Source: Blastomonas fulva
Lineage (GTDB): Bacteria > Pseudomonadota > Alphaproteobacteria > Sphingomonadales > Sphingomonadaceae
Length of the DNA stretch: 64,000 nt
Direction of reading: 5' to 3'
Assembly (NCBI RefSeq): GCF_003431825.1
Contig: NZ_CP020083.1
Span: forward strand, 1-64,000
In this document: positions 1 to 64,000 of the stretch, piece after piece
Numbering within the stretch: the stretch's first letter is position 1
Layout: the number at the start of each line of letters is the position of its first letter
The notes under the pieces: model-generated
What the model saw: the letters and a program-made list of their open reading frames with translations, nothing else
The model's database searches: none
Told to the model about the DNA's origin: nothing
Position numbers and translations under genes: made by a program

Positions 1-142
1 GCTCCATCGCATCCACCAGCGGGGTGAACGCGGTTTCGCGCTTCTTGAGCAGATACAGCACCGCGCGGCGCGCCGATCGCGGCCCCAGCCCGGGAAGCCG
101 GGCCAGCGCGGTTGCCAGATCCTCAATCTCTTGCGATGCCAT
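1..142 (-). CDS. recR: Recombination protein RecR, N-terminal part (cut by window edge)
   Basis: The reverse strand from the ATG at 142 reads [20 protein letters not shown] followed by [14 protein letters not shown], the helix-hairpin-helix N-terminus typical of RecR. RecR works with RecF and RecO to load RecA on gapped DNA. Only about 47 residues lie in the window; the zinc finger and Toprim domains fall outside it. It is divergent from fmt with about 56 bp between the start codons. Confidence 0.88.
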
Positions 143-198
143 GACCTGAGCATTAGGGGCGAGGCGAACCGCCTGCAAAAGAAAAGTCACCAAGCCTC

Positions 199-1104
199 AT
201 GCGCATCGCCTTTATGGGAACCCCCGATTTTGCCGTGCCGACACTGCAGGCGCTGGTCGATGCCGGGCACGAGATCGCCGCGGTCTACAGCCAGCCACCG
301 CGCCCCGCCAATCGCGGCAAGAAGCTTACCCCCTCGCCTGTCCAGCAGCGCGCCGAGCAGCTGGGGCTGGAAGTGCGCACCCCTGTGTCGCTCAAGGGCG
401 AAGACGAAAAGCGAGCGTTCGCCGCGCTCGATCTCGATGCCTGCGTGGTCGCGGCCTATGGCCTGATCCTGCCGCGCGCGGTGCTTGATGCGCCGCGTCA
501 CGGCTGCCTCAACGTGCACGGTTCGCTGCTGCCGCGCTGGCGCGGCGCCGCGCCGGTGCAGCGCGCGATCCTCGCCGGCGATGGGCAAACGGGCGTCACG
601 ATCATGCAGATGGAGGCCGGGCTCGACACCGGGCCGATGCTGCTCAAGGGCGAGACTGCGGTGGACGGAAAGACGGCGGGCGAGCTGACCAGCGAGATCG
701 CGCAGATCGGCGCGCGGCTGATGGTGCAGGTGCTCGGCGACCTTGGCGCTTATCCTCCGCAAGTTCAGCCCGACGAGGGCGTGACCTACGCCGCCAAGAT
801 CGACAAGGCCGAGGCGCGGCTGGATTTCACCTGCAGCGCCATCGAGGTCGAGCGGCAGGTGCGCGCGTTCAATCCGATGCCGGGCGCATTCTTCGAGCTG
901 AACGGCGAACGCGTGCGGGTGCATTCGGCGGAGGTTGTCGAAGGAACAGCCGCGCCCGGCAGCATCCTGGACGACCGCCTCGCAATCGCCTGCGCCAATG
1001 GCGCGATCCGCCCGGTGATCATCCAGCGCGCGGGCCGTCCGGCGATGGCCCTCGACGACTTTCTGCGTGGGTTTGCCGTTGTGCCGGGCACGGTCATCGC
1101 ATGA
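199..1104 (+). CDS. fmt: Methionyl-tRNA formyltransferase
   Basis: This enzyme formylates initiator Met-tRNA using 10-formyltetrahydrofolate. The 301-residue product starts with [16 protein letters not shown], the Rossmann-like entry of the family. It contains the formyltransferase active-site stretch around residues 105-120 ([17 protein letters not shown], with the catalytic Asn-His), then DTGPMLLK, and a C-terminal OB-fold domain from about residue 205. The length is normal for Fmt. The last four bases overlap the truA start (ATGA), so the two are translationally coupled. A def gene, often adjacent, is not visible here. No strong Shine-Dalgarno precedes the ATG. Confidence 0.96.
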
Positions 1105-1841
1105 CCCGCTTCGCGCTGACGCTGGAGTTCGACGGCGGGCCCTATATGGGTCTGCAGCGGCAGCCGCACGGCCCCAGCATCCAGCAGCATGTCGAGGATG
1201 CCGCGCACGCCATCACCGGCGAGCAGGTGACTCTCCACGCTGCCGGTCGGACCGACGCGGGCGTCCACGCATTGGCGATGCGCGCACATATCGATATCGA
1301 AAAGCCGATCGATCCCTTCCGGCTGATGGAAGCGCTGAACGCCAAATTGCGCCCCGAGCCGATCGCGGTGCTCGCCTGCGAGGTCGTGCCCGATAACTGG
1401 CATGCGCGCTTCTCGTGCCTGGGCCGGTCGTACATCTACCGCATCACCAACCGCCGCGCCCCGCTGACCCTCGAGCGCGGCAGGGCGTGGCAGGTTTCCG
1501 CGCCGCTCGATGCTGCAGCAATGCATCATGCTGCGCAGCATCTGGTCGGGCATCACGATTTCACGACGTTTCGTTCGGTGCATTGTCAGGCGGCGAGCCC
1601 GGTCAAGACGCTCGACCGGCTCGACGTGGTGCGCGATGGCGACGAGATCGACATCCACGCCGCCGCGCGCTCGTTCCTGCACCATCAGGTGCGCTCGATG
1701 GTCGGCTGCCTGGTGCTGGTGGGGCGCGGCAAATGGTCCGCCCATGACCTCAAGGCCGCGTTGGACGCCAGGGACCGTGCGGCGCTGGGGTTCAATGCTC
1801 CGCCCGATGGACTGTACTTTGCCGGGGCGGTGTATCCATAG
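1101..1841 (+). CDS. truA: tRNA pseudouridine(38-40) synthase TruA
   Basis: TruA converts uridine to pseudouridine at positions 38-40 of the tRNA anticodon arm. The 246-residue protein has the family motif [11 protein letters not shown] at residues 47-57, in which Asp52 is the catalytic aspartate, and the later HHQVRSMVG segment near residues 194-202. The start overlaps the fmt stop (ATGA). Its stop codon lies inside the inverted repeat at 1840-1875, which separates it from the convergent EPS operon. Confidence 0.96.
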
Positions 1842-1875
1842 TCTTTCCCCTTCCGCTTGCAGGAGGGGAAAGACT
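1840..1875. terminator. Bidirectional hairpin between truA and the EPS operon
   Basis: The arms AGTCTTTCCCC (1840-1850) and GGGGAAAGACT (1865-1875) are perfect reverse complements around a 14-base loop containing CTTCCGCTTGCAGG. The hairpin overlaps both converging stop codons (truA TAG at 1839-1841, amidotransferase TAG at 1874-1876). There is no clean U-tract, so the terminator role is inferred from position. The loop resembles the repeat family seen at 49076-49139. Confidence 0.6.
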
Positions 1876-3763
1876 AGAACACCCGATCCAGCGCCTTGTC
1901 GAGCATCCACAATTGCCACAGCAGCCGCGCATTGTCGCTGCGGCCTGCGATATGCGCTTCGGCGACTTCGCTCAGTCGCGCGGTGTTGAACCATCCGCTG
2001 CGCGCCAGCGCCGAGCCCGACGCGATGGCGCGCGCCTGCTCTACCAGCGGCCCGCGGAACCACTGCGCGATCGGGCTTACGAAGCCCATCTTGGGGCGGT
2101 AGAGGATGTCATCGGGCAGCGTGCCGCGCATCGCGCGCTTCATCAGCCACTTGCCCTGCCCGCCGCGCACGCGCATCGCGTCGGGCAACGTCGCGGCAAA
2201 CTCGATCAGCCGGTAGTCGAGCAGAGGCTCGCGCGCCTCGAGACTGACCGCCATGCTGGTGCGGTCGACCTTGGTCAGGATGTCGCCGGGCAGCCACAAT
2301 TTCATGTCGGCATATTGCGCAGCATCAAGGCCCGTGCGCGCGGGTGCAGCCTCCATCAGCGCGATCATGTGATCCTCGCCGCGATAGCTGCCGAGCGCAT
2401 TGCGCTGGCTGTCCGAATAGAGCGCATGCCGCTGTGCGTAGCCGGTGACGCCGACTGCATCGGTATAGCCTTCCGCCCCGGTCCGGGCCAAGGACAGCAG
2501 CGTCGCTTTGGCGCGCAACGGACGCGGCGCCCAGTCGGCCTTGGGATAGAGCGCACCCAGTGCACCGAACACCGGTCCCCGCAAGGATTGCGGCAACAGG
2601 TTGCGCACGCGTTCTTCGCCGTGGTGGAAGACATGGCGGCGATATCCGGCAAACGCCTCGTCGGCGCCATCGCCCGACAGTGCAACGGTGACGTTCTCGC
2701 GCGCCAGCTGGCACACGCGGAAGGTGGGCAGCATCGAGGCATCGGCGAAGGGCTCGTCGAACTGCGCTGCAACCTGGTCGATGATACCGATGTCGTCGGG
2801 CGAAACCGTCCGGCTGCGGTGCTCGGTCGCAAAGCGCGCGGCGATCCGCCGCGCGTAATCGCTCTCGTCGAGCGCGGCGACATCGAAGCCGATGCTGCAG
2901 GTCTTCACCGCCTGCGTGCTGCGTGCCGCCATCAGCGCGACCACAGTCGAGCTGTCGACGCCGCCCGACAGGAATGCGCCCAAGGGTACGTCGGCGACCA
3001 TGCGTGAGGCCACCGCCTCGCGCATATGGTGCATCAATTCGGCCTCGAGATCGGCGACCGAGCCGCGCGCGCGGCGCGAGAAATCGACATCCCAATACTG
3101 CACCGGTGCAGGGATCGGCTTGCCGCGCTCGAGCATCAGATAATGGCCCGCGGGCAGCTTCTTCACACCCGCGACGAAACAGCGATGATCGGGGACGTAA
3201 CCGAACGCGAGATAGTCATCGACCGCCTGTGCATCGGGCGCGCGGCGCAGCGCCGGGTGCGCGAGCAGGCCCTTGAGTTCAGACGCAAAGATCACGCTGC
3301 CATCGGGGAGCGGCGCATAATGCAGCGGCTTCACCCCCAGGCGATCGCGCGCGATGAACAGCCTCTGGGTGCGCTGGTCGTGGATCGCGAAGGCGAACAT
3401 GCCGTTCAGCCGGTCGAGACAGCCCACCCCCCATTGCCGCCACGCAGCGAGGATCACCTCGGTATCGCCCGAGGTGCGGAAGCGGTGGCCCAGCACGGAA
3501 AGCTCGGCGCGGACCTCCTGGAAATTGTAGATCTCGCCATTGAACGTCAGCACATCGGCTTCGTCCTCGCTCAGCATCGGCTGCGCGCTGCCCGCAAGGT
3601 CGATGATCGAGAGGCGAAGGTGCCCGAGGCCGATGCCCGGCGCGGTCCAGCAGCCATTGCCGTCGGGACCGCGGTGCAGCATCGCATCGGTCATCAGCCG
3701 GATGCGCGCCGGATCAACCGGCTTGGCGGTTTCGAGATGGAAGATGCCCGCAATCCCGCACAT
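1874..3763 (-). CDS. Asparagine-synthetase-like amidotransferase of the XrtA/PEP-CTERM EPS cluster
   Basis: The 629-residue protein begins MCGIAGIFHL, so Cys2 becomes the N-terminal nucleophile of a class II glutamine amidotransferase domain (about residues 2-215; RGPDGNG and FNGEIYN visible). A C-terminal asparagine-synthetase domain follows, with the ATP-pyrophosphatase P-loop SGGVDSSTV near residues 264-272. Proteins of this type lie beside exosortase A genes and are thought to amidate a component of the exopolysaccharide. It is the last gene of the operon, 3 bp after xrtA. True AsnB is the alternative, but the context favours the exosortase-associated subfamily. Confidence 0.9.
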   Translation of the reverse strand: MCGIAGIFHLETAKPVDPARIRLMTDAMLHRGPDGNGCWTAPGIGLGHLRLSIIDLAGSAQPMLSEDEADVLTFNGEIYNFQEVRAELSVLGHRFRTSGDTEVILAAWRQWGVGCLDRLNGMFAFAIHDQRTQRLFIARDRLGVKPLHYAPLPDGSVIFASELKGLLAHPALRRAPDAQAVDDYLAFGYVPDHRCFVAGVKKLPAGHYLMLERGKPIPAPVQYWDVDFSRRARGSVADLEAELMHHMREAVASRMVADVPLGAFLSGGVDSSTVVALMAARSTQAVKTCSIGFDVAALDESDYARRIAARFATEHRSRTVSPDDIGIIDQVAAQFDEPFADASMLPTFRVCQLARENVTVALSGDGADEAFAGYRRHVFHHGEERVRNLLPQSLRGPVFGALGALYPKADWAPRPLRAKATLLSLARTGAEGYTDAVGVTGYAQRHALYSDSQRNALGSYRGEDHMIALMEAAPARTGLDAAQYADMKLWLPGDILTKVDRTSMAVSLEAREPLLDYRLIEFAATLPDAMRVRGGQGKWLMKRAMRGTLPDDILYRPKMGFVSPIAQWFRGPLVEQARAIASGSALARSGWFNTARLSEVAEAHIAGRSDNARLLWQLWMLDKALDRVF

Positions 3764-3766
3764 GGC

Positions 3767-5311
3767 TCAGCGCTCCGCCAGCACGGTTTCGGCAAGCTTG
3801 CGTGCGCCACCGGCATCGGCAAGCAGCGCATCGATCGCCGTTCGCTCGGACCCGTTGCCGCTGCGCTCTGCCGAAACGATCAGGATCATCGCGCTCTGGC
3901 TGCGGCGCAGCAGACGCGCCTTGAGCGATTCGAGCCGGATACCGAGGTTGCTGCCGGTCTGTACATCACCGACGCGGTAGAAGGTCGCGACATCGCGCAC
4001 AACCCGGCTCGGTCCGGTGATGATGTCCGCACGGCCATCGGCAAGCGCAGGCCCTGCCTCCACCCACGACCAGGTGCCATCGGGATCGAGCGCACCCTGG
4101 CCGAAGCCTGTGATCTCGCGGCCTTCGGACTGGCCGTCATACAGCGCGGCGAAGACATCGACCCGCCTGCCATCGCGGACGAAGCTGGCGATCAGTGTGC
4201 GGTTGCTGCCATCGGCGCGCGGGGTCCATTCGGCGGTCGGGTCATAATTTTGCCGCTGCCATCCGGCGATGTCGGGCAGCGTGTCGCGCGCAGGGAGAGA
4301 TGCCGGCGCGGGCAGTCCGGCGAGCGCCCAGCCCAGAGGCGCTGCGACCAGCAGCGCAGCGCCGATCAGCACCGGGCGCGGCTGCGGGCCGGCCTTGCGC
4401 GATTGCACCGCCAGCCGTTCGGCCAGCGCAGGCTCGATGAACGGATCGGTGACCTGCCGGTCGAAAAACCGCCAGCCGATCGCCATCACCAGCAGCAGCA
4501 CCAAAGCGAAGAACACCCAGCCATAGAAGATGTGATCGAACCCGGCGGCAAAATCGAGCCCGTGGTGGTGCGCGATATAGATCGTTCCGAAGGCTCGCAC
4601 GCCATTGGCCAGCACCGGAACAATGATCGCGACCGTAATGATGCCGATCCGGCGCGGCCAGCTCTTGAAGCAGACATTGGCAACCAGCACGCCATAAGCG
4701 AGCATCGCGATCAGGAACTTCACCCCCGAGCACGCCTCGGCAACACGGAACAAGGCGGTGGGGGTCGAGATGAACACGCCCTCGATATGCGCAGGAATGC
4801 CGGTCATGCCGAGCAATGCCATCGAGATATCGGCGGTGATCACCTGCAGCCGCGGCACCAGCTCCTCGCCCACCGGCACAAGGAACAGCGCATAGCCCAG
4901 CGGGAACAGCAGCGCCCTGGCCACCTGTGGCCCGAGCAGCGCCAGCGTGCTGCCCTGCAGGAACATCACCAGCGCCAGATGCCGCGCCAGCGCGACGCCT
5001 GCTGCCTCGCCCAGCACCCAGCCCCCGGCAGCGGCGGCCATTACCACCAGCCCGGGTGCCCAGACCGAGGGCGCGATGCGCTTGAGCTCGTCTTCGCGCT
5101 GCATCACCAGCCAGCCGAGGATGAAGGGGATGAGCAGGATGTGGTTGAAGGTGGAGCTGTCCCACCAGATCATCACCATATCCGCAGCGTCGCGCGCGAA
5201 CACCAGCAGGATCGCGGCCCAGGCCACGCCCAGCCGGATCAGTGCCATGCGCCAGGCGGCGCTCAGCGGCTGCGGGGAAACGGGGACCGCATCGGCGGCA
5301 ATGCTGGCCAT
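3767..5311 (-). CDS. xrtA: Exosortase A with fused C-terminal EpsI domain
   Basis: This is a polytopic inner-membrane protein of 514 residues from ATG 5311, chosen because it sits 1 bp after the preceding stop; a longer reading from 5347 would overlap that gene. The exosortase core spans about residues 20-285 and shows all three catalytic positions: Cys194 in EACSGVKFL, Arg239 in LANGVRAFG, and His260 in AGFDHIFYGW. Residues from about 320 to the end form a soluble EpsI-type domain with the WTPRADGSNRTLIASFVRDG segment. Exosortases are thought to process PEP-CTERM proteins and act together with EPS export. No PEP-CTERM substrate was seen in this window. Confidence 0.95.
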   Translation of the reverse strand: MASIAADAVPVSPQPLSAAWRMALIRLGVAWAAILLVFARDAADMVMIWWDSSTFNHILLIPFILGWLVMQREDELKRIAPSVWAPGLVVMAAAAGGWVLGEAAGVALARHLALVMFLQGSTLALLGPQVARALLFPLGYALFLVPVGEELVPRLQVITADISMALLGMTGIPAHIEGVFISTPTALFRVAEACSGVKFLIAMLAYGVLVANVCFKSWPRRIGIITVAIIVPVLANGVRAFGTIYIAHHHGLDFAAGFDHIFYGWVFFALVLLLVMAIGWRFFDRQVTDPFIEPALAERLAVQSRKAGPQPRPVLIGAALLVAAPLGWALAGLPAPASLPARDTLPDIAGWQRQNYDPTAEWTPRADGSNRTLIASFVRDGRRVDVFAALYDGQSEGREITGFGQGALDPDGTWSWVEAGPALADGRADIITGPSRVVRDVATFYRVGDVQTGSNLGIRLESLKARLLRRSQSAMILIVSAERSGNGSERTAIDALLADAGGARKLAETVLAER

Positions 5312-5312
5312 G

Positions 5313-6536
5313 TCAGGCCGCACTTTGCAGCGCGGGCACAGGTGCATCGAGCCAGCGCATCAACGGCGCAAGCTGTGCATCCCATTGATAGCATTGCAGC
5401 ATATGCGCGCGAGCCGCCTGCCCCATCGCCGTGCCGCGCGCGCGATCGGAGGCAAGCGCGTTGACCGCGGCACCCAACGCGGCGTCATCATGCGCGATCA
5501 CGAAATGCTCGCCGTCCTCGGCGACGATCCCCTCGGCGGCGGCGGCGGACGCGACCACCGGACGCGCCATCGCCATCGCCTCGAGCACCTTGTTCTGTAT
5601 CCCGCGTGCGATCCGCAACGGCGCCACCACGACATCGGCCGAGGCGATCCAGGGACGGATGTCCTCGACCGCGCCGGCCATGTTCACCCCCGCCAGGCTG
5701 GCAAGCGCGCGGACCGCAGGGACCGGATTGCGCCCGACGATGTGGAAGCATGCATCAGGGTGTTCGGCGCGAACAGCCGGCAGCACTTGGCGTGCGAAAT
5801 GCACCACCGCATCGACATTGGGCGCGTAGTCCATCTGCCCGGTGAACACGAGGTGCGGGCCGGGATCGCTGGCATAAGGCGCGGGCGCGACCCCGGCGGG
5901 ATCATAAGCGACGGTATCGATGCCGTTGCTGATTCCCTCGACGCGGACAGAGGGATCGCCCAGCGTCTCGCGAAACAGCGCCGCTTCTGCCGGGCTGACA
6001 AACAGCGACAGATCGGCGCGGCGCGCCACGGTCTGCTCGAACGCACCCAGGAGCCGCGCCTCGCGCGCGTGCACCAGCTTCATCGGTCCCTGCGCAGCAT
6101 CGGCATAGGCTGCGAACTTGGCCGAATCCATGTCGACGAAATCCATGACGACGCGGCCCGCAAAGCTTGGCGGAATGAACTGCGCCATCTGCCCTGAAAA
6201 GACGAAGATCGTGTCGATCGGCCGCGTGGCGATCAGGCGGCTGACGAAGTGGCCGATCTCGGCACTTTCGAACGCCACCAGCGACACCGGTTTGCCGGCG
6301 GCAAGCGCATTGAGCCCCGCGCGCAGGTTGGAAATGGTGCGCCGCACCAGCACATGGCTGGTCGCGGTCCAGGCTAGCTCGACCTCGGCGGCCATGTCCG
6401 CATCGGTCTCGCCAAAGGTCGCGACATGCACGGGCCCACGCGCGGCGAGCGCGCGCAGCATCGCGCACGAACGGATCTTGTCGCCGCGGTCTGGCGGAAA
6501 CGGAATGCGGTGCGCAAGGAAGAGCGTTTCGCCCAT
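5313..6536 (-). CDS. XrtA-associated family glycosyltransferase (GT-B, group 1)
   Basis: The 407-residue protein reads MGETLFLAHRIPFPPDRGDK at its N-terminus, the signature of the glycosyltransferase subfamily found beside exosortase A genes. The C-terminal half carries the GT-B donor-binding region (GRNPVPAVRALA, then VVVAPLRIARGIQNKVLEAMAMARPVV). It probably transfers a sugar during repeat-unit assembly on the cytoplasmic side of the membrane. The ATG at 6536 is preferred over an upstream TTG at 6545 because it begins 1 bp after the femAB-like stop. Its own stop is 1 bp before xrtA. The sugar donor cannot be told from the sequence. Confidence 0.9.
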   Translation of the reverse strand: MGETLFLAHRIPFPPDRGDKIRSCAMLRALAARGPVHVATFGETDADMAAEVELAWTATSHVLVRRTISNLRAGLNALAAGKPVSLVAFESAEIGHFVSRLIATRPIDTIFVFSGQMAQFIPPSFAGRVVMDFVDMDSAKFAAYADAAQGPMKLVHAREARLLGAFEQTVARRADLSLFVSPAEAALFRETLGDPSVRVEGISNGIDTVAYDPAGVAPAPYASDPGPHLVFTGQMDYAPNVDAVVHFARQVLPAVRAEHPDACFHIVGRNPVPAVRALASLAGVNMAGAVEDIRPWIASADVVVAPLRIARGIQNKVLEAMAMARPVVASAAAAEGIVAEDGEHFVIAHDDAALGAAVNALASDRARGTAMGQAARAHMLQCYQWDAQLAPLMRWLDAPVPALQSAA

Positions 6537-6537
6537 C

Positions 6538-7632
6538 TCAGCCAAGCCCGTTCGCGATCAGCGGCCCCAGACGGTTGGCGATTGGCAGCGGCAAGCGCTG
6601 CCACAAGGCGATCTGCAGCCGGTATTTGGGGCTCAGCGGATTGACGTCGCGCGGCGGCTGGCCATCGGCGTTGCGGATCGCATAGCTCAAAGGCGAAGGC
6701 TCGAAGCCCCAGTTCTTCTTGAACGCGAACGCGCCGCTGCCGACCTTCGAACGCCCGAAATCGAACCGGGTGCAGCCACGCCGCCGGGCGTGGTTCATCA
6801 GCGCATAATACATGATGTCGTTGGCGCGAAGACCGCGCGCCGCCCAGACGCCGCCGCCCCAGAAGGGCATCACGGTGCCGCGATGATAGAGGTTGAGCAC
6901 GCTCGCCACCGGAATATCGTCGTGCAGCACGGTGAGGATGTCGGCATCGTCGCCCAAGCCATCGAGCACCGCCTCGAACAGCGCGCGCGGGAAAACCGGG
7001 GTGCCGAGGTTGCGGACGCTTGTCGCATAGACCGCATAATGCTGCTCGCGGTCGATTGCGCCGGTGCCGGTGCGCACCACCAGATCGTTGGCAAGCCCCT
7101 TGCGGACCTCCGCGCGCTGCTTGCGCGGCACCCATTCAAGCTGCTTCTGGTCGGCATCCGGACCATCGGCGACCAGATCGGCGACAAAGCCTGCGTGCGC
7201 GTTCGACTTGATCGTCCACGCCGGATCGTCGGGCAGCCAGCCGCCGCGCAGCTCGAGCGTCGGGGCGCTGTAGCGCTCGGCCAGCTGCCAGGCGGCATCG
7301 GCGAGCGCCTGCGCGCTGGCGCCATCGCTGGCGAGGATCCCGCCATCGACCGCGAAGCCTGCAGACACCATCGCGCGCCCGAACAGCGCAGAATGCACCG
7401 CGTGCAGCGGCAGATAGCCGGTGAGCGATCCGGCGGCATCCTCTGCGACCAGCGCCAGGAAATCATGGCCGGTCGAGCGCGCCACGGCCTCCCCCCAGAC
7501 GATCCGGTGGAACGCGGTCGCCTCCTCGCGGCTATCGATCCAGGCAGACAGCCGCGCGCGCTCCTGCGGGTCCGCGAGGTTCGCCAGACGCACCGAGGGC
7601 GCAGTGCACGTCGGGGGCACGAAATGCAGCAT
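6538..7632 (-). CDS. FemAB-like (GNAT-fold) protein of the XrtA/PEP-CTERM cluster
   Basis: The 364-residue protein from ATG 7632 shares TGATG with the deacetylase stop. It has two GNAT-like halves of the FemAB type; the C-terminal half shows GTVMPFWGGGVWAARGLRANDIMYYALMNHA split over the acyltransferase fold, followed by FDFGRSKVGSGAFAFKKNWG, a stretch conserved in FemAB-like proteins beside exosortase A. FemAB enzymes transfer aminoacyl groups from tRNA. Here it may aminoacylate the exopolysaccharide, but the acceptor is unknown. The ORF can be read further upstream, to 7680, but that would overlap the deacetylase by about 50 bp. Confidence 0.9.
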   Translation of the reverse strand: MLHFVPPTCTAPSVRLANLADPQERARLSAWIDSREEATAFHRIVWGEAVARSTGHDFLALVAEDAAGSLTGYLPLHAVHSALFGRAMVSAGFAVDGGILASDGASAQALADAAWQLAERYSAPTLELRGGWLPDDPAWTIKSNAHAGFVADLVADGPDADQKQLEWVPRKQRAEVRKGLANDLVVRTGTGAIDREQHYAVYATSVRNLGTPVFPRALFEAVLDGLGDDADILTVLHDDIPVASVLNLYHRGTVMPFWGGGVWAARGLRANDIMYYALMNHARRRGCTRFDFGRSKVGSGAFAFKKNWGFEPSPLSYAIRNADGQPPRDVNPLSPKYRLQIALWQRLPLPIANRLGPLIANGLG

Positions 7633-8522
7633 CACAACCGCCCCGCCACAAGCGGCAGCGCGATCTCGTCGATCCGGCACCAGTGGAAATCGCGCGTCAA
7701 CTGCTCGAGCTTGCCCGCCATAGCGCCCAGCCCGGTATAGTGCCGCACCCGCGACTTGAGCGGGGCATTGGCGACGCGCGGCTGATCTGGATCGACCTCC
7801 CAGGGATGGAAATAGAAGATCGCGGGCTGCCCATCGGTGGCGTTGACCCGGCGCAGCGCCCAGCGCGAGAGGGCATAGGGCAGGATTCGGAAGAAGCCGC
7901 CACCGCCTGCACCAAAGCGACGCTCGCCCAGCTCGACCGTGGTCACCGGCAGTTCGATCAGGTCCGATCCCTCCACGGGGTGAAACGCAAAGCGCGGCGC
8001 GGCGCGCCAGCCATAATGGTCGTGCGCGATGGGCGCGACGCTCGACGAATAGGCATAGCCCTGCTCGGCCAGGATCGGGTGCGCCCAGGGGGTGCGCTGG
8101 TCGATCGAGAAGCTCGGCGCGCGATAGCCGCGGATCGCCACGCCACCTGCGTCTTCCAGAGCGGCGCGTGCGCGATCGATATCGGCGCGGAACTGGTCGG
8201 GCGTCATGGTGAAAACGCGGGTGTGATCCCAGCCGTGGCTGGCGATCTCGTGCCCCTCGGCGATGATCCGGCGGATCAACGCGGGATGGCGATGCGCGAC
8301 CCAGCCCAGGGTGAAGAACGTCGCCTTGACCCCGCAGCGCGCGAACAGATCGAGCACTGCACCGGTGTTGAATTCCACCCGGCTGGCGATGCCGTCCCAG
8401 TCGCCGGACGCAATCGTGTTCTCGAACGCGCCCACCTGGAAATACTCTTCGACATCGACCGACAGGCCGTTGACGATGGCGCGCGGATCGGTGCGATCTG
8501 GTCCCAGCGATGCTTCGCGCAC
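7632..8522 (-). CDS. XrtA-associated polysaccharide deacetylase (NodB-type)
   Basis: The 296-residue protein carries a NodB homology domain. Metal and catalytic motifs are visible: LSVDVEEYF near residues 20-28 (catalytic/metal Asp), EIASHGWDHTR near 91-101 (H-x-x-x-H metal pair), and RGYRAPSFSID. The GTG start at 8522 is supported by AGGAG about 9 bases upstream. Such enzymes remove N-acetyl groups from sugars; in XrtA clusters the target is presumably the exopolysaccharide. No signal peptide is visible. The stop overlaps the start of the FemAB-like gene (TGATG). Confidence 0.92.
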   Translation of the reverse strand: MREASLGPDRTDPRAIVNGLSVDVEEYFQVGAFENTIASGDWDGIASRVEFNTGAVLDLFARCGVKATFFTLGWVAHRHPALIRRIIAEGHEIASHGWDHTRVFTMTPDQFRADIDRARAALEDAGGVAIRGYRAPSFSIDQRTPWAHPILAEQGYAYSSSVAPIAHDHYGWRAAPRFAFHPVEGSDLIELPVTTVELGERRFGAGGGGFFRILPYALSRWALRRVNATDGQPAIFYFHPWEVDPDQPRVANAPLKSRVRHYTGLGAMAGKLEQLTRDFHWCRIDEIALPLVAGRL

Positions 8523-8576
8523 GGTATTAGACTCCTGGCAAACGGCAGTAACGACCCAAGACTTCGGGCGACGATT

Positions 8577-9815
8577 TCAGGCGGCCTGGCCCTTGGGCCA
8601 CATGCCGGCGGATTCGTCCTCGACCCAGCCTACCAGCAAAGCGAGCACGCGGTGCAATGCCTTTTGCTGCTCGGCCTGCTGTTCCTCAAGCGCATGGATG
8701 CGCGCGAGCAGCGGTGCAAGATCGACCGGCGTAGCCTTGGGAGCTGCCTCCAGCGCCTGGACCCGGTCAAGCGCGGCCTGGAGTTCATTGACCAGGAACT
8801 TGCGCTCGGTTTCCTGCTGCCCGGCAAAGGCGCGGACCTCGGCGACGAACTGGTTGAAGTCGGCCTTGCTGACTTCGGGGATCACCGGCGCGGCCATCGC
8901 GGCCACAGGCGCTTGCGGGGTCGTCGCAACCGATGCGGAATGCGCGGCATGGGTAGCCGCGCTCGCGAGCGCGGCCTCGTTGTCCCAATCGTCATCGGTC
9001 ATCGCATCGACCGCAAGGTCCGCGACCACCGCCTCGACCAGCGCGGCATCGATCGTCTCGCGGTTGTCCACCGCCGCCATCAGCAGCACGCGGTTGATCA
9101 GCATGTTAATCTTGCGTGGAATTCCGCCGGTTTCGGCGAACAGCCTTGCCCACAGATCCTCGGCAAAGGCGGGGCGACCCTGCCAGCCGACCAGCTTCAT
9201 CCGGTGTTCGATATAGGGCTGCACCTCGTGCAGATCCATCGCGCCCAGATGGTGGGTCGCGATGATCCGCTGGCGCAACTGCTCCAGCCCGGGCGCGCCC
9301 TGCACCGATGCGCGGAACTCGGGCTGGCCGAGCAGGAAGATCTGCAGCAGCGGGTGGCTGCCCAGCTGGAAGTTCGACAGCATCCGCAGCTCCTCGAGCG
9401 CGGGCAGCGGCAGGTTCTGCGATTCATCGACCACCAGCAGGCAGCGGCGTCCGGCGCGCGCTTCGGTGTGGAGGAAATGCTCGATCGCGCCCAGCGTGCC
9501 GGTCTTGTCGAGCCCCGCGGTCGGCACGCCGAAGCTGCTGGCGACCATGTGCAGCAGATCATCGCCCTTGAGCTGGGTGGTGACGATCTGGGCAGCGGTC
9601 AGCCGCGCCTTGTCCACGGTCTGCATCAGATGCGCGACCAAAGTCGACTTGCCCGCACCGATCTCGCCGGTGATGATGATGAACCCCTCACCCTGCGCCA
9701 GGCCATAGCCCAGGTACGACATCGCCTTGCGGTGCGTCGCGCTCTCGAAATAGAAGCGCGGGTCGGGGGTCAGCTGAAAGGGCCGTCCGGTGAGGCCATA
9801 ATGGGTTTCGTACAT
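8577..9815 (-). CDS. XrtA-associated AAA ATPase (ExeA/GspA-like)
   Basis: The 412-residue protein opens MYETHYGLTGRPFQLTPDPR, the signature of ExeA-like ATPases of exosortase loci. The Walker A motif GEIGAGKST is at residues 50-58, and Walker B is CLLVVDESQNL near 145-155. The AAA domain ends by about residue 275. An Ala-rich linker follows, then a predicted coiled coil (about 325-395: LNQFVAEV, RKFLVNELQAALDRVQALE, HALEEQQAEQQKALHRVLALL). An AGGGGGC Shine-Dalgarno precedes the ATG. The role, probably coordinating export or length control, is inferred from context. Confidence 0.92.
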   Translation of the reverse strand: MYETHYGLTGRPFQLTPDPRFYFESATHRKAMSYLGYGLAQGEGFIIITGEIGAGKSTLVAHLMQTVDKARLTAAQIVTTQLKGDDLLHMVASSFGVPTAGLDKTGTLGAIEHFLHTEARAGRRCLLVVDESQNLPLPALEELRMLSNFQLGSHPLLQIFLLGQPEFRASVQGAPGLEQLRQRIIATHHLGAMDLHEVQPYIEHRMKLVGWQGRPAFAEDLWARLFAETGGIPRKINMLINRVLLMAAVDNRETIDAALVEAVVADLAVDAMTDDDWDNEAALASAATHAAHSASVATTPQAPVAAMAAPVIPEVSKADFNQFVAEVRAFAGQQETERKFLVNELQAALDRVQALEAAPKATPVDLAPLLARIHALEEQQAEQQKALHRVLALLVGWVEDESAGMWPKGQAA

Positions 9816-9845
9816 GGGCTTGCCCCCTGATCTGGATCTAAGAAC

Positions 9846-11540
9846 TTACTGGAACGAATAGCGCAGCGCCAGCAGCGCGGACGCCACCAGGCTGCTTTCG
9901 AAGCCCTTGGGATCGAAATAATCGAGCCCCAGCGCGACGCTGCCCGAGAAGCGGTTGGTGAAGTTGCGGGCATAGGCGGCGTTGGTGCCAAGCCCCATCA
10001 CATCGCTTCCCGCGCCGTTGAGCACCTGGCCGGGTCCGTTTTCCAGATAGGTCGCATAGACCGTGCCGGTCACGCTCGACCGGGCATCGAGCTGCTTGGC
10101 GCCGACATAGCTGGCGAACCAGATTTCATCGATCGTCTGGTCGAACCCTGCCAGTGCGCCGGTGTCTGCGGCAAAGAACTTGCGGCGGCTGTAGCCGGCG
10201 CCCAGCCCGTGCGTCCAACTGCCGCTGTTCAGGCTGATCTGGCCGGTAACGCCGCGCGTGCGGAAGAACGAAGAGGCGACCGACTGCAGCGAATCGTTGA
10301 GGCAGTTGCCGCCGCCCCCGCCGAAGACGCAGGAGTTGAGATCGCCGCTCAGCGGGTTGCGCGTCGCATCGAACTGGGTGGGCAGGCCCGCAAGGCTGTC
10401 GTTCAGCCGCGAACCGAACCCGGTCACCAGATCGTACACCGTCAGGTTCGCCGCCAGCCGCTGGCTGGGGGTGTAAGTGAACGATCCATAATAGGTCATG
10501 CTGTCATAGCGTTTGCCGACCCGCGCCTCGAGCGAGGTGCGACGGCTGGGCCGCCACAGCACGCCGACATCCCAGATCAGGCCATCCTGATCATAGGACA
10601 GCAGCCGGGGCGAGCTCTTGTCGGTCAGGAGGCGGCCGTCATTGCCGACCAGCGGATTGCCCGCCGCATCGCGCAACGCGTTGCGCTCCGAAATCTCGAT
10701 ATCCTCATAGCCCACGCCGCCGACCAATGCGAGCGTCGGGCTCACCGGCACGGTGATGTCGGCGCGCACGATCTTGTCCTCGAAGCGCTGGTCGAGCTGG
10801 CTGGTATCCTCGCGATAATAGCCGCCGCTGACCGACCAGCCCACAGGCAGGAAGCCGCCGGGCTGTTGGCCAATCGCGAGGCTCGCCGCGTGGTTGACGC
10901 TGTCGCCGAAGATGTCGACCGGACGCTGGCCGACCGGCAGAACGACGGTGTCCGCCTCTACCTTGGTATAGCCGATGCGATAGGCCGCGTTGACATCGAC
11001 CGTGCCGACCTGCGTGGCCAGCGTCGGTCCGGCATAAAGCGAATAGACCTGGGTGACGTTATCCGACCCGCCGATGAGGTTGCTGGGGGCAGCACCTGCG
11101 CCATCGATCCGCGAACGCAGACCCAGCGCACCCGCCTCGATCGAAAGCGTGTTGGGGATGATCTGATAGTTGGCGCGGGCGATGCCGCTGACGACATCCT
11201 CATCGCCGAACTGGTCGTTCCAGGAAAAGCGCCGCTCGTAGCGCAGGCTGACCTGCGCCTCGGCGCGCGACGACTGCACCGCGGCATCGACGCCCACTGC
11301 CACCAGGCTGTAGGTCAGCAGGTCACCGCCGTTCTTGATATCGCTGAACAGCACCTGGCCGACTTCCAGATACGGGATCACAGCGGAGCGCTGACGCCCC
11401 CCGCCGACATCACTGCCCTGGCCACCGCCGCCCTGCTGCGCGTGCGCCGCCTGGGGCACGGCGGCAAGCGCGAAGGCCAGCGCGGTCAATGGCAAGCCGT
11501 GTTTGGCATTCTTGAAAGCAGACCATTTCGCCATGGTCAT
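9846..11540 (-). CDS. XrtA-associated outer-membrane beta-barrel protein
   Basis: The 564-residue protein has a Sec signal peptide (cleavage after PQAAHA, near residue 34). The mature part has alternating aromatic/polar beta-strand patterns throughout (for example SLEARVGKRYDSMTYYGSF and KFFAADTGALAGFDQTIDEIW) and ends in ALRYSFQ, a terminal aromatic residue pattern expected for BAM-inserted barrels. Proteins of this size and place in exosortase A operons are thought to take part in outer-membrane passage of the polysaccharide. The start overlaps the kinase stop (ATGA). Confidence 0.85.
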   Translation of the reverse strand: MTMAKWSAFKNAKHGLPLTALAFALAAVPQAAHAQQGGGGQGSDVGGGRQRSAVIPYLEVGQVLFSDIKNGGDLLTYSLVAVGVDAAVQSSRAEAQVSLRYERRFSWNDQFGDEDVVSGIARANYQIIPNTLSIEAGALGLRSRIDGAGAAPSNLIGGSDNVTQVYSLYAGPTLATQVGTVDVNAAYRIGYTKVEADTVVLPVGQRPVDIFGDSVNHAASLAIGQQPGGFLPVGWSVSGGYYREDTSQLDQRFEDKIVRADITVPVSPTLALVGGVGYEDIEISERNALRDAAGNPLVGNDGRLLTDKSSPRLLSYDQDGLIWDVGVLWRPSRRTSLEARVGKRYDSMTYYGSFTYTPSQRLAANLTVYDLVTGFGSRLNDSLAGLPTQFDATRNPLSGDLNSCVFGGGGGNCLNDSLQSVASSFFRTRGVTGQISLNSGSWTHGLGAGYSRRKFFAADTGALAGFDQTIDEIWFASYVGAKQLDARSSVTGTVYATYLENGPGQVLNGAGSDVMGLGTNAAYARNFTNRFSGSVALGLDYFDPKGFESSLVASALLALRYSFQ

Positions 11541-12538
11541 TCTCCATATCCATAATAGGACCCGAAGCTGCGGCCAGACGGGGAGAATTTGACCCCGTTG
11601 AGCAGCAGCTGAATCTGGTTGCAGCCTGAAATCAGTCCCAGCGCATCGCGCAGCGCGCGCTCGCTGGTGACATCGGCGCGCACCACCATCAGCGCATGGC
11701 CGACATGCTGGGCGAGCGTTGCCGCGGGCGATGCGGCGAGCAGCGGCGGCGAATCGAAGATCACGATCCGGCCCGGATGACCATCGGTGAGCCTGGCGAG
11801 CACCTCAAGCGTGCGCGCCGAGGCGAGATATTCGCTGTCGGTGTTGGTCTGGCGCCCGGCGGGCAGGACGGAAAGCCCGCGAATGTCGGTGGGGATGATG
11901 CAGTCCTCGACCGCCACCGAAGGATCGGCCAGCGCATCCATCAGGCCGCGCTGTCCCTCTATCCCGAGCGAGGAGAGGATGCTGGGCTTGGCGAAATCGG
12001 CATCGACCAGCAGCACATCATGATCCTGCTCGGTCGCGATCGACAGGGCAAGGTTGATCGCGCTGTAGGTCTTGCCCTCGTTGGGCTGCGCCGAACAGAT
12101 CAGGATGCGCTGCGCCGCTGCGCCAAGACCGGCATTGGCCTCTGCCTGGATGCTGGCAAGCAGGCGGCGTTTGACGATGCGGAACTCTTCGGAAATGCTC
12201 GTCACCGGGCCATCGGGCACGATGAACGCGCGCTCGCGCATCTGGTCGCGGTCGATTGCCGCAACCGGAAGGCTGGGGCGCATCCGCGGGCGAGCGACCG
12301 CAGCGGCGGCGGCAACAGGCGCGGGTGCAGGAGCGGCGGAAACGGCAGCCGGAGCGGGAGCCGCAACCGGCGCGGGCGCAGCGGCAGGCGCGGGAGTCTC
12401 GTCCGCCGGGGCGTCGGGCAGCTGGGGCGCGGGCTGGTTCAGGCTCTTGCGGAAATCGTACATGTCCGCCGCCCGCTCGATCAGCGAGGGCGTGCCACTG
12501 GATTTGTCCGGCGAGGAAATGGGGTCGTGCATCGTCAT
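11537..12538 (-). CDS. XrtA-associated tyrosine autokinase (BY-kinase)
   Basis: The 333-residue protein from ATG 12538 is placed with AGGGG about 10 bases upstream; a GTG at 12556 overlapping the previous stop is the alternative. An N-terminal stretch rich in Pro and Ala (about residues 40-82) acts as a linker. The BY-kinase domain has the Walker A region SAQPNEGKTYSA near 149-160, Walker A-prime VLLVDADFAKPS near 175-186, and Walker B RIVIFDSPPLL. The C-terminus ends SYYGYGE, a short tyrosine cluster for autophosphorylation. It pairs with the chain-length protein encoded upstream to control polymer length and export. Confidence 0.92.
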   Translation of the reverse strand: MTMHDPISSPDKSSGTPSLIERAADMYDFRKSLNQPAPQLPDAPADETPAPAAAPAPVAAPAPAAVSAAPAPAPVAAAAAVARPRMRPSLPVAAIDRDQMRERAFIVPDGPVTSISEEFRIVKRRLLASIQAEANAGLGAAAQRILICSAQPNEGKTYSAINLALSIATEQDHDVLLVDADFAKPSILSSLGIEGQRGLMDALADPSVAVEDCIIPTDIRGLSVLPAGRQTNTDSEYLASARTLEVLARLTDGHPGRIVIFDSPPLLAASPAATLAQHVGHALMVVRADVTSERALRDALGLISGCNQIQLLLNGVKFSPSGRSFGSYYGYGE

Positions 12539-12552
12539 GTCTTTCTTGCCCC

Positions 12553-14070
12553 TCACACCACCGAACCGCGCTGGATGAACTCGATCACCAACAGCAGCAG
12601 GAACACGCCCACCAGCGCGCCTCCCGATCCGACATAAAGCCGCAGCTTGCGCTTGCGTTCGTCCCGCTGGGCCTGGGTCAGCATCTGCGAGATCGATCCG
12701 ATCACCGGCAGGCCGCTGGCGGCTTCGAGCTTGGCGGCGGTGGGATAGCTGGCGCTGAGCTGGCCGAGCGCGAACGCCCCGCCGATGCCCCCGCCGATTC
12801 CGGCAAGCAGCACCGCGATCAGCAGCAGCGGGCGGTTCGGCGCGATCGGGGTGCGCGGGCTGGACGGCGGGGTGATCAGGTCGAAGCGGACCGCATCGGT
12901 CTGCGTTTCCACCTGCCCGCGCAGCCGCACCTGCTCGCGGTCGGCGAGCAGCTTGTCGTACTGGGTCTTGAGCACTTCATAATCGCGCGCGATCCGCGCC
13001 TGCTCGGCGGCGACGCCGGGCTCCTGGATCTGCTTGGCGACCATCGCGTTCATCTCGCCCTGCAGCGCAGCCTTGCGCGATTGCAGCGCGGTGACCGCCG
13101 CCTGGCGCTCGGCCCGCATGCTGATCAGCGAGCTGTAGGCGGGGTTGGAGACGCCATAGCTGGTGCTTGCGCCTGCGCCCGCGGACTTGAGCGCGGCGAT
13201 CTGGTTCTTGAGCGCCTGGACATCGGGATGCTGGTCGGTAAGGCCGCGCGCCTTCATGCCCGCAAGCTCGCCCTGCGCCTGTGCGAGCGGATTGACCCCG
13301 CCGCCGCTGGCACCGCCCGCGATGGTCTGCGGGGTTCCGGCGATCTGGCCGTTGATCGCGGCAAGCGCGCTCTGGGCTGCGATCAGCTGCGAATCGATCT
13401 GGTTGATCTCGACCCGGCCCGTCTCCAGCCGCTGGCTGACCGATCCGATACCCGGCAGCATGCCGAGGTTCTCGGTCTCGAACTTGACCCGCTTCTGCTC
13501 GGCGATCTCCAGCTCCTTCTGCCTTTTGGCGAGCTGTTCATCGAGGAAGCGCAGCGTGTCGCTGGTCTCGCCGCGACCGCCTGCCAGATTCTCTTCGACG
13601 AAGATGTCGATCAGCTTCTGCACGACGTCGCGCGCCAGAGTCGCCGCTTCGCCGTCGGAACGGCCGCCGGCGGACATCGTAGCGGAAATCTCGAACAGAT
13701 TGTCCTGCTCGGACTTTATCTTGATTGCGGTGCGAAGGCCGTTTACGGCGCCCTCGATCTCGCGCGGGGTGACGAGGTTCTTGCCGAGGTCAGTGCCGCG
13801 CACGACCTTGCCCAGATTGGCGGCCGAAGTCAGCGTCTGCTCGACGGTGTCGATCTGCTTCTGCCGTTCGACCGGGCTGATGCCGGTATTCTCGGGCAGG
13901 ATCGCCTTGGTCTGGACGAAAAGCTTGGCCTGCGATTCATAGGTGTTGGGGATCAAGGCGACCGCCAGCCAGCCGAGCACGCAAATGCCCCAGGCAATGG
14001 CCATCGCCAGCCAGCGGCGCTGCCACACGCTGTGAACCGCAATCCGGAATTCTTCGTACAGGCCAGTCAT
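12553..14070 (-). CDS. XrtA-system chain-length determinant (Wzz/GNVR family)
   Basis: The 505-residue protein is read from ATG 14070 (MTGLYEEFRIAVHSVWQRRW); a longer frame from 14172 would run into the wza-like gene. There are transmembrane segments near residues 20-40 and, in the C-terminal part, near 420-445, flanking a periplasmic region rich in coiled coil (for example EQLAKRQKELEIAEQKRVKF). It sets polysaccharide length as a co-polymerase with the kinase downstream. The segment after residue 390 (TPPSSPRTPIAPNRP) is the Pro-rich element seen before the second helix in Wzz proteins. Confidence 0.93.
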   Translation of the reverse strand: MTGLYEEFRIAVHSVWQRRWLAMAIAWGICVLGWLAVALIPNTYESQAKLFVQTKAILPENTGISPVERQKQIDTVEQTLTSAANLGKVVRGTDLGKNLVTPREIEGAVNGLRTAIKIKSEQDNLFEISATMSAGGRSDGEAATLARDVVQKLIDIFVEENLAGGRGETSDTLRFLDEQLAKRQKELEIAEQKRVKFETENLGMLPGIGSVSQRLETGRVEINQIDSQLIAAQSALAAINGQIAGTPQTIAGGASGGGVNPLAQAQGELAGMKARGLTDQHPDVQALKNQIAALKSAGAGASTSYGVSNPAYSSLISMRAERQAAVTALQSRKAALQGEMNAMVAKQIQEPGVAAEQARIARDYEVLKTQYDKLLADREQVRLRGQVETQTDAVRFDLITPPSSPRTPIAPNRPLLLIAVLLAGIGGGIGGAFALGQLSASYPTAAKLEAASGLPVIGSISQMLTQAQRDERKRKLRLYVGSGGALVGVFLLLLVIEFIQRGSVV

Positions 14071-14119
14071 CGGTCGGGCTTTTCTTTCAGCTATACGGGT
14101 CAGTTCGGCTGTGGGACGC

Positions 14120-14764
14120 TCAGAACATGCTTTCCGGGATGATGATGACATCGCCCGGCTGGAGCAGAACATTGGCGCGGCTGTCGCCCTTCTTGATGAG
14201 GTCGCCCAGCTTGATCGGATATTCCTGCTGGCGGCCCGACACCTTGTCGAAGCGTACCAGCTTGGCGCGGTTACCCGCTGCGAATTCGGACAGGCCGCCG
14301 ACCGCGATCATCGCATCGAGCAGCGTCATGTTGGCGCGATAGGGGATCGAGGCGGGCTTTTCGGTCGCGCCGACGATGCGCACCTGCTGCGAGAAGGTGC
14401 CGGCAAAGCTGTTGACGATCACCGAGACGATCGGCTCCTGGATGAACTGCGATAGTTGGAGTTTGATATCCTCGGCAAGCATCGTCGGAGTCTTGCCCAC
14501 GGCGGGCATGTCTGTGATCAGCGGCGTGGTGATGCGGCCATCGGGGCGCACCTGAACCTTGGCGCCAAGCTCGGGATTGCGCCAGACGAACACGGTCAGC
14601 TCGTCGAGCGGGCCGATAATGTATTCCTCGCCCGGACCATCGGACAGCGAGACGAACGATGCCGGAGGCAGCTGCGGCCCGCTGGCGCTCGAGGCGCAAC
14701 CCGCCAGCAAGGCAGTGGCCGCCAGAGCCGCGATTCCCATTTTCAACAGACGGAACAATCCCAT
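14120..14764 (-). CDS. Wza-like polysaccharide export lipoprotein, XrtA type
   Basis: The 214-residue protein is read from ATG 14764 with AAGGTG upstream. It has a lipoprotein signal with lipobox LLAGC (Cys23). A Poly_export domain follows (YIIGPLDELTVFVWRNPELG, about residues 48-67, and VQVRPDGRITTPLITDMPAVG), then a SLBB-like domain (IPYRANMTLLDAMIAVGGL) ending VLLQPGDVIIIPESMF. It forms the outer-membrane export channel component. It is the first gene of the EPS operon; the spacer before it must hold the operon promoter, but no convincing -35/-10 pair was seen. Confidence 0.93.
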   Translation of the reverse strand: MGLFRLLKMGIAALAATALLAGCASSASGPQLPPASFVSLSDGPGEEYIIGPLDELTVFVWRNPELGAKVQVRPDGRITTPLITDMPAVGKTPTMLAEDIKLQLSQFIQEPIVSVIVNSFAGTFSQQVRIVGATEKPASIPYRANMTLLDAMIAVGGLSEFAAGNRAKLVRFDKVSGRQQEYPIKLGDLIKKGDSRANVLLQPGDVIIIPESMF

Positions 14765-14976
14765 GTCAGCACCTTTTTCATCGCCCCGCGAATCCCCTTT
14801 CCGTCGCATGGACGAAAGGCCGGGTTCACGCAGATTGGGCTCAGCTATGACGAAAAAGGGTGAACATAGCGTTAGTGTTTGATGGTGAAGGCGTTTTTAC
14901 ATTGAGGGTGTGACCTAAGGCACGCTGGCGACACTACGGACCCAACCCGCCCTCGAATGGTCCGCTCCTAACCACC

Positions 14977-15166
14977 CCCGCTCAGCCTGAGCCTGTAGAA
15001 GGCCACGCGAAGCCGCTCCGTTTCCATCGCCGTCATTCCCGCGAACGCGGGAATCCCGCTTGTTCTCAACCCATCGCAAAGAAAGCGGGACCCCCGCGTA
15101 CGCGGGGGTGACGTGTCTCTTGGACGAACCTTAGCGCGGGGCCTTCGACAAGCTCAGCTGAGCGGA
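14977..15166. repeat. Composite palindromic repeat cluster in the 14765-15261 spacer
   Basis: The roughly 500-base gap between the wza-like gene and the small lipoprotein holds no supportable gene. It contains an inverted pair of a 25-base element (about 14978-15003 and 15141-15165; core CTCAGC(C)TGAGC). Between them, at 15031-15113, is a two-palindrome unit: CATTCCCGCGAACGCGGGAATC, then a spacer of about 36 bases, then ACCCCCGCGTACGCGGGGGT. The same two-palindrome unit recurs at 20893-20973, so this is a REP/BIME-like dispersed element. Confidence 0.75.
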
Positions 15167-15261
15167 TGAGAGTGGCGGGCTTGGCGCAATCCAAAAACAA
15201 AACTGACTTTCAGGAAACGACCACTTTGCTGACAGGTAACTTTCACATAAGATCTGCAGGT

Positions 15262-15648
15262 ATGGCGAGAACCAGAACGCTCCCCCTCTTGATGATGGCA
15301 TTCGGCTTGGTGAACTGCAGCGGCGGTGACACGAGCAATCAAACATCCCTGTCACGGAACGTGGCGCTCGTTGAATCTATCGAGAAGCAGGTGTTAGCCC
15401 GTCACGCTCATTTTGATCTACGGCGCTATGCCCGCCTGTACACTCATACCAGTGCCGGCAATGTAGAAGGAACTTACTTTTTCCCAGGCATCGGCGGTCT
15501 GCCGTCGAAGTGGGAAGGAGGCAAATCGTATTGGGTAAAGGCGAACGAAGTCCCAGCAGCGTATGACGGCGGCTGTGCGGTAATCAACCTGCTCTACAAT
15601 GTCCCCAGCGAAACGCTGGTTTTTGTATCTTGCAATGGAGATGCATAG
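15262..15648 (+). CDS. Small putative lipoprotein of unknown function
   Basis: The 128-residue product is read from ATG 15262, preceded by GCAGGT. The N-terminus MARTRTLPLLMMAFGLVNCS is a signal sequence ending in a lipobox-like LVNC (Cys19); Asn at -1 is not ideal. The rest has no recognised motif apart from a Trp/Tyr-rich segment (WEGGKSYWVKANEVP) and two Cys (GGCAVINL and FVSCNGD) that could form a disulfide. The gene has slightly lower GC than its neighbours and stands alone after the repeat cluster. An upstream in-frame reading from 15166 runs into the repeat and is less likely. Confidence 0.55.
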   Translation: MARTRTLPLLMMAFGLVNCSGGDTSNQTSLSRNVALVESIEKQVLARHAHFDLRRYARLYTHTSAGNVEGTYFFPGIGGLPSKWEGGKSYWVKANEVPAAYDGGCAVINLLYNVPSETLVFVSCNGDA

Positions 15649-15736
15649 CGCTGTCTGCATTCCAAACATTCCTGCCGTCAGTGCGTTATGGCGAGTCTCC
15701 TAAAACCAGAACCGACTGCCAACCCAATCGACCCGC

Positions 15737-17149
15737 CTACCGCCGCCGCCGTGCCAGGAACCGCGCCCAGCCTCTCGACCACTTGTTGAACACCTTGCCC
15801 TCATCCGAGGCAAACGCCGCCGCCTTGATATGCTCCGAACGGTTCGGATACGGCACGATCAGGCTGGCGACGCCGAAGGTCGAGGATTTGCCCGCGATCA
15901 TCATCGCGATCGGCAGGATCAGGTCGCCCGCGCCGCGCCCGACTACGGTGCCGCCGATAACCTTGCTGCCCTTCTTGACCAATTTGACGAAGCCGGTGAT
16001 CTCGCGCTCGGTCACCGCGCGGTCGTTGTGGTCGAAGTCCTCGCGCCAGACGGTGATTTTGTCGCCGTGCGCCTTGCGCGCCTCGTCCTCGGTCATGCCA
16101 ACCTGCGCGAGTTCGGGGTCGGTGTACGTGACCCAGGGCAGCGCGGCATAATTCGCCTTGGTCGGCACCCCCAGGCTGATCTCGAGCGCGACATTGCCGC
16201 CCTCATAACCGCTGGCATGGGTGAAGCGTGGGCCATCGCGGCAATCGCCGATGGCGTAGATGTGTTTCGCGCTGGTCCGCCGCCGGGCATCGACCAGGAT
16301 GCCCTTCTTGTCGTATTTGACGCCAGCGGCCTCAAGCCCCAGCCCGTCGAAGTTGACCTCGCGCCCGGTGGCGATCAGCAGATGCGTGCCGGTGATCGTG
16401 CGTCCATCCTTGAGCGTCAGCGTGAGGCCTTGGTCAGTCTTGGCCACCGCATCGGCCTCGGCATCATGGATCAGCTCGATCCCCTCGCCGGTCAGCCGGT
16501 CGATCACGATCCTGGCGGCATCTGCGTCATCCTTGGGGAACGGGCGACCCTTGGTGGCGACCACGACCTCAGACCCAAGCCGCCGGAACGCCTGCGCCAT
16601 CTCCATGCCGATCGGTCCGCCACCCAGCACGATCAGCCGCTGCGGCAGTTCGGTCAGGTCCCAGACATTGTGGTTGGTGAGGTACGCAACCGCCTCGAGC
16701 CCCTTGATCGGCGGGACGTACGCGCGGCTGCCCACCGCGATGACGATCCGCGGCGCGGTGTAGGTGGTGCCACCCACCACAACGCTCTTGGGGCCGGTGA
16801 ACGTCGCATCGCCGCGCACCACCTCGACCCCGAGCCCCTCGAACCGTTCGACGCTGTCGTGCGGTTCGATGGTTGTGATCGCCTGATGCACCGCTGCGTG
16901 CACCGCGCGGAAATCGACCTTGGGCTCGACCGAGGCCATGCCGAACTCGGCGGCGTTGCGCATGTCGTGCGCGCGGTGCGCGGCGGAGATCAGCGCCTTG
17001 CTGGGCACGCAGCCGGTGTTGAGGCAATCGCCCCCCATCGCCGCGCGCTCGATCAGCAGCGGCTTCAGCCCGAACATCGCCAGCCCGCCCGAGCAGACCA
17101 GCCCGGCAGACCCTGCCCCGATGACGATCACGTCGTGCGAATATTTCAT
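15737..17149 (-). CDS. MerA/Lpd-like FAD-dependent pyridine nucleotide-disulfide oxidoreductase
   Basis: The 470-residue flavoprotein begins MKYSHDVIVIGAGSAGLVCS (FAD-binding GxGxxG). The redox-active pair is Cys42 and Cys47 in GGDCLNTGCVPSK. The NAD(P)-binding site is VLGGGPIGMEMAQAF, and AIGDC contacts FAD. It lacks the N-terminal heavy-metal domain and the C-terminal Cys pair of mercuric reductase. The usual C-terminal HP-x-x-x-E dyad of dihydrolipoamide dehydrogenase is replaced by YPNRSE near residues 435-440. So it is a relative of unknown substrate rather than a true MerA or Lpd. It is divergent from an ArsM-type gene with 85 bp between starts. Confidence 0.85.
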   Translation of the reverse strand: MKYSHDVIVIGAGSAGLVCSGGLAMFGLKPLLIERAAMGGDCLNTGCVPSKALISAAHRAHDMRNAAEFGMASVEPKVDFRAVHAAVHQAITTIEPHDSVERFEGLGVEVVRGDATFTGPKSVVVGGTTYTAPRIVIAVGSRAYVPPIKGLEAVAYLTNHNVWDLTELPQRLIVLGGGPIGMEMAQAFRRLGSEVVVATKGRPFPKDDADAARIVIDRLTGEGIELIHDAEADAVAKTDQGLTLTLKDGRTITGTHLLIATGREVNFDGLGLEAAGVKYDKKGILVDARRRTSAKHIYAIGDCRDGPRFTHASGYEGGNVALEISLGVPTKANYAALPWVTYTDPELAQVGMTEDEARKAHGDKITVWREDFDHNDRAVTEREITGFVKLVKKGSKVIGGTVVGRGAGDLILPIAMMIAGKSSTFGVASLIVPYPNRSEHIKAAAFASDEGKVFNKWSRGWARFLARRRR

Positions 17150-17234
17150 AGACCCCGTTTCGGTGAAACAATGCGGCTGGTTACGGCGAATTCTTGTCGC
17201 TAGACCATGTGCGCCAGACCAGAGGGAATCCAGC

Positions 17235-18287
17235 ATGAATCTCGAAAATTCGCGTGAATATTACGGCAAAGTGCTGTCCGAGTCCGCCGACCTGCGCACC
17301 GATGCGTGCACCACGTCGGAACGCCCGCCGATGGCGGTGATCAAGGCGCTGGCCAATGTCCATGCGGATGTGAAGGCGCGCTATTATGGCTGCGGGCTGA
17401 TCGCGCCGTCAGCAATTGAAGGCGCGCGGATCCTCGATCTGGGTTCGGGCTCGGGCCAGGATGCGTATATCCTCGCGCAGTTGGTAGGCGAACACGGCGA
17501 GGTCGTCGGCGTCGATGCGACTCCCGAACAGCTCGCCATCGCCAACGCGCATCTCGAATGGCACCGCGAGACCTTTGGCTATGCAAAATCGAACGTGCGC
17601 TTTGTCGAGGGCGACATTGAAAAGCTCGATGCGCTCGATCTGGAACCGGGCAGCTTCGACATCATCGTCTCCAACTGCGTGATCAATCTCGTCGGCGACA
17701 AGGCCAAGGTGTTCGCCGATGCGCACCGGCTGCTCAAGCCCGGCGGCGAGATGTATTTCTCCGATGTCTATTCGAGCCGGCGGGTGCCGCAGCATCTGCT
17801 GACCGATCCGGTGCTCCACGGCGAGTGCCTGTCGGGCGCGCTCTATTGGGGCGATTTCCTCAAGCTCTCCAAGGCCGCCGGTTTCACCGATCCGCGTCTG
17901 GTCAAGGACCGTCCGCTGGGCATCGGCGATCCGCGCATTGCCGAAATGCTCGACGGGATCGATTTCTTCTCGGCCACCTACCGGCTGTTCAAGCTCGACG
18001 ACCTCGAGCCCGAGTGCGAGGATTATGGCCAGGCGGTGGTCTATCTGGGAACCGTCGAGGGCGAGGAGCGCGTGTTCACGCTCGACAAGCACCACCTGAT
18101 CGAGCGCGGGCGGATCTTCCCGATCTGCGGCAACAGCTGGAAGATGCTGAGCGATACGCGCTTTGCCGAGCACTTCCAGTTTATCGGTGACTTCTCGACG
18201 CATTACGGCGTGTTCGCTGGCTGCGGAGGCGGACTGCCCTATGCCCAGAGCACGGGCGAGGATGGCGATCTGGTGGGGTGCTGTTGA
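17235..18287 (+). CDS. arsM: ArsM-type arsenite S-adenosylmethionine methyltransferase
   Basis: The 350-residue protein has a class I methyltransferase fold with the SAM motif ILDLGSGSGQDAY (residues 66-78) and VVGVDAT. Cysteines at 25, 53, 148 and 198 match the spacing of the four As(III)-binding cysteines of characterised ArsM (28 between the first pair, 50 between the last pair). The C-terminal region has the family blocks FFSATYRLFKL, EDYGQAVVYLGT, FPICGNSW and HYGVFAGCGGGLPY, and ends in a Cys pair. It would methylate arsenite to volatile or less retained species. Divergent from the flavoprotein, with which it may share a promoter region. No ArsR-like gene is adjacent. Confidence 0.85.
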   Translation: MNLENSREYYGKVLSESADLRTDACTTSERPPMAVIKALANVHADVKARYYGCGLIAPSAIEGARILDLGSGSGQDAYILAQLVGEHGEVVGVDATPEQLAIANAHLEWHRETFGYAKSNVRFVEGDIEKLDALDLEPGSFDIIVSNCVINLVGDKAKVFADAHRLLKPGGEMYFSDVYSSRRVPQHLLTDPVLHGECLSGALYWGDFLKLSKAAGFTDPRLVKDRPLGIGDPRIAEMLDGIDFFSATYRLFKLDDLEPECEDYGQAVVYLGTVEGEERVFTLDKHHLIERGRIFPICGNSWKMLSDTRFAEHFQFIGDFSTHYGVFAGCGGGLPYAQSTGEDGDLVGCC

Positions 18288-18317
18288 GCCTCCTGCCGAT
18301 ACCGATGGCTATAACAT

Positions 18318-18334
18318 CCGCTCAGGCTGAGCGG
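18318..18334. repeat. Short palindrome of the CTCAGGCTGAG family
   Basis: CCGCTCAGGCTGAGCGG is a perfect palindrome arm pair just after arsM. The same core occurs at about 14978, 15150 and 41461. It may serve as a terminator or as a dispersed repeat. Confidence 0.6.
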
Positions 18335-18366
18335 AGGTGGTTTGGGGCTGCCGGACAGGAGCACCC

Positions 18367-19383
18367 ATGCACATCTTCCTGACCGGGGCGACCGGACTGG
18401 TCGGCGGAGCGCTGGCGGGCGCGCTGCTTGATGCCGGGCACCGCGTCACTGCGCTGGTGCGCGGCGAAGGGCGCGATGTGCTCGACATGGATGCGCGCGA
18501 CCGGATTGGCGAGATCGACGTGCTGCAGGGCGATGTCGCGCTGCCAGGTTTCGGCCTGGCCGGGCCGCCGCAGGATATCGACCTGCTGGTCCACTGCGCC
18601 GCCACGGTCGATTTCGCCGCAGCCGATGCGGTGCATCAGGCGGTCAATGTCGGCGGCACTGCGCACGCCATCGCGCTGGCGCAGGCGTGGAACTGCCCAC
18701 TGCTCCACGTCTCTACCGCTTATGTCTGCGGCCGCGCCGGCGGGCTGATCGCCGAGACCGCCGCCAATCCCGCCGCCGATTTCACCAACGGATACGAGGC
18801 CAGCAAGGCGCGCGCCGAAGCGCTGGTCGACGCGGCGCGTGCGCACGGCCTGGCCGCTGCGATCGCGCGCCCGGCGATCATCGTCGGGCGGTTGAGCGAC
18901 GGCGCGATTGCGCGGATCGACGGCTTCCATCATCTGTTCCGGCTGTTCGGATCGCCACTTCTGGGCGCGGTCCCCGCAGCGAGCGACGCCGCCTTTGCCA
19001 TCGTGCCGATCTGCCACGTCACCGCCGGGCTGATGGCGATAGTGCAAGGTTTCGCCGCGTTCGACGGCCAGCGGGTGCACCTTGTCGGCGCCGCGCCATT
19101 CGCGATGACGGACATGCTGGCGATCGTCGGCGATTATCCCGGCACTGTGCCCGCGACGATCATGCCGCCGCCCGACTATCATGCCAGCGAACGCGACCGG
19201 CGGGTGGCGATGGTCCACCGGCGGATCGGCCCGCAATTCTTCGACTATTTCCAGCGCAGCCCGCGTTTTTCCGGGGAGGCGCTCGCCAGGCTGGCCGACA
19301 TTCCCCCGCCGGTGATCGACGAACCTGCGTTCAGGCGGATGATCGACCACTGCATCCGGGCAGGATTTCTGGACTGGGGCTAA
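18367..19383 (+). CDS. Extended SDR: NAD(P)-dependent epimerase/thioester-reductase-like protein
   Basis: The 338-residue protein is read from ATG 18367 with AGGAG 7 bases upstream. It starts MHIFLTGATGLVGGALAGAL, the TGxxGxxG nucleotide-binding motif of extended short-chain dehydrogenases. The catalytic YxxxK is YEASK at residues 143-147, with the partner Ser/Thr in HVSTAYVCG. The order of motifs resembles the NAD-binding-4 (acyl reductase-like) branch. The C-terminal third (HASERDRRVAMVHRRIGPQFFDYF) carries no signature I know. Substrate unknown. It is convergent with the crotonase gene. Confidence 0.8.
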   Translation: MHIFLTGATGLVGGALAGALLDAGHRVTALVRGEGRDVLDMDARDRIGEIDVLQGDVALPGFGLAGPPQDIDLLVHCAATVDFAAADAVHQAVNVGGTAHAIALAQAWNCPLLHVSTAYVCGRAGGLIAETAANPAADFTNGYEASKARAEALVDAARAHGLAAAIARPAIIVGRLSDGAIARIDGFHHLFRLFGSPLLGAVPAASDAAFAIVPICHVTAGLMAIVQGFAAFDGQRVHLVGAAPFAMTDMLAIVGDYPGTVPATIMPPPDYHASERDRRVAMVHRRIGPQFFDYFQRSPRFSGEALARLADIPPPVIDEPAFRRMIDHCIRAGFLDWG

Positions 19384-19389
19384 TTCGCG

Positions 19390-20187
19390 TCAGCTGAAGT
19401 TGGCAGGCCGTTTCTGCATGAACGCGAACACCGCCTCCATCTGGTTGGGCGTGCGGATGATCTGGTCCTGCAGCACGCTTTCCTCCATCAGGATGGCATC
19501 GGTGTCGAGGTCCGGGGCCCGGTTGAACAGGTCCTTGGCGGCGCGCACCGCGTCCGGGTTCTTGGATGCAATGTCGGTGGCGATGGCCATCGCGCGGGCA
19601 TGGGGATCGGCATCGAGATGCGTCGCAAAGCCGATGCGGCCCGCCTCCTCACCCGAGAACTCGCGGTTAGTGTAAGTGAGCTCGCGCAGCACATCGTCGC
19701 GCACGGTGCCGCGCCACAAAGCATAGCCGCCCATGTCGGGGATCAGCCCCCAGCGCATTTCCATCACCGACAGCCGCGCATCGGGCGCGATGATGCGCAT
19801 GCACGCGCCCGACATGATCTGCAGACCACCGCCGAAACACACCCCGTGCACCGCGGCGATCACCGGCATCGGTAGCTTGCGCCAGCCGAACGCGACCTGC
19901 TGGAACTTGTTGGCGTTGCCATAGGTCCTGTCGGTAAGCGCGGCGGGTGCATCCCCGCCCGACCCACCGCCCGACGCGGTGAAGCTTGCCATGTCGAGCC
20001 CGGCGCAGAACGAGCGCCCCTCGCCCGACAAGACCACCGCGCGCACGCCGGGTTCGCTGCCCAGACGGTCGATCGCGGCGATGATGCCATCGAACATCGC
20101 CGGGTCGAGCGCGTTCATCTTGTCCGCGCGGTTCAGCCGGACATCGGCGACATGGTTTGCGATAGTGATGCTGACCCGGTCGTTCAT
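19390..20187 (-). CDS. Crotonase-fold enoyl-CoA hydratase/isomerase
   Basis: The 265-residue protein has the crotonase core: RADKMNALDPAMFDGI, FCAGLDMASF (oxyanion-hole backbone), and HGVCFGGGLQIMSGACMRI (second oxyanion segment), then MEMRWGLIPDMGG with a catalytic-type Glu. Length is usual. It would hydrate or isomerise an acyl-CoA thioester; the actual substrate is not readable. The start overlaps the stop of the upstream isomerase gene by four bases (ATGA), indicating one transcript. Confidence 0.88.
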   Translation of the reverse strand: MNDRVSITIANHVADVRLNRADKMNALDPAMFDGIIAAIDRLGSEPGVRAVVLSGEGRSFCAGLDMASFTASGGGSGGDAPAALTDRTYGNANKFQQVAFGWRKLPMPVIAAVHGVCFGGGLQIMSGACMRIIAPDARLSVMEMRWGLIPDMGGYALWRGTVRDDVLRELTYTNREFSGEEAGRIGFATHLDADPHARAMAIATDIASKNPDAVRAAKDLFNRAPDLDTDAILMEESVLQDQIIRTPNQMEAVFAFMQKRPANFS

Positions 20188-20813
20188 GAAATGCTCTCTC
20201 CCTTGGCGCGCTTCAGCGCCTGTTCCACCAGCGGCAACTGGTCGTTGCCAAAATACATATCGGTGCTTCCCACGAAAATCGAGGGCGAACCATAGCCGCC
20301 GCGTGCCACCAATGCGTCGGTGTTGGCGCGCAGGCGGTCCTTGACCGGCTGGCTGTTCGCCGCAGCAATCAGCGCTGCGCCATCCATGCCGATGGCGCCG
20401 GCGACAGCTGTGATTTCCGCAGGATCGTCGAGATTGCGCTGTTCGACGAAATAGGCATGGAAGGCAGCCTCGGCAAAGCGCTCGAGCGCAGCCTGGTCAT
20501 CCTCCAGCGCGCAGGCGGCACGCATGGCGTGGATGCTCTTGAGTGGGTGCCATGGCGCGGGGAAGTGCAACTCCACCCCGGTCCATTGCGCCCAGTCGCG
20601 CAGGATCTTTCCCATATGCCGGAACTTGGGGCTGCTCGCATTTTCGCGCGCGGCATAGACCGAGGGGTTCGCGGCGTTGAACACCCCGCCGACCAGGATC
20701 GGGGTCCAGCGGATCGCCGCCCCGTGTCTTGCTGCCAGCGGGCGGATGTTGTGGAACGCGAGATATGTCCACGGGCTGGAGAGGTCGAAGCAGAATTCGA
20801 TTTGGGCGGTCAT
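20184..20813 (-). CDS. 2-hydroxychromene-2-carboxylate isomerase-like DsbA-family protein
   Basis: The 209-residue thioredoxin-fold protein starts MTAQIEFCFDLSSPWTYLAF. The Ser-Ser-Pro in place of a CxxC pair is the mark of the kappa-class GST/HCCA isomerase family, in which a Ser binds glutathione. The C-terminal segment ARGGYGSPSIFVGSTDMYFGNDQLPLVEQAL carries the cis-Pro region and family ending. In naphthalene degradation the enzyme isomerises 2-hydroxychromene-2-carboxylate; no other naphthalene genes are nearby, so the substrate here may differ. It is coupled to the crotonase gene. Confidence 0.88.
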   Translation of the reverse strand: MTAQIEFCFDLSSPWTYLAFHNIRPLAARHGAAIRWTPILVGGVFNAANPSVYAARENASSPKFRHMGKILRDWAQWTGVELHFPAPWHPLKSIHAMRAACALEDDQAALERFAEAAFHAYFVEQRNLDDPAEITAVAGAIGMDGAALIAAANSQPVKDRLRANTDALVARGGYGSPSIFVGSTDMYFGNDQLPLVEQALKRAKGESIS

Positions 20814-20892
20814 GTGGTGACGTTCCTTTCTTGCCCGTTCTCCAGCGAGTGCCGGAGCCCAGGGGTCAGATTAATCGTCCGGTGCACAATCC

Positions 20893-20973
20893 CGTCATTC
20901 CCGCGAACGCGGGAATGACGCGTTGGCGCCGCCGCATCGCAAAAGCGGGCCCCCCGCGTTCGCGGGGGTGACG
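20893..20973. repeat. Second copy of the two-palindrome REP-like unit
   Basis: CGTCATTCCCGCGAACGCGG with GAATGACG forms one hairpin (20893-20920). A second hairpin, CCCCCGCGTTCGCGGGGG, is at about 20951-20968. The pattern and the inter-hairpin words (GCATCGCAAAA, AGCGGG) repeat the copy at 15031-15113. It lies between the isomerase gene and the GST gene, both on the minus strand. Confidence 0.75.
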
Positions 20974-21006
20974 ATTCCAATGCCGTTGCGGCAGAACCGC
21001 AACCCA

Positions 21007-21696
21007 TCACGTCTTGATCCCGAACAATGTCTCGCGCGTCTTCGCATCCGCCTGCGGGTTGCGGTTGATCGCGTCCTTCATCACATTCAGCCCTGCCTGA
21101 AGCGCGGGCCGGGCGCGGCACAGCGCATACCAGCGGGCGATGGCGGGATAGTCCGCCAGCGTGATCTCCTGCCGCTTGTGCGTCATGATCCACGGGAAGA
21201 TCGCCATGTCGGCGATGGTGTATTCGCCTCCCGCGACATACTCCGCCTCCCCCAGCCGCCGGTCGAGCACGCCATAGAGCCGCGCGGTCTCGCGCGCGTA
21301 GCGATCGATGGCATAAGGCAGCTTCTCGGGCGCATAGAGCTTGAAATGGCCGTTCTGGCCAAGCATCGGGCCAAGGCCGCCCATCTGCCACATCAGCCAT
21401 TCGTGCACCCGCGTGCGCCCGCGCAGATCGCCGGGCATGAACAGCCCCGTCTTGTCAGCAAGATAGAGCAGGATCGCCCCGGTCTCGAACACACTGACCG
21501 GATCGCCGCCGCCGGGCGGGGCATGGTCAACGATCGCAGGAATGCGGTTGTTGGGGCTGATCTCCAGGAACTCGGGCGCGAACTGCTCGCCCGCGCCGAT
21601 GTTCACCGGCCTGACCGTATAGGGCAGCCCGCATTCCTCGAGCATGATCGATATCTTCCACCCATTGGGGGTGGGCGCATAATACAGGTCGATCAT
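21007..21696 (-). CDS. Nu-class (YfcG/YghU-like) glutathione S-transferase
   Basis: The 229-residue protein is read from ATG 21696 (MIDLYYAPTPNGWKISIMLE). The TPNGWK start is typical of Nu-class GSTs with disulfide-bond reductase activity, in which a Thr/Asn rather than Tyr contacts glutathione. NNRIPAIVD and FETGAILLYLAD are the cis-Pro and the glutathione gamma-Glu contact regions. The all-helical C-terminal domain begins near residue 90 and includes YTIADMAIFPW. The ORF extends further upstream in frame, but those codons overlap the regulator gene and have a shadow-like composition. Confidence 0.9.
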   Translation of the reverse strand: MIDLYYAPTPNGWKISIMLEECGLPYTVRPVNIGAGEQFAPEFLEISPNNRIPAIVDHAPPGGGDPVSVFETGAILLYLADKTGLFMPGDLRGRTRVHEWLMWQMGGLGPMLGQNGHFKLYAPEKLPYAIDRYARETARLYGVLDRRLGEAEYVAGGEYTIADMAIFPWIMTHKRQEITLADYPAIARWYALCRARPALQAGLNVMKDAINRNPQADAKTRETLFGIKT

Positions 21697-21766
21697 TGCA
21701 ACAGGGCCTCTCCGCACGGATTCGCATTGCGTCTTGCAACCGATCATAACGCGGCTTGCCGCGCTG

Positions 21767-22492
21767 TCACCCCCGCGGATGAGGTGCGCACACCAACCGG
21801 TAGCCCTGGCGCTTGACCGTCTCGATCCGCACCGCGCCGCCCAGCGACGCCAGCCGCTGGCGCAGCTTGAAGATGTGCACCTCGGGGCTGTTGGTGCCGG
21901 GATCGAACGCGGTCCGCCAGACCGATCTGAGCAGCACGTCGCGGCTGACCGGCAGCCCGGCATGGCGCGCCAGCACCAGCAGCAGATCGAACTCGCGCGG
22001 CATCAGCGGCACGATCTCGCCGCGCCAGCACAATTGGCGCAGACCGGTGTCGAAGCTGAACCCTGCCAGCCGGATGATCCCCTGGGCCGCATCGCGCGCG
22101 CGCTGGGCGGCGATCATCCGGGCGGCAAGCTCATAGGGCGCGATCCGCCCCGACACCGCATCGTCCGCGCCGGAGAGGATTAGCCGCGCCCGCGCCTGCG
22201 GGGCCTGCACGCCATGGATCAGCAGCGGCGCGAGCCTCGGCGGGGTGTCGTCGAGCAGGCTGCGCACCATCTCGCGGTGACGCGCATCGCACAGCACTGG
22301 CGCGATCGGCGATGGTCTGGTCTGGCCATCGGACAGCTCGGCCTGCACGCCAAAGCGCGCCAGCGACTGGGCCAGCATCCGGGCGAGCGGCGTCCATGCG
22401 GCACGATCGGCTCCGATCAGCAGCCAGCTGGCCCGCGGACCACAGGCCACGCCCCCTGATCTTGCCAGACATGCATCGTCGCCACGCCACAT
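21767..22492 (-). CDS. OmpR/PhoB-type winged-helix regulator with degenerate receiver
   Basis: The 241-residue protein has a C-terminal winged-helix domain (about residues 140-238): LMPREFDLLLVLARHAGLPVS, then VHIFKLRQRL and VKRQGYRLV, the recognition helix and wing of the OmpR family. The N-terminal half is receiver-like (GADDAV, then a helix YELAARMIAAQRARD), but the usual acidic pocket near residues 10-15 is missing and only a possible Asp in VLCDARH remains. No kinase gene adjoins it. The target genes are unknown. Confidence 0.72.
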   Translation of the reverse strand: MWRGDDACLARSGGVACGPRASWLLIGADRAAWTPLARMLAQSLARFGVQAELSDGQTRPSPIAPVLCDARHREMVRSLLDDTPPRLAPLLIHGVQAPQARARLILSGADDAVSGRIAPYELAARMIAAQRARDAAQGIIRLAGFSFDTGLRQLCWRGEIVPLMPREFDLLLVLARHAGLPVSRDVLLRSVWRTAFDPGTNSPEVHIFKLRQRLASLGGAVRIETVKRQGYRLVCAPHPRG

Positions 22493-22605
22493 CGCCCCGC
22501 TCCTGCAAGACGTCCGCCGGGACGCCGTGCAGGCGGTTAAAGCGCGTTCATCGCAGAGATGTCAGGGCAACCGCCTCCGAAACGGAGCGACCCTTTGCCT
22601 TTGCG

Positions 22606-23817
22606 TCAGCTGCCGACGGCCTGTCCGGGGGCGTTGACGCCCATGCTGGTGAGGTAGCGCTTCACGTTGCGCGCCGCCTGGCGCAGCCGCTGCTCGTTCT
22701 CGACCATCGCGATGCGGACATAGCCTTCGCCGTCCTCGCCATAGCCCACGCCGGGGGCCACCGCGACCTTGGCATGCTGCAGCAGCTGCTTGGAAAACTC
22801 GAGCGACCCCATGTGCTTCAGCGCGGGAGGCAGAGGTGCCCAGGCGAACATCGATGCGCGCGGCGGCGGGATATCCCACCCTGCCCGGCCGAACGCCTCG
22901 ACCATCACGTCGCGGCGCTTGTGATAGAGTTCGCGGTTCTTCTGGACGATATCCTGCGGGCCATTGAGCGCCGCGCAGGCCGCCGCCTGGATGGGCGTGA
23001 ATGCTCCATAATCGAGATAGCTCTTCACCCGGGTCAGCGCCGAGATCAAAGTCTTGTTACCCACGGCAAAGCCCATGCGCCATCCGGCCATCGAATAGGT
23101 CTTCGACATCGAGGTGAATTCGACCGCGACATCCTTGGCCCCGGGAACCTGCAGGATCGAGGGCGTAGGGCAGCCGTCGAAGTACAGTTCGCTATAGGCA
23201 AGGTCGGACAGGACCCAGACCTTGTTCTCCTTGGCCCAGGCGACCAACCGCTCGTAGAAGGCGAGGTCGACCACTTCGGCAGTGGGGTTGGAGGGATAGC
23301 CGACGACCAGCACCGAGGGACGCGGGACGGTGAACGCCATCGCGCGGTCGAGCGAGCGCCAGTAGTTCTCGTCGGGCGTGGTCGGCACCGAGCGGATCGT
23401 CGCGCCGGCGATGATGAACCCGAAGGTGTGGATCGGATAGCTGGGGTTGGGCGCGAGCACGACATCGCCCGGCGCGGTGATCGCGTTGGCGAGGCTGGAA
23501 AGCCCTTCCTTCGATCCCATCGTCACCACGACCTCGGTCTCGGGATCGAGTTCGACGTTGAAGCGGCGCGCGTAATAGTTGGCCTGCGCCTTGCGAAGCC
23601 CGGGAATGCCCTTGGACTGGCTGTAGCCGTGCGCATCGGGCTTCATCGCGACTTCGCACAATTTCTCGATCACGTGCGGCGGCGGCGGCAGGTCGGGATT
23701 GCCCATGCCCAGATCGATGATGTCCTCTCCGGCCGCTCGCGCCGCGGCCCGCATCGCATTGACTTCGGCAATGACATAAGGGGGCAGGCGTTTGATGCGG
23801 TAGAATTCTTCGGACAT
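22606..23817 (-). CDS. PLP-dependent class I/II aminotransferase (AlaC/LL-DAP aminotransferase-like)
   Basis: The 403-residue fold type I enzyme starts MSEEFYRIKRLPPYVIAEVN at ATG 23817. Visible elements are DLGMGNPDLPPPP, YPSNPTAEV, SDLAYSELYFDG, and SMSKTYSMAGWRMGF with the Schiff-base Lys. This arrangement is that of glutamate-pyruvate aminotransferase AlaC and its relatives, which in sphingomonads are annotated either as AlaC or as LL-diaminopimelate aminotransferase. The most likely role is alanine synthesis. It is divergent from phaC. Confidence 0.85.
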   Translation of the reverse strand: MSEEFYRIKRLPPYVIAEVNAMRAAARAAGEDIIDLGMGNPDLPPPPHVIEKLCEVAMKPDAHGYSQSKGIPGLRKAQANYYARRFNVELDPETEVVVTMGSKEGLSSLANAITAPGDVVLAPNPSYPIHTFGFIIAGATIRSVPTTPDENYWRSLDRAMAFTVPRPSVLVVGYPSNPTAEVVDLAFYERLVAWAKENKVWVLSDLAYSELYFDGCPTPSILQVPGAKDVAVEFTSMSKTYSMAGWRMGFAVGNKTLISALTRVKSYLDYGAFTPIQAAACAALNGPQDIVQKNRELYHKRRDVMVEAFGRAGWDIPPPRASMFAWAPLPPALKHMGSLEFSKQLLQHAKVAVAPGVGYGEDGEGYVRIAMVENEQRLRQAARNVKRYLTSMGVNAPGQAVGS

Positions 23818-23908
23818 ATCAAATTCGCTTTTCAGTTCTCCGTGAATGGAGCGCGTTCTTTGACGTATGTGCGTGCGCGTGTCGAGCAAAAGCACCGATA
23901 CGCCGGAT

Positions 23909-23927
23909 CCTCCCTTGCAAGGGGAGG
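23909..23927. repeat. Palindrome in the aminotransferase-phaC intergenic region
   Basis: CCTCCCTTGCAAGGGGAGG is an almost perfect palindrome, positioned between divergent genes. It resembles other CTTGCA-centred repeats in this window (1850, 49080). Function unknown; it could be a dispersed repeat rather than an operator. Confidence 0.45.
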
Positions 23928-23998
23928 AGTGAGAAGGACTTATCTTTGCGGGCCGGCGCTGCTAGGACACCGGCAAAGAGCAAAAGCGAGAGACGATC

Positions 23999-25816
23999 AT
24001 GCCAGGCGATACCGAAATCACCACCCCGGGACTGCCCACGCTGGAAGAGATGCAGCACTGGACCTGGGTGGTCGGCCGCGCGCAGCAGATGATGCTGGAG
24101 CACGCCGCGACCATGGCGCAGCAGACCCCGATCGACATGAGCGCCTTTACCGATCCGGCGGCGTTCCAGTCGCGGCTTCCCGCCTGGATGGGATCGATGC
24201 CGCAGGCGATGCTCGATGCGCAGGCCGATATGTGGCGCGATGGCATGACCTTGTGGCAGGGTTTCATCGGCGCAATGACCCCGCCGGCCATGCTCGCCGA
24301 AAGCGAAGGCGGACCGCCCAGCACGCCGGGTACCGTGCCCGAGCTGCGCAGCGACCGCCGCTTTGCCGCGCGCCAGTGGCACGACAACCCGGTCTATGCG
24401 CTCATCCAGCAGAGCTATTTGATGGTGTCCGAACAGATGCTCCGCATCGCCGACAGCGTCGATGGGCTGGAGCCGCGGCAGAAGGAAAAGATGCGCTTTG
24501 CGCTCAAGGGCCTGCTCGACGCATCGAGCCCCGCCAACTTCGCAATGACCAATCCGCTGGTGCTGGAGAAGATGGTCGAGAGCAAGGGCGAGAACCTGCT
24601 CAATGGCCTGGATCACATGCTGTCCGACATGCGCAAGGGCCAGCTCACCCACACCGATCCCGACGCGTTCGAGCTTGGCCGCAACATCGCGGTCACCCCG
24701 GGCAAGGTGGTCTACGAAACGCCGCTGTTCCAGCTGATCCAGTACGCGCCCGCCACCGACGAGGTGCTCGAGATTCCGCTGGTGATCTTCCCGCCCTGGA
24801 TCAACCGCTTCTACATCCTCGATCTCAACCCGCAGAAAAGCTTCGTCAAATGGGCGACCGAACAGGGCATCACCGTGTTCATGGTGTCGTGGAAGTCCGC
24901 CGACGAGAGCATGGCCGAGGTGATCTGGGACGATTACGTCAAGGCGCAGATCGAGGCGATCGATGTGGTGCGCGAGGCTCTCGACGTCCGCCAAGTCCAC
25001 ACCATCGGCTATTGCGTCGCGGGCACCACGCTCGCCGCCACGCTGGCGCTGCTGGCCAAGCGCGGCGAGGCCGAGCGCGTCAAGAGCGTCACCTTCTTCA
25101 CCGCGCAGGTCGATTTCGAAAAGGCGGGCGACCTCACATTGTTCGTCGATGACGAGCAGCTGAAGCTGGTCGATCAGCTGGGCGCCAAGGGGTATCTCGA
25201 CGGGCGCTATATGGCCGCCACCTTCAACCTGCTGCGCGGCCGCGACCTCATCTGGAACTATGTGATCAACAACTATCTGCTGGGCGAGGACTATCCCCCG
25301 TTCGACCTGCTCCACTGGAACGGCGACACCACCAACCTGCCCGCCAAGTGGCACAAGTCGTACCTCAAGGATCTCTATCGCGACAACCGGCTGGTCCAGC
25401 CCGGATCGCTGGTCGTCGACGGCACCCCGATCGACCTCAGGCTCATCGAAACCCCGGCGTATATCCAGGCGGGCAAGGAGGACCATATCGCCCCGCTGGA
25501 AAGCGTGTGGCGGCTGACCGATCACCTCTCGGGCCCGGTGCGCTTCGTGCTCGCAGGCTCGGGGCATATCGCAGGCGTGGTCAACCCGCCCTCGATGAAG
25601 AAGTACCAGTACTGGACCAACGAGGCGCCGGTGAACGGGCTCGAGCATTTCATAGCGGGCGCGACCGAGACCAAGGGCAGCTGGTGGCCCGACTGGATCG
25701 AATGGCTCAAGGCCCATGCCCCCGCCACGGTCAAGGCCAAGGGCGCGCGCGTCCCCGGCAAGGGCAAGCTCAAGGCCATCGAGGATGCACCCGGGCGCTA
25801 CGTCAAGACGCGCTGA
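23999..25816 (+). CDS. phaC: Class I poly(3-hydroxyalkanoate) synthase
   Basis: The 605-residue protein polymerises (R)-3-hydroxyacyl-CoA on the surface of PHA granules. The nucleophile is Cys339 in GYCVAGTTLA, the lipase-like box; the second glycine of the usual GxCxGG pattern is Ala here. VIFPPWINRFYILDL, FMVSWKSADESM and the C-terminal GSGHIAG (catalytic His) with WWPDWIEWL are the class I blocks. The N-terminal helix region (about residues 1-100) is normal. No phaA, phaB or phaE lies beside it; the phasin gene follows about 175 bp downstream with its own promoter. Confidence 0.95.
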   Translation: MPGDTEITTPGLPTLEEMQHWTWVVGRAQQMMLEHAATMAQQTPIDMSAFTDPAAFQSRLPAWMGSMPQAMLDAQADMWRDGMTLWQGFIGAMTPPAMLAESEGGPPSTPGTVPELRSDRRFAARQWHDNPVYALIQQSYLMVSEQMLRIADSVDGLEPRQKEKMRFALKGLLDASSPANFAMTNPLVLEKMVESKGENLLNGLDHMLSDMRKGQLTHTDPDAFELGRNIAVTPGKVVYETPLFQLIQYAPATDEVLEIPLVIFPPWINRFYILDLNPQKSFVKWATEQGITVFMVSWKSADESMAEVIWDDYVKAQIEAIDVVREALDVRQVHTIGYCVAGTTLAATLALLAKRGEAERVKSVTFFTAQVDFEKAGDLTLFVDDEQLKLVDQLGAKGYLDGRYMAATFNLLRGRDLIWNYVINNYLLGEDYPPFDLLHWNGDTTNLPAKWHKSYLKDLYRDNRLVQPGSLVVDGTPIDLRLIETPAYIQAGKEDHIAPLESVWRLTDHLSGPVRFVLAGSGHIAGVVNPPSMKKYQYWTNEAPVNGLEHFIAGATETKGSWWPDWIEWLKAHAPATVKAKGARVPGKGKLKAIEDAPGRYVKTR

Positions 25817-25903
25817 CGCGCTTGCAGCATAAGCCATGCTGCGCTAGACATCCTTGACGATCAGGAGCGCGGCCAGCCTGCCAATCCTTGCAGATTTGCA
25901 CTT

Positions 25904-25966
25904 TTGTGCAGTGCAACATTTTCCCTTGACGTCACCCCCTCGGATCACTATTGTGCAGTGCAGCAT
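25904..25966 (+). promoter_or_regulatory. Phasin promoter with two near-identical operators (probably PhaR sites)
   Basis: Two direct copies of TTGTGCAGTGCARCAT lie at 25904-25919 and 25951-25966, 47 bases apart. Between and across them is a sigma-70-type promoter: TTGACG at 25926-25931 and TATTGT at 25949-25954 with a 17-base spacer. The second copy covers the -10 end and the likely start site. TGC/GCA-rich elements of this sort are bound by the PHA-responsive repressor PhaR in Paracoccus and Rhodobacter. The identity of the regulator is inferred; no phaR is in the window. Confidence 0.75.
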
Positions 25967-25992
25967 AACGCAGCAGATGAGTGAAACCGACC

Positions 25993-26889
25993 ATGTCCGA
26001 TCAGAGCAAGACGCCCTCCGCCCCGAATGCGGTCCCGGCCAATGCCGCTGCTGCAAGCGCTGCTCCCGCAGCTGCTCCGGTGGCCAAGGTTGAAGCGCCC
26101 AAGGTTCAGGCACCCAATGCCGAGCCCGTCAAGAAGGTGGAGCCTGCCAAGGCGATCGATACCGTGATCGCCAAGGCGCTGGCCCCCGCCGCAAAGCCCG
26201 CTGCTGCAGCAAAGGCCCCTGTGGCCGCGCCCGCAACAGCCAAGCCGCAAGCTGCAAAGCCCAAGGCAACCAAGATGGCCAAGCCTGCCGCGAAGACGGC
26301 TGCGCCCAAGGCCACGAAGCCGCTGGCAACCAAGCCCAAGGCCGCGCCAGCAAAGTCCGCAGTCGTCCCGTCTCCGGTTGCCGCCAAGGCCGCCGCTCCA
26401 GAGAAGAAGAAGGAATCCATCATGACCACCACCGAAACCATCACCGCCGAAACCAAGAAGGCCGCCGAAGCCATGACCGATCGCGTCAAGGCGCTGATGG
26501 GCGACATGTCGACCCGCGCCAAGGGCGCCTATGAAAAGGGCACCGAAATGGTTTCGCAGGCGACCGAATTCTCCAAGGGCAACGTTGAAGCCCTGGTCGA
26601 ATCGGGCAAGATTGCCGCCAAGGGCGCACAGGAAATGGGCCAGACCTATGCCGAAGACACCAAGAAGGGCTTCGAGGAACTGACCGCCGCGCTCAAGGAA
26701 ATGACCACCGTCAAGTCGCCGACCGAGTTCATCGAACTGCAGACCAAGCTGGTGAAGAAGAGCTTCGACACCGCGGTCGCCCAGACCTCGAAGAACAGCG
26801 AAGCGTTCCTGAAGCTGGCCGGCGACGTGTTCCAGCCGATCTCGAACCGCGTCAGCGTTGCTGTCGACAGCTTCAAGAAGGCTGCCTGA
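25993..26889 (+). CDS. Phasin-family PHA granule protein with Ala/Pro/Lys-rich N-terminal extension
   Basis: The product has 298 residues from ATG 25993. Residues 1 to about 142 are low complexity (Ala, Pro, Lys; PAKA/KPKA-like words, no hydrophobic core). Residues 144-298 form a phasin domain (AMTDRVKALMGDMSTRAKGA, SKGNVEALVESGKIAAKGAQ, SPTEFIELQTKLVKKSFDT), mainly amphipathic helix. A second possible start, ATG 26422, has AAGGA 8 bases upstream and would give the bare phasin domain of 155 residues. The basic N-terminus resembles histone-like tails and could bind DNA, as the tail of PhaF does. Repression by granule-sensing PhaR is inferred from the promoter. Confidence 0.88.
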   Translation: MSDQSKTPSAPNAVPANAAAASAAPAAAPVAKVEAPKVQAPNAEPVKKVEPAKAIDTVIAKALAPAAKPAAAAKAPVAAPATAKPQAAKPKATKMAKPAAKTAAPKATKPLATKPKAAPAKSAVVPSPVAAKAAAPEKKKESIMTTTETITAETKKAAEAMTDRVKALMGDMSTRAKGAYEKGTEMVSQATEFSKGNVEALVESGKIAAKGAQEMGQTYAEDTKKGFEELTAALKEMTTVKSPTEFIELQTKLVKKSFDTAVAQTSKNSEAFLKLAGDVFQPISNRVSVAVDSFKKAA

Positions 26890-26932
26890 CCCAAGAGCTT
26901 CCCACCGCCTTCAACGGCGGTCGGAAAACCAC

Positions 26933-26967
26933 AAAAAGCCGCTCCGGGCAACCGGGGCGGTTTTTTT
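26933..26967 (+). terminator. Rho-independent terminator after the phasin gene
   Basis: The stem CCGCTCCGG / CCGGGGCGG with a GCAA loop is preceded by an A-run and followed by seven T residues. A weaker hairpin, CCACCGCC-TTCAA-CGGCGGTCGG, lies just upstream. The terminator also marks the left boundary of the AT-rich island. Confidence 0.9.
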
Positions 26968-27050
26968 GTTGTGGTGCATATGGAGCGCTGCGAACATCAC
27001 CCGCAAGCTGAGGAGAACCTACTCAGACACGAGTGCCCCATATAAACGAC

Positions 27051-27078
27051 TTGCATCATCACATCGCGAGTGTAATTT
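27051..27078 (+). promoter_or_regulatory. Possible promoter of the island cassette
   Basis: TTGCAT at 27051-27056 and TAATTT at 27073-27078 are 16 bases apart and 35 bases ahead of the dam-like start. Downstream CTCGAGCTTTGAG is partly palindromic. The match is modest and the region is AT-rich, so chance similarity is possible. Confidence 0.3.
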
Positions 27079-27112
27079 CCAAATCTCGAGCTTTGAGTGA
27101 AAATGAGACATA

Positions 27113-27904
27113 ATGAAGCCATTTATCAAATGGGCCGGCGGCAAACGGTGGCTAGCCGACCATGAGTTATTTAATAATCTAGCTTATACAGGAAAGTATT
27201 TAGAGCCTTTTTTTGGCGGGGGAGCTATGTACTTTCATCTAAAACCGGAAAGATCTATAGTTTCTGACGTTAACACTCGACTGATTGAAGCGTATAGAGC
27301 AGTCAGAAATGATCCCGAGATAGTTATAAGCCTTTTAAAAGATCATCAAATATTGCATTCTAAAGAATATTACTATAAAATTCGCAAGACATCATTTGAC
27401 GATCTTAACCGACGCGCTGCACAATTTATCTATCTTAATAGAACGTGCTGGAACGGATTGTACCGCGAAAATCTGGCTGGCGAATTTAACGTTCCAATTG
27501 GTACAAAAAAATTGATTTTTGATCCTACGGAAGATTTTATCGCCATATCAAAACAGTTGAAAAAGTCAGAAATACTCAGCTGCGACTTTGAGCAAACCAT
27601 AGATCTGGCCGAAGCCGGTGATTTTGTTTTCTGCGATCCGCCATATACTACTGCACACAATCTTAACGGCTTTGTGAAGTATAACCAGAATATTTTCAGT
27701 TGGAAGGATCAGGTTCGGTTACGTGATGCCGCAGTCCGAGCAATGCGACGTGGAGCAATTGTCGTAATCACAAACGCGGATCATCCCTCGCTGCATGAGT
27801 TGTATCAGGCTGCTGAAAAGATAGACACGATGGAAAGGGCGTCCGTGATAAGTGGGAAATCTACGGGTCGCGGTATGACTTCTGAAATATTGGTCACACT
27901 CTGA
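27113..27904 (+). CDS. Dam-family (D12 class) DNA adenine-N6 methyltransferase
   Basis: The 263-residue protein shows the D12-class order: KWAGGKR at residues 6-12, SAM-binding PFFGGGAM at 32-39, SDVN at 51-54, LNRTCWNGLYREN at 108-120, and catalytic DPPY at 175-178. The specificity (GATC or other) cannot be read. The length is normal and no frameshift is seen. The stop and the next start share TGATG. No restriction endonuclease gene adjoins it, so it is an orphan methylase or part of an unusual modification module. Codon usage marks it as acquired. Confidence 0.92.
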   Translation: MKPFIKWAGGKRWLADHELFNNLAYTGKYLEPFFGGGAMYFHLKPERSIVSDVNTRLIEAYRAVRNDPEIVISLLKDHQILHSKEYYYKIRKTSFDDLNRRAAQFIYLNRTCWNGLYRENLAGEFNVPIGTKKLIFDPTEDFIAISKQLKKSEILSCDFEQTIDLAEAGDFVFCDPPYTTAHNLNGFVKYNQNIFSWKDQVRLRDAAVRAMRRGAIVVITNADHPSLHELYQAAEKIDTMERASVISGKSTGRGMTSEILVTL

Positions 27905-28419
27905 TGTATTGGCTAAAGCAACTTATGTCGCATGGCGATGCTCACTGGCGAGCGTTTTGCGAGGTGGCGTGCGTGTGCTTGGCATCTTTTGTACCGTTGG
28001 GGGTAAGCCTATTTGCCCAAACCGCACGAACTGCAAACGGGACAGGTTCTATCTGGCCGACGCTAGATATGATGTTTGGCAAGGGACAGATGTACTTAAT
28101 GGCCTACGCTTTGTTTGGTACGATATTTTGGCTAGCTTTTTGGAGCGGCGATAAGGAACCCCATAAAGCACGAAGAGCACTCGGCACTATTGCTCTTTTA
28201 GCCATCGCTCCCGTGGTAGGCGGGTTTGCAGTCGACCCCACGTTTTCAAATGTTACAAATACAAATGTGGTGGTTTTTGGTTATTATTTCTATGCAGTTT
28301 TCGCGGTTATATATTACCTTCTCTTATTTTATGTCGAAATTGACCCTCCAACGCCAAATGATGTTTTTAAGCGAGAAACTGGTACCCTGATCAATGAATA
28401 CAAAAGGCTGGAAAAATGA
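27904..28419 (+). CDS. Small four-helix membrane protein of unknown function
   Basis: The 171-residue protein has four predicted transmembrane helices, at about residues 18-38, 62-81, 92-110 and 121-144. It has a short N-terminus and a charged C-terminal tail (DPPTPNDVFKRETGTLINEYKRLEK) of about 25 residues. No motif was recognised. It is sandwiched by overlaps (TGATG with the methylase, ATGA with the DGQHR gene), so it should be co-expressed with both. A membrane effector is one idea, by analogy with small membrane toxins of defence cassettes; this is speculative. Confidence 0.8.
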   Translation: MYWLKQLMSHGDAHWRAFCEVACVCLASFVPLGVSLFAQTARTANGTGSIWPTLDMMFGKGQMYLMAYALFGTIFWLAFWSGDKEPHKARRALGTIALLAIAPVVGGFAVDPTFSNVTNTNVVVFGYYFYAVFAVIYYLLLFYVEIDPPTPNDVFKRETGTLINEYKRLEK

Positions 28420-29555
28420 GCAGAACCAAGCTCCAGCTTCAGTATCAAGAAATTCAACAGGAGATCGGGACTTTTTACTCGACAGTGATCTCCGCGCAAA
28501 AGTTATTAGAGATTTGCACCTTTGATTTCAGAAAAATTTCTGAAAATGACGGAATAAAAGAATTTCTTGGCATCCAAAGGCCACTAAAAATGGACCGAGT
28601 TCGAGAAATACAAAAGTTTATTCGGACTAGCGACGGTTGCTTTCCGACTTCGATAGTAATATCTGTTGACGAACGATGCGCAACTCTTATCCCAGAGTCC
28701 CATGAATTAGTTCTTCACTCCTATGAGGACGCCGTTGATGCCGAAATAGTTATTCCTTTTCGAGGTATAGCTACAATAATTGATGGTCAACATAGACTAA
28801 AAGCATTTGAGAATACCTCAATTGACTGGGGGCTGTCCGTCAATATTTTTGTCGGAATAGATGAAGGCACCCAGGCGAGCATTTTTTCTAAAGTTAATTT
28901 AGCGCAAACCAAGGTGAATAAAAGTCTTGTTTATGACCTGTTTGCGCTCGACAAAGGTCGTAGCCCAGAAAAGACGTGTCATGAGATCGTAGTCGCACTG
29001 AACAGTATTCCCGAAAGCCCGTTTTATGAACGGATCAAGCGGCTGGGTTCTGCCACAGATGGTATTTTTGGGGAGACACTATCGCAAGCAACCGTTGTGA
29101 AGGGTATATTACCGTATATTACAAAGGATCCGATGACGGACCGAGACATCGGCAAACGAATTGGAGTATTTCCGGATCGCGGAGCAGTTGATTTTGAACG
29201 ACGGATATTTTACCCCTTCTTTCAGAAGACGACTGCGGATGCTGAAATACTAGCAATATTGATAAATTACTTTTCTGCCGTGCAAGATAGGTGGCCGATT
29301 GCGTGGAACAACACGGGAAAAGGAGCAATCCTTAGTAGAACAAATGGATTTAATGGGCTAATTAGATTTCTGAGGGATGTTTATTTAACAGAAACCAGCA
29401 CTCCGGTGGTGATAAGCAAAGAAAGGTTTCATCGAGTATTTTCTCGGAGCACGTTGACAGACGAGCAGTTCAATCCAAATGTCTTTCCACCCGGCTCTAG
29501 TGGCGCTGCAGAGCTATACCGGCAGCTATGCGACACGACTGGTATCAAAGTGTGA
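28416..29555 (+). CDS. DGQHR-domain (DndB-like) protein
   Basis: The 379-residue protein carries the exact DGQHR motif at residues 123-127 (IATIIDGQHRLKAFE), followed by QASIFSKVNLAQTKVN at 153-168, the arrangement of the DGQHR/DndB superfamily, which is distantly ParB-like. Known members include DndB of DNA phosphorothioate clusters and DpdB of 7-deazaguanine DNA clusters. Neither cluster is present here. Residues 180-379 show no domain I know. The start overlaps the membrane-protein stop by ATGA. It probably binds or senses DNA modification; this is an inference from the family. Confidence 0.85.
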   Translation: MSRTKLQLQYQEIQQEIGTFYSTVISAQKLLEICTFDFRKISENDGIKEFLGIQRPLKMDRVREIQKFIRTSDGCFPTSIVISVDERCATLIPESHELVLHSYEDAVDAEIVIPFRGIATIIDGQHRLKAFENTSIDWGLSVNIFVGIDEGTQASIFSKVNLAQTKVNKSLVYDLFALDKGRSPEKTCHEIVVALNSIPESPFYERIKRLGSATDGIFGETLSQATVVKGILPYITKDPMTDRDIGKRIGVFPDRGAVDFERRIFYPFFQKTTADAEILAILINYFSAVQDRWPIAWNNTGKGAILSRTNGFNGLIRFLRDVYLTETSTPVVISKERFHRVFSRSTLTDEQFNPNVFPPGSSGAAELYRQLCDTTGIKV

Positions 29556-29749
29556 ATATTTTATAGAGGCGTTGGCTACGTTACTAATCGCAGATTTTAC
29601 TCAGTCCAATGAAACCGCTGGGGGTTGGTGAATTTAGGGGACTTGGACGAAAGCCTGAATAGCTTATCTTCCCAGTAACTACCGAATGGTGTTCCATGAC
29701 ATTCCTTCCGGTGAAGCGATGATTGCGACAGTAAGGTTGACCTTCCCCC

Positions 29750-32289
29750 TCACAACTGCCGCAAAGCCTGCGCAGGCCTCGCCGCCAGCACCGGTAGCGA
29801 TCCGGCCAGCCCCAGCCCCAATGTCAGCAGAGCGCCTCCGCCCAGAGTCGCCAGCACAACGCCCCAGTCGGGCTGCCAGCCGAAGCTGAAGATCTGCGTG
29901 ATCACATACCAGGCAGCAGTCACCCCCAGTCCCAATGCGACCACCGCCAGCAGCGCGGCCAGCAACCCGTATTCCAGCGCCTGCGCGGACAATATCTGCC
30001 GACGCGTTGCGCCCAGCGTCTTGAGGATCACGCTGTCATAGATCCGCGCCTGGCGGCTGGCGGCGATCGCGCCGATTAGCACCGCTATCCCTGAAAGGAT
30101 CGCGATCGATCCGGCGGCGGCGATGGCGGTGGCGATCTGGGTGAGGATCGTCGAGACCTGCCCGATGACATCGCGCACCTCGATCACCGTGGCCGAGCCG
30201 AAGCCCGCGAGCACCGCCTTGGACACCGCGCGCTCCTTGATGTCTGCGTCCGCCATGCCCTTGAGCGAGACGGTCGCGGCAAGGTTGTGCGGCGCATCCC
30301 TGAGCGTGTTGGGGCTGAACACCATCACATAATTGAAACCCATCGTGTCCCAGTTGATCTGGCGCAGCGAAGCGATTTTCGCGGTGAACTCGCGTCCGAG
30401 CAGGCTGACGGTGAGCATGTCGCCGACCTTGAGGTCGAGCGTCTGCGCCATCTCCTTGTCGACCGAAACCAGCGGCGGGCCGTCATAGCCCTTGGGCCAC
30501 CATGTTCCCTCGATCAGTTCGGAGCCTTCGGGCAGCGTTTCGGCATAGGTGAGGCCGCGCTCGCCGCGCAGCACCCAGGCGTTGTCGGGGATATCCTTAA
30601 GGTCGGCGACGCGGATGTTCTTGTAGCCGGTGATCGTCCCGCGCAGCGAGGGTACGGTGTTGACCGCAGCGCCCGGAGCGGCGTTTTCGACCAGCTGGCG
30701 GAACTGATCCGCGCCCGTCACCGGGACATCGAGCACGAACAGATTGGGTGCCTCCTTGGGCACGTTGCGGGTGATCTCGTTGGTGAGGCTGGTCTGCATG
30801 CCCGCCAGGATCACGAACAATGTGAGTCCCAGCCCCAGGGCCACCACCAGTTGCCCGGTCTGCGCGCCGGGGCGGTGCAGGTTGGCGAGTGCCAGCCGCA
30901 AAAGCGGCGCCTTGGGGCGCGGCAGGCGCGAGGCCGTCCAGCGGATTGCCCAGCCGATGCCTGCGAGCATCAGCAGCACCCCGGTCGCCGCCGCCATGAA
31001 CCAGGCAGAGAACACCGCCTCGCGCGCGGTGACCAGTGCGAGCAGCACGATCGCGGCAATGCCTGCACCCACCGCGATGAGCGTCGCACGGTCGGGCCAG
31101 CGGTTGCCCTCGACCAGCGAACGGAACAGCCCCGCCGCCGGAATGTGCCGCGCGCGCGCCAGCGGCGGCAACGCGAAGATGAACGCGATCAGCAGGCCGT
31201 ACACTGAGCTGACCACCAAGGGCAGCGGGTGGATGGCAAAGCCGGGCTTCACCGGCAGGATGTCGCCTGCCGCCGCGATGATCGCAGGCGGGATCAGCGC
31301 GCCTGCCACAAGCCCGCCCAGAATGACCAGCGCCGAGACCGCGAGGATCTGCACCAGATAGATGCGCAGGATATCGCCCGAGCCCGCGCCCAGGATCTTG
31401 AGCGTGGCGATGCCCTGCCGCTTGGTGGCGAGGTAGGACGCAACGCCGTTGCCCACGCCGATCCCGGCGATCACCAGCGCCGCGAGCCCGACCAGCGAGA
31501 GGAACTGCCCCATCCGCTCGATAAAGCGCGAGGTGCCCGGCGCGCCGCGATCACGGTCGCGCATCTCGAGCCCGGCCTCGGGGAACTCGGCCTTGATCCG
31601 CTCGATCGATGCCACCGGATCGGCGAGAGGGCCGACCTTCACCCGGTATTTGGCCTCGTACATGCTGCCCGGCTGGATCAGCCCGGTGCGCTGGATGCCG
31701 AGGTCGGAAACAAGCGCGACGGGGCCGAGCGTGAAGCCCTCGCCCAGCCGGTCGGGCTCATCGGTGATGATGCCGCGGATGGTGAACTGCGCCTCGCCAA
31801 AGCGGATGGCGTCGCCGGGCTTGAGGTCGAGACGGTCGGCCAGCCCCGCGCCGATCACTGTGCTTTGCGGATCGAGCGGGCCATAGGTGCCCTGCTGCAG
31901 CGTCAGCGTGCCATAGAGCGGATAGTCATAGTCCACCCCCTTCAGCTCGGCGAGGATTGCATCGGGGCCGGCGCCCCCTCCGATATCCGGTGCGCGCGGG
32001 CCGGTGCGCTGCGCCATCGCCTGCATGCGCACGGTCTCGGACACGGTGCCTTCGCGCTCGAACGCAGCCAGTTCGGCTTCGCTCGCCATGCGCTGCGACA
32101 TCGTAGCCTCGAAATCGCCGCCCAGGATCACCTGCCCGCGCTGCGACAGCTCGCCGGTGATCGAGGCGGTGAGGCTGCCGATGGTCGCCAATGTCGCGAC
32201 GCCCAGGAACAGGCAGACGATCAGCAGGCGAAGGCCCCGGAAGCGCCCCGACAGGTCACGCCGCGCGATCCGCCAGATCTGCGCCCAGG

Positions 32290-32293
<4 letters not shown>
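29750..32293 (-). CDS. ABC transporter permease, YbbP/FtsX-like
   Basis: The 847-residue inner-membrane protein is read from ATG 32293 (MTWAQIWRIARRDLSGRFRG). It has an N-terminal helix (LIVCLFLGVATLATIGSLTA), a large periplasmic MacB-like region, a central group of helices near residues 250-480 (two FtsX domains), and a final set at the C-terminus (SIAILSGIAVLIGAIAASRQ, LLAALLAVVALGLGVTAAW). Ten or so helices match YbbP of E. coli. It overlaps the ATPase gene (ATGA) and is divergent from a tesA-like gene, as in E. coli tesA-ybbAP. The substrate is not known; lipid or lipoprotein handling is the usual suggestion. Confidence 0.88.
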
Positions 32294-33000
<707 letters not shown>

Positions 33001-33020
33001 GAAATGAAAGGGCTTTCGCT

Positions 33021-33722
33021 TTGGGTCGGAACATCATCCTATATGGGGCAGCTTTGGCGCTTGTCTATTGCACTGCGGCATGTTCTGCGTCGTCGGACGA
33101 AGCCGCACCGTCGCCTGTCGAAAGCGCCGAGGCACCTGCCACCCCTGCGGCGCTTGCCGCGGACACGAGGCTGGTGATGGCATTCGGCGACAGCCTGTAT
33201 GCCGGATATGGCGTCAAGCAGGACGAAAGCTTCCCCGCGCAGCTCGAAAAGGCCTTGTCCGCCAAGGGCCTGAAGGTCTCGGTCCGCAATGCCGGCGTCT
33301 CGGGCGACACCACGGCGGCGGGATTGCAGCGGCTGGCGTTCGCGCTCGATGGCCTGCCGCGCAAGCCCGATCTCGTGATCCTGGGCCTTGGGGGCAACGA
33401 CATGCTGCGCGGGATCAGCCCCGATCAGACGCGAAGCAACCTGGATGCGATGCTCAAGGAACTGCAGAAGCGCGATATCGAGGTTGTGCTGACCGGCATG
33501 ATCGCCGCGCCCAATCTGGGCCAGGACTATGCAGGGCAGTTCAACCCGATCTTCAGCACGCTTGCACAGCAATATGATGCCGAGCTGTATCCGTTTTTCC
33601 TCGACGGGGTGATCACCGATCCCAAGCTGATGCTCCCCGACGGCATCCATCCCAATCCGCAGGGTATCGCCAGGGTTGTCAATCAAATCAGCGACATGGT
33701 CGCGGCGGAGCTCAAAGACTGA
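33021..33722 (+). CDS. TesA-like GDSL arylesterase/lysophospholipase (exported)
   Basis: The 233-residue protein starts at TTG 33021; GAAAGGG lies 8 bases upstream, and no in-frame ATG precedes the signal. The signal region ends near VYCTAACS, so Cys21 could be lipidated, although Thr at -3 is unusual. The SGNH hydrolase blocks are AFGDSLYAGYG (block I Ser), GLGGND (block III Asn), and DGIHPN (block V catalytic Asp/His). It would hydrolyse esters or thioesters in the periplasm. The divergent pair with a YbbAP-like transporter is a conserved arrangement. Confidence 0.88.
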   Translation: MGRNIILYGAALALVYCTAACSASSDEAAPSPVESAEAPATPAALAADTRLVMAFGDSLYAGYGVKQDESFPAQLEKALSAKGLKVSVRNAGVSGDTTAAGLQRLAFALDGLPRKPDLVILGLGGNDMLRGISPDQTRSNLDAMLKELQKRDIEVVLTGMIAAPNLGQDYAGQFNPIFSTLAQQYDAELYPFFLDGVITDPKLMLPDGIHPNPQGIARVVNQISDMVAAELKD

Positions 33723-33870
33723 TTTTGTTCGTGTCACGGGTGTGACGGAATGAGTTCAAAATGACGACAGTTTTGCGCGTATCCCAGCAGATTCGTTCAT
33801 CTGAACGCCGCCATGGAGTCATGCCCGGCAACTAGCTGCCCCCTCGAATTGACAACGAGGGGGTTGCGTC

Positions 33871-36549
33871 ATGATTCTTGCCACACGTTCCGGTGCGCTG
33901 CTGCGCTGTTCGATCTCTGTCCTTGCCATGGCAGCAGCGGCGACCGCCATGCCTGTCATGGCGCAAACCGCGCAGGCTGGCGATGAGGCAGAGACCGAGG
34001 GCGAGATCATCGTCCAGGGTGCGATCATCACAGCGCAGGGCGAATCGATCGCGCAGAAGCGCAACGCCGACAATCTGATCGACATCTCGGCAGCGGACTC
34101 GGTCGGCCGTTTCCCCGACCAGAACAGCGCGGCCGCGCTCTCGCGGCTGCCCGCCGTCGCGGTGCAGCGCGACCAGGGCCAGGAACGCTATATCCAGGTG
34201 CGCGGCGCGCCCAACCGCTGGACCTCGGTCAGCATCGACGGCATCCCGATGATAGGCGCGGACGAAGGCGGTCTCACCCGCGCCTATCGCTTCGATGCGG
34301 TCCCCGCAGTGATCCTGAGCGCGCTGGCGATCAACAAGTCGCTCACCCCCAATCTCCAGGCAGAGGCGATCGTCGCCAATATCGACCTGCGCACCTTCTC
34401 GCCGCTGGCGGGCAAGACCGGTTTCCATGTGCAGGGCGATGTCGGCTATGGCTTGATGGAACTGGGCGAAGGCGACCAGCGCCAGGGTTCGTTGCGCGTG
34501 TCGTACTCCGACGGCACATTCGGCATTGTGGCGGGCGCATCGCATTACCGCCGCGAGCAGGTGACGGACAACCGCGAGGTCGGGCTGTATGACGAACCCA
34601 GCGGCCCCACCGACACCCAGTTCGGCCCGACCGAGATCGACATCCGCCAATATCGCCTGGTGCGCGAGAACAACGGGCTGTTTGCCGGTATCGAATATTC
34701 TCCGCAAGAAGGGCAGAAGATCTACGCCAAGTCGATCTACACCGAATTCAAGGACGACGAGCAGCGCGACCAGTACGAGATCCGGCTTGACCGCGCGATT
34801 TCGGGTACGCGCAATCTTTCGGGCGGCGATCTGGTGCGCGTCCCCGTGCGCGCCTCGTTCAACCTGGGCAATTATCGCACCCGCAACTTCATCAACACCA
34901 TCGGCGGCGATTACGAGGAAGACGGCTGGAAGGTGAACTTCGCGGCGAACTACACCCGCACCGAGAACACCACCTTTCTGCCTTTGGTCCAGGCGAGCAC
35001 CGCGACGGCCACCTCGCCTTCGGTCAACTATGATTTCAGCCGCCCCAACTTCCCCATCGTCCGGCTGTTCCAGACCGTCCCGGGCGCGACGGCAGGCAGC
35101 TTCGTGCGCGGCCCGGCGCTGGCCAATTTCGACCAGACCACCCTCATCAACGCCAACACCGCGCCTGCCGTACTGATCCCGATCGTGCAGGATGTCTTCA
35201 CCGACAGCTACACGGTAAAGATCGATGTGGCCAAGGAACTGGGCGACGTGACGCTGACCGGCGGTTTCCTGTATGCCGATCGCGATATCAGCGGCTTCCT
35301 GTTTTCGACCTCGAACGCGCTGGTGCTGTCACCTGCCGCGCTGGCGGGAACCGGGCTCAGCTTCAATCCGGCGAGCTATATCACCAACACGGCCTGGGAC
35401 ACCGGTTTCCCGCTCGGGCTGACGTTCAATTATGTCGACAACACCCGGATGCGCGCTGATTTCGACAACATCTTCGCGACGCTCCAGCGCCAGGGCCGCT
35501 TCAACCCCGCCAACAACGTGCCTGCCGAAAACCGCTTCGCGCTGACCGAAAAGACGCTGACCGGTTATGGCATGGCCAAATGGGTGTTCGGCAGCGGGCA
35601 GGTGATCGCGGGTGCGCGGGTCGAGCATTTCAAGCTGACCAACCAGGGCCAGGCCCGGCTCGCCAACGGCACGCTGGTCCCGCTGTCGGAGCCGCAGGAA
35701 TACACCGACATCTTCCCGAGCATCAACGCGCGCTTCGATGTCACCGACAATCTGGTGGTCCGGCTCGCCGGGCAGCGGGGCATCGCCAGGCCAAGTTTCG
35801 GCGAAATCCGCGTGGGCTCGGCGATCAATGACACCAACAGCCCGGGCACGATCAGCGGTGGCAATCCCACGCTGCAGCCCGAATACACCTGGGGCGTCGA
35901 TGCCAGCGTGGAATATTACATTCCCGGCCAGGGTATCCTGTCGATTGCCGGCTTCCACCGCTGGGTCGACAATGTGCTGTTCTCCAACACACAGATCGTG
36001 GGCACCGATGCGTTCAACTCGGGCGGCGTCAACCGGTCGGGCTATCTGCTCAGCTCGAGTTTCAACGGCAACAGCGGTGAACTCTACGGCGTGGAGTTCA
36101 ACTACCAGCAACAGTTCACCTTCCTGCCCTCGCCGCTCGACGGCTTCGGCTTCCAGGGCAACCTGACGCTGATCGAAGGCAGCTTCGATACCGACTTTAG
36201 GCAGAATATCGGCTTTCCCGGCACGTCGGACACCATCATCAACGCCTCGCTCTATTACGAGAAATACGGGCTTTCGGTGCGCGCAAGCTACCAATGGCGC
36301 AGCGACTATCTGGAATCGCTGTCGATCGGTACCGGCGGCGGGGTGGCGACCGGGGACGAGTTCCGTGGCGGCTATACCAATGTCGATGTCGCGATCCGCT
36401 ATGACATAACCCCCAACATCAGCGTGTTTGCGGATCTCAACAACCTGACCGATGCAAAGTATACCGCGTTCCTGGGCACACGCGCCCGCCCGACCGAGGT
36501 CGAACAGATCGGCCGCCGCTACCTCGCCGGCATTCGCTTCGGCTTCTGA
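33871..36549 (+). CDS. TonB-dependent outer-membrane receptor (Xanthomonas/Caulobacter type)
   Basis: The 892-residue protein has a signal peptide (to about residue 32, AMPVMA-QTA), a plug domain (SAADSVGRFPDQNSAAALSR, RDQGQERYIQVRG), and a barrel ending in YLAGIRFGF, a terminal Phe. The plug wording is of the TonB-Xanth-Caul subfamily, whose members often import saccharides or other organics. The exported phosphatase gene follows after 14 bp. A phosphorylated substrate is therefore possible but unproven. Confidence 0.9.
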   Translation: MILATRSGALLRCSISVLAMAAAATAMPVMAQTAQAGDEAETEGEIIVQGAIITAQGESIAQKRNADNLIDISAADSVGRFPDQNSAAALSRLPAVAVQRDQGQERYIQVRGAPNRWTSVSIDGIPMIGADEGGLTRAYRFDAVPAVILSALAINKSLTPNLQAEAIVANIDLRTFSPLAGKTGFHVQGDVGYGLMELGEGDQRQGSLRVSYSDGTFGIVAGASHYRREQVTDNREVGLYDEPSGPTDTQFGPTEIDIRQYRLVRENNGLFAGIEYSPQEGQKIYAKSIYTEFKDDEQRDQYEIRLDRAISGTRNLSGGDLVRVPVRASFNLGNYRTRNFINTIGGDYEEDGWKVNFAANYTRTENTTFLPLVQASTATATSPSVNYDFSRPNFPIVRLFQTVPGATAGSFVRGPALANFDQTTLINANTAPAVLIPIVQDVFTDSYTVKIDVAKELGDVTLTGGFLYADRDISGFLFSTSNALVLSPAALAGTGLSFNPASYITNTAWDTGFPLGLTFNYVDNTRMRADFDNIFATLQRQGRFNPANNVPAENRFALTEKTLTGYGMAKWVFGSGQVIAGARVEHFKLTNQGQARLANGTLVPLSEPQEYTDIFPSINARFDVTDNLVVRLAGQRGIARPSFGEIRVGSAINDTNSPGTISGGNPTLQPEYTWGVDASVEYYIPGQGILSIAGFHRWVDNVLFSNTQIVGTDAFNSGGVNRSGYLLSSSFNGNSGELYGVEFNYQQQFTFLPSPLDGFGFQGNLTLIEGSFDTDFRQNIGFPGTSDTIINASLYYEKYGLSVRASYQWRSDYLESLSIGTGGGVATGDEFRGGYTNVDVAIRYDITPNISVFADLNNLTDAKYTAFLGTRARPTEVEQIGRRYLAGIRFGF

Positions 36550-36563
36550 CAGGAGATCATTCG

Positions 36564-37610
36564 ATGCGCTTCAAAGCCTCCCTCGCGCTGGTCCTGCTGA
36601 CCGGCACCGCCCCTGCCCTCGCGGTCGATACCGTGATGGTCAGCCGCATCGATGCCGAACGCGTCAAGGTCAGCTGGAACGACAGCGATGCCGTCGACAT
36701 CATCGTCACCGACACGCCGGTGGCGGCAGGGGCGGCCATTCCGGTGGTCAAGGCCAGCCGCAAGCGGGAAGCGGTGGTCGCCATGCCTGCGAACAAGCGC
36801 CAGTTCGTCGTGCTGCGCGATGGCGGCGATGGCTCGCTGACGCTGGCGGCGGAGCGCGAGCTGCCGCTGGCCAAAGGATCGAACTTCCGTGATCTGGGCG
36901 GGTACAAGGGCGCAGGCGGCAAGACGGTGCGCTGGGGCAAGGTGTTCCGTTCGGGCGCGCTGCCGCTGCTCACCGACGAGGACTACACGCTGCTCGGCGG
37001 GTTGAACCTCGGCACCATCGTCGATCTGCGCTCGCTCGAGGAGCGCGAGGTGGCCGCCACCCAGCTCGACGACCGCACCGGCGCGCTGTTCATTTCCAAC
37101 GATTATTCGCTCAAACCCCTCATGGCCAATATGGGCAGCATGAAGGGCGAATATGTCTACACCGGCATGGAAAAGCTTCTCGCCCCCCAGTACCGATCTT
37201 TGTTCAAGCGGCTGCTCGCCGACGATGGCGCGGTGATGTACCATTGCTCCGCCGGGCAGGACCGCACCGGCATAGCCTCGGCGCTGATCCTCAGCGCGCT
37301 GGGCGTCGACCGCGAGACGATCCTGGCGGACTATCACCTTTCGACCCAGCTGCGCCGCCCGCAGAACGAGATGCCGCCGATCGATCCGGCGAACTTTCCG
37401 AACAACCCGATCGTGCAATACTACGCTGCCGCCGCCAAGAAGCCCGGCGGGGTCAAGGCCGAGCCGCTCTACTCCGCCTCGGGCAAATCGCACCTGGCGC
37501 AGTTCTTCGAGGTGATCGACCGCGATTATGGCGGGGTCGAGGGCTACCTCGCGACGCTGGGGATCACCGCGGTGGATGTTGCCCGGCTGCGGTCGCTGTA
37601 TCTGGACTAG
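36564..37610 (+). CDS. Exported tyrosine/inositol-phosphatase-fold protein
   Basis: The 348-residue protein has a signal peptide cleaved after APALA (about residue 20). An N-terminal beta-sandwich-like region (20-100) precedes a cysteine-phosphatase domain with the P-loop HCSAGQDRTG; Cys228 is the nucleophile and Arg234 binds phosphate. NFRDLGGYKG is the family entry motif. Substrates of this family range from phosphotyrosine to phosphoinositides and phytate; here a periplasmic role in phosphate release from the receptor's ligand is plausible. An AGGAG lies 8 bases before the ATG. Confidence 0.87.
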   Translation: MRFKASLALVLLTGTAPALAVDTVMVSRIDAERVKVSWNDSDAVDIIVTDTPVAAGAAIPVVKASRKREAVVAMPANKRQFVVLRDGGDGSLTLAAERELPLAKGSNFRDLGGYKGAGGKTVRWGKVFRSGALPLLTDEDYTLLGGLNLGTIVDLRSLEEREVAATQLDDRTGALFISNDYSLKPLMANMGSMKGEYVYTGMEKLLAPQYRSLFKRLLADDGAVMYHCSAGQDRTGIASALILSALGVDRETILADYHLSTQLRRPQNEMPPIDPANFPNNPIVQYYAAAAKKPGGVKAEPLYSASGKSHLAQFFEVIDRDYGGVEGYLATLGITAVDVARLRSLYLD

Positions 37611-38160
37611 CCGGGCGAAACCGAGGCGTTGACGGCAAGGCGGCAGGGTCTGTCCTGGGTTCATTCGGGGCATGTCCGAGCAATGTGCCGGCATAGCGCG
37701 CCATATCCTGTGGCCATTGCTGGAGTATGGCCGTGAGATCATCCTCTCGCCCCGCATACAGGGCACGCAATGCCTCTTCGTAACCCGGCATGTCGCCACA
37801 CGCGGCCTGCATGAAACGATAGGCGGCATCGCGGCGCTGGCGCTCTGTCTGCCCCTTGCCGCGCGCTTCCTCCACCAGGCGTCTGAGCGCCGCTGAGGCA
37901 CCGCCTGGCTGCAGTGACAACCATTCCCAATGACGCGGCAGAAGCGTTACTTCGCGCGCTTTGACGCCAAGCTTGGGTCGACCGGCGCCCTGCGCCGTGA
38001 CGGACCGGTAATCGAGATCCGTGATCCGACCGGTCTCATCTTCAAACACCATCACCGCGCCGTCGTGGAGGTGAAGGCTGTCGCGGACAGCCCTCGCCAC
38101 TTCGTCGCGGTCGCCTGCAGCAATCGCCTTGCCGCCAAGAAAAGCCGTATAACCAGACAT
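37564..38160 (-). CDS. DUF2239 family protein
   Basis: The 198-residue protein is read from ATG 38160, with AGGGAG 9 bases upstream; a GTG at 38184 is the other possibility. It has the family core YTAFLGGKAIAAGDRDEVAR, RPKLGVKAREVTLLPRHWEW, and AAYRFMQAACGDMPGYEEAL. Function is unknown for the whole family. The 3' end overlaps the convergent phosphatase gene by 47 bp. The upstream promoter carries twin operators, so the gene is probably controlled by a repressor encoded elsewhere. Confidence 0.85.
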   Translation of the reverse strand: MSGYTAFLGGKAIAAGDRDEVARAVRDSLHLHDGAVMVFEDETGRITDLDYRSVTAQGAGRPKLGVKAREVTLLPRHWEWLSLQPGGASAALRRLVEEARGKGQTERQRRDAAYRFMQAACGDMPGYEEALRALYAGREDDLTAILQQWPQDMARYAGTLLGHAPNEPRTDPAALPSTPRFRPASPDTATAAGQHPPR

Positions 38161-38189
38161 GCCGTAAATCTCCCTGGGATTCACAGCCT

Positions 38190-38232
38190 ATTATATCCGG
38201 GTAAAACTCGAGTCAATACTATCCGGGTAAAA
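38190..38232 (-). promoter_or_regulatory. DUF2239 promoter with tandem TTTTACCCGGATA operators
   Basis: On the minus strand TTTTACCCGGATA occurs twice, at 38232-38220 and 38206-38194, centres 26 bases apart. A TTGACT at 38216-38211 lies between them and TATAAT at 38195-38190 ends in the second copy (15-base spacer). The arrangement points to a dimeric repressor covering the promoter, and 26 bases is close to 2.5 helical turns. Identity of the regulator unknown. Confidence 0.65.
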
Positions 38233-38286
38233 TTACCGATGCCTGCCTTGGGCGGCCGGCTGATCCGCAATGGCAGGCGGACCGCC

Positions 38287-39138
38287 TCACCTGAACAGCA
38301 GCACCGACATCTGGCCCGACCGGATCATCTGCGTCGTGGTGCTGCCCACCAGCATGTTGCGAAGAGGGCTGTGGCCATAGGCGCCCATCACGAACATATC
38401 GATCGCGCGCTCTCTTGCCAGCTGCTGCAGCACGCCATCGGGCGCGCCCTCGCGCTGGATCGCCTTGACCCCGGTGCGCCCGGTGAACTGGGTCTGGGCC
38501 CAGTCGATATGCGCCGCGTTCCTGTCTGTATATCCGCCGACCAGCACGATATCGATATCCAGCCCGCCAAACAGCGGCGAGGTGGAGACGTATTCGAGCG
38601 CCTTGCGGCTTGATGGGCCGCCGTCAAAGGCGATGGCGATGCGCTGCGGCTGCTTAAAGACGCGGGTCGCGACCAGCACCGGCTTCTGGCTCTGACGCAC
38701 CACCCGTTCCACCTTGCTGCCCAGATGACCCTTGGCGAAATTGGCCTGCGCGCCGCGCTTGCCGATGATCACGATGTCGCTGAACACCTCGCGCTCGACG
38801 ATCGTCTCGACGATCCCGCCTTCGCGCTGCGTGGTCTCGACCTCGGAAATGCCCAGCGCGCGCAACTGCTCGATCGCCGCCTGCAGCAGCAGCTCCCCCT
38901 GGCGCTCGGCCAGCTGGCCCTCGGCCACCTTCAGCGAGAGGATTTCGTCGAGCAGACCTGGCTTGCTGGCCAGGTCCATGGTTTCGCCCAGCTCCTGGCG
39001 GACCTCCTCGGTGGCGTTGCGCTGGATGACATGGAGCAGCTCCACCGTGGCACCGAGCCGCTGGGCAGCCCAGGCAGCGTGCTCACACACGGTCTGCGAA
39101 TAATGCGATACATCCAGACAAGCCAGAAGGCGCTTCAT
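38287..39138 (-). CDS. Universal stress protein with two UspA domains
   Basis: The 283-residue protein has two tandem Usp domains. The first spans about residues 1-150 (MKRLLACLDVSHYSQTVCEH through DIVIIGKRG). The second spans about 165-283 (RIAIAFDGGPSSRKALEYV; DMFVMGAYGHSPLRNMLVGS). GAYGHSPLRNMLVGSTT is the ATP-binding G-2X-G-9X-G-S/T type loop. Typical partners are stress or low-oxygen regulators; none is adjacent. It stands alone between the DUF2239 promoter and kynU. Confidence 0.9.
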   Translation of the reverse strand: MKRLLACLDVSHYSQTVCEHAAWAAQRLGATVELLHVIQRNATEEVRQELGETMDLASKPGLLDEILSLKVAEGQLAERQGELLLQAAIEQLRALGISEVETTQREGGIVETIVEREVFSDIVIIGKRGAQANFAKGHLGSKVERVVRQSQKPVLVATRVFKQPQRIAIAFDGGPSSRKALEYVSTSPLFGGLDIDIVLVGGYTDRNAAHIDWAQTQFTGRTGVKAIQREGAPDGVLQQLARERAIDMFVMGAYGHSPLRNMLVGSTTTQMIRSGQMSVLLFR

Positions 39139-39263
39139 GTCTCTCTCCCGTTAGGTGCTTTGCCGTTATCGGCCAGCCCTGCGACTATGGGCCATGCGTC
39201 GTTGCGGCGTCATGGCCCGCCTGTTGTACAACGTTCAGGTTCGCATGATGGTTTCAGCTTGCC

Positions 39264-40505
39264 TCAGGTTACCTTGGTTTTGGCCATGTATTCGCTGCGC
39301 TGCCAGCGGCCATCGTCCATGATCGCGGCCAGCCGGTCAACCGCATGCCAGATGTCGGCAAAGCCCAGATAGAGCGGGGTCAGCCCCAGCCGCAGCACAT
39401 CGGGGGTGCGAAAATCGCCGATCACGCCCGCCTCGATCAGCGCGCGATTGATCGGCCAGGCATGCGGATGGGCAAAACTCGCATGGCTGCCGCGCAGATC
39501 CGCGCGCGGCGGCGTGATCGGCGCCAGATCGGGGCAGCGCGCGGCCATCAGCTGCGCAAGGAAATCGAACAGCACCTGCGACTTGTGCCACAGTGCCGCG
39601 TCATCGGCCTCGACCATCAGATCGACCCCGCCTTCCAGCGCGAGCAGCGACAGCATCGGCGGCGTTCCGGCAAGGAACCGTTCGATGCCGGGCGCAGGCG
39701 TGTAGCCATCGGTCATCGCGAAGGGCTCGGCGTGCCCCATCCAGCCCTGGATCGGTGAACCCAGAAACTCCAGCGCCTCGCCCGCGACGTACACGAACCC
39801 CGGCGCGCCCGGGCCGCCATTGAGGTACTTGTAGCCGCAGCCCACCGCAAAGCGCGCGGCATCGCCGCCCATGTCGAGTGGAACCGCACCGACCGAGTGC
39901 GACAAATCCCAGATCAGCGGCACATTGTGGGCATCGGCCAGCGCCTGCACGCCCGCCATGTCGAAGCGCTCGCCGGTCTTGTAATGGACATGGGTAAGCA
40001 CGATCAGCGCGGTGTCTGGCCCGATGCGATCGGCGATCTGCTCGCGCGGCACTGCGTCCAGGCTCAACCCATGCTGCCTTGCGACCCCTGCCGCGACATG
40101 CAGATCGGTCGGGAAATTGCCGCTTTCGGTGAGGATCGTCCTGCCCTGTCCGGGGTGCGAGGCGAGCAGCGCGAGCATCAGCTTGTACAGGTTCACCGTC
40201 ACCGAATCGCACACCACCACCTCACCGGGGGCGGCGCGGATCAGCTGGGCGATCTTGTCGCCGATGCGGCGCGGCGCACCGATCCAGTCGGCATCGTTCC
40301 AGCTGCGGATCAGCCCCTCGCCCCATTGGCGTTCGGTGGCATCGCGCATCAGGACCGCCGTCGACTTGGGCAACGCGCCCAGCGAATTGCCGTCGAGATA
40401 GATCACGCCTTGCGGCAGCGTGAACCGGTCGCGCCACGCCCGCAAAGGGTCGGCGGCATCACGGGCCTGGGCTTCGGAAAGCGAGGGGTATTCAGTGCTC
40501 ATCAT
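39264..40505 (-). CDS. kynU: Kynureninase
   Basis: The 413-residue PLP enzyme cleaves kynurenine or 3-hydroxykynurenine to anthranilates and alanine. Visible family elements are VIYLDGNSLGALP (35-47), NFPTDLHVAAG (130-140), IWDLSHSVGAVPLDM, and GCGYKYLNGGPGAPGF with Lys226 as the Schiff-base residue. The start is ATG 40505 (ATGATGA), overlapping the stop of the upstream hydrolase. A long in-frame reading to 41081 crosses the hydrolase gene and is not real. No kynA is in the window. Confidence 0.94.
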   Translation of the reverse strand: MMSTEYPSLSEAQARDAADPLRAWRDRFTLPQGVIYLDGNSLGALPKSTAVLMRDATERQWGEGLIRSWNDADWIGAPRRIGDKIAQLIRAAPGEVVVCDSVTVNLYKLMLALLASHPGQGRTILTESGNFPTDLHVAAGVARQHGLSLDAVPREQIADRIGPDTALIVLTHVHYKTGERFDMAGVQALADAHNVPLIWDLSHSVGAVPLDMGGDAARFAVGCGYKYLNGGPGAPGFVYVAGEALEFLGSPIQGWMGHAEPFAMTDGYTPAPGIERFLAGTPPMLSLLALEGGVDLMVEADDAALWHKSQVLFDFLAQLMAARCPDLAPITPPRADLRGSHASFAHPHAWPINRALIEAGVIGDFRTPDVLRLGLTPLYLGFADIWHAVDRLAAIMDDGRWQRSEYMAKTKVT

Positions 40506-41419
40506 TGTCCCAACAGTTGCTTGATCCGCGCCTTTTGCGCAGCCCAGCTGCGGCTGCTCGGCGCGATCAGTTCGACATGGCCTTCGGGCCCATGGATCTG
40601 GGTTTCCACCGCCACGCCGCGCTTTGCCATGTCGGCAGCATAGCTTTGCGCGTACTCGGGCGGCGCGATACGGTCCTTGTCGGTGTGAAACTGGATCTGC
40701 CGCGCCTTGCTCACCGGCATTTCGGGTGGCGAGGTCAGCGCGAACGCATCGCCCGCCATCTTCGTCGGAGCATCGGTGCCGCAGGCATGGCCCTCGCGCT
40801 TCATCGCGGCGCGCAGATCGGCGATCCCCGCCTGGCTGATTGCCGCGTCGATGCGCAGCGGCGTGCTCCCACGCAGCGGTTCGTTCGCAGGCAGCGCCTG
40901 ACGCGCCGCCAGCCACAGCGCCAGATGGCCGCCCGCCGAATGGCCGATGGCGACCGTGTTCGTAAGGTCGAGGTTCAGCGCCTTGGCTTGGCCGGCGAGC
41001 AGATCCGCCGCCGCGCCGACATCCTGATAGGTGCCGGGATAGCCGCCGCCCCGGTCGACCCCGCGATATTCGATGTTCCACACCGCGATGCCGTCTTTGC
41101 GCAGATCATCGGCGATGTAGTTCATGATGTCGCGGGTTGCGATTTCGGTCTGCCAGCAGCCGCCGTGGATCATCACCACGACAGGATGCGGCCCTTTGTC
41201 CTTGGGCAGCCAGACATCGACCAGCTGTAGCGGGTCGGCGCCATAGGTCAGCGTGCGGTCGGCCGCCGGACGCGGCTGGTCGAGCAGATCGGGCCATTGC
41301 ATGATCGGCTTGTCTTCGCCCGCTCCGGTCAGCATGGCCGCCACCGACGTGCCATCGGCGAGCCTGATGCCGAGCAGCACCAGCGCCAGCGCGATAGCCC
41401 CCCATTTGATCGTCTGCAC
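40502..41419 (-). CDS. Alpha/beta hydrolase with N-terminal membrane anchor or signal (possible kynurenine formamidase)
   Basis: The 305-residue protein is read from GTG 41419, with AGAGGAAG upstream; an ATG at 41458 is an alternative. It begins with a hydrophobic segment (IKWGAIALALVLLGIRLADG). The esterase signs are the oxyanion motif VMIHGGCW, nucleophile GHSAGGHL, a late Asp in HTDKDRI and a His in GPEGHVEL. HGG-type hydrolases include the formamidases that feed kynureninase, and the gene is coupled to kynU. The hydrophobic N-terminus, however, suggests the periplasm, which is odd for that job. Confidence 0.72.
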   Translation of the reverse strand: MQTIKWGAIALALVLLGIRLADGTSVAAMLTGAGEDKPIMQWPDLLDQPRPAADRTLTYGADPLQLVDVWLPKDKGPHPVVVMIHGGCWQTEIATRDIMNYIADDLRKDGIAVWNIEYRGVDRGGGYPGTYQDVGAAADLLAGQAKALNLDLTNTVAIGHSAGGHLALWLAARQALPANEPLRGSTPLRIDAAISQAGIADLRAAMKREGHACGTDAPTKMAGDAFALTSPPEMPVSKARQIQFHTDKDRIAPPEYAQSYAADMAKRGVAVETQIHGPEGHVELIAPSSRSWAAQKARIKQLLGQ

Positions 41420-41460
41420 ACCGCTTCCTCTCCGGTCGTTGTTCTGCCTGGCACCCATGC

Positions 41461-41484
41461 CCGCTCAGGCCGAGCCGAGGTGGT
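41461..41484. repeat. Short repeat related to the CTCAGGCTGAG family
   Basis: CCGCTCAGGCCGAGCCGAGG, followed by TGGTACGG, resembles the element after arsM (18318-18344, CCGCTCAGGCTGAGCGGAGG then TGGTTTGG). It lies in the 85-bp gap between the hydrolase and tamB. Confidence 0.5.
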
Positions 41485-41504
41485 ACGGCTGGGCAATGCC
41501 CGCC

Positions 41505-44500
41505 TCAATAATCCTTCGATATCCGCACATTGGCGCTTTGGCGACCGATAGTCGAGATCGACGACAGCAAGGACAGCCAGCGCGTGATCTGGAACTCCAC
41601 CTGCGTCGCCGAATAGCCGCGCCCATCGGTGACGATCTCGACATAGGTGTTGCGGGTGATGTACTTGCCCGCCGCGATGCTGGTGCCCTGCCCAAGCGTC
41701 TGGTTGCCCTCGACGATGCGCAGCCGGTCGAGCCCGATCGCCCCGCGCAGCGCGTTGATCGGGTCGAGCCCGCCGCCACCGCGCAGCGAGGCCAGAGCTG
41801 CGGCCAGCTGCACCGCTTCCGGCGCGGAGATATCGGTGATCGACGACCCGAAAAGCAGCCGCGCGAGCAGCTCGTCCTCGGGCAGCGCGGGCGTGCTGGT
41901 GAAGCTGATCTCCGGCGCCAGACCCGTGCCGCGGACGTTGATCGTGGCGTTGAGATCGGTGAGATTGGCCGAGGCTGCGATGTCGAGCGAGGGATTGGGC
42001 GGGGTTTCGCCGCGGAAATTTATCCGCCCGCGCACCAGATCAAACTCGCGCCCGGCAAACTCATATTCGCCGCGCACCAGATCGGCCTGGCCGGTGATCC
42101 GCGGCGCATCGATCGTTCCGGTGAGCGTGACATTGGCGCCCCATTCGCTGTTGAGCCCGAGCCCAGTGACGGTGAACTGGTTGGTCGCGCGTGCCTTGAC
42201 ATCGTAGCGCCAGATCGCGGGGCGCTGGCGGCGCGGTGCCTCGTCGGCGCGGCGGTTGATCTCGCGCACGTTGATCACTGGCAGCGCCTGCGCCGCGTTG
42301 AACTGGCCGAGGCGGAAGCGGCCGCGGTTGAGCACGACATCCCCGCCAAGCGTTCCCGATGTGCCGCTCGACGAGATGGTGAGCGGCCCGGTGACGGTCG
42401 CGCCGAAATCGTCGCGGTTGACCAATTGCGCGTTCTTCGCATTGGCCCGCATCTCGACCGCCACGCCCTGCGAGGGCGAGGCGAACAGCCCGCCATAATC
42501 GACATAGCCCGATCCCGATATCGTGCCGTTAGGCCCCGCCTTGCCGCTGAAGCTGGAGAAGGTCAGCCGCGACCCGTTGAACTGCCCGCGCGAGGCGATG
42601 TCGGTGATCACCGTGCCAGCGACTCCGCTTTCCAGCCGCGCGGTGCGCGTCGCAAGCACGCCGTTTATCCGCGGATCGAGCAGGCTGCCCGAAAGGTCGG
42701 CAGCCACGCCGACCTGGCCGGTGACATCGAACGCCTCGATCCCCAGCAGCCGCCACAGCGAATCTGCCGGGCCGTTGAAGCGCAATTGCCCCGCAAGCGT
42801 GCCGCGCTGCAATCGCCCGAACAGATCGAACCCGGCGGGCAGGCCGCTGATCCGGGCCTGCGCGCGGCCGACGGTCTTGTCCTGCTCGGCAATCACCGCG
42901 CGCATCGCGAGGGCATCGGCCGTCAGCGCCAGATTGGCCGAGATATCGACCGGGCGCGAGTTTGCGATCAGGCCGGTGCGGGTGATGTTGTCGAGCTTGA
43001 GGCTGGCCTTGCCCGTCGGCACCCCGCCTTCGGCCTGGCGATAATTGAGCGTGCCCGAGGCATTGCCGCCGAAGCCGAGCTCGCGAACCGCGACATCGAA
43101 CAGCGCCATCGGCACCGTGTTGAACTGCGCGGTGACATCGGTCAGCCCGCCGCCTATGCGGCCCTGCGCGCCGATCCGTCCGCGTCCGACGCGCAGCACC
43201 GCCGGTGCCAGCCGCCAGCCGCCATCGTCGAGCTTGCTTAGCCGCGCCGGGCGCATCAGACGCAGCCGCCGGTTGCCATATTGGCCGTTGCCCGCGATCA
43301 CCAGGGCATCGCGGGCTACTTGAACGCTCGTCTGCAGATCGAAGTTGCTGCCGCGCTTGCCCGTCATCGATGCAGTGACCTTGCCTTCGCCGTTCACCAG
43401 ATTGGCATTCGCCGCCAGCCGCCCGATGAACAGCGGACCGCGTCCGATGCCCTGCGCACGGATCGAACCGGTGACCGTGTTACGGCCCTCGGCGATCAGC
43501 GCGTCGATTTCGACCGAACCCCGGTTGATGGTGATCGGCACATCGCCGTCGAACCGTGCATTGGCGAGATCGAGCAGCGCCTTGACCCCCTGCCCCTGCG
43601 CGCGCGGATCGAGCGTGACATTGCCGGTGATACCGCCCCCGGACACGGTGAGCGCGCCCTCGATCCCGGCGCGGGTCGCGAAGATATCCCCCGCAAATAG
43701 CGCCTGCGACACGGTGAAGCGCTCGATCTCGATCAGCGTGCGCCCGGCCTCGCGCGCGTAGATCCGCGTTGCGCCTTCGAGCGGACCCAGCGTGGACTGG
43801 CCAGTCACGTCGACCGAAAAGCCATCGGGCACGGTGCCCAGCGCGAGCCGCAGTTCGCGCACCCCCAGCGCCGGCAGCGGCTCGTCGAGCGTAAGCACCG
43901 CGCGGGTGTCTCCCCGGATCGAATCCGCGCTGACATCGAGCGGGCCGTAATCGCGGTGACGTCCGCTGGCGCGCAACACGATGCGGCCATCACTCTCCAC
44001 CCGTCCGCCGCCCTGCAGCGCGAGCTTCTCTGCCGCAAGGCTGGCATCACGCAGCACGAGGGGCTGGCCCGCGCCGTAGCTAAACTTGGCTGCAAAGCGC
44101 GGAGCAGGGCCGATCAGCGTCACTACCGTCTCGTTGACCACACGGCGCATCAGCACGCGAACATCGCCCAGCATGTCCCAGCCCGCACCGCCGCCAAAGG
44201 CGAGGCGGACATTGGCATCGATATCGGCATCGCCGACATTCTCGACCCCGAAAGCGGGCAGCCGGACATCGGCGACCGCCAGATAGCGCCCGCGCTGAGC
44301 GCTGCCCGAAAGCTGGACCAGAGCGGTGAAGGCGCGGCTGGCGAGCCGGATCGGATCGCTGCTCAATTGCCCCTCGCGCATCCGCACGACACCTTCGCCA
44401 GCCAGCCCGCTGGCCAGCCGGTCGCCATAGGCATTGCCGGTGACGACGCGCGTTGCGCTGACCTTGACCGGAATCGTGAAGTCGCTGCCCGTGCGGGTCA

Positions 44501-45704
44501 GCGTCCCTTCCGCGCGCACCGTATCGGCGCTGAGCCCCGCCAGCGCCAGCCGGTCGGCGGTCAGCCGATAGGGCGCAGCAAGATCGGTGAATGCACCGTC
44601 AAGCGTGATCGCGCCGCGCAGGTTGCGCGCCTCCAGCCCGGGAGCGAGCAGCTGCGGCCGTGTCAGCAGCGCCACGAGTTCGAGCCCGTCGAAGCGGTTT
44701 TCGCCCAGATCGATCGCCCCTTCGGCGTTGAGCGTGCCCGCCTGCGCCGCGAGCGCCAGCGTGCCCGAAAGCACCCGGGCATCGAGCGTGCCATTCGCCG
44801 ACAGGCCCACCGCCGGACCCAGCGCGCGTGCCATCTGCGTGCCGATCAGCGGCGCGGGACGGACATAGCCCGTCATCCGCACATTGCCCTCGCGCTGGTT
44901 GATGTCGATCGCGGCGAGTTCGCCGGGGCCCAATGTTACAGCGAGCTTGCCCTGCCAGAAATCCCAGTCGCCGCGGCCCTTGATGGAGGCGGTCAGATCC
45001 TGGTTCATCCCGGCGATCGCAGCGATCGCGCCGTTGGCTGGCGCGGTGACATCGGCATCGATCATCAGCCGGTTCTGGTCTGGCATCGCATCGAGAGTGA
45101 CCGCTAGCCGGTCGGTGCCGTCGGTCAGCGCCGCGCGCGCATCGACCAGCACCCGGCCCGAGCGGATATCGACCTTGCCGGCGATGTTTCCGACCCGGCG
45201 CGCACCGGCGATGCCTTGCCGGATGACAAAGCCATCGGCGCGCAGCCGATCGATGCGGATATCGAATGCCGGCAGCAGCGGATCGTCGGGATCGCCGGGG
45301 TTGAGCACGGGCAGGCTGCGCAGTTCGCCGCGCCGGATGACGAGATCGCGGATGTCCAGCCGGTTGGCGAGGAAGCGCAGCGGCCGCCAGTCGAGATCGA
45401 CGGTCGAAGCGGTGAGGAACACGCGTTTGGTATCGTACACCTCGACCCCGCGCAGCACCGCCTTGCCATAGATCGACCCATCGATCCGCGCGACGCGCAG
45501 CTTGAGCCCGGACTTGAGCTGATAGCCCGCCAGCTGCTCCGCAATGAATCGGCGCCCCGGCCCGGTATCGAGCGCGAGCACCAGCGCCCCGATCGCGACC
45601 GCCAGCCCGAGCACGGTGAGCAAAAGCCCGCGCACCCAGCGCACCGGCCTGCGCGGTGTGGGCGCATCCACGGCGTCGGGCGGGGTGATCGGCTCCTCTG
45701 CCAT
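41505..45704 (-). CDS. tamB: Translocation and assembly module subunit TamB
   Basis: The 1399-residue protein has an N-terminal inner-membrane anchor (GLLLTVLGLAVAIGALVLAL, about residues 27-46) and a very long beta-rich body, then the conserved C-terminal DUF490/TamB domain (VRGTGLAPEISFTSTPALPEDELLARLLFG). The end reads ARGGLDPI-like then SSISTIGRQSANVRISKDY. TamB spans the periplasm, joins the outer-membrane TamA, and helps outer-membrane protein insertion or lipid transport. The TGATG overlap with tamA confirms the pair. Length is within the usual range. Confidence 0.93.
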   Translation of the reverse strand: MAEEPITPPDAVDAPTPRRPVRWVRGLLLTVLGLAVAIGALVLALDTGPGRRFIAEQLAGYQLKSGLKLRVARIDGSIYGKAVLRGVEVYDTKRVFLTASTVDLDWRPLRFLANRLDIRDLVIRRGELRSLPVLNPGDPDDPLLPAFDIRIDRLRADGFVIRQGIAGARRVGNIAGKVDIRSGRVLVDARAALTDGTDRLAVTLDAMPDQNRLMIDADVTAPANGAIAAIAGMNQDLTASIKGRGDWDFWQGKLAVTLGPGELAAIDINQREGNVRMTGYVRPAPLIGTQMARALGPAVGLSANGTLDARVLSGTLALAAQAGTLNAEGAIDLGENRFDGLELVALLTRPQLLAPGLEARNLRGAITLDGAFTDLAAPYRLTADRLALAGLSADTVRAEGTLTRTGSDFTIPVKVSATRVVTGNAYGDRLASGLAGEGVVRMREGQLSSDPIRLASRAFTALVQLSGSAQRGRYLAVADVRLPAFGVENVGDADIDANVRLAFGGGAGWDMLGDVRVLMRRVVNETVVTLIGPAPRFAAKFSYGAGQPLVLRDASLAAEKLALQGGGRVESDGRIVLRASGRHRDYGPLDVSADSIRGDTRAVLTLDEPLPALGVRELRLALGTVPDGFSVDVTGQSTLGPLEGATRIYAREAGRTLIEIERFTVSQALFAGDIFATRAGIEGALTVSGGGITGNVTLDPRAQGQGVKALLDLANARFDGDVPITINRGSVEIDALIAEGRNTVTGSIRAQGIGRGPLFIGRLAANANLVNGEGKVTASMTGKRGSNFDLQTSVQVARDALVIAGNGQYGNRRLRLMRPARLSKLDDGGWRLAPAVLRVGRGRIGAQGRIGGGLTDVTAQFNTVPMALFDVAVRELGFGGNASGTLNYRQAEGGVPTGKASLKLDNITRTGLIANSRPVDISANLALTADALAMRAVIAEQDKTVGRAQARISGLPAGFDLFGRLQRGTLAGQLRFNGPADSLWRLLGIEAFDVTGQVGVAADLSGSLLDPRINGVLATRTARLESGVAGTVITDIASRGQFNGSRLTFSSFSGKAGPNGTISGSGYVDYGGLFASPSQGVAVEMRANAKNAQLVNRDDFGATVTGPLTISSSGTSGTLGGDVVLNRGRFRLGQFNAAQALPVINVREINRRADEAPRRQRPAIWRYDVKARATNQFTVTGLGLNSEWGANVTLTGTIDAPRITGQADLVRGEYEFAGREFDLVRGRINFRGETPPNPSLDIAASANLTDLNATINVRGTGLAPEISFTSTPALPEDELLARLLFGSSITDISAPEAVQLAAALASLRGGGGLDPINALRGAIGLDRLRIVEGNQTLGQGTSIAAGKYITRNTYVEIVTDGRGYSATQVEFQITRWLSLLSSISTIGRQSANVRISKDY

Positions 45705-47986
45705 CAGAACGCCTGCCCCAGCGAGATATAGACGCCGATCCGGCTGTCGCCCGTCTGGCGGTTGAGCGGCGTTGCGACATCTATGCGCAGCGGACCGAAG
45801 CTGCTGTAATAGCGCACGCCGATGCCCGCCCCATAGCGCAGCCCGCTGAAATCGGGGACGCTGTTGGCGTAGACATTGCCCGCATCGAAGAACGGCACCA
45901 CCCCGAAATCGCCGAACCGCACCCGCGCCTCGAGCGAGAACTCGGCAAGGCCGTTGCCCCCGATGGGATCGTCATTGCCATCGCGCGGGCCGATCCGCTG
46001 GAAGCCGTAGCCGCGCACCGATCCGCCGCCGCCCGCATAGAAGCGCCGCGAAGGCGCGATGTCGAAACGGTCGGCTCCAAAGGTGCTGCCCAGCCGCACC
46101 CGGCCCGCCATCACGATCCTGTCCGACACCGGCTGGTAATAGCTGCCGTCGAGCTGAATCCGCACATAGCCCTGGCTGCCCGATTGCAGCGAATATTCGG
46201 GCGACACGCGCCCGCCTAGCCGGAAACCCTTGCCCGGATCGAGCAGATCGTCGCTGCCGTCATAGGTCAAGGATGTCGGCAGCGCGGCGATGAAGAAAGT
46301 CCGGCGGCTGCCGCCGACGATGCGCGAGCGGCCATCGCGTTCATCGGTCAGCACCAGCTCGCCCCCCACTGACCAGGTCCATTTCTTCTGGAAGATCAGG
46401 TTGGTCTGCCGTTCGAGCGAGGCCGAGACGAGGAAGGTGCGCGCCTCGAAGGCATCGCGGTTGATGTTGCTCGCCAGCACCTGCGCGGTCAGCACGCGGT
46501 CGCGGGTCATGAAATTGTTGCGGCGATAGACCAGGTTGATCAGCTGTTCCTGCGTGCCGCCCACCGCGCGGGCGCGCACCAGGCCTTCGGGCGGGAAGAA
46601 GTTGCGATGCTCCCAGCTGACCTCGGCGCGATAGCCTTCCCCCGTGCCATAGCCGACCGCACCCGCAATGGTACGCAGCGGCGCTGCCACGGTATCGACC
46701 GCGATGTCGACGGTGCCGGGTTCGGTCCCTGCAGGCGGTGTCGCGGCTACGGGGGTCAGCGTGATCGTAGAGACCAGCCCGGTTGCCAGGATCGCGCGGC
46801 GCAGATCGTCGACATCGGAGGCCTGGAAGATATCGCCGCGGTCGAAGCGCGCGATCCGCTGAAGATGGCGTGATCCGAACAGGTCATCATCGTCGGTGAC
46901 GATACCGCCAAAGCGATACTGCCCGCCGGGCTTGACTGCCAGGGTCAGCGCGCCGCTGCGCTGGTCGTGGTCGACCAGCAGATCGGGCTCGCCGGTTTCG
47001 GCAAAGGGAAAGCCCGTTTCGAGCAACCCGGTCAGCAGCGCCAGTCGTCCTGCGACGATGGTGTCGGAATTGGCGGGGTCCCCCACCTTCATGCCGAAGG
47101 CTGCGCGCATCGCGGGCACATCGACGCCAACAGCATCGAGCCCCGCCAGATCGATCGCGCTCAGCGTGTAGAGCGGCCCTGCGGTGATATCGAAGGTCAG
47201 CGCGACCCTCTCTTGCCCCTCGATCCGCGCAACCGAATTGCGGACATCGGCATCGTAAAAGCCATAGACATGGAGCATGGTGTCGAGCAGATCGCGGTCG
47301 TCGCGCGCGCGGCGGTTGACCTGCGCGAGGTTGGCGTCGTCGTCCGCCAGCCGTTCGAGCGTCGAGAGCGCGCGGAAGCGGCTGGTGAACGCACCCTGGT
47401 CGAGCGCCTTCAGATCCTCGGACGGCACGAAGTTGACCACCACCTGATAGCGCACATCGCCATCGTCGATCTCGCGCAGCGCCTGCCGTTCTGCGCGGCG
47501 CTGCTCGCGCTCTGCCTGGCGCTCGGCGCGGCGGTCGGCGGCGGAATCCGCGCCATCGCCTGGGGCATCTGCCAAGTCTTCTGCAGCCGGCAGCGCCGAT
47601 GCCACAAGGCCATCGCGGACATCGTCGGCACCGGTCGCGACGCTGTCGGGATTGGCGCTGTCGGATGCATCGGCGGCCTGGGTTTCTGAAGGCAGCGTGT
47701 CTTCCACCGCAAATTCGCCCGGCCAGGGCGGCACATCGCCGCCATCGGGCCATTCGACCTCCATGCCGGGAAGCTGGTCCAACGGGGCAAGCGGATCGAT
47801 CCCCAGCGGGTCATCGAGCTGCGGCGGCGGGGCTGGCTCAGCTGGCAGATCGGGCGCGGCGGCTTCCGCAGCGGCGGGGTCGGCGGCTGCGGCCTGTGCG
47901 CGCGCGGATTGCGGCATCGCGGTGCCGGCGGCCAGCAAAGCCAGTGTCCAGGCCGTTGCCAGGCAAGCGCGATCAGCCAGACTCAT
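45704..47986 (-). CDS. tamA: Translocation and assembly module subunit TamA (Omp85 family)
   Basis: The 760-residue protein is read from ATG 47986. A signal peptide ends near ARAQAAAA (about residue 33). An acidic Pro/Ala-rich stretch to about residue 165 is longer than in enteric TamA. POTRA domains follow (about 175-430), then an Omp85 barrel with the conserved SRRFYAGGGGSVRGYGFQRIGPRD motif (the VRGY/F motif of lid loop L6) and a terminal ISLGQAF. It works with TamB in envelope assembly. Both overlap by TGATG. Confidence 0.92.
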   Translation of the reverse strand: MSLADRACLATAWTLALLAAGTAMPQSARAQAAAADPAAAEAAAPDLPAEPAPPPQLDDPLGIDPLAPLDQLPGMEVEWPDGGDVPPWPGEFAVEDTLPSETQAADASDSANPDSVATGADDVRDGLVASALPAAEDLADAPGDGADSAADRRAERQAEREQRRAERQALREIDDGDVRYQVVVNFVPSEDLKALDQGAFTSRFRALSTLERLADDDANLAQVNRRARDDRDLLDTMLHVYGFYDADVRNSVARIEGQERVALTFDITAGPLYTLSAIDLAGLDAVGVDVPAMRAAFGMKVGDPANSDTIVAGRLALLTGLLETGFPFAETGEPDLLVDHDQRSGALTLAVKPGGQYRFGGIVTDDDDLFGSRHLQRIARFDRGDIFQASDVDDLRRAILATGLVSTITLTPVAATPPAGTEPGTVDIAVDTVAAPLRTIAGAVGYGTGEGYRAEVSWEHRNFFPPEGLVRARAVGGTQEQLINLVYRRNNFMTRDRVLTAQVLASNINRDAFEARTFLVSASLERQTNLIFQKKWTWSVGGELVLTDERDGRSRIVGGSRRTFFIAALPTSLTYDGSDDLLDPGKGFRLGGRVSPEYSLQSGSQGYVRIQLDGSYYQPVSDRIVMAGRVRLGSTFGADRFDIAPSRRFYAGGGGSVRGYGFQRIGPRDGNDDPIGGNGLAEFSLEARVRFGDFGVVPFFDAGNVYANSVPDFSGLRYGAGIGVRYYSSFGPLRIDVATPLNRQTGDSRIGVYISLGQAF

Positions 47987-48041
47987 CAACCCTAATTGCT
48001 TTCAACGCGTACGGGCTTGATCCCGAGGCCGCCCGAAACGT

Positions 48042-48797
48042 CTAGACCTCGCCCGCGTCGCGTTCAAGGTCGAAGGGATGCCAGCCATCGGGACCAAGCA
48101 GCTCAAGCGGCTGATATTTGATCTTGTACTGCATGCGCGGCGAAGATTTTACCCAATAGCCCAGATACACATAGGGCAACCGCGCCCGCGCCGCGCGCTG
48201 GATGTGATCCATGATGATGTAGTTGCCAAGCCCGCGCCGGGTCGGATGCTCGGGTTCGTAGAAGCTGTAGATCATCGACAGCCCATCGCCCTGCTGATCG
48301 GTGAGGCACGCGCCGACAAGCTTGCCCGCGCTGCCATCGGGGTTGGGCTCGCGATATTCGATGACATAGCTGCGCACGGGCGAATGCTCGACCATGTCAG
48401 CATAGTCCATGTCATCCATCTCGGACATGCCGCCGCCGGGGTGGCGCGCCTTGAGATAGCGGCGCAGCAGATCGTACTGCTCCTGCGTCGACCAGGGACG
48501 ACAGGCGGAGACGATGAGATCGCGATTGCGCTTGAGCAGCTTGCGCTGGCCGGGGCTGGGCACGAACTTTTCCGCCACCACCCGCACCGAAACGCAAGCG
48601 CGGCAATCGAGACAGCTGGGGCGATAGGCGACGTTCTGACTGCGGCGAAAGCCGATGCGGCTCAGCGCATCGTTGAGCTCGTCGGCATGCGGGCCGTTGA
48701 GCTCGGTGAACACCTTGCGCTCGCTCTTGCCCGGCAGATAGGGGCACGGACCGGGGTTGGTGACGAAGAATCGGGGGAAGCGTGCCGGTGCGCTCAC
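48042..48797 (-). CDS. bpt: Leucyl/arginyl-protein transferase of Bpt type (aspartate/glutamate leucyltransferase)
   Basis: The 251-residue protein, from GTG 48797, begins [23 protein letters not shown], the entry of the Bpt family. [15 protein letters not shown] carries the conserved Cys pair, and [22 protein letters not shown] and [15 protein letters not shown] are core blocks. Bpt transfers leucine from Leu-tRNA to N-terminal Asp/Glu of proteins, marking them for ClpS/ClpAP. The GTG was chosen over upstream in-frame codons because it gives the family's usual length. Confidence 0.93.
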
Positions 48798-49051
48798 GTG
48801 TGGAACGATCCTTGTTTCTGGTTGCCTGTCGTACGGGAAAGTGACCCGAGCCCGGTATGATCGATAACCCGGGGCACCGCCAAGCCGGTTAACCAACTTT
48901 CATGGTTAAGCCACGCCAAGTCGAGTCAATTTGGCGGCAGACTGCGCTGCGCTGTGGATAAAGAAAGGATTCATGCTGAATCCGGGGGGTGTGCTTCGGC
49001 CTTTTCGCTCGCCGGAGCAGCATTGCGACGATCATTTTCTGCATTATTTCA

Positions 49052-49168
49052 GGCCCACCCCGGCCTTCGGCCACCGCTCCTGCAAGCGGTAGGGGAGAGA
49101 GCTTGCGCCAACCCTCTCCCCTACCGGTTGCGGGAGGGGCAGGTCCAGCTTGCTGGACCGGGGTGGGC
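49052..49168. repeat. Nested fold-back repeat between bpt and the threonine ammonia-lyase gene
   Basis: The 48798-49194 gap of about 400 bp has no supportable gene. It holds an outer inverted pair, GCCCACCCCGG (from 49053) and CCGGGGTGGGC (to 49168), and an inner pair, GCTCCTGCAAGCGGTAGGGG at 49076 and CCCCTACCGGTTGCGGGAGG at 49119. A small hairpin GGTCCAGC-TT-GCTGGACC lies on the right. The inner sequence resembles the 1840-1875 hairpin loop and the 23909 palindrome, so it is probably a dispersed repeat that can terminate transcripts. Confidence 0.7.
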
Positions 49169-49194
49169 TTGTCCAGAACGCAAAAGACGCCCCC

Positions 49195-50421
49195 TCAAGC
49201 CACCTCGACCAGACCCACATCATAGCCGCTGGCCTTCAGCGAAGTGATCAGCGCTTCGAGCTGGCCGCGATCGCGCGCTTCGCATTCGATGTCGGTGATC
49301 AGGCCCTTGGCGGGGAGGTTGGTGAAGACGCGCTGGTGGTATATCTCGATGATGTTGACCTGATGCGCGTCGAACTGGCGCATCACCTTGAATAGCGCGC
49401 CTGGGCGGTCCTGCAACGCGATGCGCAGGCGGGCGAGGCGGCCCGATCGCGCCAGATCACGCAGCAGCACGTTGGCGAGCAGCCGCGTGTCGATGTTGCC
49501 GCCGCACAGCACCACGCCCACGGTCTGCCCGGCAAAGCGCTCGGGCTCAGCGAGCAAAGCGGCCAGCCCCGCGGCGCCTGCGCCTTCGGCCACAGTCTTT
49601 TCGATCTGCAGCAACAGGCTGACCGCGGTTTCCAATTGGGGCTCTGTCACCAGCACGATGTCGTCGGCGAGCGCACGGACGATCTCGCGCGTGAAATCGC
49701 CGGGCTGCTTGACCGCGATGCCTTCGGCGAGCGTGTCGCCCTCGCATGGGTAATTGGTGCCCTTCACCGTGTTGTACATGCTGGGATAGAGCTGCGCCTG
49801 CACGCCTGTCAGCTTGATGCCCGGCTTGAGCGCGCGCGCTGCGGTGCCCATTCCGGAGAACAGCCCGCCGCCGCCAATCGGGATGACGAAATGATCGATC
49901 TCGGGCGCATCCTCGAGCATCTCGATCGCGACCGTTCCCTGCCCTGCTGCGATCACCGGATCGTCGAACGGGTGGACGAAGGTCAGCCCCTCGGTCACCT
50001 CGAGCTCGCGGGCGTGCGCATAGGCGTCGTCGTATTTCTCGCCGAACAGGATGACCTTGCCCCCGTTCGCCTCGGTCTGCTGCACCTTGATGGTGGGCGT
50101 GGTCTTGGGCATCACGATGGTGACCGGAACACCCAGTCGGGTGCCGTGCCAGGCCAGACCCTGCGCGTGGTTGCCGGCAGAGGCCGCGATCACGCCCTTG
50201 GCCTTGGCCTCTTCGGTCATCTGGGAGAGGAAATTGAGCGCGCCGCGTTCCTTGTACGCCGCGGTGAACTGCAGGTTCTCGAACTTGAGATAGACCGTCG
50301 CCCCGGTAATCGCCGACAAGGTCCTGCTGACAAGCGTGGGGGTACGGACGATCGCTCCGGCGATCCGCTGGTGCGCGGCGCGGATGGTCTCGAGGGTGAG
50401 CTGGGCGGTGGGGCTGGTCAT
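49195..50421 (-). CDS. ilvA: Threonine ammonia-lyase (ACT-domain type)
   Basis: The 408-residue PLP enzyme deaminates threonine to 2-oxobutanoate for isoleucine synthesis or catabolism. FENLQFTAAYKERGALNFL (the Lys in AYKERGA binds PLP), SAGNHAQGLAWHG, and GGGGLFSGM are fold type II motifs. An ACT domain lies near residues 325-405 (IALQDRPGALFKVMRQFDAH). The compact TdcB-like length with one ACT domain suggests a form usually inhibited by branched-chain or other amino acids. Start ATG 50421; the longer frame to 50496 runs into the divergent gene. Confidence 0.93.
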   Translation of the reverse strand: MTSPTAQLTLETIRAAHQRIAGAIVRTPTLVSRTLSAITGATVYLKFENLQFTAAYKERGALNFLSQMTEEAKAKGVIAASAGNHAQGLAWHGTRLGVPVTIVMPKTTPTIKVQQTEANGGKVILFGEKYDDAYAHARELEVTEGLTFVHPFDDPVIAAGQGTVAIEMLEDAPEIDHFVIPIGGGGLFSGMGTAARALKPGIKLTGVQAQLYPSMYNTVKGTNYPCEGDTLAEGIAVKQPGDFTREIVRALADDIVLVTEPQLETAVSLLLQIEKTVAEGAGAAGLAALLAEPERFAGQTVGVVLCGGNIDTRLLANVLLRDLARSGRLARLRIALQDRPGALFKVMRQFDAHQVNIIEIYHQRVFTNLPAKGLITDIECEARDRGQLEALITSLKASGYDVGLVEVA

Positions 50422-50480
50422 GTCGGCTGCGGCACCTAACCGATATGGCGCGGATTGAAAACATCCGTTAAGGCACCGCC

Positions 50481-51365
50481 ATGGCAAATATAGCATTTAT
50501 CGGCATCGGTGTGATGGGCGGCCCCATGGCCCGCCATCTGGGCAACAATGGACATTCTCTGGCGCTGTACAATCGCAGCCCGGCCAAGGTGCAAGGCTGG
50601 CTCGAGGCCAATCCGCATCTGGCTGGCACGGTGCGGATCGCGGCAACCCCGGCAGACGCTGCCGAGGGCATGGACGCGGTCATCACCTGTGTCGGCAATG
50701 ACGATGACTTGGCGCAGGTGATCATGGGCCGCCAGGGCGCGTTCAACACGCTGCCCAAGGGCGCGGTGTTCATCGATCACACCACGGTATCGGCCACCAT
50801 CGCCCGGCAGATTTCGGTAGAGGGCCGCGCCAAAGGCATCCTGTGCGTCGATGGTCCGGTCACCGGCGGGCAGGCGGGCGCCGAAAACGGCACGCTGGCG
50901 ATCATGTGCGGCGGCAAGAAGGACGCGGTCGATGCCGCACGGCCGATCATCAAGAGCTATGCCACCCGCATCGTCCATGTCGGCGGCCCCGGCGACGGCC
51001 AGACCACCAAGATGGTCAACCAGATCTGCATCGCCGGTGTGCTGGGCGGATTGAGCGAGGCGATGCGCTTTGCGCAGGCGAGCCGGCTCGATCTCGACAA
51101 GGTCTTCTCCGCCATTTCGGGCGGCGCGGCGCAAAGCTGGCAGATGGACAACCGCTGGAAGACGATGTCGGAAGACAGCTTCGATTTCGGCTTTGCCATC
51201 GACTGGATGCGCAAGGACCTTGGCCTCGCGCTCGACGAGGCGCGCAACAACGGCGCGTCGCTGCCGGTGGCGGCGCTGCTCGACCAGTTCTTCGCCGAAG
51301 CCCAGCATCTGGGCGCAGGGCGTCAGGATACCAGCGCCCTCGTTCGCAGGCTGCCGCGCAAGTGA
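50481..51365 (+). CDS. 3-hydroxyisobutyrate dehydrogenase-family NAD(P) oxidoreductase
   Basis: The 294-residue enzyme starts MANIAFIGIGVMGGPMARHL (GxGxxG). It has FIDHTTVSATIARQ, the substrate-binding VDGPVTGGQAGAENGTLAIM, and the catalytic Lys in GQTTKMVNQI. These are the marks of beta-hydroxyacid dehydrogenases. The substrate is not readable (3-hydroxyisobutyrate, tartronate semialdehyde or related). The stop overlaps the GTG of the next gene (GTGA). The start is 59 bp from the divergent threonine ammonia-lyase gene. Confidence 0.88.
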   Translation: MANIAFIGIGVMGGPMARHLGNNGHSLALYNRSPAKVQGWLEANPHLAGTVRIAATPADAAEGMDAVITCVGNDDDLAQVIMGRQGAFNTLPKGAVFIDHTTVSATIARQISVEGRAKGILCVDGPVTGGQAGAENGTLAIMCGGKKDAVDAARPIIKSYATRIVHVGGPGDGQTTKMVNQICIAGVLGGLSEAMRFAQASRLDLDKVFSAISGGAAQSWQMDNRWKTMSEDSFDFGFAIDWMRKDLGLALDEARNNGASLPVAALLDQFFAEAQHLGAGRQDTSALVRRLPRK

Positions 51366-53035
51366 TCGCCCGGACCCTTCCGCGCGTCCTCGCGCTCGCC
51401 GCCGCATTGCTCGCCAGCGCCTCTGTGCCTGCGCTCGCCGATGGGCTGATCGAAAACGTCAACGGCATGACGCTCGACGCCAAGGGCAAGGTGGTCAGCT
51501 TTACCGGGCTGGTCATCGACGATGACGGCAAGGTGAAAGCCCTGCTCGAGCGCCGCGACAAGCGCCCCGAAAAGCTCGACTACAAGCTCGACGGCGAAGG
51601 CCGCACTTTGATGCCGGGCATCATCGATGCGCACGGCCATGTCATGGGGCTGGGCTTTTCGCTGCTGACGCTCGACCTGTCGGGCACGCGCTCGCTTGAA
51701 GAGGCGCTGGGGCTGATCAAGGCCTATGCCGACGAGAACCCGTCGCGCCCATGGATCATCGGACGCGGCTGGAACCAGGAAAAATGGGGCCTTGGCCGCT
51801 TCCCCACCGCAGCGGACCTCGACACCGTCGTGCCCGACCGCCCTGTGTGGCTCGAGCGGGTCGATGGTCATGCCGGCTGGGCCAACAGCGCCGCGATGAG
51901 GACAGCCGGCGTCAAGCCCGACGTCAAGGATCCGCCGGGAGGCCGCGTCGAGCGGATCGGTGGCAAGCCTGCGGGCGTGTTCGTCGATGCCGCCGAGAGC
52001 CTTGTTTCCAAATCGGTACCACCGCCGCGCGCGGTCGATCGCGATGCGGCGCTGATCGCGGCGCAGGACCATCTGCTGGCGCTGGGCATCACCGTCATCG
52101 CGGACATGGGCACGACGATCGACGACTGGCAGGCCTATCGCCGCGCGGGTGACGAGCGGCGGCTGTATGTCCGGATCATGGCCTATGCGGCCGGGATCGA
52201 CGCGATGGTCGCGATCGGCGGCCCGCGCCCGACGCCTTGGCTTTACGACGACCGGCTGCGGCTCAACGGGGTGAAGCTGTATCTCGACGGCGCGCTGGGA
52301 TCGCGCGGCGCGCTGCTCAAGGCCGATTATGCCGACAAGCCCGGCGAGCGCGGCCTCGCCTTCGTCAACGACACCCAGCTGCTCAACATGATGAGCCGCG
52401 CGGCAATGGACGACTTCCAGGTCGCCGCGCATGCCATCGGCGATGGTGCCAACGCACAGGCGCTGTCCGCGATCGAGGAGCTCGCCAAGGACTACAAGGG
52501 CGACCGGCGCTGGCGGATCGAACATGCGCAGATCATTGATCCGGTCGACATTCCGCGCTTTGCCAGGAACGGTATCATCGCCTCGATGCAGCCGGTGCAC
52601 CAGATATCCGATCGGACGATGGCCGAGGCGCGGCTGGGCCCCGCCCGGCTCGCCGGTGCCTATGCGTGGAAGTCTTTGGTCGATGCCAAGGTCCCGCTTG
52701 CCTTCGGATCGGACACCCCGGTGGAATCGCCCGACCCCTTTGCCGGGCTCGCAGCCGCGATCACCCGCGAGGGAGCAGATGGGCAGCCGTTCGGCGGATG
52801 GCAGCCGCAAGAAAGGCTCGGACGGGTACAGGCGATCGATGCGTTCACCCGCGGCGGCGCCTATGCCGGATTTGCCGAGGACCGCTTCGGCACGCTGCAG
52901 CCGGGCATGCGCGCGGACTTCATCCTGCTCGATGTCGACCCGCTGCTCAGCAGCCCGAGCGAACTGCGCAATGCCAAGGTCGTCGAAACCTGGATCGGTG
53001 GTGTTCGCCGCTTCGAAGCGCGCGGCAAGAAGTGA
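51362..53035 (+). CDS. Exported amidohydrolase (YtcJ-like, amidohydrolase 3 family)
   Basis: The 557-residue protein starts at GTG 51362, coupled to the gene before it. A signal peptide (RVLALAAALLASASVPALAD) is followed by the metallo-hydrolase barrel: MPGIIDAHGHVMGLGF (first metal-binding HxH), WIIGRGWNQEKWG, GVKLYLDGALGSRGALL, QVAAHAIGDGAN (metal His), RIEHAQII, and AFGSDTPVE (catalytic Asp). Family members hydrolyse amides or esters of unknown kinds; a periplasmic location is inferred from the signal. Confidence 0.88.
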   Translation: MIARTLPRVLALAAALLASASVPALADGLIENVNGMTLDAKGKVVSFTGLVIDDDGKVKALLERRDKRPEKLDYKLDGEGRTLMPGIIDAHGHVMGLGFSLLTLDLSGTRSLEEALGLIKAYADENPSRPWIIGRGWNQEKWGLGRFPTAADLDTVVPDRPVWLERVDGHAGWANSAAMRTAGVKPDVKDPPGGRVERIGGKPAGVFVDAAESLVSKSVPPPRAVDRDAALIAAQDHLLALGITVIADMGTTIDDWQAYRRAGDERRLYVRIMAYAAGIDAMVAIGGPRPTPWLYDDRLRLNGVKLYLDGALGSRGALLKADYADKPGERGLAFVNDTQLLNMMSRAAMDDFQVAAHAIGDGANAQALSAIEELAKDYKGDRRWRIEHAQIIDPVDIPRFARNGIIASMQPVHQISDRTMAEARLGPARLAGAYAWKSLVDAKVPLAFGSDTPVESPDPFAGLAAAITREGADGQPFGGWQPQERLGRVQAIDAFTRGGAYAGFAEDRFGTLQPGMRADFILLDVDPLLSSPSELRNAKVVETWIGGVRRFEARGKK

Positions 53036-53276
53036 ACGGCTTTTTGCGCAGCATTAACCATCCAGAAAGCATTCGTTGCGCGCGTGCAACAGCTTGCCAC
53101 AAAAGCCTTTTTGCGGCGGACCGAGCATGGATTCCACCTTGCATGGCGGGAACTTTCGCCCTAGTTGGGCATTGAGCGTCGGGAAGAGCTCATAAAACAC
53201 TCTTTTCGAAACGGGTTGCAATCCCTGTTCTCTCAATGGGTTAGGGAACCAAACTAAAGACGTGACGGAGGCTATA

Positions 53277-53498
53277 ATGAAGAATCGTATTGCTGCAGCT
53301 ACTCTTGCTGCACTTGCCATCGCCGCGACGCCGGTACTGGCACAGGCTGGCGCACAGCGCGTTTCGGCTACCTCGACTGAGGATAGCGAAGCTGCTGGCG
53401 GCACCGGCATCATCATCGGTATCGTGGCTGCTGCAGCCGTGATCGGTGGTATCGTGATCGCTGCCGATCAGGACAGCGACACCCCGACCAGCCCCTGA
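53277..53498 (+). CDS. Small exported protein with a C-terminal membrane segment
   Basis: The 73-residue protein is read from ATG 53277 with GGAGG 5 bases upstream. A signal peptide ends near PVLAQA (about residue 23). The mature part is Ser/Thr/Glu-rich (SATSTEDSEAAGG), then a Gly/Ala/Ile-rich helix (GTGIIIGIVAAAAVIGGIVI), and an acidic tail. A strong rho-independent terminator follows. Similar short proteins occur in sphingomonads but have no known role. The well-formed ribosome site and terminator make it a real gene. Confidence 0.75.
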   Translation: MKNRIAAATLAALAIAATPVLAQAGAQRVSATSTEDSEAAGGTGIIIGIVAAAAVIGGIVIAADQDSDTPTSP

Positions 53499-53541
53499 TT
53501 TCGATCAGACTGGTTGGATCGCACTGATCCAATGAATCAGG

Positions 53542-53570
53542 AAAACGGGGTCTTCGGGCCCCGTTTTTTT
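53542..53570 (+). terminator. Rho-independent terminator after the small exported protein
   Basis: Stem AAAACGGGG / CCCCGTTTT with loop TCTTCGGG, ending in seven T residues. It closes the monocistronic small gene. Confidence 0.92.
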
Positions 53571-53745
53571 GTGCCCGGCGCGCGCGTGCCTATCGCCTCG
53601 CTGCTACCCCATCCCTCCGGCAAACAGGCGCATCAAAAAAAATATCTCGCGCATGTTTTTTGTTGGAACCAAAATTGGCGATCTTGGTTTTTCATTCAGG
53701 ACGACAGACCAAGCCCCCCTCCAAATGTCGTCCTCACAAACATGA

Positions 53746-53787
53746 GCCCGGGCGCGCGATCCTCCCCCCTTCTCATCGCGCCCGGGC
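53746..53787. repeat. Long GC-rich inverted repeat upstream of the TPR-CHAT gene
   Basis: GCCCGGGCGCG (53746-53756) and CGCGCCCGGGC (53777-53787) are perfect 11-base arms around a 20-base C/T-rich loop. It sits in the 53571-54008 gap, in which no gene can be supported. There is no T-run, so it is not a classical terminator. It could be a leader structure for the downstream gene or a protein-binding site. Confidence 0.6.
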
Positions 53788-54008
53788 TTATACCCCAGCC
53801 TACCACATCCTGCAGTTCGCTGGTCCCGCCGATGCCCCTTGCATCGCGGGCCGTTCGTGCGCACAACTGGGGCGTTCGGGTCGCGCCAACCTATCGGGAT
53901 AGCCGCAGTTGCGGTGCCCGGTGCTGCGCGGGGACAAACCATGGTTTCCGGTCCGGCTTGCTTGGCAAGCGCCCTCCCCTCACCTGTGTCGTATAGCGGT
54001 ACGCTCCC

Positions 54009-57000
54009 ATGACGCCGCGCATCGCCCCTCTGGCGCTGGCTGCGCTATTGGCCATTCATCCGCCGGTGCACGCACAGTCCTCGAAGACCGACATGCCGGC
54101 GGACGAATCCGCCGCCGCCCCTGCAAAGGCCGACCCGCTGATGGAGGAAATCGAGCGGTACCGCGCGCTCGATGCCGAAGCCTATGGCGCGAACGACTAT
54201 GCCCGCGCTGCCGAGGCCTCCGCTAAGGTCGTGGAGCTTGCCGAGCCTTTGGGCGATGCAAGCTTCGTCTATGCCCGCGCGCTCAACGACCATGCGCTCA
54301 ACCTCATGTTCTCGCGCCGCGCCGCAGAAGCCGAGCCATTGATGCAAAAGGCGCTGGCGCTGTATCAGGCGCAGCTGGGCAGCGACCATCCCGAGGCATT
54401 GAAGGCGCGCGCCAATCTGGGCGCGGTGCTGTTCAATGCAGGCAAGGTGGAGGAGGCCGTGGACGCCTATCTTCTCGCCTATGACGGCTCGCGCGAGCAG
54501 CTGGGTATGGACAATCCGGCTACGCGCGATGTCGCAGCCAATCTGATCGACCTGCTGTATCGGCTTGCCCGGCGCGACGAGGCCATCCCGGTGCAGGCGG
54601 CGCTGCTGGAGAGCATGCGGACCGAGCCCGGTGCCGATCATCCCGACACGCTGCTCGAACAGAAGACGCTCGCCAGCCTGCTGATCGAGACCGGCCAGTA
54701 CGTCGCCGCACGCGACCTGCTGCGCGATGCAATGCCCCGGCTGGAGGCGGCATTGGGCAAGACGCACCCGCTGACCACCGAATCCCTGGCGCTGCTGTCG
54801 GTCTCGTTCGAGCGCACCGGGGATTATGTGACCGCAGAACCGCTGGCGCGCGACGCGCTGGACCGGGCCCGCGCGGCGAGCAGCGCCGAGGACCCCACTA
54901 CCTTCCTGTCGGCGCTGGCGCTTGGTAACATCCGGATCGCGCTGGCTCGCTTTGCCGAGGCCGAAGCGGACCTGAAACCGGTGTATGAGATATCGCTGAC
55001 CAACCCCGGCGAGGCGAGCGATATCAGCCTCGCGCTCGCCCGCGGGCTTGCCACCGCCTATCTCAACACCGGCCAGTTCCGCGAAGGCATCGCGCTGATG
55101 AAGCGTGCAGATGGCGTCGCGCGGCAGCATTATCCGCCCACCAGCACCTTCCGCCATGTCATCCAGGGCACGCTCGTGGCGCTGCTGGTTTCGGCAGGCA
55201 GCTATAGCGAGGCCGAACCGCTCAGCGCCGCGCTGCTCGACACCGTCCGCGAAACCCGGGGGCAGAACAACCGCGATGCGCTCAATGTCGCGACCAACCA
55301 TGCGATGCTGCTCACCAACCTGGGCCGCTATGCCGAGGCCGAGGCGCTGTACGAGCAATCCTCCCCTGTGCTGGCGGGCCTGCTCGGGAGCGAACACCAG
55401 GAGGTTCTGGCGCTGCGCAACAATCTGGCGCTGGTCCACATCTATCAGGGCCGCTTTGTCGAGGCAGAGGCCAATCTGCTCGAGACCCAGGCGATCGCGC
55501 TGGAGCGTTATGGCCGCCGGCATCCCACCTGGCAGGGCGCAGCGGCCAATCTGGCGCTGCTGCTGGTCCAGCAGCGGCGCTTTGCGGAGGCCGAAGCGGT
55601 GTACGAGGCAGCGCTGGCAGAGCTTACCGAGGTGCTGGGCCCCGACCATGCCTCGGTGCTGCAGACCCGCGCCAACATCGCGGACATGAAGCTGCAGCAG
55701 CGCGATTTCGCCGCGACCGAGCAAATCCTGGAATCGGTGCTGGAGCTGGGATCTAAGCAATCCTCGGGCCAGAGCCAGCTGCTGACCATCGCGCGCACCA
55801 ACCTGGGGATCGCCCAGCTGCTGCTCGGCAAGAGCGCGCAGGCGGAGGCCAATCTGCGCCAGGTGGTGGACCTTCCCTTCGAGACGCTGCCGCGCGATCA
55901 CCCGATCCGCTTTGCCGCGCAGTCGCGGCTGGCGCTGGTGCACGTCAACCGCGACGAATTCGCCACGGCCGATGCGATCTACACCGATCTCGCGCAAAAC
56001 CAGATCGCGACCTTCGGCCTGCCCCATCCCAACAGTCTCGACACGCTTTCCATCCTGGTCCGGGCGCGGATCGCCAACACCGCGGCGGGGGTCGACCGGC
56101 TGGCCCCAGCGCGAATGCTGCTCGAAGGGCTCAGGCAGCGGATCGGATCGGGCGATGCCGATCTGCGCAGCGAAGCCCAAAGCACGCGCGAGCGCAGCAA
56201 CCTGGTCGATTATTACAGCAAGGCGGCCGACGCGATGTGGCTGGCGCGCGAACAGGACCTGGCGACCGTTCGCAACGAGGCCTTCGTGGCGTTGCAGGGC
56301 GCGATCGCCGGCGGCGCCAATGATGCCATCGCGCGGATGGCGGCGCGCGGGCTTGCCGACAGCATCGATCCCGCGCTGGGCGATCTGGTGCGCGAGCGCG
56401 AGACGCTGAGCACCGGCTGGTCCGAAAACGCGCGCATGTACAACGAGGCGCTGGGCAACACCGCGCCGGGCAGCGCCGAGGTTCGCGCCAACCTGACCGC
56501 CAGCCGCACGGCGATGGCCGATCGCATCGCCGCGATCGACCAGCGGCTGCGCTCGGAGTTCCCGCAATATTTCGCACTCGTCCGCCCCGAACCGCTGGCC
56601 CAGCCCGAGGCAGAGGCGCTGCTCGCGCCCGACGAGGCGGCGCTTCTGATCGTGCCCAGCGATGCCGGAACGCATGTCTTTGCGGTGACATCCACCGCGA
56701 CGGTGTGGCATCGCGCCGAGCAGGACGATGAGGCGATCGCCGCGTCGGTCAAGCGGCTGTTGTGGGATGTGGGAGCCAACATCCAGGTCGATGCGATCGA
56801 GGATGCCGAATGGTCCAACCAGGGCGAAGGCGCCTATCCGTTCGATCGCGGCACCGCCTTTGCGCTGTATCAGCAGCTGATCGCGCCCGTGGCCGACACG
56901 ATCAGCGGCAAGCGCCATGTGTTCATCGCGGCGGCAGGCGCGCTGTCGTCGCTGCCCTTCGGCATGCTGGTGACGCAAAAACCCGAAGGCGCAGACGGCG

Positions 57001-57947
57001 ATCCCGCCAGCCTGCGGGGAACGCGATGGTTCGCAGACAGCCATGCGCTGATCCAGATTCCCTCGCTGCAATCGCTCAAGTTCCTGCGCGACCGGCTGGC
57101 AACATCGCCGACCAAGGGCGGTGCCGCCCGCCAGCCGTTCCTTGGCTTTGGCGATCCGGTGCTGGAGGGCGAGGTAGCGATCCGCGGCGGCGGCGGGCGC
57201 GGCGTGTTCGTCAAGGGTCAGGGCCGCGATCCCCGGCGCGCCCGGCCGCAGGGGCTGGCGGCAGCAGAGGCGTTTGCGCCGGGCACCACCCGGTCGGGCG
57301 GCGGCGTGGTCAATATCGCAGCGCTCCGGCAGATGGCGCGGCTTCCGGGCACCGCGATCGAGCTCGCGGCGATGCGCACCGCTCTGGGCGCGAGCCCGGC
57401 CAGCGTACTGACCGGCGCACAGGCGACCGAGGCCAATGTCCGCAAGGCGAGGCTCTCCGACGCGCGCATCCTGGCGCTGGCGACGCACGGGCTGATGGCA
57501 GGAGAGGTCGAAGGTGCAGCCGAGCCGGGGCTGGTCTTCACTCCGCCCGCATCGGCGAGCGAGGCCGATGACGGGCTGCTCACCGCGTCCGAGGTGGCTG
57601 CGCTCAAGCTTGATGCAGACTGGGTGATCCTCTCGGCGTGCAACACCGCGGCGGGCGATGGATCGCAGGGCGCACCGGGGCTGTCGGGCCTCGCCCGCGC
57701 TTTCTTCTATGCCGGGGCGCGCACCCTGCTCGCCTCGCACTGGCCGGTGCGCGATGACGTTGCGGCGAAGATGACGGTGCGCACCATCGAAATCGCGCGC
57801 GACAACCCTGCTCTCTCGCGCGCCGAAGCCTTTGCGCAGGCAATGCGCGAGATCCGCAACGACGCCAGCCAGGATTCGGACAGCGACACGCTGGCCCATC
57901 CCAATGCCTGGGCGCCGTTCACGCTCATCGGCGACGGGGCGCGGTAG
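54009..57947 (+). CDS. Exported tetratricopeptide-repeat protein with C-terminal CHAT protease-like domain
   Basis: The 1312-residue protein has a signal peptide (PLALAALLAIHPPVHAQ, cleavage about residue 22). A long array of tetratricopeptide repeats of the Kinesin-light-chain type runs from about residue 50 to 720 (A-E-A-E-x-L-x-x-x-A-L pattern, with HPxxL/T turns). The CHAT domain lies near 860-1310 and keeps both catalytic residues: His1160 in LATHG and Cys1211 in LSACNT. CHAT proteins are caspase-like peptidases. Export to the periplasm is unlike the cytoplasmic TPR-CHAT of CRISPR type III-E, and no CRISPR lies here. Substrate unknown. Confidence 0.88.
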   Translation: MTPRIAPLALAALLAIHPPVHAQSSKTDMPADESAAAPAKADPLMEEIERYRALDAEAYGANDYARAAEASAKVVELAEPLGDASFVYARALNDHALNLMFSRRAAEAEPLMQKALALYQAQLGSDHPEALKARANLGAVLFNAGKVEEAVDAYLLAYDGSREQLGMDNPATRDVAANLIDLLYRLARRDEAIPVQAALLESMRTEPGADHPDTLLEQKTLASLLIETGQYVAARDLLRDAMPRLEAALGKTHPLTTESLALLSVSFERTGDYVTAEPLARDALDRARAASSAEDPTTFLSALALGNIRIALARFAEAEADLKPVYEISLTNPGEASDISLALARGLATAYLNTGQFREGIALMKRADGVARQHYPPTSTFRHVIQGTLVALLVSAGSYSEAEPLSAALLDTVRETRGQNNRDALNVATNHAMLLTNLGRYAEAEALYEQSSPVLAGLLGSEHQEVLALRNNLALVHIYQGRFVEAEANLLETQAIALERYGRRHPTWQGAAANLALLLVQQRRFAEAEAVYEAALAELTEVLGPDHASVLQTRANIADMKLQQRDFAATEQILESVLELGSKQSSGQSQLLTIARTNLGIAQLLLGKSAQAEANLRQVVDLPFETLPRDHPIRFAAQSRLALVHVNRDEFATADAIYTDLAQNQIATFGLPHPNSLDTLSILVRARIANTAAGVDRLAPARMLLEGLRQRIGSGDADLRSEAQSTRERSNLVDYYSKAADAMWLAREQDLATVRNEAFVALQGAIAGGANDAIARMAARGLADSIDPALGDLVRERETLSTGWSENARMYNEALGNTAPGSAEVRANLTASRTAMADRIAAIDQRLRSEFPQYFALVRPEPLAQPEAEALLAPDEAALLIVPSDAGTHVFAVTSTATVWHRAEQDDEAIAASVKRLLWDVGANIQVDAIEDAEWSNQGEGAYPFDRGTAFALYQQLIAPVADTISGKRHVFIAAAGALSSLPFGMLVTQKPEGADGDPASLRGTRWFADSHALIQIPSLQSLKFLRDRLATSPTKGGAARQPFLGFGDPVLEGEVAIRGGGGRGVFVKGQGRDPRRARPQGLAAAEAFAPGTTRSGGGVVNIAALRQMARLPGTAIELAAMRTALGASPASVLTGAQATEANVRKARLSDARILALATHGLMAGEVEGAAEPGLVFTPPASASEADDGLLTASEVAALKLDADWVILSACNTAAGDGSQGAPGLSGLARAFFYAGARTLLASHWPVRDDVAAKMTVRTIEIARDNPALSRAEAFAQAMREIRNDASQDSDSDTLAHPNAWAPFTLIGDGAR

Positions 57948-57980
57948 ACGAAAGCTTCGTGCCCGGCTAATCCCGCCGCC

Positions 57981-58742
57981 ATGACCGCTACCCCCGCCTG
58001 GCCCCCGCGCTCCGCCCCGCGCCTGTTCGTCGACCAGCCGCTTGCGATCGGCGCATCTTTGCGCATCGAAGGCAATCAGGCGCATTATCTGGTCAATGTC
58101 ATGCGGCTGGCCGAAGGCGCACCGGTGAAGCTGTTCGACGATATCAGCGGCGAATATCTGGCGCGCGTCACCGCACGCGGCAAACGCGACATCACGCTGA
58201 CCTTAGAAAGCCTGTTGCGCACCCGCGAAGCGGTGCCCGATTTCTGGCTGTGCGCCGCGCCGATCAAGAAGGCACGGTTCGATTTTCTTGCCGAAAAGGC
58301 GTGCGAACTGGGCGTTGCCCGCTTTGTGCCGGTGCTGACCGACCGCGCGGTGGTAGACAAGGTCAAGGACGACCGGCTGCGCGGGACGATGATCGAGGCC
58401 GCCGAGCAATGCGAACGCACCGCATTGCCCGTAATCGCGCCGCTGACCAGGCTCGATGCGCTGCTCAAGTCCTGGCCCGAGGGCCGTCACCTGTTCTTTG
58501 CCGATGAGCGGCTGCACGAGGACAGGGGTGTTTCGTTCAGCCAGGCGCTCACCCGCCATTCCGGCCCGGCGGCGGTGCTGATCGGCCCCGAGGGCGGCTT
58601 TACCGACGCCGAAAACGCCGCGATCCGCAGCCATCCCGCCGCGGTTCCGGTCTCGCTTGGCCCGCGAATCCTGCGCGCGGAGACCGCCGCGATCGCCGCC
58701 ACGGCGGTATGGATGGCATCGCTGGGCGATTGGGTCGCTTGA
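57981..58742 (+). CDS. rsmE: 16S rRNA (uracil-1498-N3)-methyltransferase RsmE
   Basis: The 253-residue protein methylates U1498 of 16S rRNA. It has an N-terminal PUA-like domain (residues about 20-85: HYLVNVMRLAEGAPVKLFD) and a C-terminal SPOUT knot. Key pieces are ARFDFLAEKACELGV, EAAEQCERTALP, IGPEGGFTDAE and SLGPRILRAETA, the SAM-binding loops of SPOUT methyltransferases. Length is as expected. The gene starts 33 bp after the CHAT stop and precedes gshA by about 100 bp. Confidence 0.94.
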   Translation: MTATPAWPPRSAPRLFVDQPLAIGASLRIEGNQAHYLVNVMRLAEGAPVKLFDDISGEYLARVTARGKRDITLTLESLLRTREAVPDFWLCAAPIKKARFDFLAEKACELGVARFVPVLTDRAVVDKVKDDRLRGTMIEAAEQCERTALPVIAPLTRLDALLKSWPEGRHLFFADERLHEDRGVSFSQALTRHSGPAAVLIGPEGGFTDAENAAIRSHPAAVPVSLGPRILRAETAAIAATAVWMASLGDWVA

Positions 58743-58842
58743 AAGCCCGGCTATCCTCCCCATTACACATTTAACACTAGCTTGGGTTGCAAGCCGCAAC
58801 TAAAGCCAGCGACCAAAGACAATTCAGGGTTCAGGGCGCATC

Positions 58843-60231
58843 ATGAGCACACGTACCACCACCGGGCAGGATGATCCCGTGATCACCTCGATCGCGCAGC
58901 TCGCAGAGCCGATGCGCGAAGGCGAAAAGCCCAAGGCCGATTGGCGGATCGGCACGGAGCATGAAAAGTTCGTGTTCTGCCGCAACGATCACCACGCCCC
59001 CAGCTATGACGAGCCCGGCGGCATCCACGATCTGCTGATGTCCTTGACCGAATTCGGCTGGGAACCGGTCGAGGAACGCACCCCTGCCGGCGGCACCAAC
59101 GTCATCGCGATGCGCGGCCCCGATGGCACCGTGAGCCTCGAGCCTGCAGGCCAGCTCGAACTGTCGGGCGCACCGCTCGAAAACCTGCACCAGACCTGCG
59201 CCGAGACCGGACGCCACCTTGCCCAAGTCAAGGCCGTGGGCGAGAAGACCAACACCGGGTTCCTGGGGCTGGGCATGTGGCCCGACAAGACCCGCGCCGA
59301 ACTGCCGATCATGCCCAAGGGCCGCTATGGCATCATGCTCAACCACATGCCGCGCGTCGGCAGCATGGGGCTCGACATGATGCTGCGCACCTGCACCATC
59401 CAGGTGAACCTCGATTATTCGAGCGAGGCCGACATGGCCAAAAAGTTCCGCGTTGGCCTCGCGCTGCAACCGCTCGCGACCGCCTTGTTCGCCAACTCGC
59501 CGTTCACCGAAGGCAAGCCCAACGGCATGCTCTCGTACCGCAGCCATATCTGGTCGGACACCGACCCCGCGCGCACCGGCATGCTGCCGTTCGTGTTCGA
59601 GGATGGCTTTGGCTATGAGCGCTATGTCGAATACATGCTCGATGTGCCGATGTACTTCGTCTTCCGCGACGGGCTGTATATCGACGCGGCGGGGCAGAGC
59701 TTCCGCGATTTCCTGAACGGCAAGCTGCCCGCCTTGCCCGGCGAGCGCCCGACGATCAGCGACTGGAACGACCACCTCTCCACTGCTTTCCCTGAAGTGC
59801 GCCTGAAGAGCTTCCTCGAGATGCGCGGCGCCGATGGCGGCCCGTGGAGCAAGATCTGCGCGCTGCCGGCCCTGTGGGTCGGGCTGCTCTACGATCAGGG
59901 TGCGCTCGATGCGGCGTGGGACGTGGTCAAGAACTGGACCATCGAGGAACGCCAGACGCTGCGCGATTCCGTGCCGAAGATGGGCCTCGCCGCGCCGATC
60001 GCAGGCGGCGGCAAGTTGCTCGACATCGCCGCCGAAGTCCTCGACATCGCCACCTCTGGCCTTGCCGCGCGCGCGCGCACCAACTCCAGCGGCGACAACG
60101 AAACCGGCTTCCTCGAACCACTGCGCGACACCGTTGCGCGTGGCCGCACCCCGGCCGAAGACCTGCTCGCCAAATACCACGGCGAATGGGGCGGCGACCT
60201 CAGCCGGATCTATGACGAGATGCAGTTCTGA
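58843..60231 (+). CDS. gshA: Glutamate-cysteine ligase (plant/proteobacterial type)
   Basis: The 462-residue enzyme makes gamma-glutamylcysteine, the first step of glutathione synthesis. The family pattern DWRIGTEHEKFVF (residues about 27-39, with the catalytic Glu), SLEPAGQLELSG (metal-binding Glu), NHMPRVGSMGLDMMLRTCTIQVNLDY, and RSHIWSDTDPARTGM are all present. This single-domain type, related to the plant GshA, is the usual alphaproteobacterial form. GSH made by this route would feed the GSTs at 21007 and the isomerase at 20184. Confidence 0.95.
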   Translation: MSTRTTTGQDDPVITSIAQLAEPMREGEKPKADWRIGTEHEKFVFCRNDHHAPSYDEPGGIHDLLMSLTEFGWEPVEERTPAGGTNVIAMRGPDGTVSLEPAGQLELSGAPLENLHQTCAETGRHLAQVKAVGEKTNTGFLGLGMWPDKTRAELPIMPKGRYGIMLNHMPRVGSMGLDMMLRTCTIQVNLDYSSEADMAKKFRVGLALQPLATALFANSPFTEGKPNGMLSYRSHIWSDTDPARTGMLPFVFEDGFGYERYVEYMLDVPMYFVFRDGLYIDAAGQSFRDFLNGKLPALPGERPTISDWNDHLSTAFPEVRLKSFLEMRGADGGPWSKICALPALWVGLLYDQGALDAAWDVVKNWTIEERQTLRDSVPKMGLAAPIAGGGKLLDIAAEVLDIATSGLAARARTNSSGDNETGFLEPLRDTVARGRTPAEDLLAKYHGEWGGDLSRIYDEMQF

Positions 60232-60431
60232 GCGCGACCGCTGTCGCGATAATCAAGCCGTAAAGACCCCGAATAGTCACACGATTGCCACACCCGCGCA
60301 AGATTGTGCGGCGCAGCATCGGCGGTTGCTTGACCCTTCAACCCCGGCTTCGCATTCAGGCGCCGGGGGGCGGCGCTTCTGATCGAGTCGTCCCAGGGCA
60401 ATTTTCATCTGGACCTGCTGGAGTTCAATCG

Positions 60432-62705
60432 ATGCGCTTTACCGCCTTTTCGTCGCCATCCCTTGTTGCTCTGGCAGCTGCCCTGTCCGGGCTTGGTCTT
60501 GCAACTCCTGCAATGGCGCAGGAGCAGGTCGCTGAAGACCAAGATCGTGGCATCGGCGTCATCGTGGTCACCGCGCAAAAGCGCGCCGAAGATCAGCGCG
60601 ACGTTCCGCTGTCGATCTCGACTCTCAGCGCCGACGCGCTGGCCGCCGTTCAGGCCGGAGGCGGTGACATTCGCGGGCTGGCAGGCCGGGTCCCCAACCT
60701 GAATATCGAAAGCTCGTTCGGGCGCACTTTCCCGCGCTTCTATATCCGGGGCCTTGGCAACACCGATTTCGACCTCAACGCGTCGCAGCCGGTCAGCCTG
60801 GTCTATGACGACGTGGTGCTGGAAAACCCCATTCTCAAGGGCTTCCCGATCTTCGATCTTGATCGGATCGAAGTGCTGCGCGGACCGCAGGGTACGCTGT
60901 TTGGTCGCAACACGCCCGCTGGCATCGTCAAGTTCGACACCGTCAAGCCCGGCGAAACCGGCGGCTATGCCAAAGCCAGCATCGCGCGGTTCAACACCTT
61001 GCAGCTGGAAGGCGCCCTCGGCCTGGATCTCGGCAACGGCTTTGCGGTCCGCGCATCGGGCTTCTACCAGCACCGCGACAACTGGGTCGACAATGTCGAC
61101 AATGGCCCAGGCAACGATCTGGGCGGTTACGACGATTTCGCCGGACGTCTGCAACTGCAATATGAGGATGGCCCGCTCACCGCGCGGCTTGTCGGTCAGG
61201 TCCGCATTCTCGATGGTTCGGCGATCCTGTTTCGCGCCAACGTGTTCCAGAAGGGCAGCAACGAGCTCAATGGGATCGCCGGGGCCGGCAGCGATTTCCG
61301 CCGCGACGAGATTCGCTCCGACGGCCTGAATTTCCAGGAGCTCAACACCTATAATGCCGGACTGACCGTCAATTATGACTTCGGACCCGTCACGCTGACC
61401 TCGGTGACCTCTTACTGGAACGGCAACCTCAAGAGCCGCGGCGACATCGATGGCGGCTTCGGCAACGCCTTCGCGCCCAGCCAGGGACCGGGCTTCATTC
61501 CGTTTTCCGCCCAGACTCGCGACGATGTACCGAGCCTCGACCAGTTCACGCAGGAAATCCGGCTCGCTTCGAACAACGAAACCGGGTTGGGCTATCAGGT
61601 CGGTGGCTTCTTCTTCAACGAAAAGCTCGACATCACCACCCTCGATTACGGCGCGCCTGCCGATACCGTCGCGGCAGCCGTTGCGGTGCAGCGCCAGGTC
61701 ACAGACTCCTTCGGGGTGTTCGCTTCGCTGAACTACAAGTTCGACAATGGGCTGACGCTGCAGGCGGGTGCGCGCTACAACAACGACGAACGCAAATTCG
61801 CAGCCGCAAGACCGATCGACACCCGTCCCGGTTTCCTGGGCTTTGGCGGCCCGGTGCCGACCTTGACCACCGCGGTCGATGCCGATCTGGTAACCTGGGA
61901 CCTTGCCGCCATCTATGCCGTCAGCGATGCGGTCAACGTGTTCGCTCGCGCAGCGCGGGGCTATCGCGCGCCCTCGATCCAGGGACGTCTCGCGTTTGGC
62001 CGCTCACTTTCGGTCGCCGACAGCGAACGGACGATGTCGTATGAAGCCGGCATCAAGACCGTGCTGTTCGATGGCCTCGCGCGCTTCAACCTGACCGGCT
62101 ATTACTACAACACCGAAGACCTCCAGCTGACGGCGGTTGGCGGCGGTGGCAATGTCACCTCTTTGCTCAACGCCGATGACGTCGAAGGCTTTGGCTTCGA
62201 AGCCGACCTTGCGGCGCGGCCTGCCGACGGGCTGGATCTCAGCATCGGCGTCGGTTTCAACGAAAATGAGATCAAGTCGCCGGGCCTCGGCGTGGCCGGC
62301 TGCGGTTCGCCCTGCACCGTGCTCGACCCCGCCATTGCCGGACGTCCGGGCATCTTCTCCATCAACGGCAACCGCCTGCCGCAGTCGCCGAAATGGTCGC
62401 TCAACTGGACCGCAGGCTATGCCATCCCTGTCGGCACTGGTGAGGTCTACGCGTTCACAGACTGGTATTATCGTTCGCGCATCCAGTTCTTCCTCTACGA
62501 TTCGGTCGAATTCAGCGATGACAGCCTGATCGAAGGTGGTCTGCGGTTCGGCTATCGGACCAGCAACGGACGGCTCGATGTCGCAGCGTTCGTTCGCAAC
62601 ATCACCAACAACACCTCGGCCACCGGCGGTATCGATTTCAACAACCTCACCGCTTATGTCAACGAGCCGCGCATCTTCGGGCTCGAAGTCGGCACCCGAT
62701 TCTAG
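60432..62705 (+). CDS. TonB-dependent outer-membrane receptor
   Basis: The 757-residue protein is read from ATG 60432. A signal peptide ends at ATPAMAQE (about residue 33). The plug domain includes the TonB box-like IVVTAQKRAEDQRDVP, typical of sphingomonad receptors, and RGPQGTLFGRNTPAGIV, its NxxAG turn. The barrel ends LEVGTRF with a terminal Phe. Two cysteines in VAGCGSPCTVL suggest a disulfide-closed extracellular loop. The ligand is unknown. It is convergent with the following small membrane protein gene (1 bp apart). An in-frame extension to 60285 lacks a signal-like start. Confidence 0.9.
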   Translation: MRFTAFSSPSLVALAAALSGLGLATPAMAQEQVAEDQDRGIGVIVVTAQKRAEDQRDVPLSISTLSADALAAVQAGGGDIRGLAGRVPNLNIESSFGRTFPRFYIRGLGNTDFDLNASQPVSLVYDDVVLENPILKGFPIFDLDRIEVLRGPQGTLFGRNTPAGIVKFDTVKPGETGGYAKASIARFNTLQLEGALGLDLGNGFAVRASGFYQHRDNWVDNVDNGPGNDLGGYDDFAGRLQLQYEDGPLTARLVGQVRILDGSAILFRANVFQKGSNELNGIAGAGSDFRRDEIRSDGLNFQELNTYNAGLTVNYDFGPVTLTSVTSYWNGNLKSRGDIDGGFGNAFAPSQGPGFIPFSAQTRDDVPSLDQFTQEIRLASNNETGLGYQVGGFFFNEKLDITTLDYGAPADTVAAAVAVQRQVTDSFGVFASLNYKFDNGLTLQAGARYNNDERKFAAARPIDTRPGFLGFGGPVPTLTTAVDADLVTWDLAAIYAVSDAVNVFARAARGYRAPSIQGRLAFGRSLSVADSERTMSYEAGIKTVLFDGLARFNLTGYYYNTEDLQLTAVGGGGNVTSLLNADDVEGFGFEADLAARPADGLDLSIGVGFNENEIKSPGLGVAGCGSPCTVLDPAIAGRPGIFSINGNRLPQSPKWSLNWTAGYAIPVGTGEVYAFTDWYYRSRIQFFLYDSVEFSDDSLIEGGLRFGYRTSNGRLDVAAFVRNITNNTSATGGIDFNNLTAYVNEPRIFGLEVGTRF

Positions 62706-62706
62706 A

Positions 62707-63147
62707 TCATGAAGACGCGGCGGACACAGCCCTTGTGGCTGTGTTCCGCCGCATCAGCAGCAGGTACCAGCCAATCAGCACCGTGTTCGACAGAGCGTTG
62801 CGCCAGAAACCGGTCGCGACCGAGAGTGCGCTGTCGACGACATACCATAACAGCAAGGCGGCGGTGATCCCGCGCCACAGCGCCAGTGCCTGCGCGGCGG
62901 GCATGTCGCCGGTGCCGCGCACCACCGCGAGCACGGTCGCGCCCCAGCCCAGGGTCACTGCGCCCATTAGCGCCAGGCTGAAGCGCAGCGCCGGATCCCA
63001 GGTCACTGGTCCCGGGCCATCGAGAATATCGAACAGGATGTTGGCCATCTGCCCCGTGGCTTCGAACGCGCCGCTCATCAGCACCAGCCCGAAGACCATC
63101 ACCGCGCCGCACCAGAGCTGCATCTGTGCCTGCCATTTGCCGTTCAT
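62707..63147 (-). CDS. Small integral membrane protein of unknown function
   Basis: The 146-residue protein has four predicted transmembrane helices: about residues 9-32 (LWCGAVMVFGLVLMSGAF), 55-77 (FSLALMGAVTLGWGATVLAV), 88-108 (LALWRGITAALLLWYVVDSA) and 116-133. GGGAGACTTGAGAC precedes the ATG, giving a fair ribosome site. No motif was recognised. It is transcribed towards the TonB receptor gene. Confidence 0.72.
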   Translation of the reverse strand: MNGKWQAQMQLWCGAVMVFGLVLMSGAFEATGQMANILFDILDGPGPVTWDPALRFSLALMGAVTLGWGATVLAVVRGTGDMPAAQALALWRGITAALLLWYVVDSALSVATGFWRNALSNTVLIGWYLLLMRRNTATRAVSAASS

Positions 63148-63269
63148 GTCTCAAGTCTCCCATTGGGTTTCTATTGCCCCCGGTTACGCCGCGGACATGC
63201 ACACGAACAATTACGCTGCAGGTAATCGCGCTGCATCCTTATGCCGCATGCCTGCGTAAGCTGCGCCAT

Positions 63270-64000
63270 ATGCGCATTCCCAACATCATCGGTCTGGCCC
63301 GGCGTCTGATCTGGTTCGCGATTGTGGCGTTCGCCCTGCTTGTCCTGTTTGCCTGGCTGAAGCCGGGCCGCGAGGACATGCCGTGGACGCCGTTGTCGCT
63401 AAGCGAACCCATCGGCATGTCCACCGGGCGCAAGATCGTGGCACTGACCGACGATCGCGACCAGTGCCTCGCGCTGCTTGAGGGCTCGGGGCTCGATTTC
63501 ACCCCGTCGGAACCGTTTGGCGCGGACCAGTGCCGGGTGGAAGACGCGGTGCGCGCCTCATCCGGCCAGCCGTTGCTGCCGCTCGCCCCCGCCTCGGTCG
63601 CGCCGTCGTGCCCGATGGCGATCGGCCTGCTGATCTGGCAGGCACAGGTGGTGCAGCCCCAGGCGCAGGAAATCTTGGGCAGCAGGGTCAGCCGGATCGA
63701 GACCTTCGGCAGCTATTCGTGCCGCCGCATGTATGGGCGCAGCGAGGGCGCGTGGAGCGAGCACTCGACAGCCGACGCGCTCGACGTCAGCGGCTTCGTG
63801 CTCGAGGACGGGAGGCGCATCTCGGTGCTGAACGACTGGTTCGGCGGGGATGACAAGGCGCTGTTCCTCAAGCGCGTGCGTGATGGGGCGTGCGAGCTGT
63901 TCTCGACCACGCTCTCGCCCGACTACAACGCCGCGCATGCCGACCATTTCCATTTCGACCTCGCCAATCGCGGCGCGATGGGCTGGAGCGCGTGCCGGTA
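63270..64000 (+). CDS. Extensin-like C-terminal domain protein, truncated by the window edge
   Basis: Reading from ATG 63270 gives an open frame to the window end with no stop, over 243 codons. It begins MRIPNIIGLARRLIWFAIVA, a membrane anchor, then CRVEDAV, CPMAIGLLIWQ, SYSCRRMYGRSEGAWSEHST, ADALDVSGF and HADHFHFD. The EHSTADALD and HADHFHFD segments with paired Cys are the metal-binding and disulfide positions of the extensin-like_C family, a peptidase-like fold related to the MEROPS M15 type. A different frame of 107 residues from 63530 inside it is a shadow. Confidence 0.8.
   Translation, partial: MRIPNIIGLARRLIWFAIVAFALLVLFAWLKPGREDMPWTPLSLSEPIGMSTGRKIVALTDDRDQCLALLEGSGLDFTPSEPFGADQCRVEDAVRASSGQPLLPLAPASVAPSCPMAIGLLIWQAQVVQPQAQEILGSRVSRIETFGSYSCRRMYGRSEGAWSEHSTADALDVSGFVLEDGRRISVLNDWFGGDDKALFLKRVRDGACELFSTTLSPDYNAAHADHFHFDLANRGAMGWSACR

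Follow-up and report, generated by a model that had tools for sequence, protein, structure and literature searches.

The window, as we call the whole stretch of 64,000 nucleotides of Blastomonas fulva DNA that was analysed, contains three consecutive genes encoding a Dam-type methylase, a four-helix membrane protein (4TM) and a DGQHR protein, placed in a segment whose flanks are common to related genomes (Table 1).

Table 1. Features of the cassette and its edges, in positions of the window
Feature	Position	Strand	Remarks
Variable (inserted) segment of the hotspot	26972..29744	.	blastn breaks versus 8/8 relatives
Terminator-like stem-loop with T-run, 3' of a phasin-like gene	26950..26962	+	immediately followed by the left edge of the variable segment
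Dam/DpnM-type N6-adenine DNA methyltransferase, 263 aa	27113..27904	+	TIGR00571; DPPY = residues 175-178
Four-helix membrane protein (4TM), 171 aa, unnamed family	27904..28419	+	1-base overlap with dam
DGQHR-domain protein, 379 aa, DndB/DpdB relative	28416..29555	+	4-base overlap with the 4TM gene

The first-pass annotation of this DNA had described an AT-rich block of deviant base composition and codon use, with genes overlapping by 1-4 bases, and both observations stand. The cassette (27113-29555) has a GC content of 0.434, against 0.655 and 0.656 in its flanks and a mean of 0.656 (sd 0.020, minimum 0.600) in 282 other intervals of 2443 bases; GC3 amounts to 0.39-0.44 in the cassette genes versus 0.78-0.88 in six flanking genes, and the junctions read TGATG (dam/4TM) and ATGA (4TM/DGQHR). 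In blastn comparisons with the congeners, similarity is interrupted on the left side at 26967-26971 and on the right side at 29745-29750, in eight of eight, the right flank being present in all eight other genus genomes examined, and the inserted segment has room for the three genes and no others. No nuclease family was recognized in them with Pfam, NCBIfam, PADLOC or PHROGs, no DndC, DndD or DndE gene accompanies them in the inserted segment or in flanks that are those common to the relatives, and DpnII (PF04556) has no match anywhere in the source genome, which yields a single DGQHR match. The earlier statement that no nuclease, integrase or Dnd partner is adjacent is thus right for this locus, but it does not extend to the family, in which relatives of the 4TM-DGQHR pair adjoin Dnd genes and nucleases.

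Assignment of the first gene to the Dam-type methylases is borne out by TIGR00571 (dam; 230.7 bits, cut-off 114.85) and Pfam D12 (153.7 bits, cut-off 22), its nearest solved structure being DpnM (2dpm, E 2.9e-50), followed by E. coli Dam. The protein displays CDPPY at residues 174-178 and FFGGG, in the FxGxG region, at 33-37. Residues aligned with N120, R124 and P134 of E. coli Dam, which we take to have a role in recognition, are kept, and among the aligned cassette Dams D-P-P-Y, R118 and P128 are found in 61/61 and N114 in 60/61. Family membership together with these conserved residues suggests that the enzyme may methylate GATC, in this way marking self DNA. A housekeeping Dam was considered and rejected, since TIGR00571 exceeds its cut-off in two of nine genus genomes, both times in this type of cassette and at the hotspot site described below; weaker matches occur in four congeners.

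The naming of the third gene is equally sound, with its product scoring 187.7 bits against TIGR03187 (cut-off 58.85) and 43.6 bits against Pfam DndB (PF14072, cut-off 29.1). The DGQHR motif, at residues 123-127, is invariant in all 76 alignment rows, and the 76 rows all match TIGR04172 at E<=1e-10. Scores of the window protein nonetheless fall below the equivalog cut-offs of both TIGR04172 (184.8 versus 450 bits) and DpdB (77.7 versus 300 bits); considering this, and that Dam+4TM+DGQHR units recur across phyla, the possibility of a Dnd/Dpd remnant was discarded. No solved relative was found by sequence. In the excerpts available of the published work, the DGQHR family is assigned to the ParB/sulfiredoxin fold (PMC4619093, PMC12704722), a DndB-like protein binds ATP and GTP (PMC12704722), DndB is described as a negative regulator that depends on ATP (PMC10853773), and the ParB/Srx superfamily has members capable of nicking DNA (PMC12839542). 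By analogy with the relatives for which this is known, the family protein is probably nucleotide-binding.

Regarding the second gene, searches of its product returned no family at E<0.01 (best E of 0.036 in Pfam, 0.12 in NCBIfam, 0.014 in PADLOC and 0.24 in PHROGs), and 104 members of the 4TM family gave only scattered weak Pfam matches, with a best E of 1.4e-4 and at most four members per family. Hydropathy indicates three TM segments at a threshold of 1.6 and four at 1.2. The AlphaFold model (mean pLDDT 89.1, pTM 0.80) predicts four membrane-type helices plus a C-terminal one (11-28/30-42, 62-80, 88-110, 120-145 and 151-170), the first of them broken at residue 29, before P31, so that structure prediction agrees with the four-helix membrane protein proposed at the outset; no fold among solved structures matched it clearly. 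The commonest residues in 77 locus rows are P31 (87%), G61 (78%), E (49%) or Q (29%) at position 62, S126 (65%, replaced by G in the window), and A17, E20 and S28 (48% each).

Comparison by hhalign of the 4TM group of the window with six groups (alphaproteobacterial Dam, betaproteobacterial Dam, Acidisoma-type, Bacteroidota Dam, BglII and Dnd) gave 89-99%, versus at most 0.9% for ten unrelated TM proteins, these controls being single sequences, a form in which members of the 4TM family itself often gave low values (medians of 1.5-26%, with 16-44% above 50). The possibility that the 4TM proteins of different loci are merely analogous was rejected on these figures. Bacteroidota DpnII (25%), Melainabacteria (16%) and the two-sequence Dnd2 group (L074 and L076; 0.17%) join the rest via other groups (90-96%), and homology thus appears to be indirect for some groups, a few being weakly linked to that of the window.

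A DGQHR profile built on near relatives retrieved 80 named loci, of 84 confirmed, and at least 18 viral contigs. Directly upstream of the DGQHR gene, a membrane-protein gene is found in 77/80 named loci. Under a fixed rule (110-300 aa, at least two predicted TM segments, gap of -130 to +60), such a gene precedes DGQHR in 77 of the 78 loci whose upstream sequence exceeds 350 bases, whereas among the other genes of these loci that encode 200 aa or more it precedes 3/575, and chance gene order was consequently rejected. The one miss, L046, has 411 bases to the contig end, and L017 and L030 are cut closer. The two genes overlap in 62/77 pairs, overlap lengths being rough because starts were set mechanically at the first ATG, GTG or TTG; the greedy gene map can also hide genes, as it did with the 4TM gene of L157. 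Over 61 loci, the evolutionary distances among 4TM proteins follow those among DGQHR proteins with a correlation of r=0.86 (permutation maximum 0.13), while those of Dam correlate at 0.27 with DGQHR (permutation maximum 0.16) and at 0.32 with 4TM (0.22), which identifies 4TM-DGQHR as the tight unit and Dam as a looser companion. Adjacency, overlap and co-divergence thus make 4TM and DGQHR one unit in genomic terms, and their products may well be in contact. Given the weak tracking by Dam, coevolution does not imply that the pair senses the particular mark of this enzyme.

The unit is widespread and rare at once. In a phylum sample of 398 genomes, congeners included, 12 DGQHR matches were obtained at E<=1e-15; the five at E<=1e-50 (own genome, G065, L155, L156 and L157, the latter judged by eye from the sequence) all show an upstream membrane gene, and none was seen directly upstream in the remaining seven. 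Within the order the 4TM profile matches 2/396 genomes, and within the class the near-relative DGQHR profile matches 1/385 at E<=1e-40. Among the viral contigs in the matches listed, 6/18 have the upstream membrane gene (L084-L089), and the 12 without it contain distant DGQHR proteins of 21-30% identity. Recurrence of Dam+4TM+DGQHR units across phyla means that co-occurrence reaches far beyond close relatives.

Modification partners of the pair were classed by tblastn (E<=1e-6, within 5.5 kb), the query genes coming in part from the same loci, and on this basis 75/80 named loci have a modification-system gene nearby. Dam without any other queried partner accounts for 43/80, DpnII-containing loci for 9/80, Dnd for 8/80, Dam with a Hjc-DGQHR-HEPN protein for 5/80, BglII for 3/80, Dam+HerA, Dam+DpnA-like and MT-A70 only for 2/80 each, an N6/N4 methylase for 1/80, and none for 5/80. 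Three of these last (L028, L030 and L046) are short or cut, and L022 and L048 show no modification gene despite ample flank. The query Dam_31 was interrupted by a stop, but the Dam of L031 had been detected by independent means. A Pfam scan of neighbours, which covered 30 proteins and may miss other nuclease kinds, confirmed DpnII at L055, L058, L059 and L067, BglII at L063, MT-A70 at L009 and L039, and GmrSD at L064. At the Dnd locus L076, an ATPase resembling DndD and a weak match to HerA are all that is seen. In all, Dam occurs in 59/80 named loci, on the same strand and upstream in 51. When 82 DGQHR proteins, bearing ten phylum-level labels, are arranged in a tree, the partner class changes 20 times along it, against a mean of 33.9 after shuffling and a possible minimum of 9; partner classes are thus clustered and yet have been exchanged repeatedly. 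The module of three parts originally envisaged is therefore maintained as a compact recurring unit, but not with the methylase as a fixed part: Dam is exchangeable with MT-A70, an N6/N4 methylase or Dnd, and the divergence values above make its tie to the pair a weak one.

Some loci have a nuclease of their own, which shows that the pair does not merely stand in for a nuclease. Its position beside nuclease-bearing systems, in the DpnII and BglII loci counted above, would also fit a regulatory role, in which 4TM-DGQHR tunes the modification enzyme and defence comes from separate nucleases, much as DndB is reported, in the part of the source available, to repress dnd genes and limit modification (PMC10853773). 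However, such regulation would leave the loci with Dam and no other queried partner with no effector in sight, dnd loci have DndB in addition to the DGQHR protein of the pair, and a membrane protein would be an odd regulator, all of which makes this role unlikely.

DpnII and BglII/BstYI, the classical type II nucleases encountered at these loci, are from families with GATC in their recognition sites. A Bermanella Dnd system, cited here for its mark alone, likewise marks GATC according to the excerpt available (PMC10470545). Because of these coincidences the partners suggest that the pair is tied to GATC, although the link could alternatively arise from Dam and DpnII being simply common and from queries having been drawn from the loci themselves.

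At the site of the cassette, eight of eight congeneric genomes display different cargo. That of five gives PADLOC matches, namely PD-Lambda-5 A (a piece, E 1.2e-84) and B (1.4e-115), NsnA (1e-63) together with a HEPN protein, AriA/AriB-like proteins (9.5e-26 and 8.2e-12), a dCTP deaminase (8.1e-155) and, in another congener, DzbA (3.4e-103). One congener harbors a second, divergent Dam+4TM+DGQHR set, with Dam 45% and DGQHR 36% identical and a 4TM protein matching the family profile at 97.5%. L118 yields weak PADLOC hits and no convincing defence match, none is recorded for L115, which lay outside the PADLOC scan, and some congeners' segments also hold genes not resembling defence genes. The check for a defence island that had been proposed thus leads to a hotspot. 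Of all the observations, the one that speaks most strongly for defence is that a single system occupies this site in two divergent forms, in the company of known defence genes. We consider it likely that the cassette is an anti-invader module, the invader being most likely a phage.

The GC contrast, together with prophage and plasmid copies, shows that this is a horizontally moved, mobile module, as had been supposed. An integrase adjoins the related cassette L086, and phage tail, head and primase genes lie near L088 and L089. On plasmids, the pair accompanies MT-A70 and BglII/BstYI (pRiA4), BglII/BstYI and Dam (Acinetobacter), or Dam (Roseateles), and the six plasmid loci checked (L124-L129), from 11 of 31 plasmid records opened, have upstream genes with 3-4 TM segments. 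Carriage by prophages and plasmids might be taken to mean that the cassette is a passenger whose methylase shields the DNA of a mobile element from host nucleases, with the pair serving the life cycle of the element. That is highly improbable, considering that (i) the pair accompanies many modification systems, Dnd loci included, and Dam across phyla, and (ii) the cassette lies here in the chromosome, in an inserted segment where neither phage nor plasmid genes were recognized. Such carriage, as well as the operon order and overlap, would also suit an addiction module with Dam as antidote and 4TM-DGQHR as poison, in which cells losing the cassette die and defence is a by-product; restriction-modification (R-M) systems do behave as addiction modules. 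This explanation is quite unlikely, as Dam is downstream or divergent in 8 of the 59 named loci that contain it and is exchanged for chemically different systems, and as the company in the hotspot is that of defence.

The reading that best accounts for the whole, with a probability that we put at about 0.4, is an immunity based on self-marking, in which the membrane/DGQHR pair acts on unmodified DNA. Dam would methylate the GATC sites of the host, as its family and conserved residues suggest, and self would so be marked. The DGQHR protein would survey the modification state of DNA and would act as a unit with the 4TM protein, putatively in contact with it. Unmodified DNA, for instance an entering phage genome, would make this unit switch 4TM to a pore-like or membrane-damaging state, and the damage would stop the infected cell. 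Other marking systems (DpnII, BglII, MT-A70 and Dnd) would reuse the same pair. Of these parts, the sensing of unmodified DNA is about evenly balanced, and the membrane protein is put forward only tentatively as the executing effector.

Alternatively, 4TM might anchor the DGQHR protein at the inner membrane, where injected unmodified DNA would be bound or nicked and the cell would survive. KwaA and KwaB of Kiwa, a membrane protein and a DNA-binding partner, work so (PMC12904381, in excerpt), ParB-superfamily members can nick DNA (PMC12839542, in excerpt), and the near-complete linkage of the 4TM and DGQHR genes would fit as well. On the contrary, no Kiwa model matched either protein at E<=1 in a library whose Kiwa content is unchecked, and the P31, G61 and E/Q62 kept by the 4TM family could also suit a channel. 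We hold tethering to be the somewhat less likely of the two and lean towards the effector reading.

If the membrane protein is indeed the effector in a self-marking immunity, a simple methylase can have a membrane effector as its partner in place of a nuclease, and several marking chemistries share a single effector pair. This would account for a class of Dam methylases that appear to be orphans on mobile DNA, the family named 'phosphorothioation-associated DGQHR protein 1' would gain a partner and a role, and a system of two to three genes would become available for testing how ParB-fold proteins read DNA marks. A further step, which we hold to be somewhat unlikely, is that 4TM-DGQHR forms a so far unrecognized immune receptor/effector of the membrane, portable between systems, which would sense the modification state at GATC or in its surroundings and which marking systems of different chemistry have adopted. 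The marks concerned are m6A (Dam, DpnII, and MT-A70 together with BglII/BstYI) and phosphorothioate (Dnd, where one system or more marks GATC). A portable receptor would amount to a membrane-acting arm of restriction immunity for which no nuclease is needed.

The cassette is probably an undescribed anti-phage defence module. As anticipated in the first-pass annotation, no named system with these parts was found, and no description of the 4TM-DGQHR pair or of the trio appeared among the matches listed from open-licence PMC full texts, a collection that leaves preprints, supplements and most subscription papers outside. Neither a membrane partner of a DGQHR protein nor the trio occurs in the excerpts available of PMC10853773, PMC12839542, PMC12704722, PMC4619093, PMC3226654, PMC5608340, PMC12707154, PMC10470545, PMC12904381 and PMC9519451; the main text of the first, a survey of dnd neighbourhoods, has two membrane-related places, neither on such a gene.

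Several known systems nonetheless resemble it. Kiwa also consists of two genes, for a small membrane protein and a DNA-acting partner, and its membrane protein, as tetramers, and DNA-binding partner block phage DNA at the injection site, but as described in the excerpt available it has no methylase (PMC12904381), and no sequence relation to it was detected with a library of unchecked Kiwa content, while the structural comparison of the 4TM model leaves room for a fold in common. DpnII-type R-M systems are similar in that the Dam here is nearest to DpnM and the pair adjoins a DpnII-family nuclease in the nine loci mentioned, and they differ by that nuclease, given that the source genome has no DpnII and the cassette no nuclease of known family. 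PD-Lambda-5, an anti-phage system of which a copy occupies the same hotspot in a congener, also includes a D12 methylase, and the DGNRR motif in its A piece resembles DGQHR by eye; the window DGQHR protein, however, gives no PD-Lambda-5_A match at E<=1, and Dam matches B weakly (E 4e-9). To our knowledge, no membrane gene of the 4TM family is among the parts of PD-Lambda-5. Its discoverers call it, in the excerpt available, a compacted prophage RM+Abi system (PMC9519451). DndB and DpdB, which serve Dnd and Dpd as ParB-like regulators or ATPases, have the DGQHR motif family and Pfam DndB in common with the window protein (PMC4619093, in excerpt), but dnd loci hold DndB beside the DGQHR protein of the pair (read from sequence in L157), and the score with DpdB is far below its cut-off. 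The 'DNA phosphorothioation-associated DGQHR protein 1' loci of TIGR04172 contain the same gene pair, with an upstream gene of ~170-185 aa which codes, at L128 and L129, the two examined, for a product with four predicted TM segments; the window protein scores below that equivalog, and the partner of the pair is here Dam, not the Dnd genes.

The gene of a ~760-aa Hjc-DGQHR-HEPN protein immediately follows Dam in five of the compared loci (L006, L037, L054, L065 and L160), with the pair formed by the four-helix membrane protein (4TM) and DGQHR genes lying behind it in four of them. Pfam analysis of the L006 protein showed a weak Hjc-like nuclease region together with DGQHR/DndB and HEPN domains, and the protein is possibly a second DGQHR-based effector. 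At two other loci, L025 and L060, a HerA-like ATPase is found near Dam, 4TM and DGQHR, accompanied in both by another conserved protein, one of no recognised family. More distant DGQHR-like proteins (E ~1e-17) occur in L163 and L164, within gene runs that resemble each other and with no membrane protein directly upstream, possibly representing further uncharacterised DGQHR systems.

Coordinates of the features discussed (L numbers, loci compared with the window)
Feature	Position	Remarks
Integration hotspot	window 26971-29745	bounded by phasin-like gene and ABC-transporter permease; compared: L115-L122, L141, L142
Hjc-DGQHR-HEPN protein	L006:5069-7399	
Hjc-DGQHR-HEPN protein	L037:5051-7327	
Hjc-DGQHR-HEPN protein	L054:4941-7241	
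Hjc-DGQHR-HEPN protein	L065:1625-3925	
Hjc-DGQHR-HEPN protein	L160:4526-6811	
PD-Lambda-5 A and B	L116:2758-6036	
SEC-C-motif protein	L118:3456-5309	617 aa

Within the genus, the phasin-like gene/permease interval serves as a hotspot of integration, its cargo differing in all eight other genomes. The SEC-C-motif protein, sole occupant of the hotspot in L118, may be an uncharacterised defence gene. In L116, PD-Lambda-5 A is seemingly shortened and separated from component B by a transposase-like ORF. Known defence models are matched by the cargo in five of those eight congeneric genomes.
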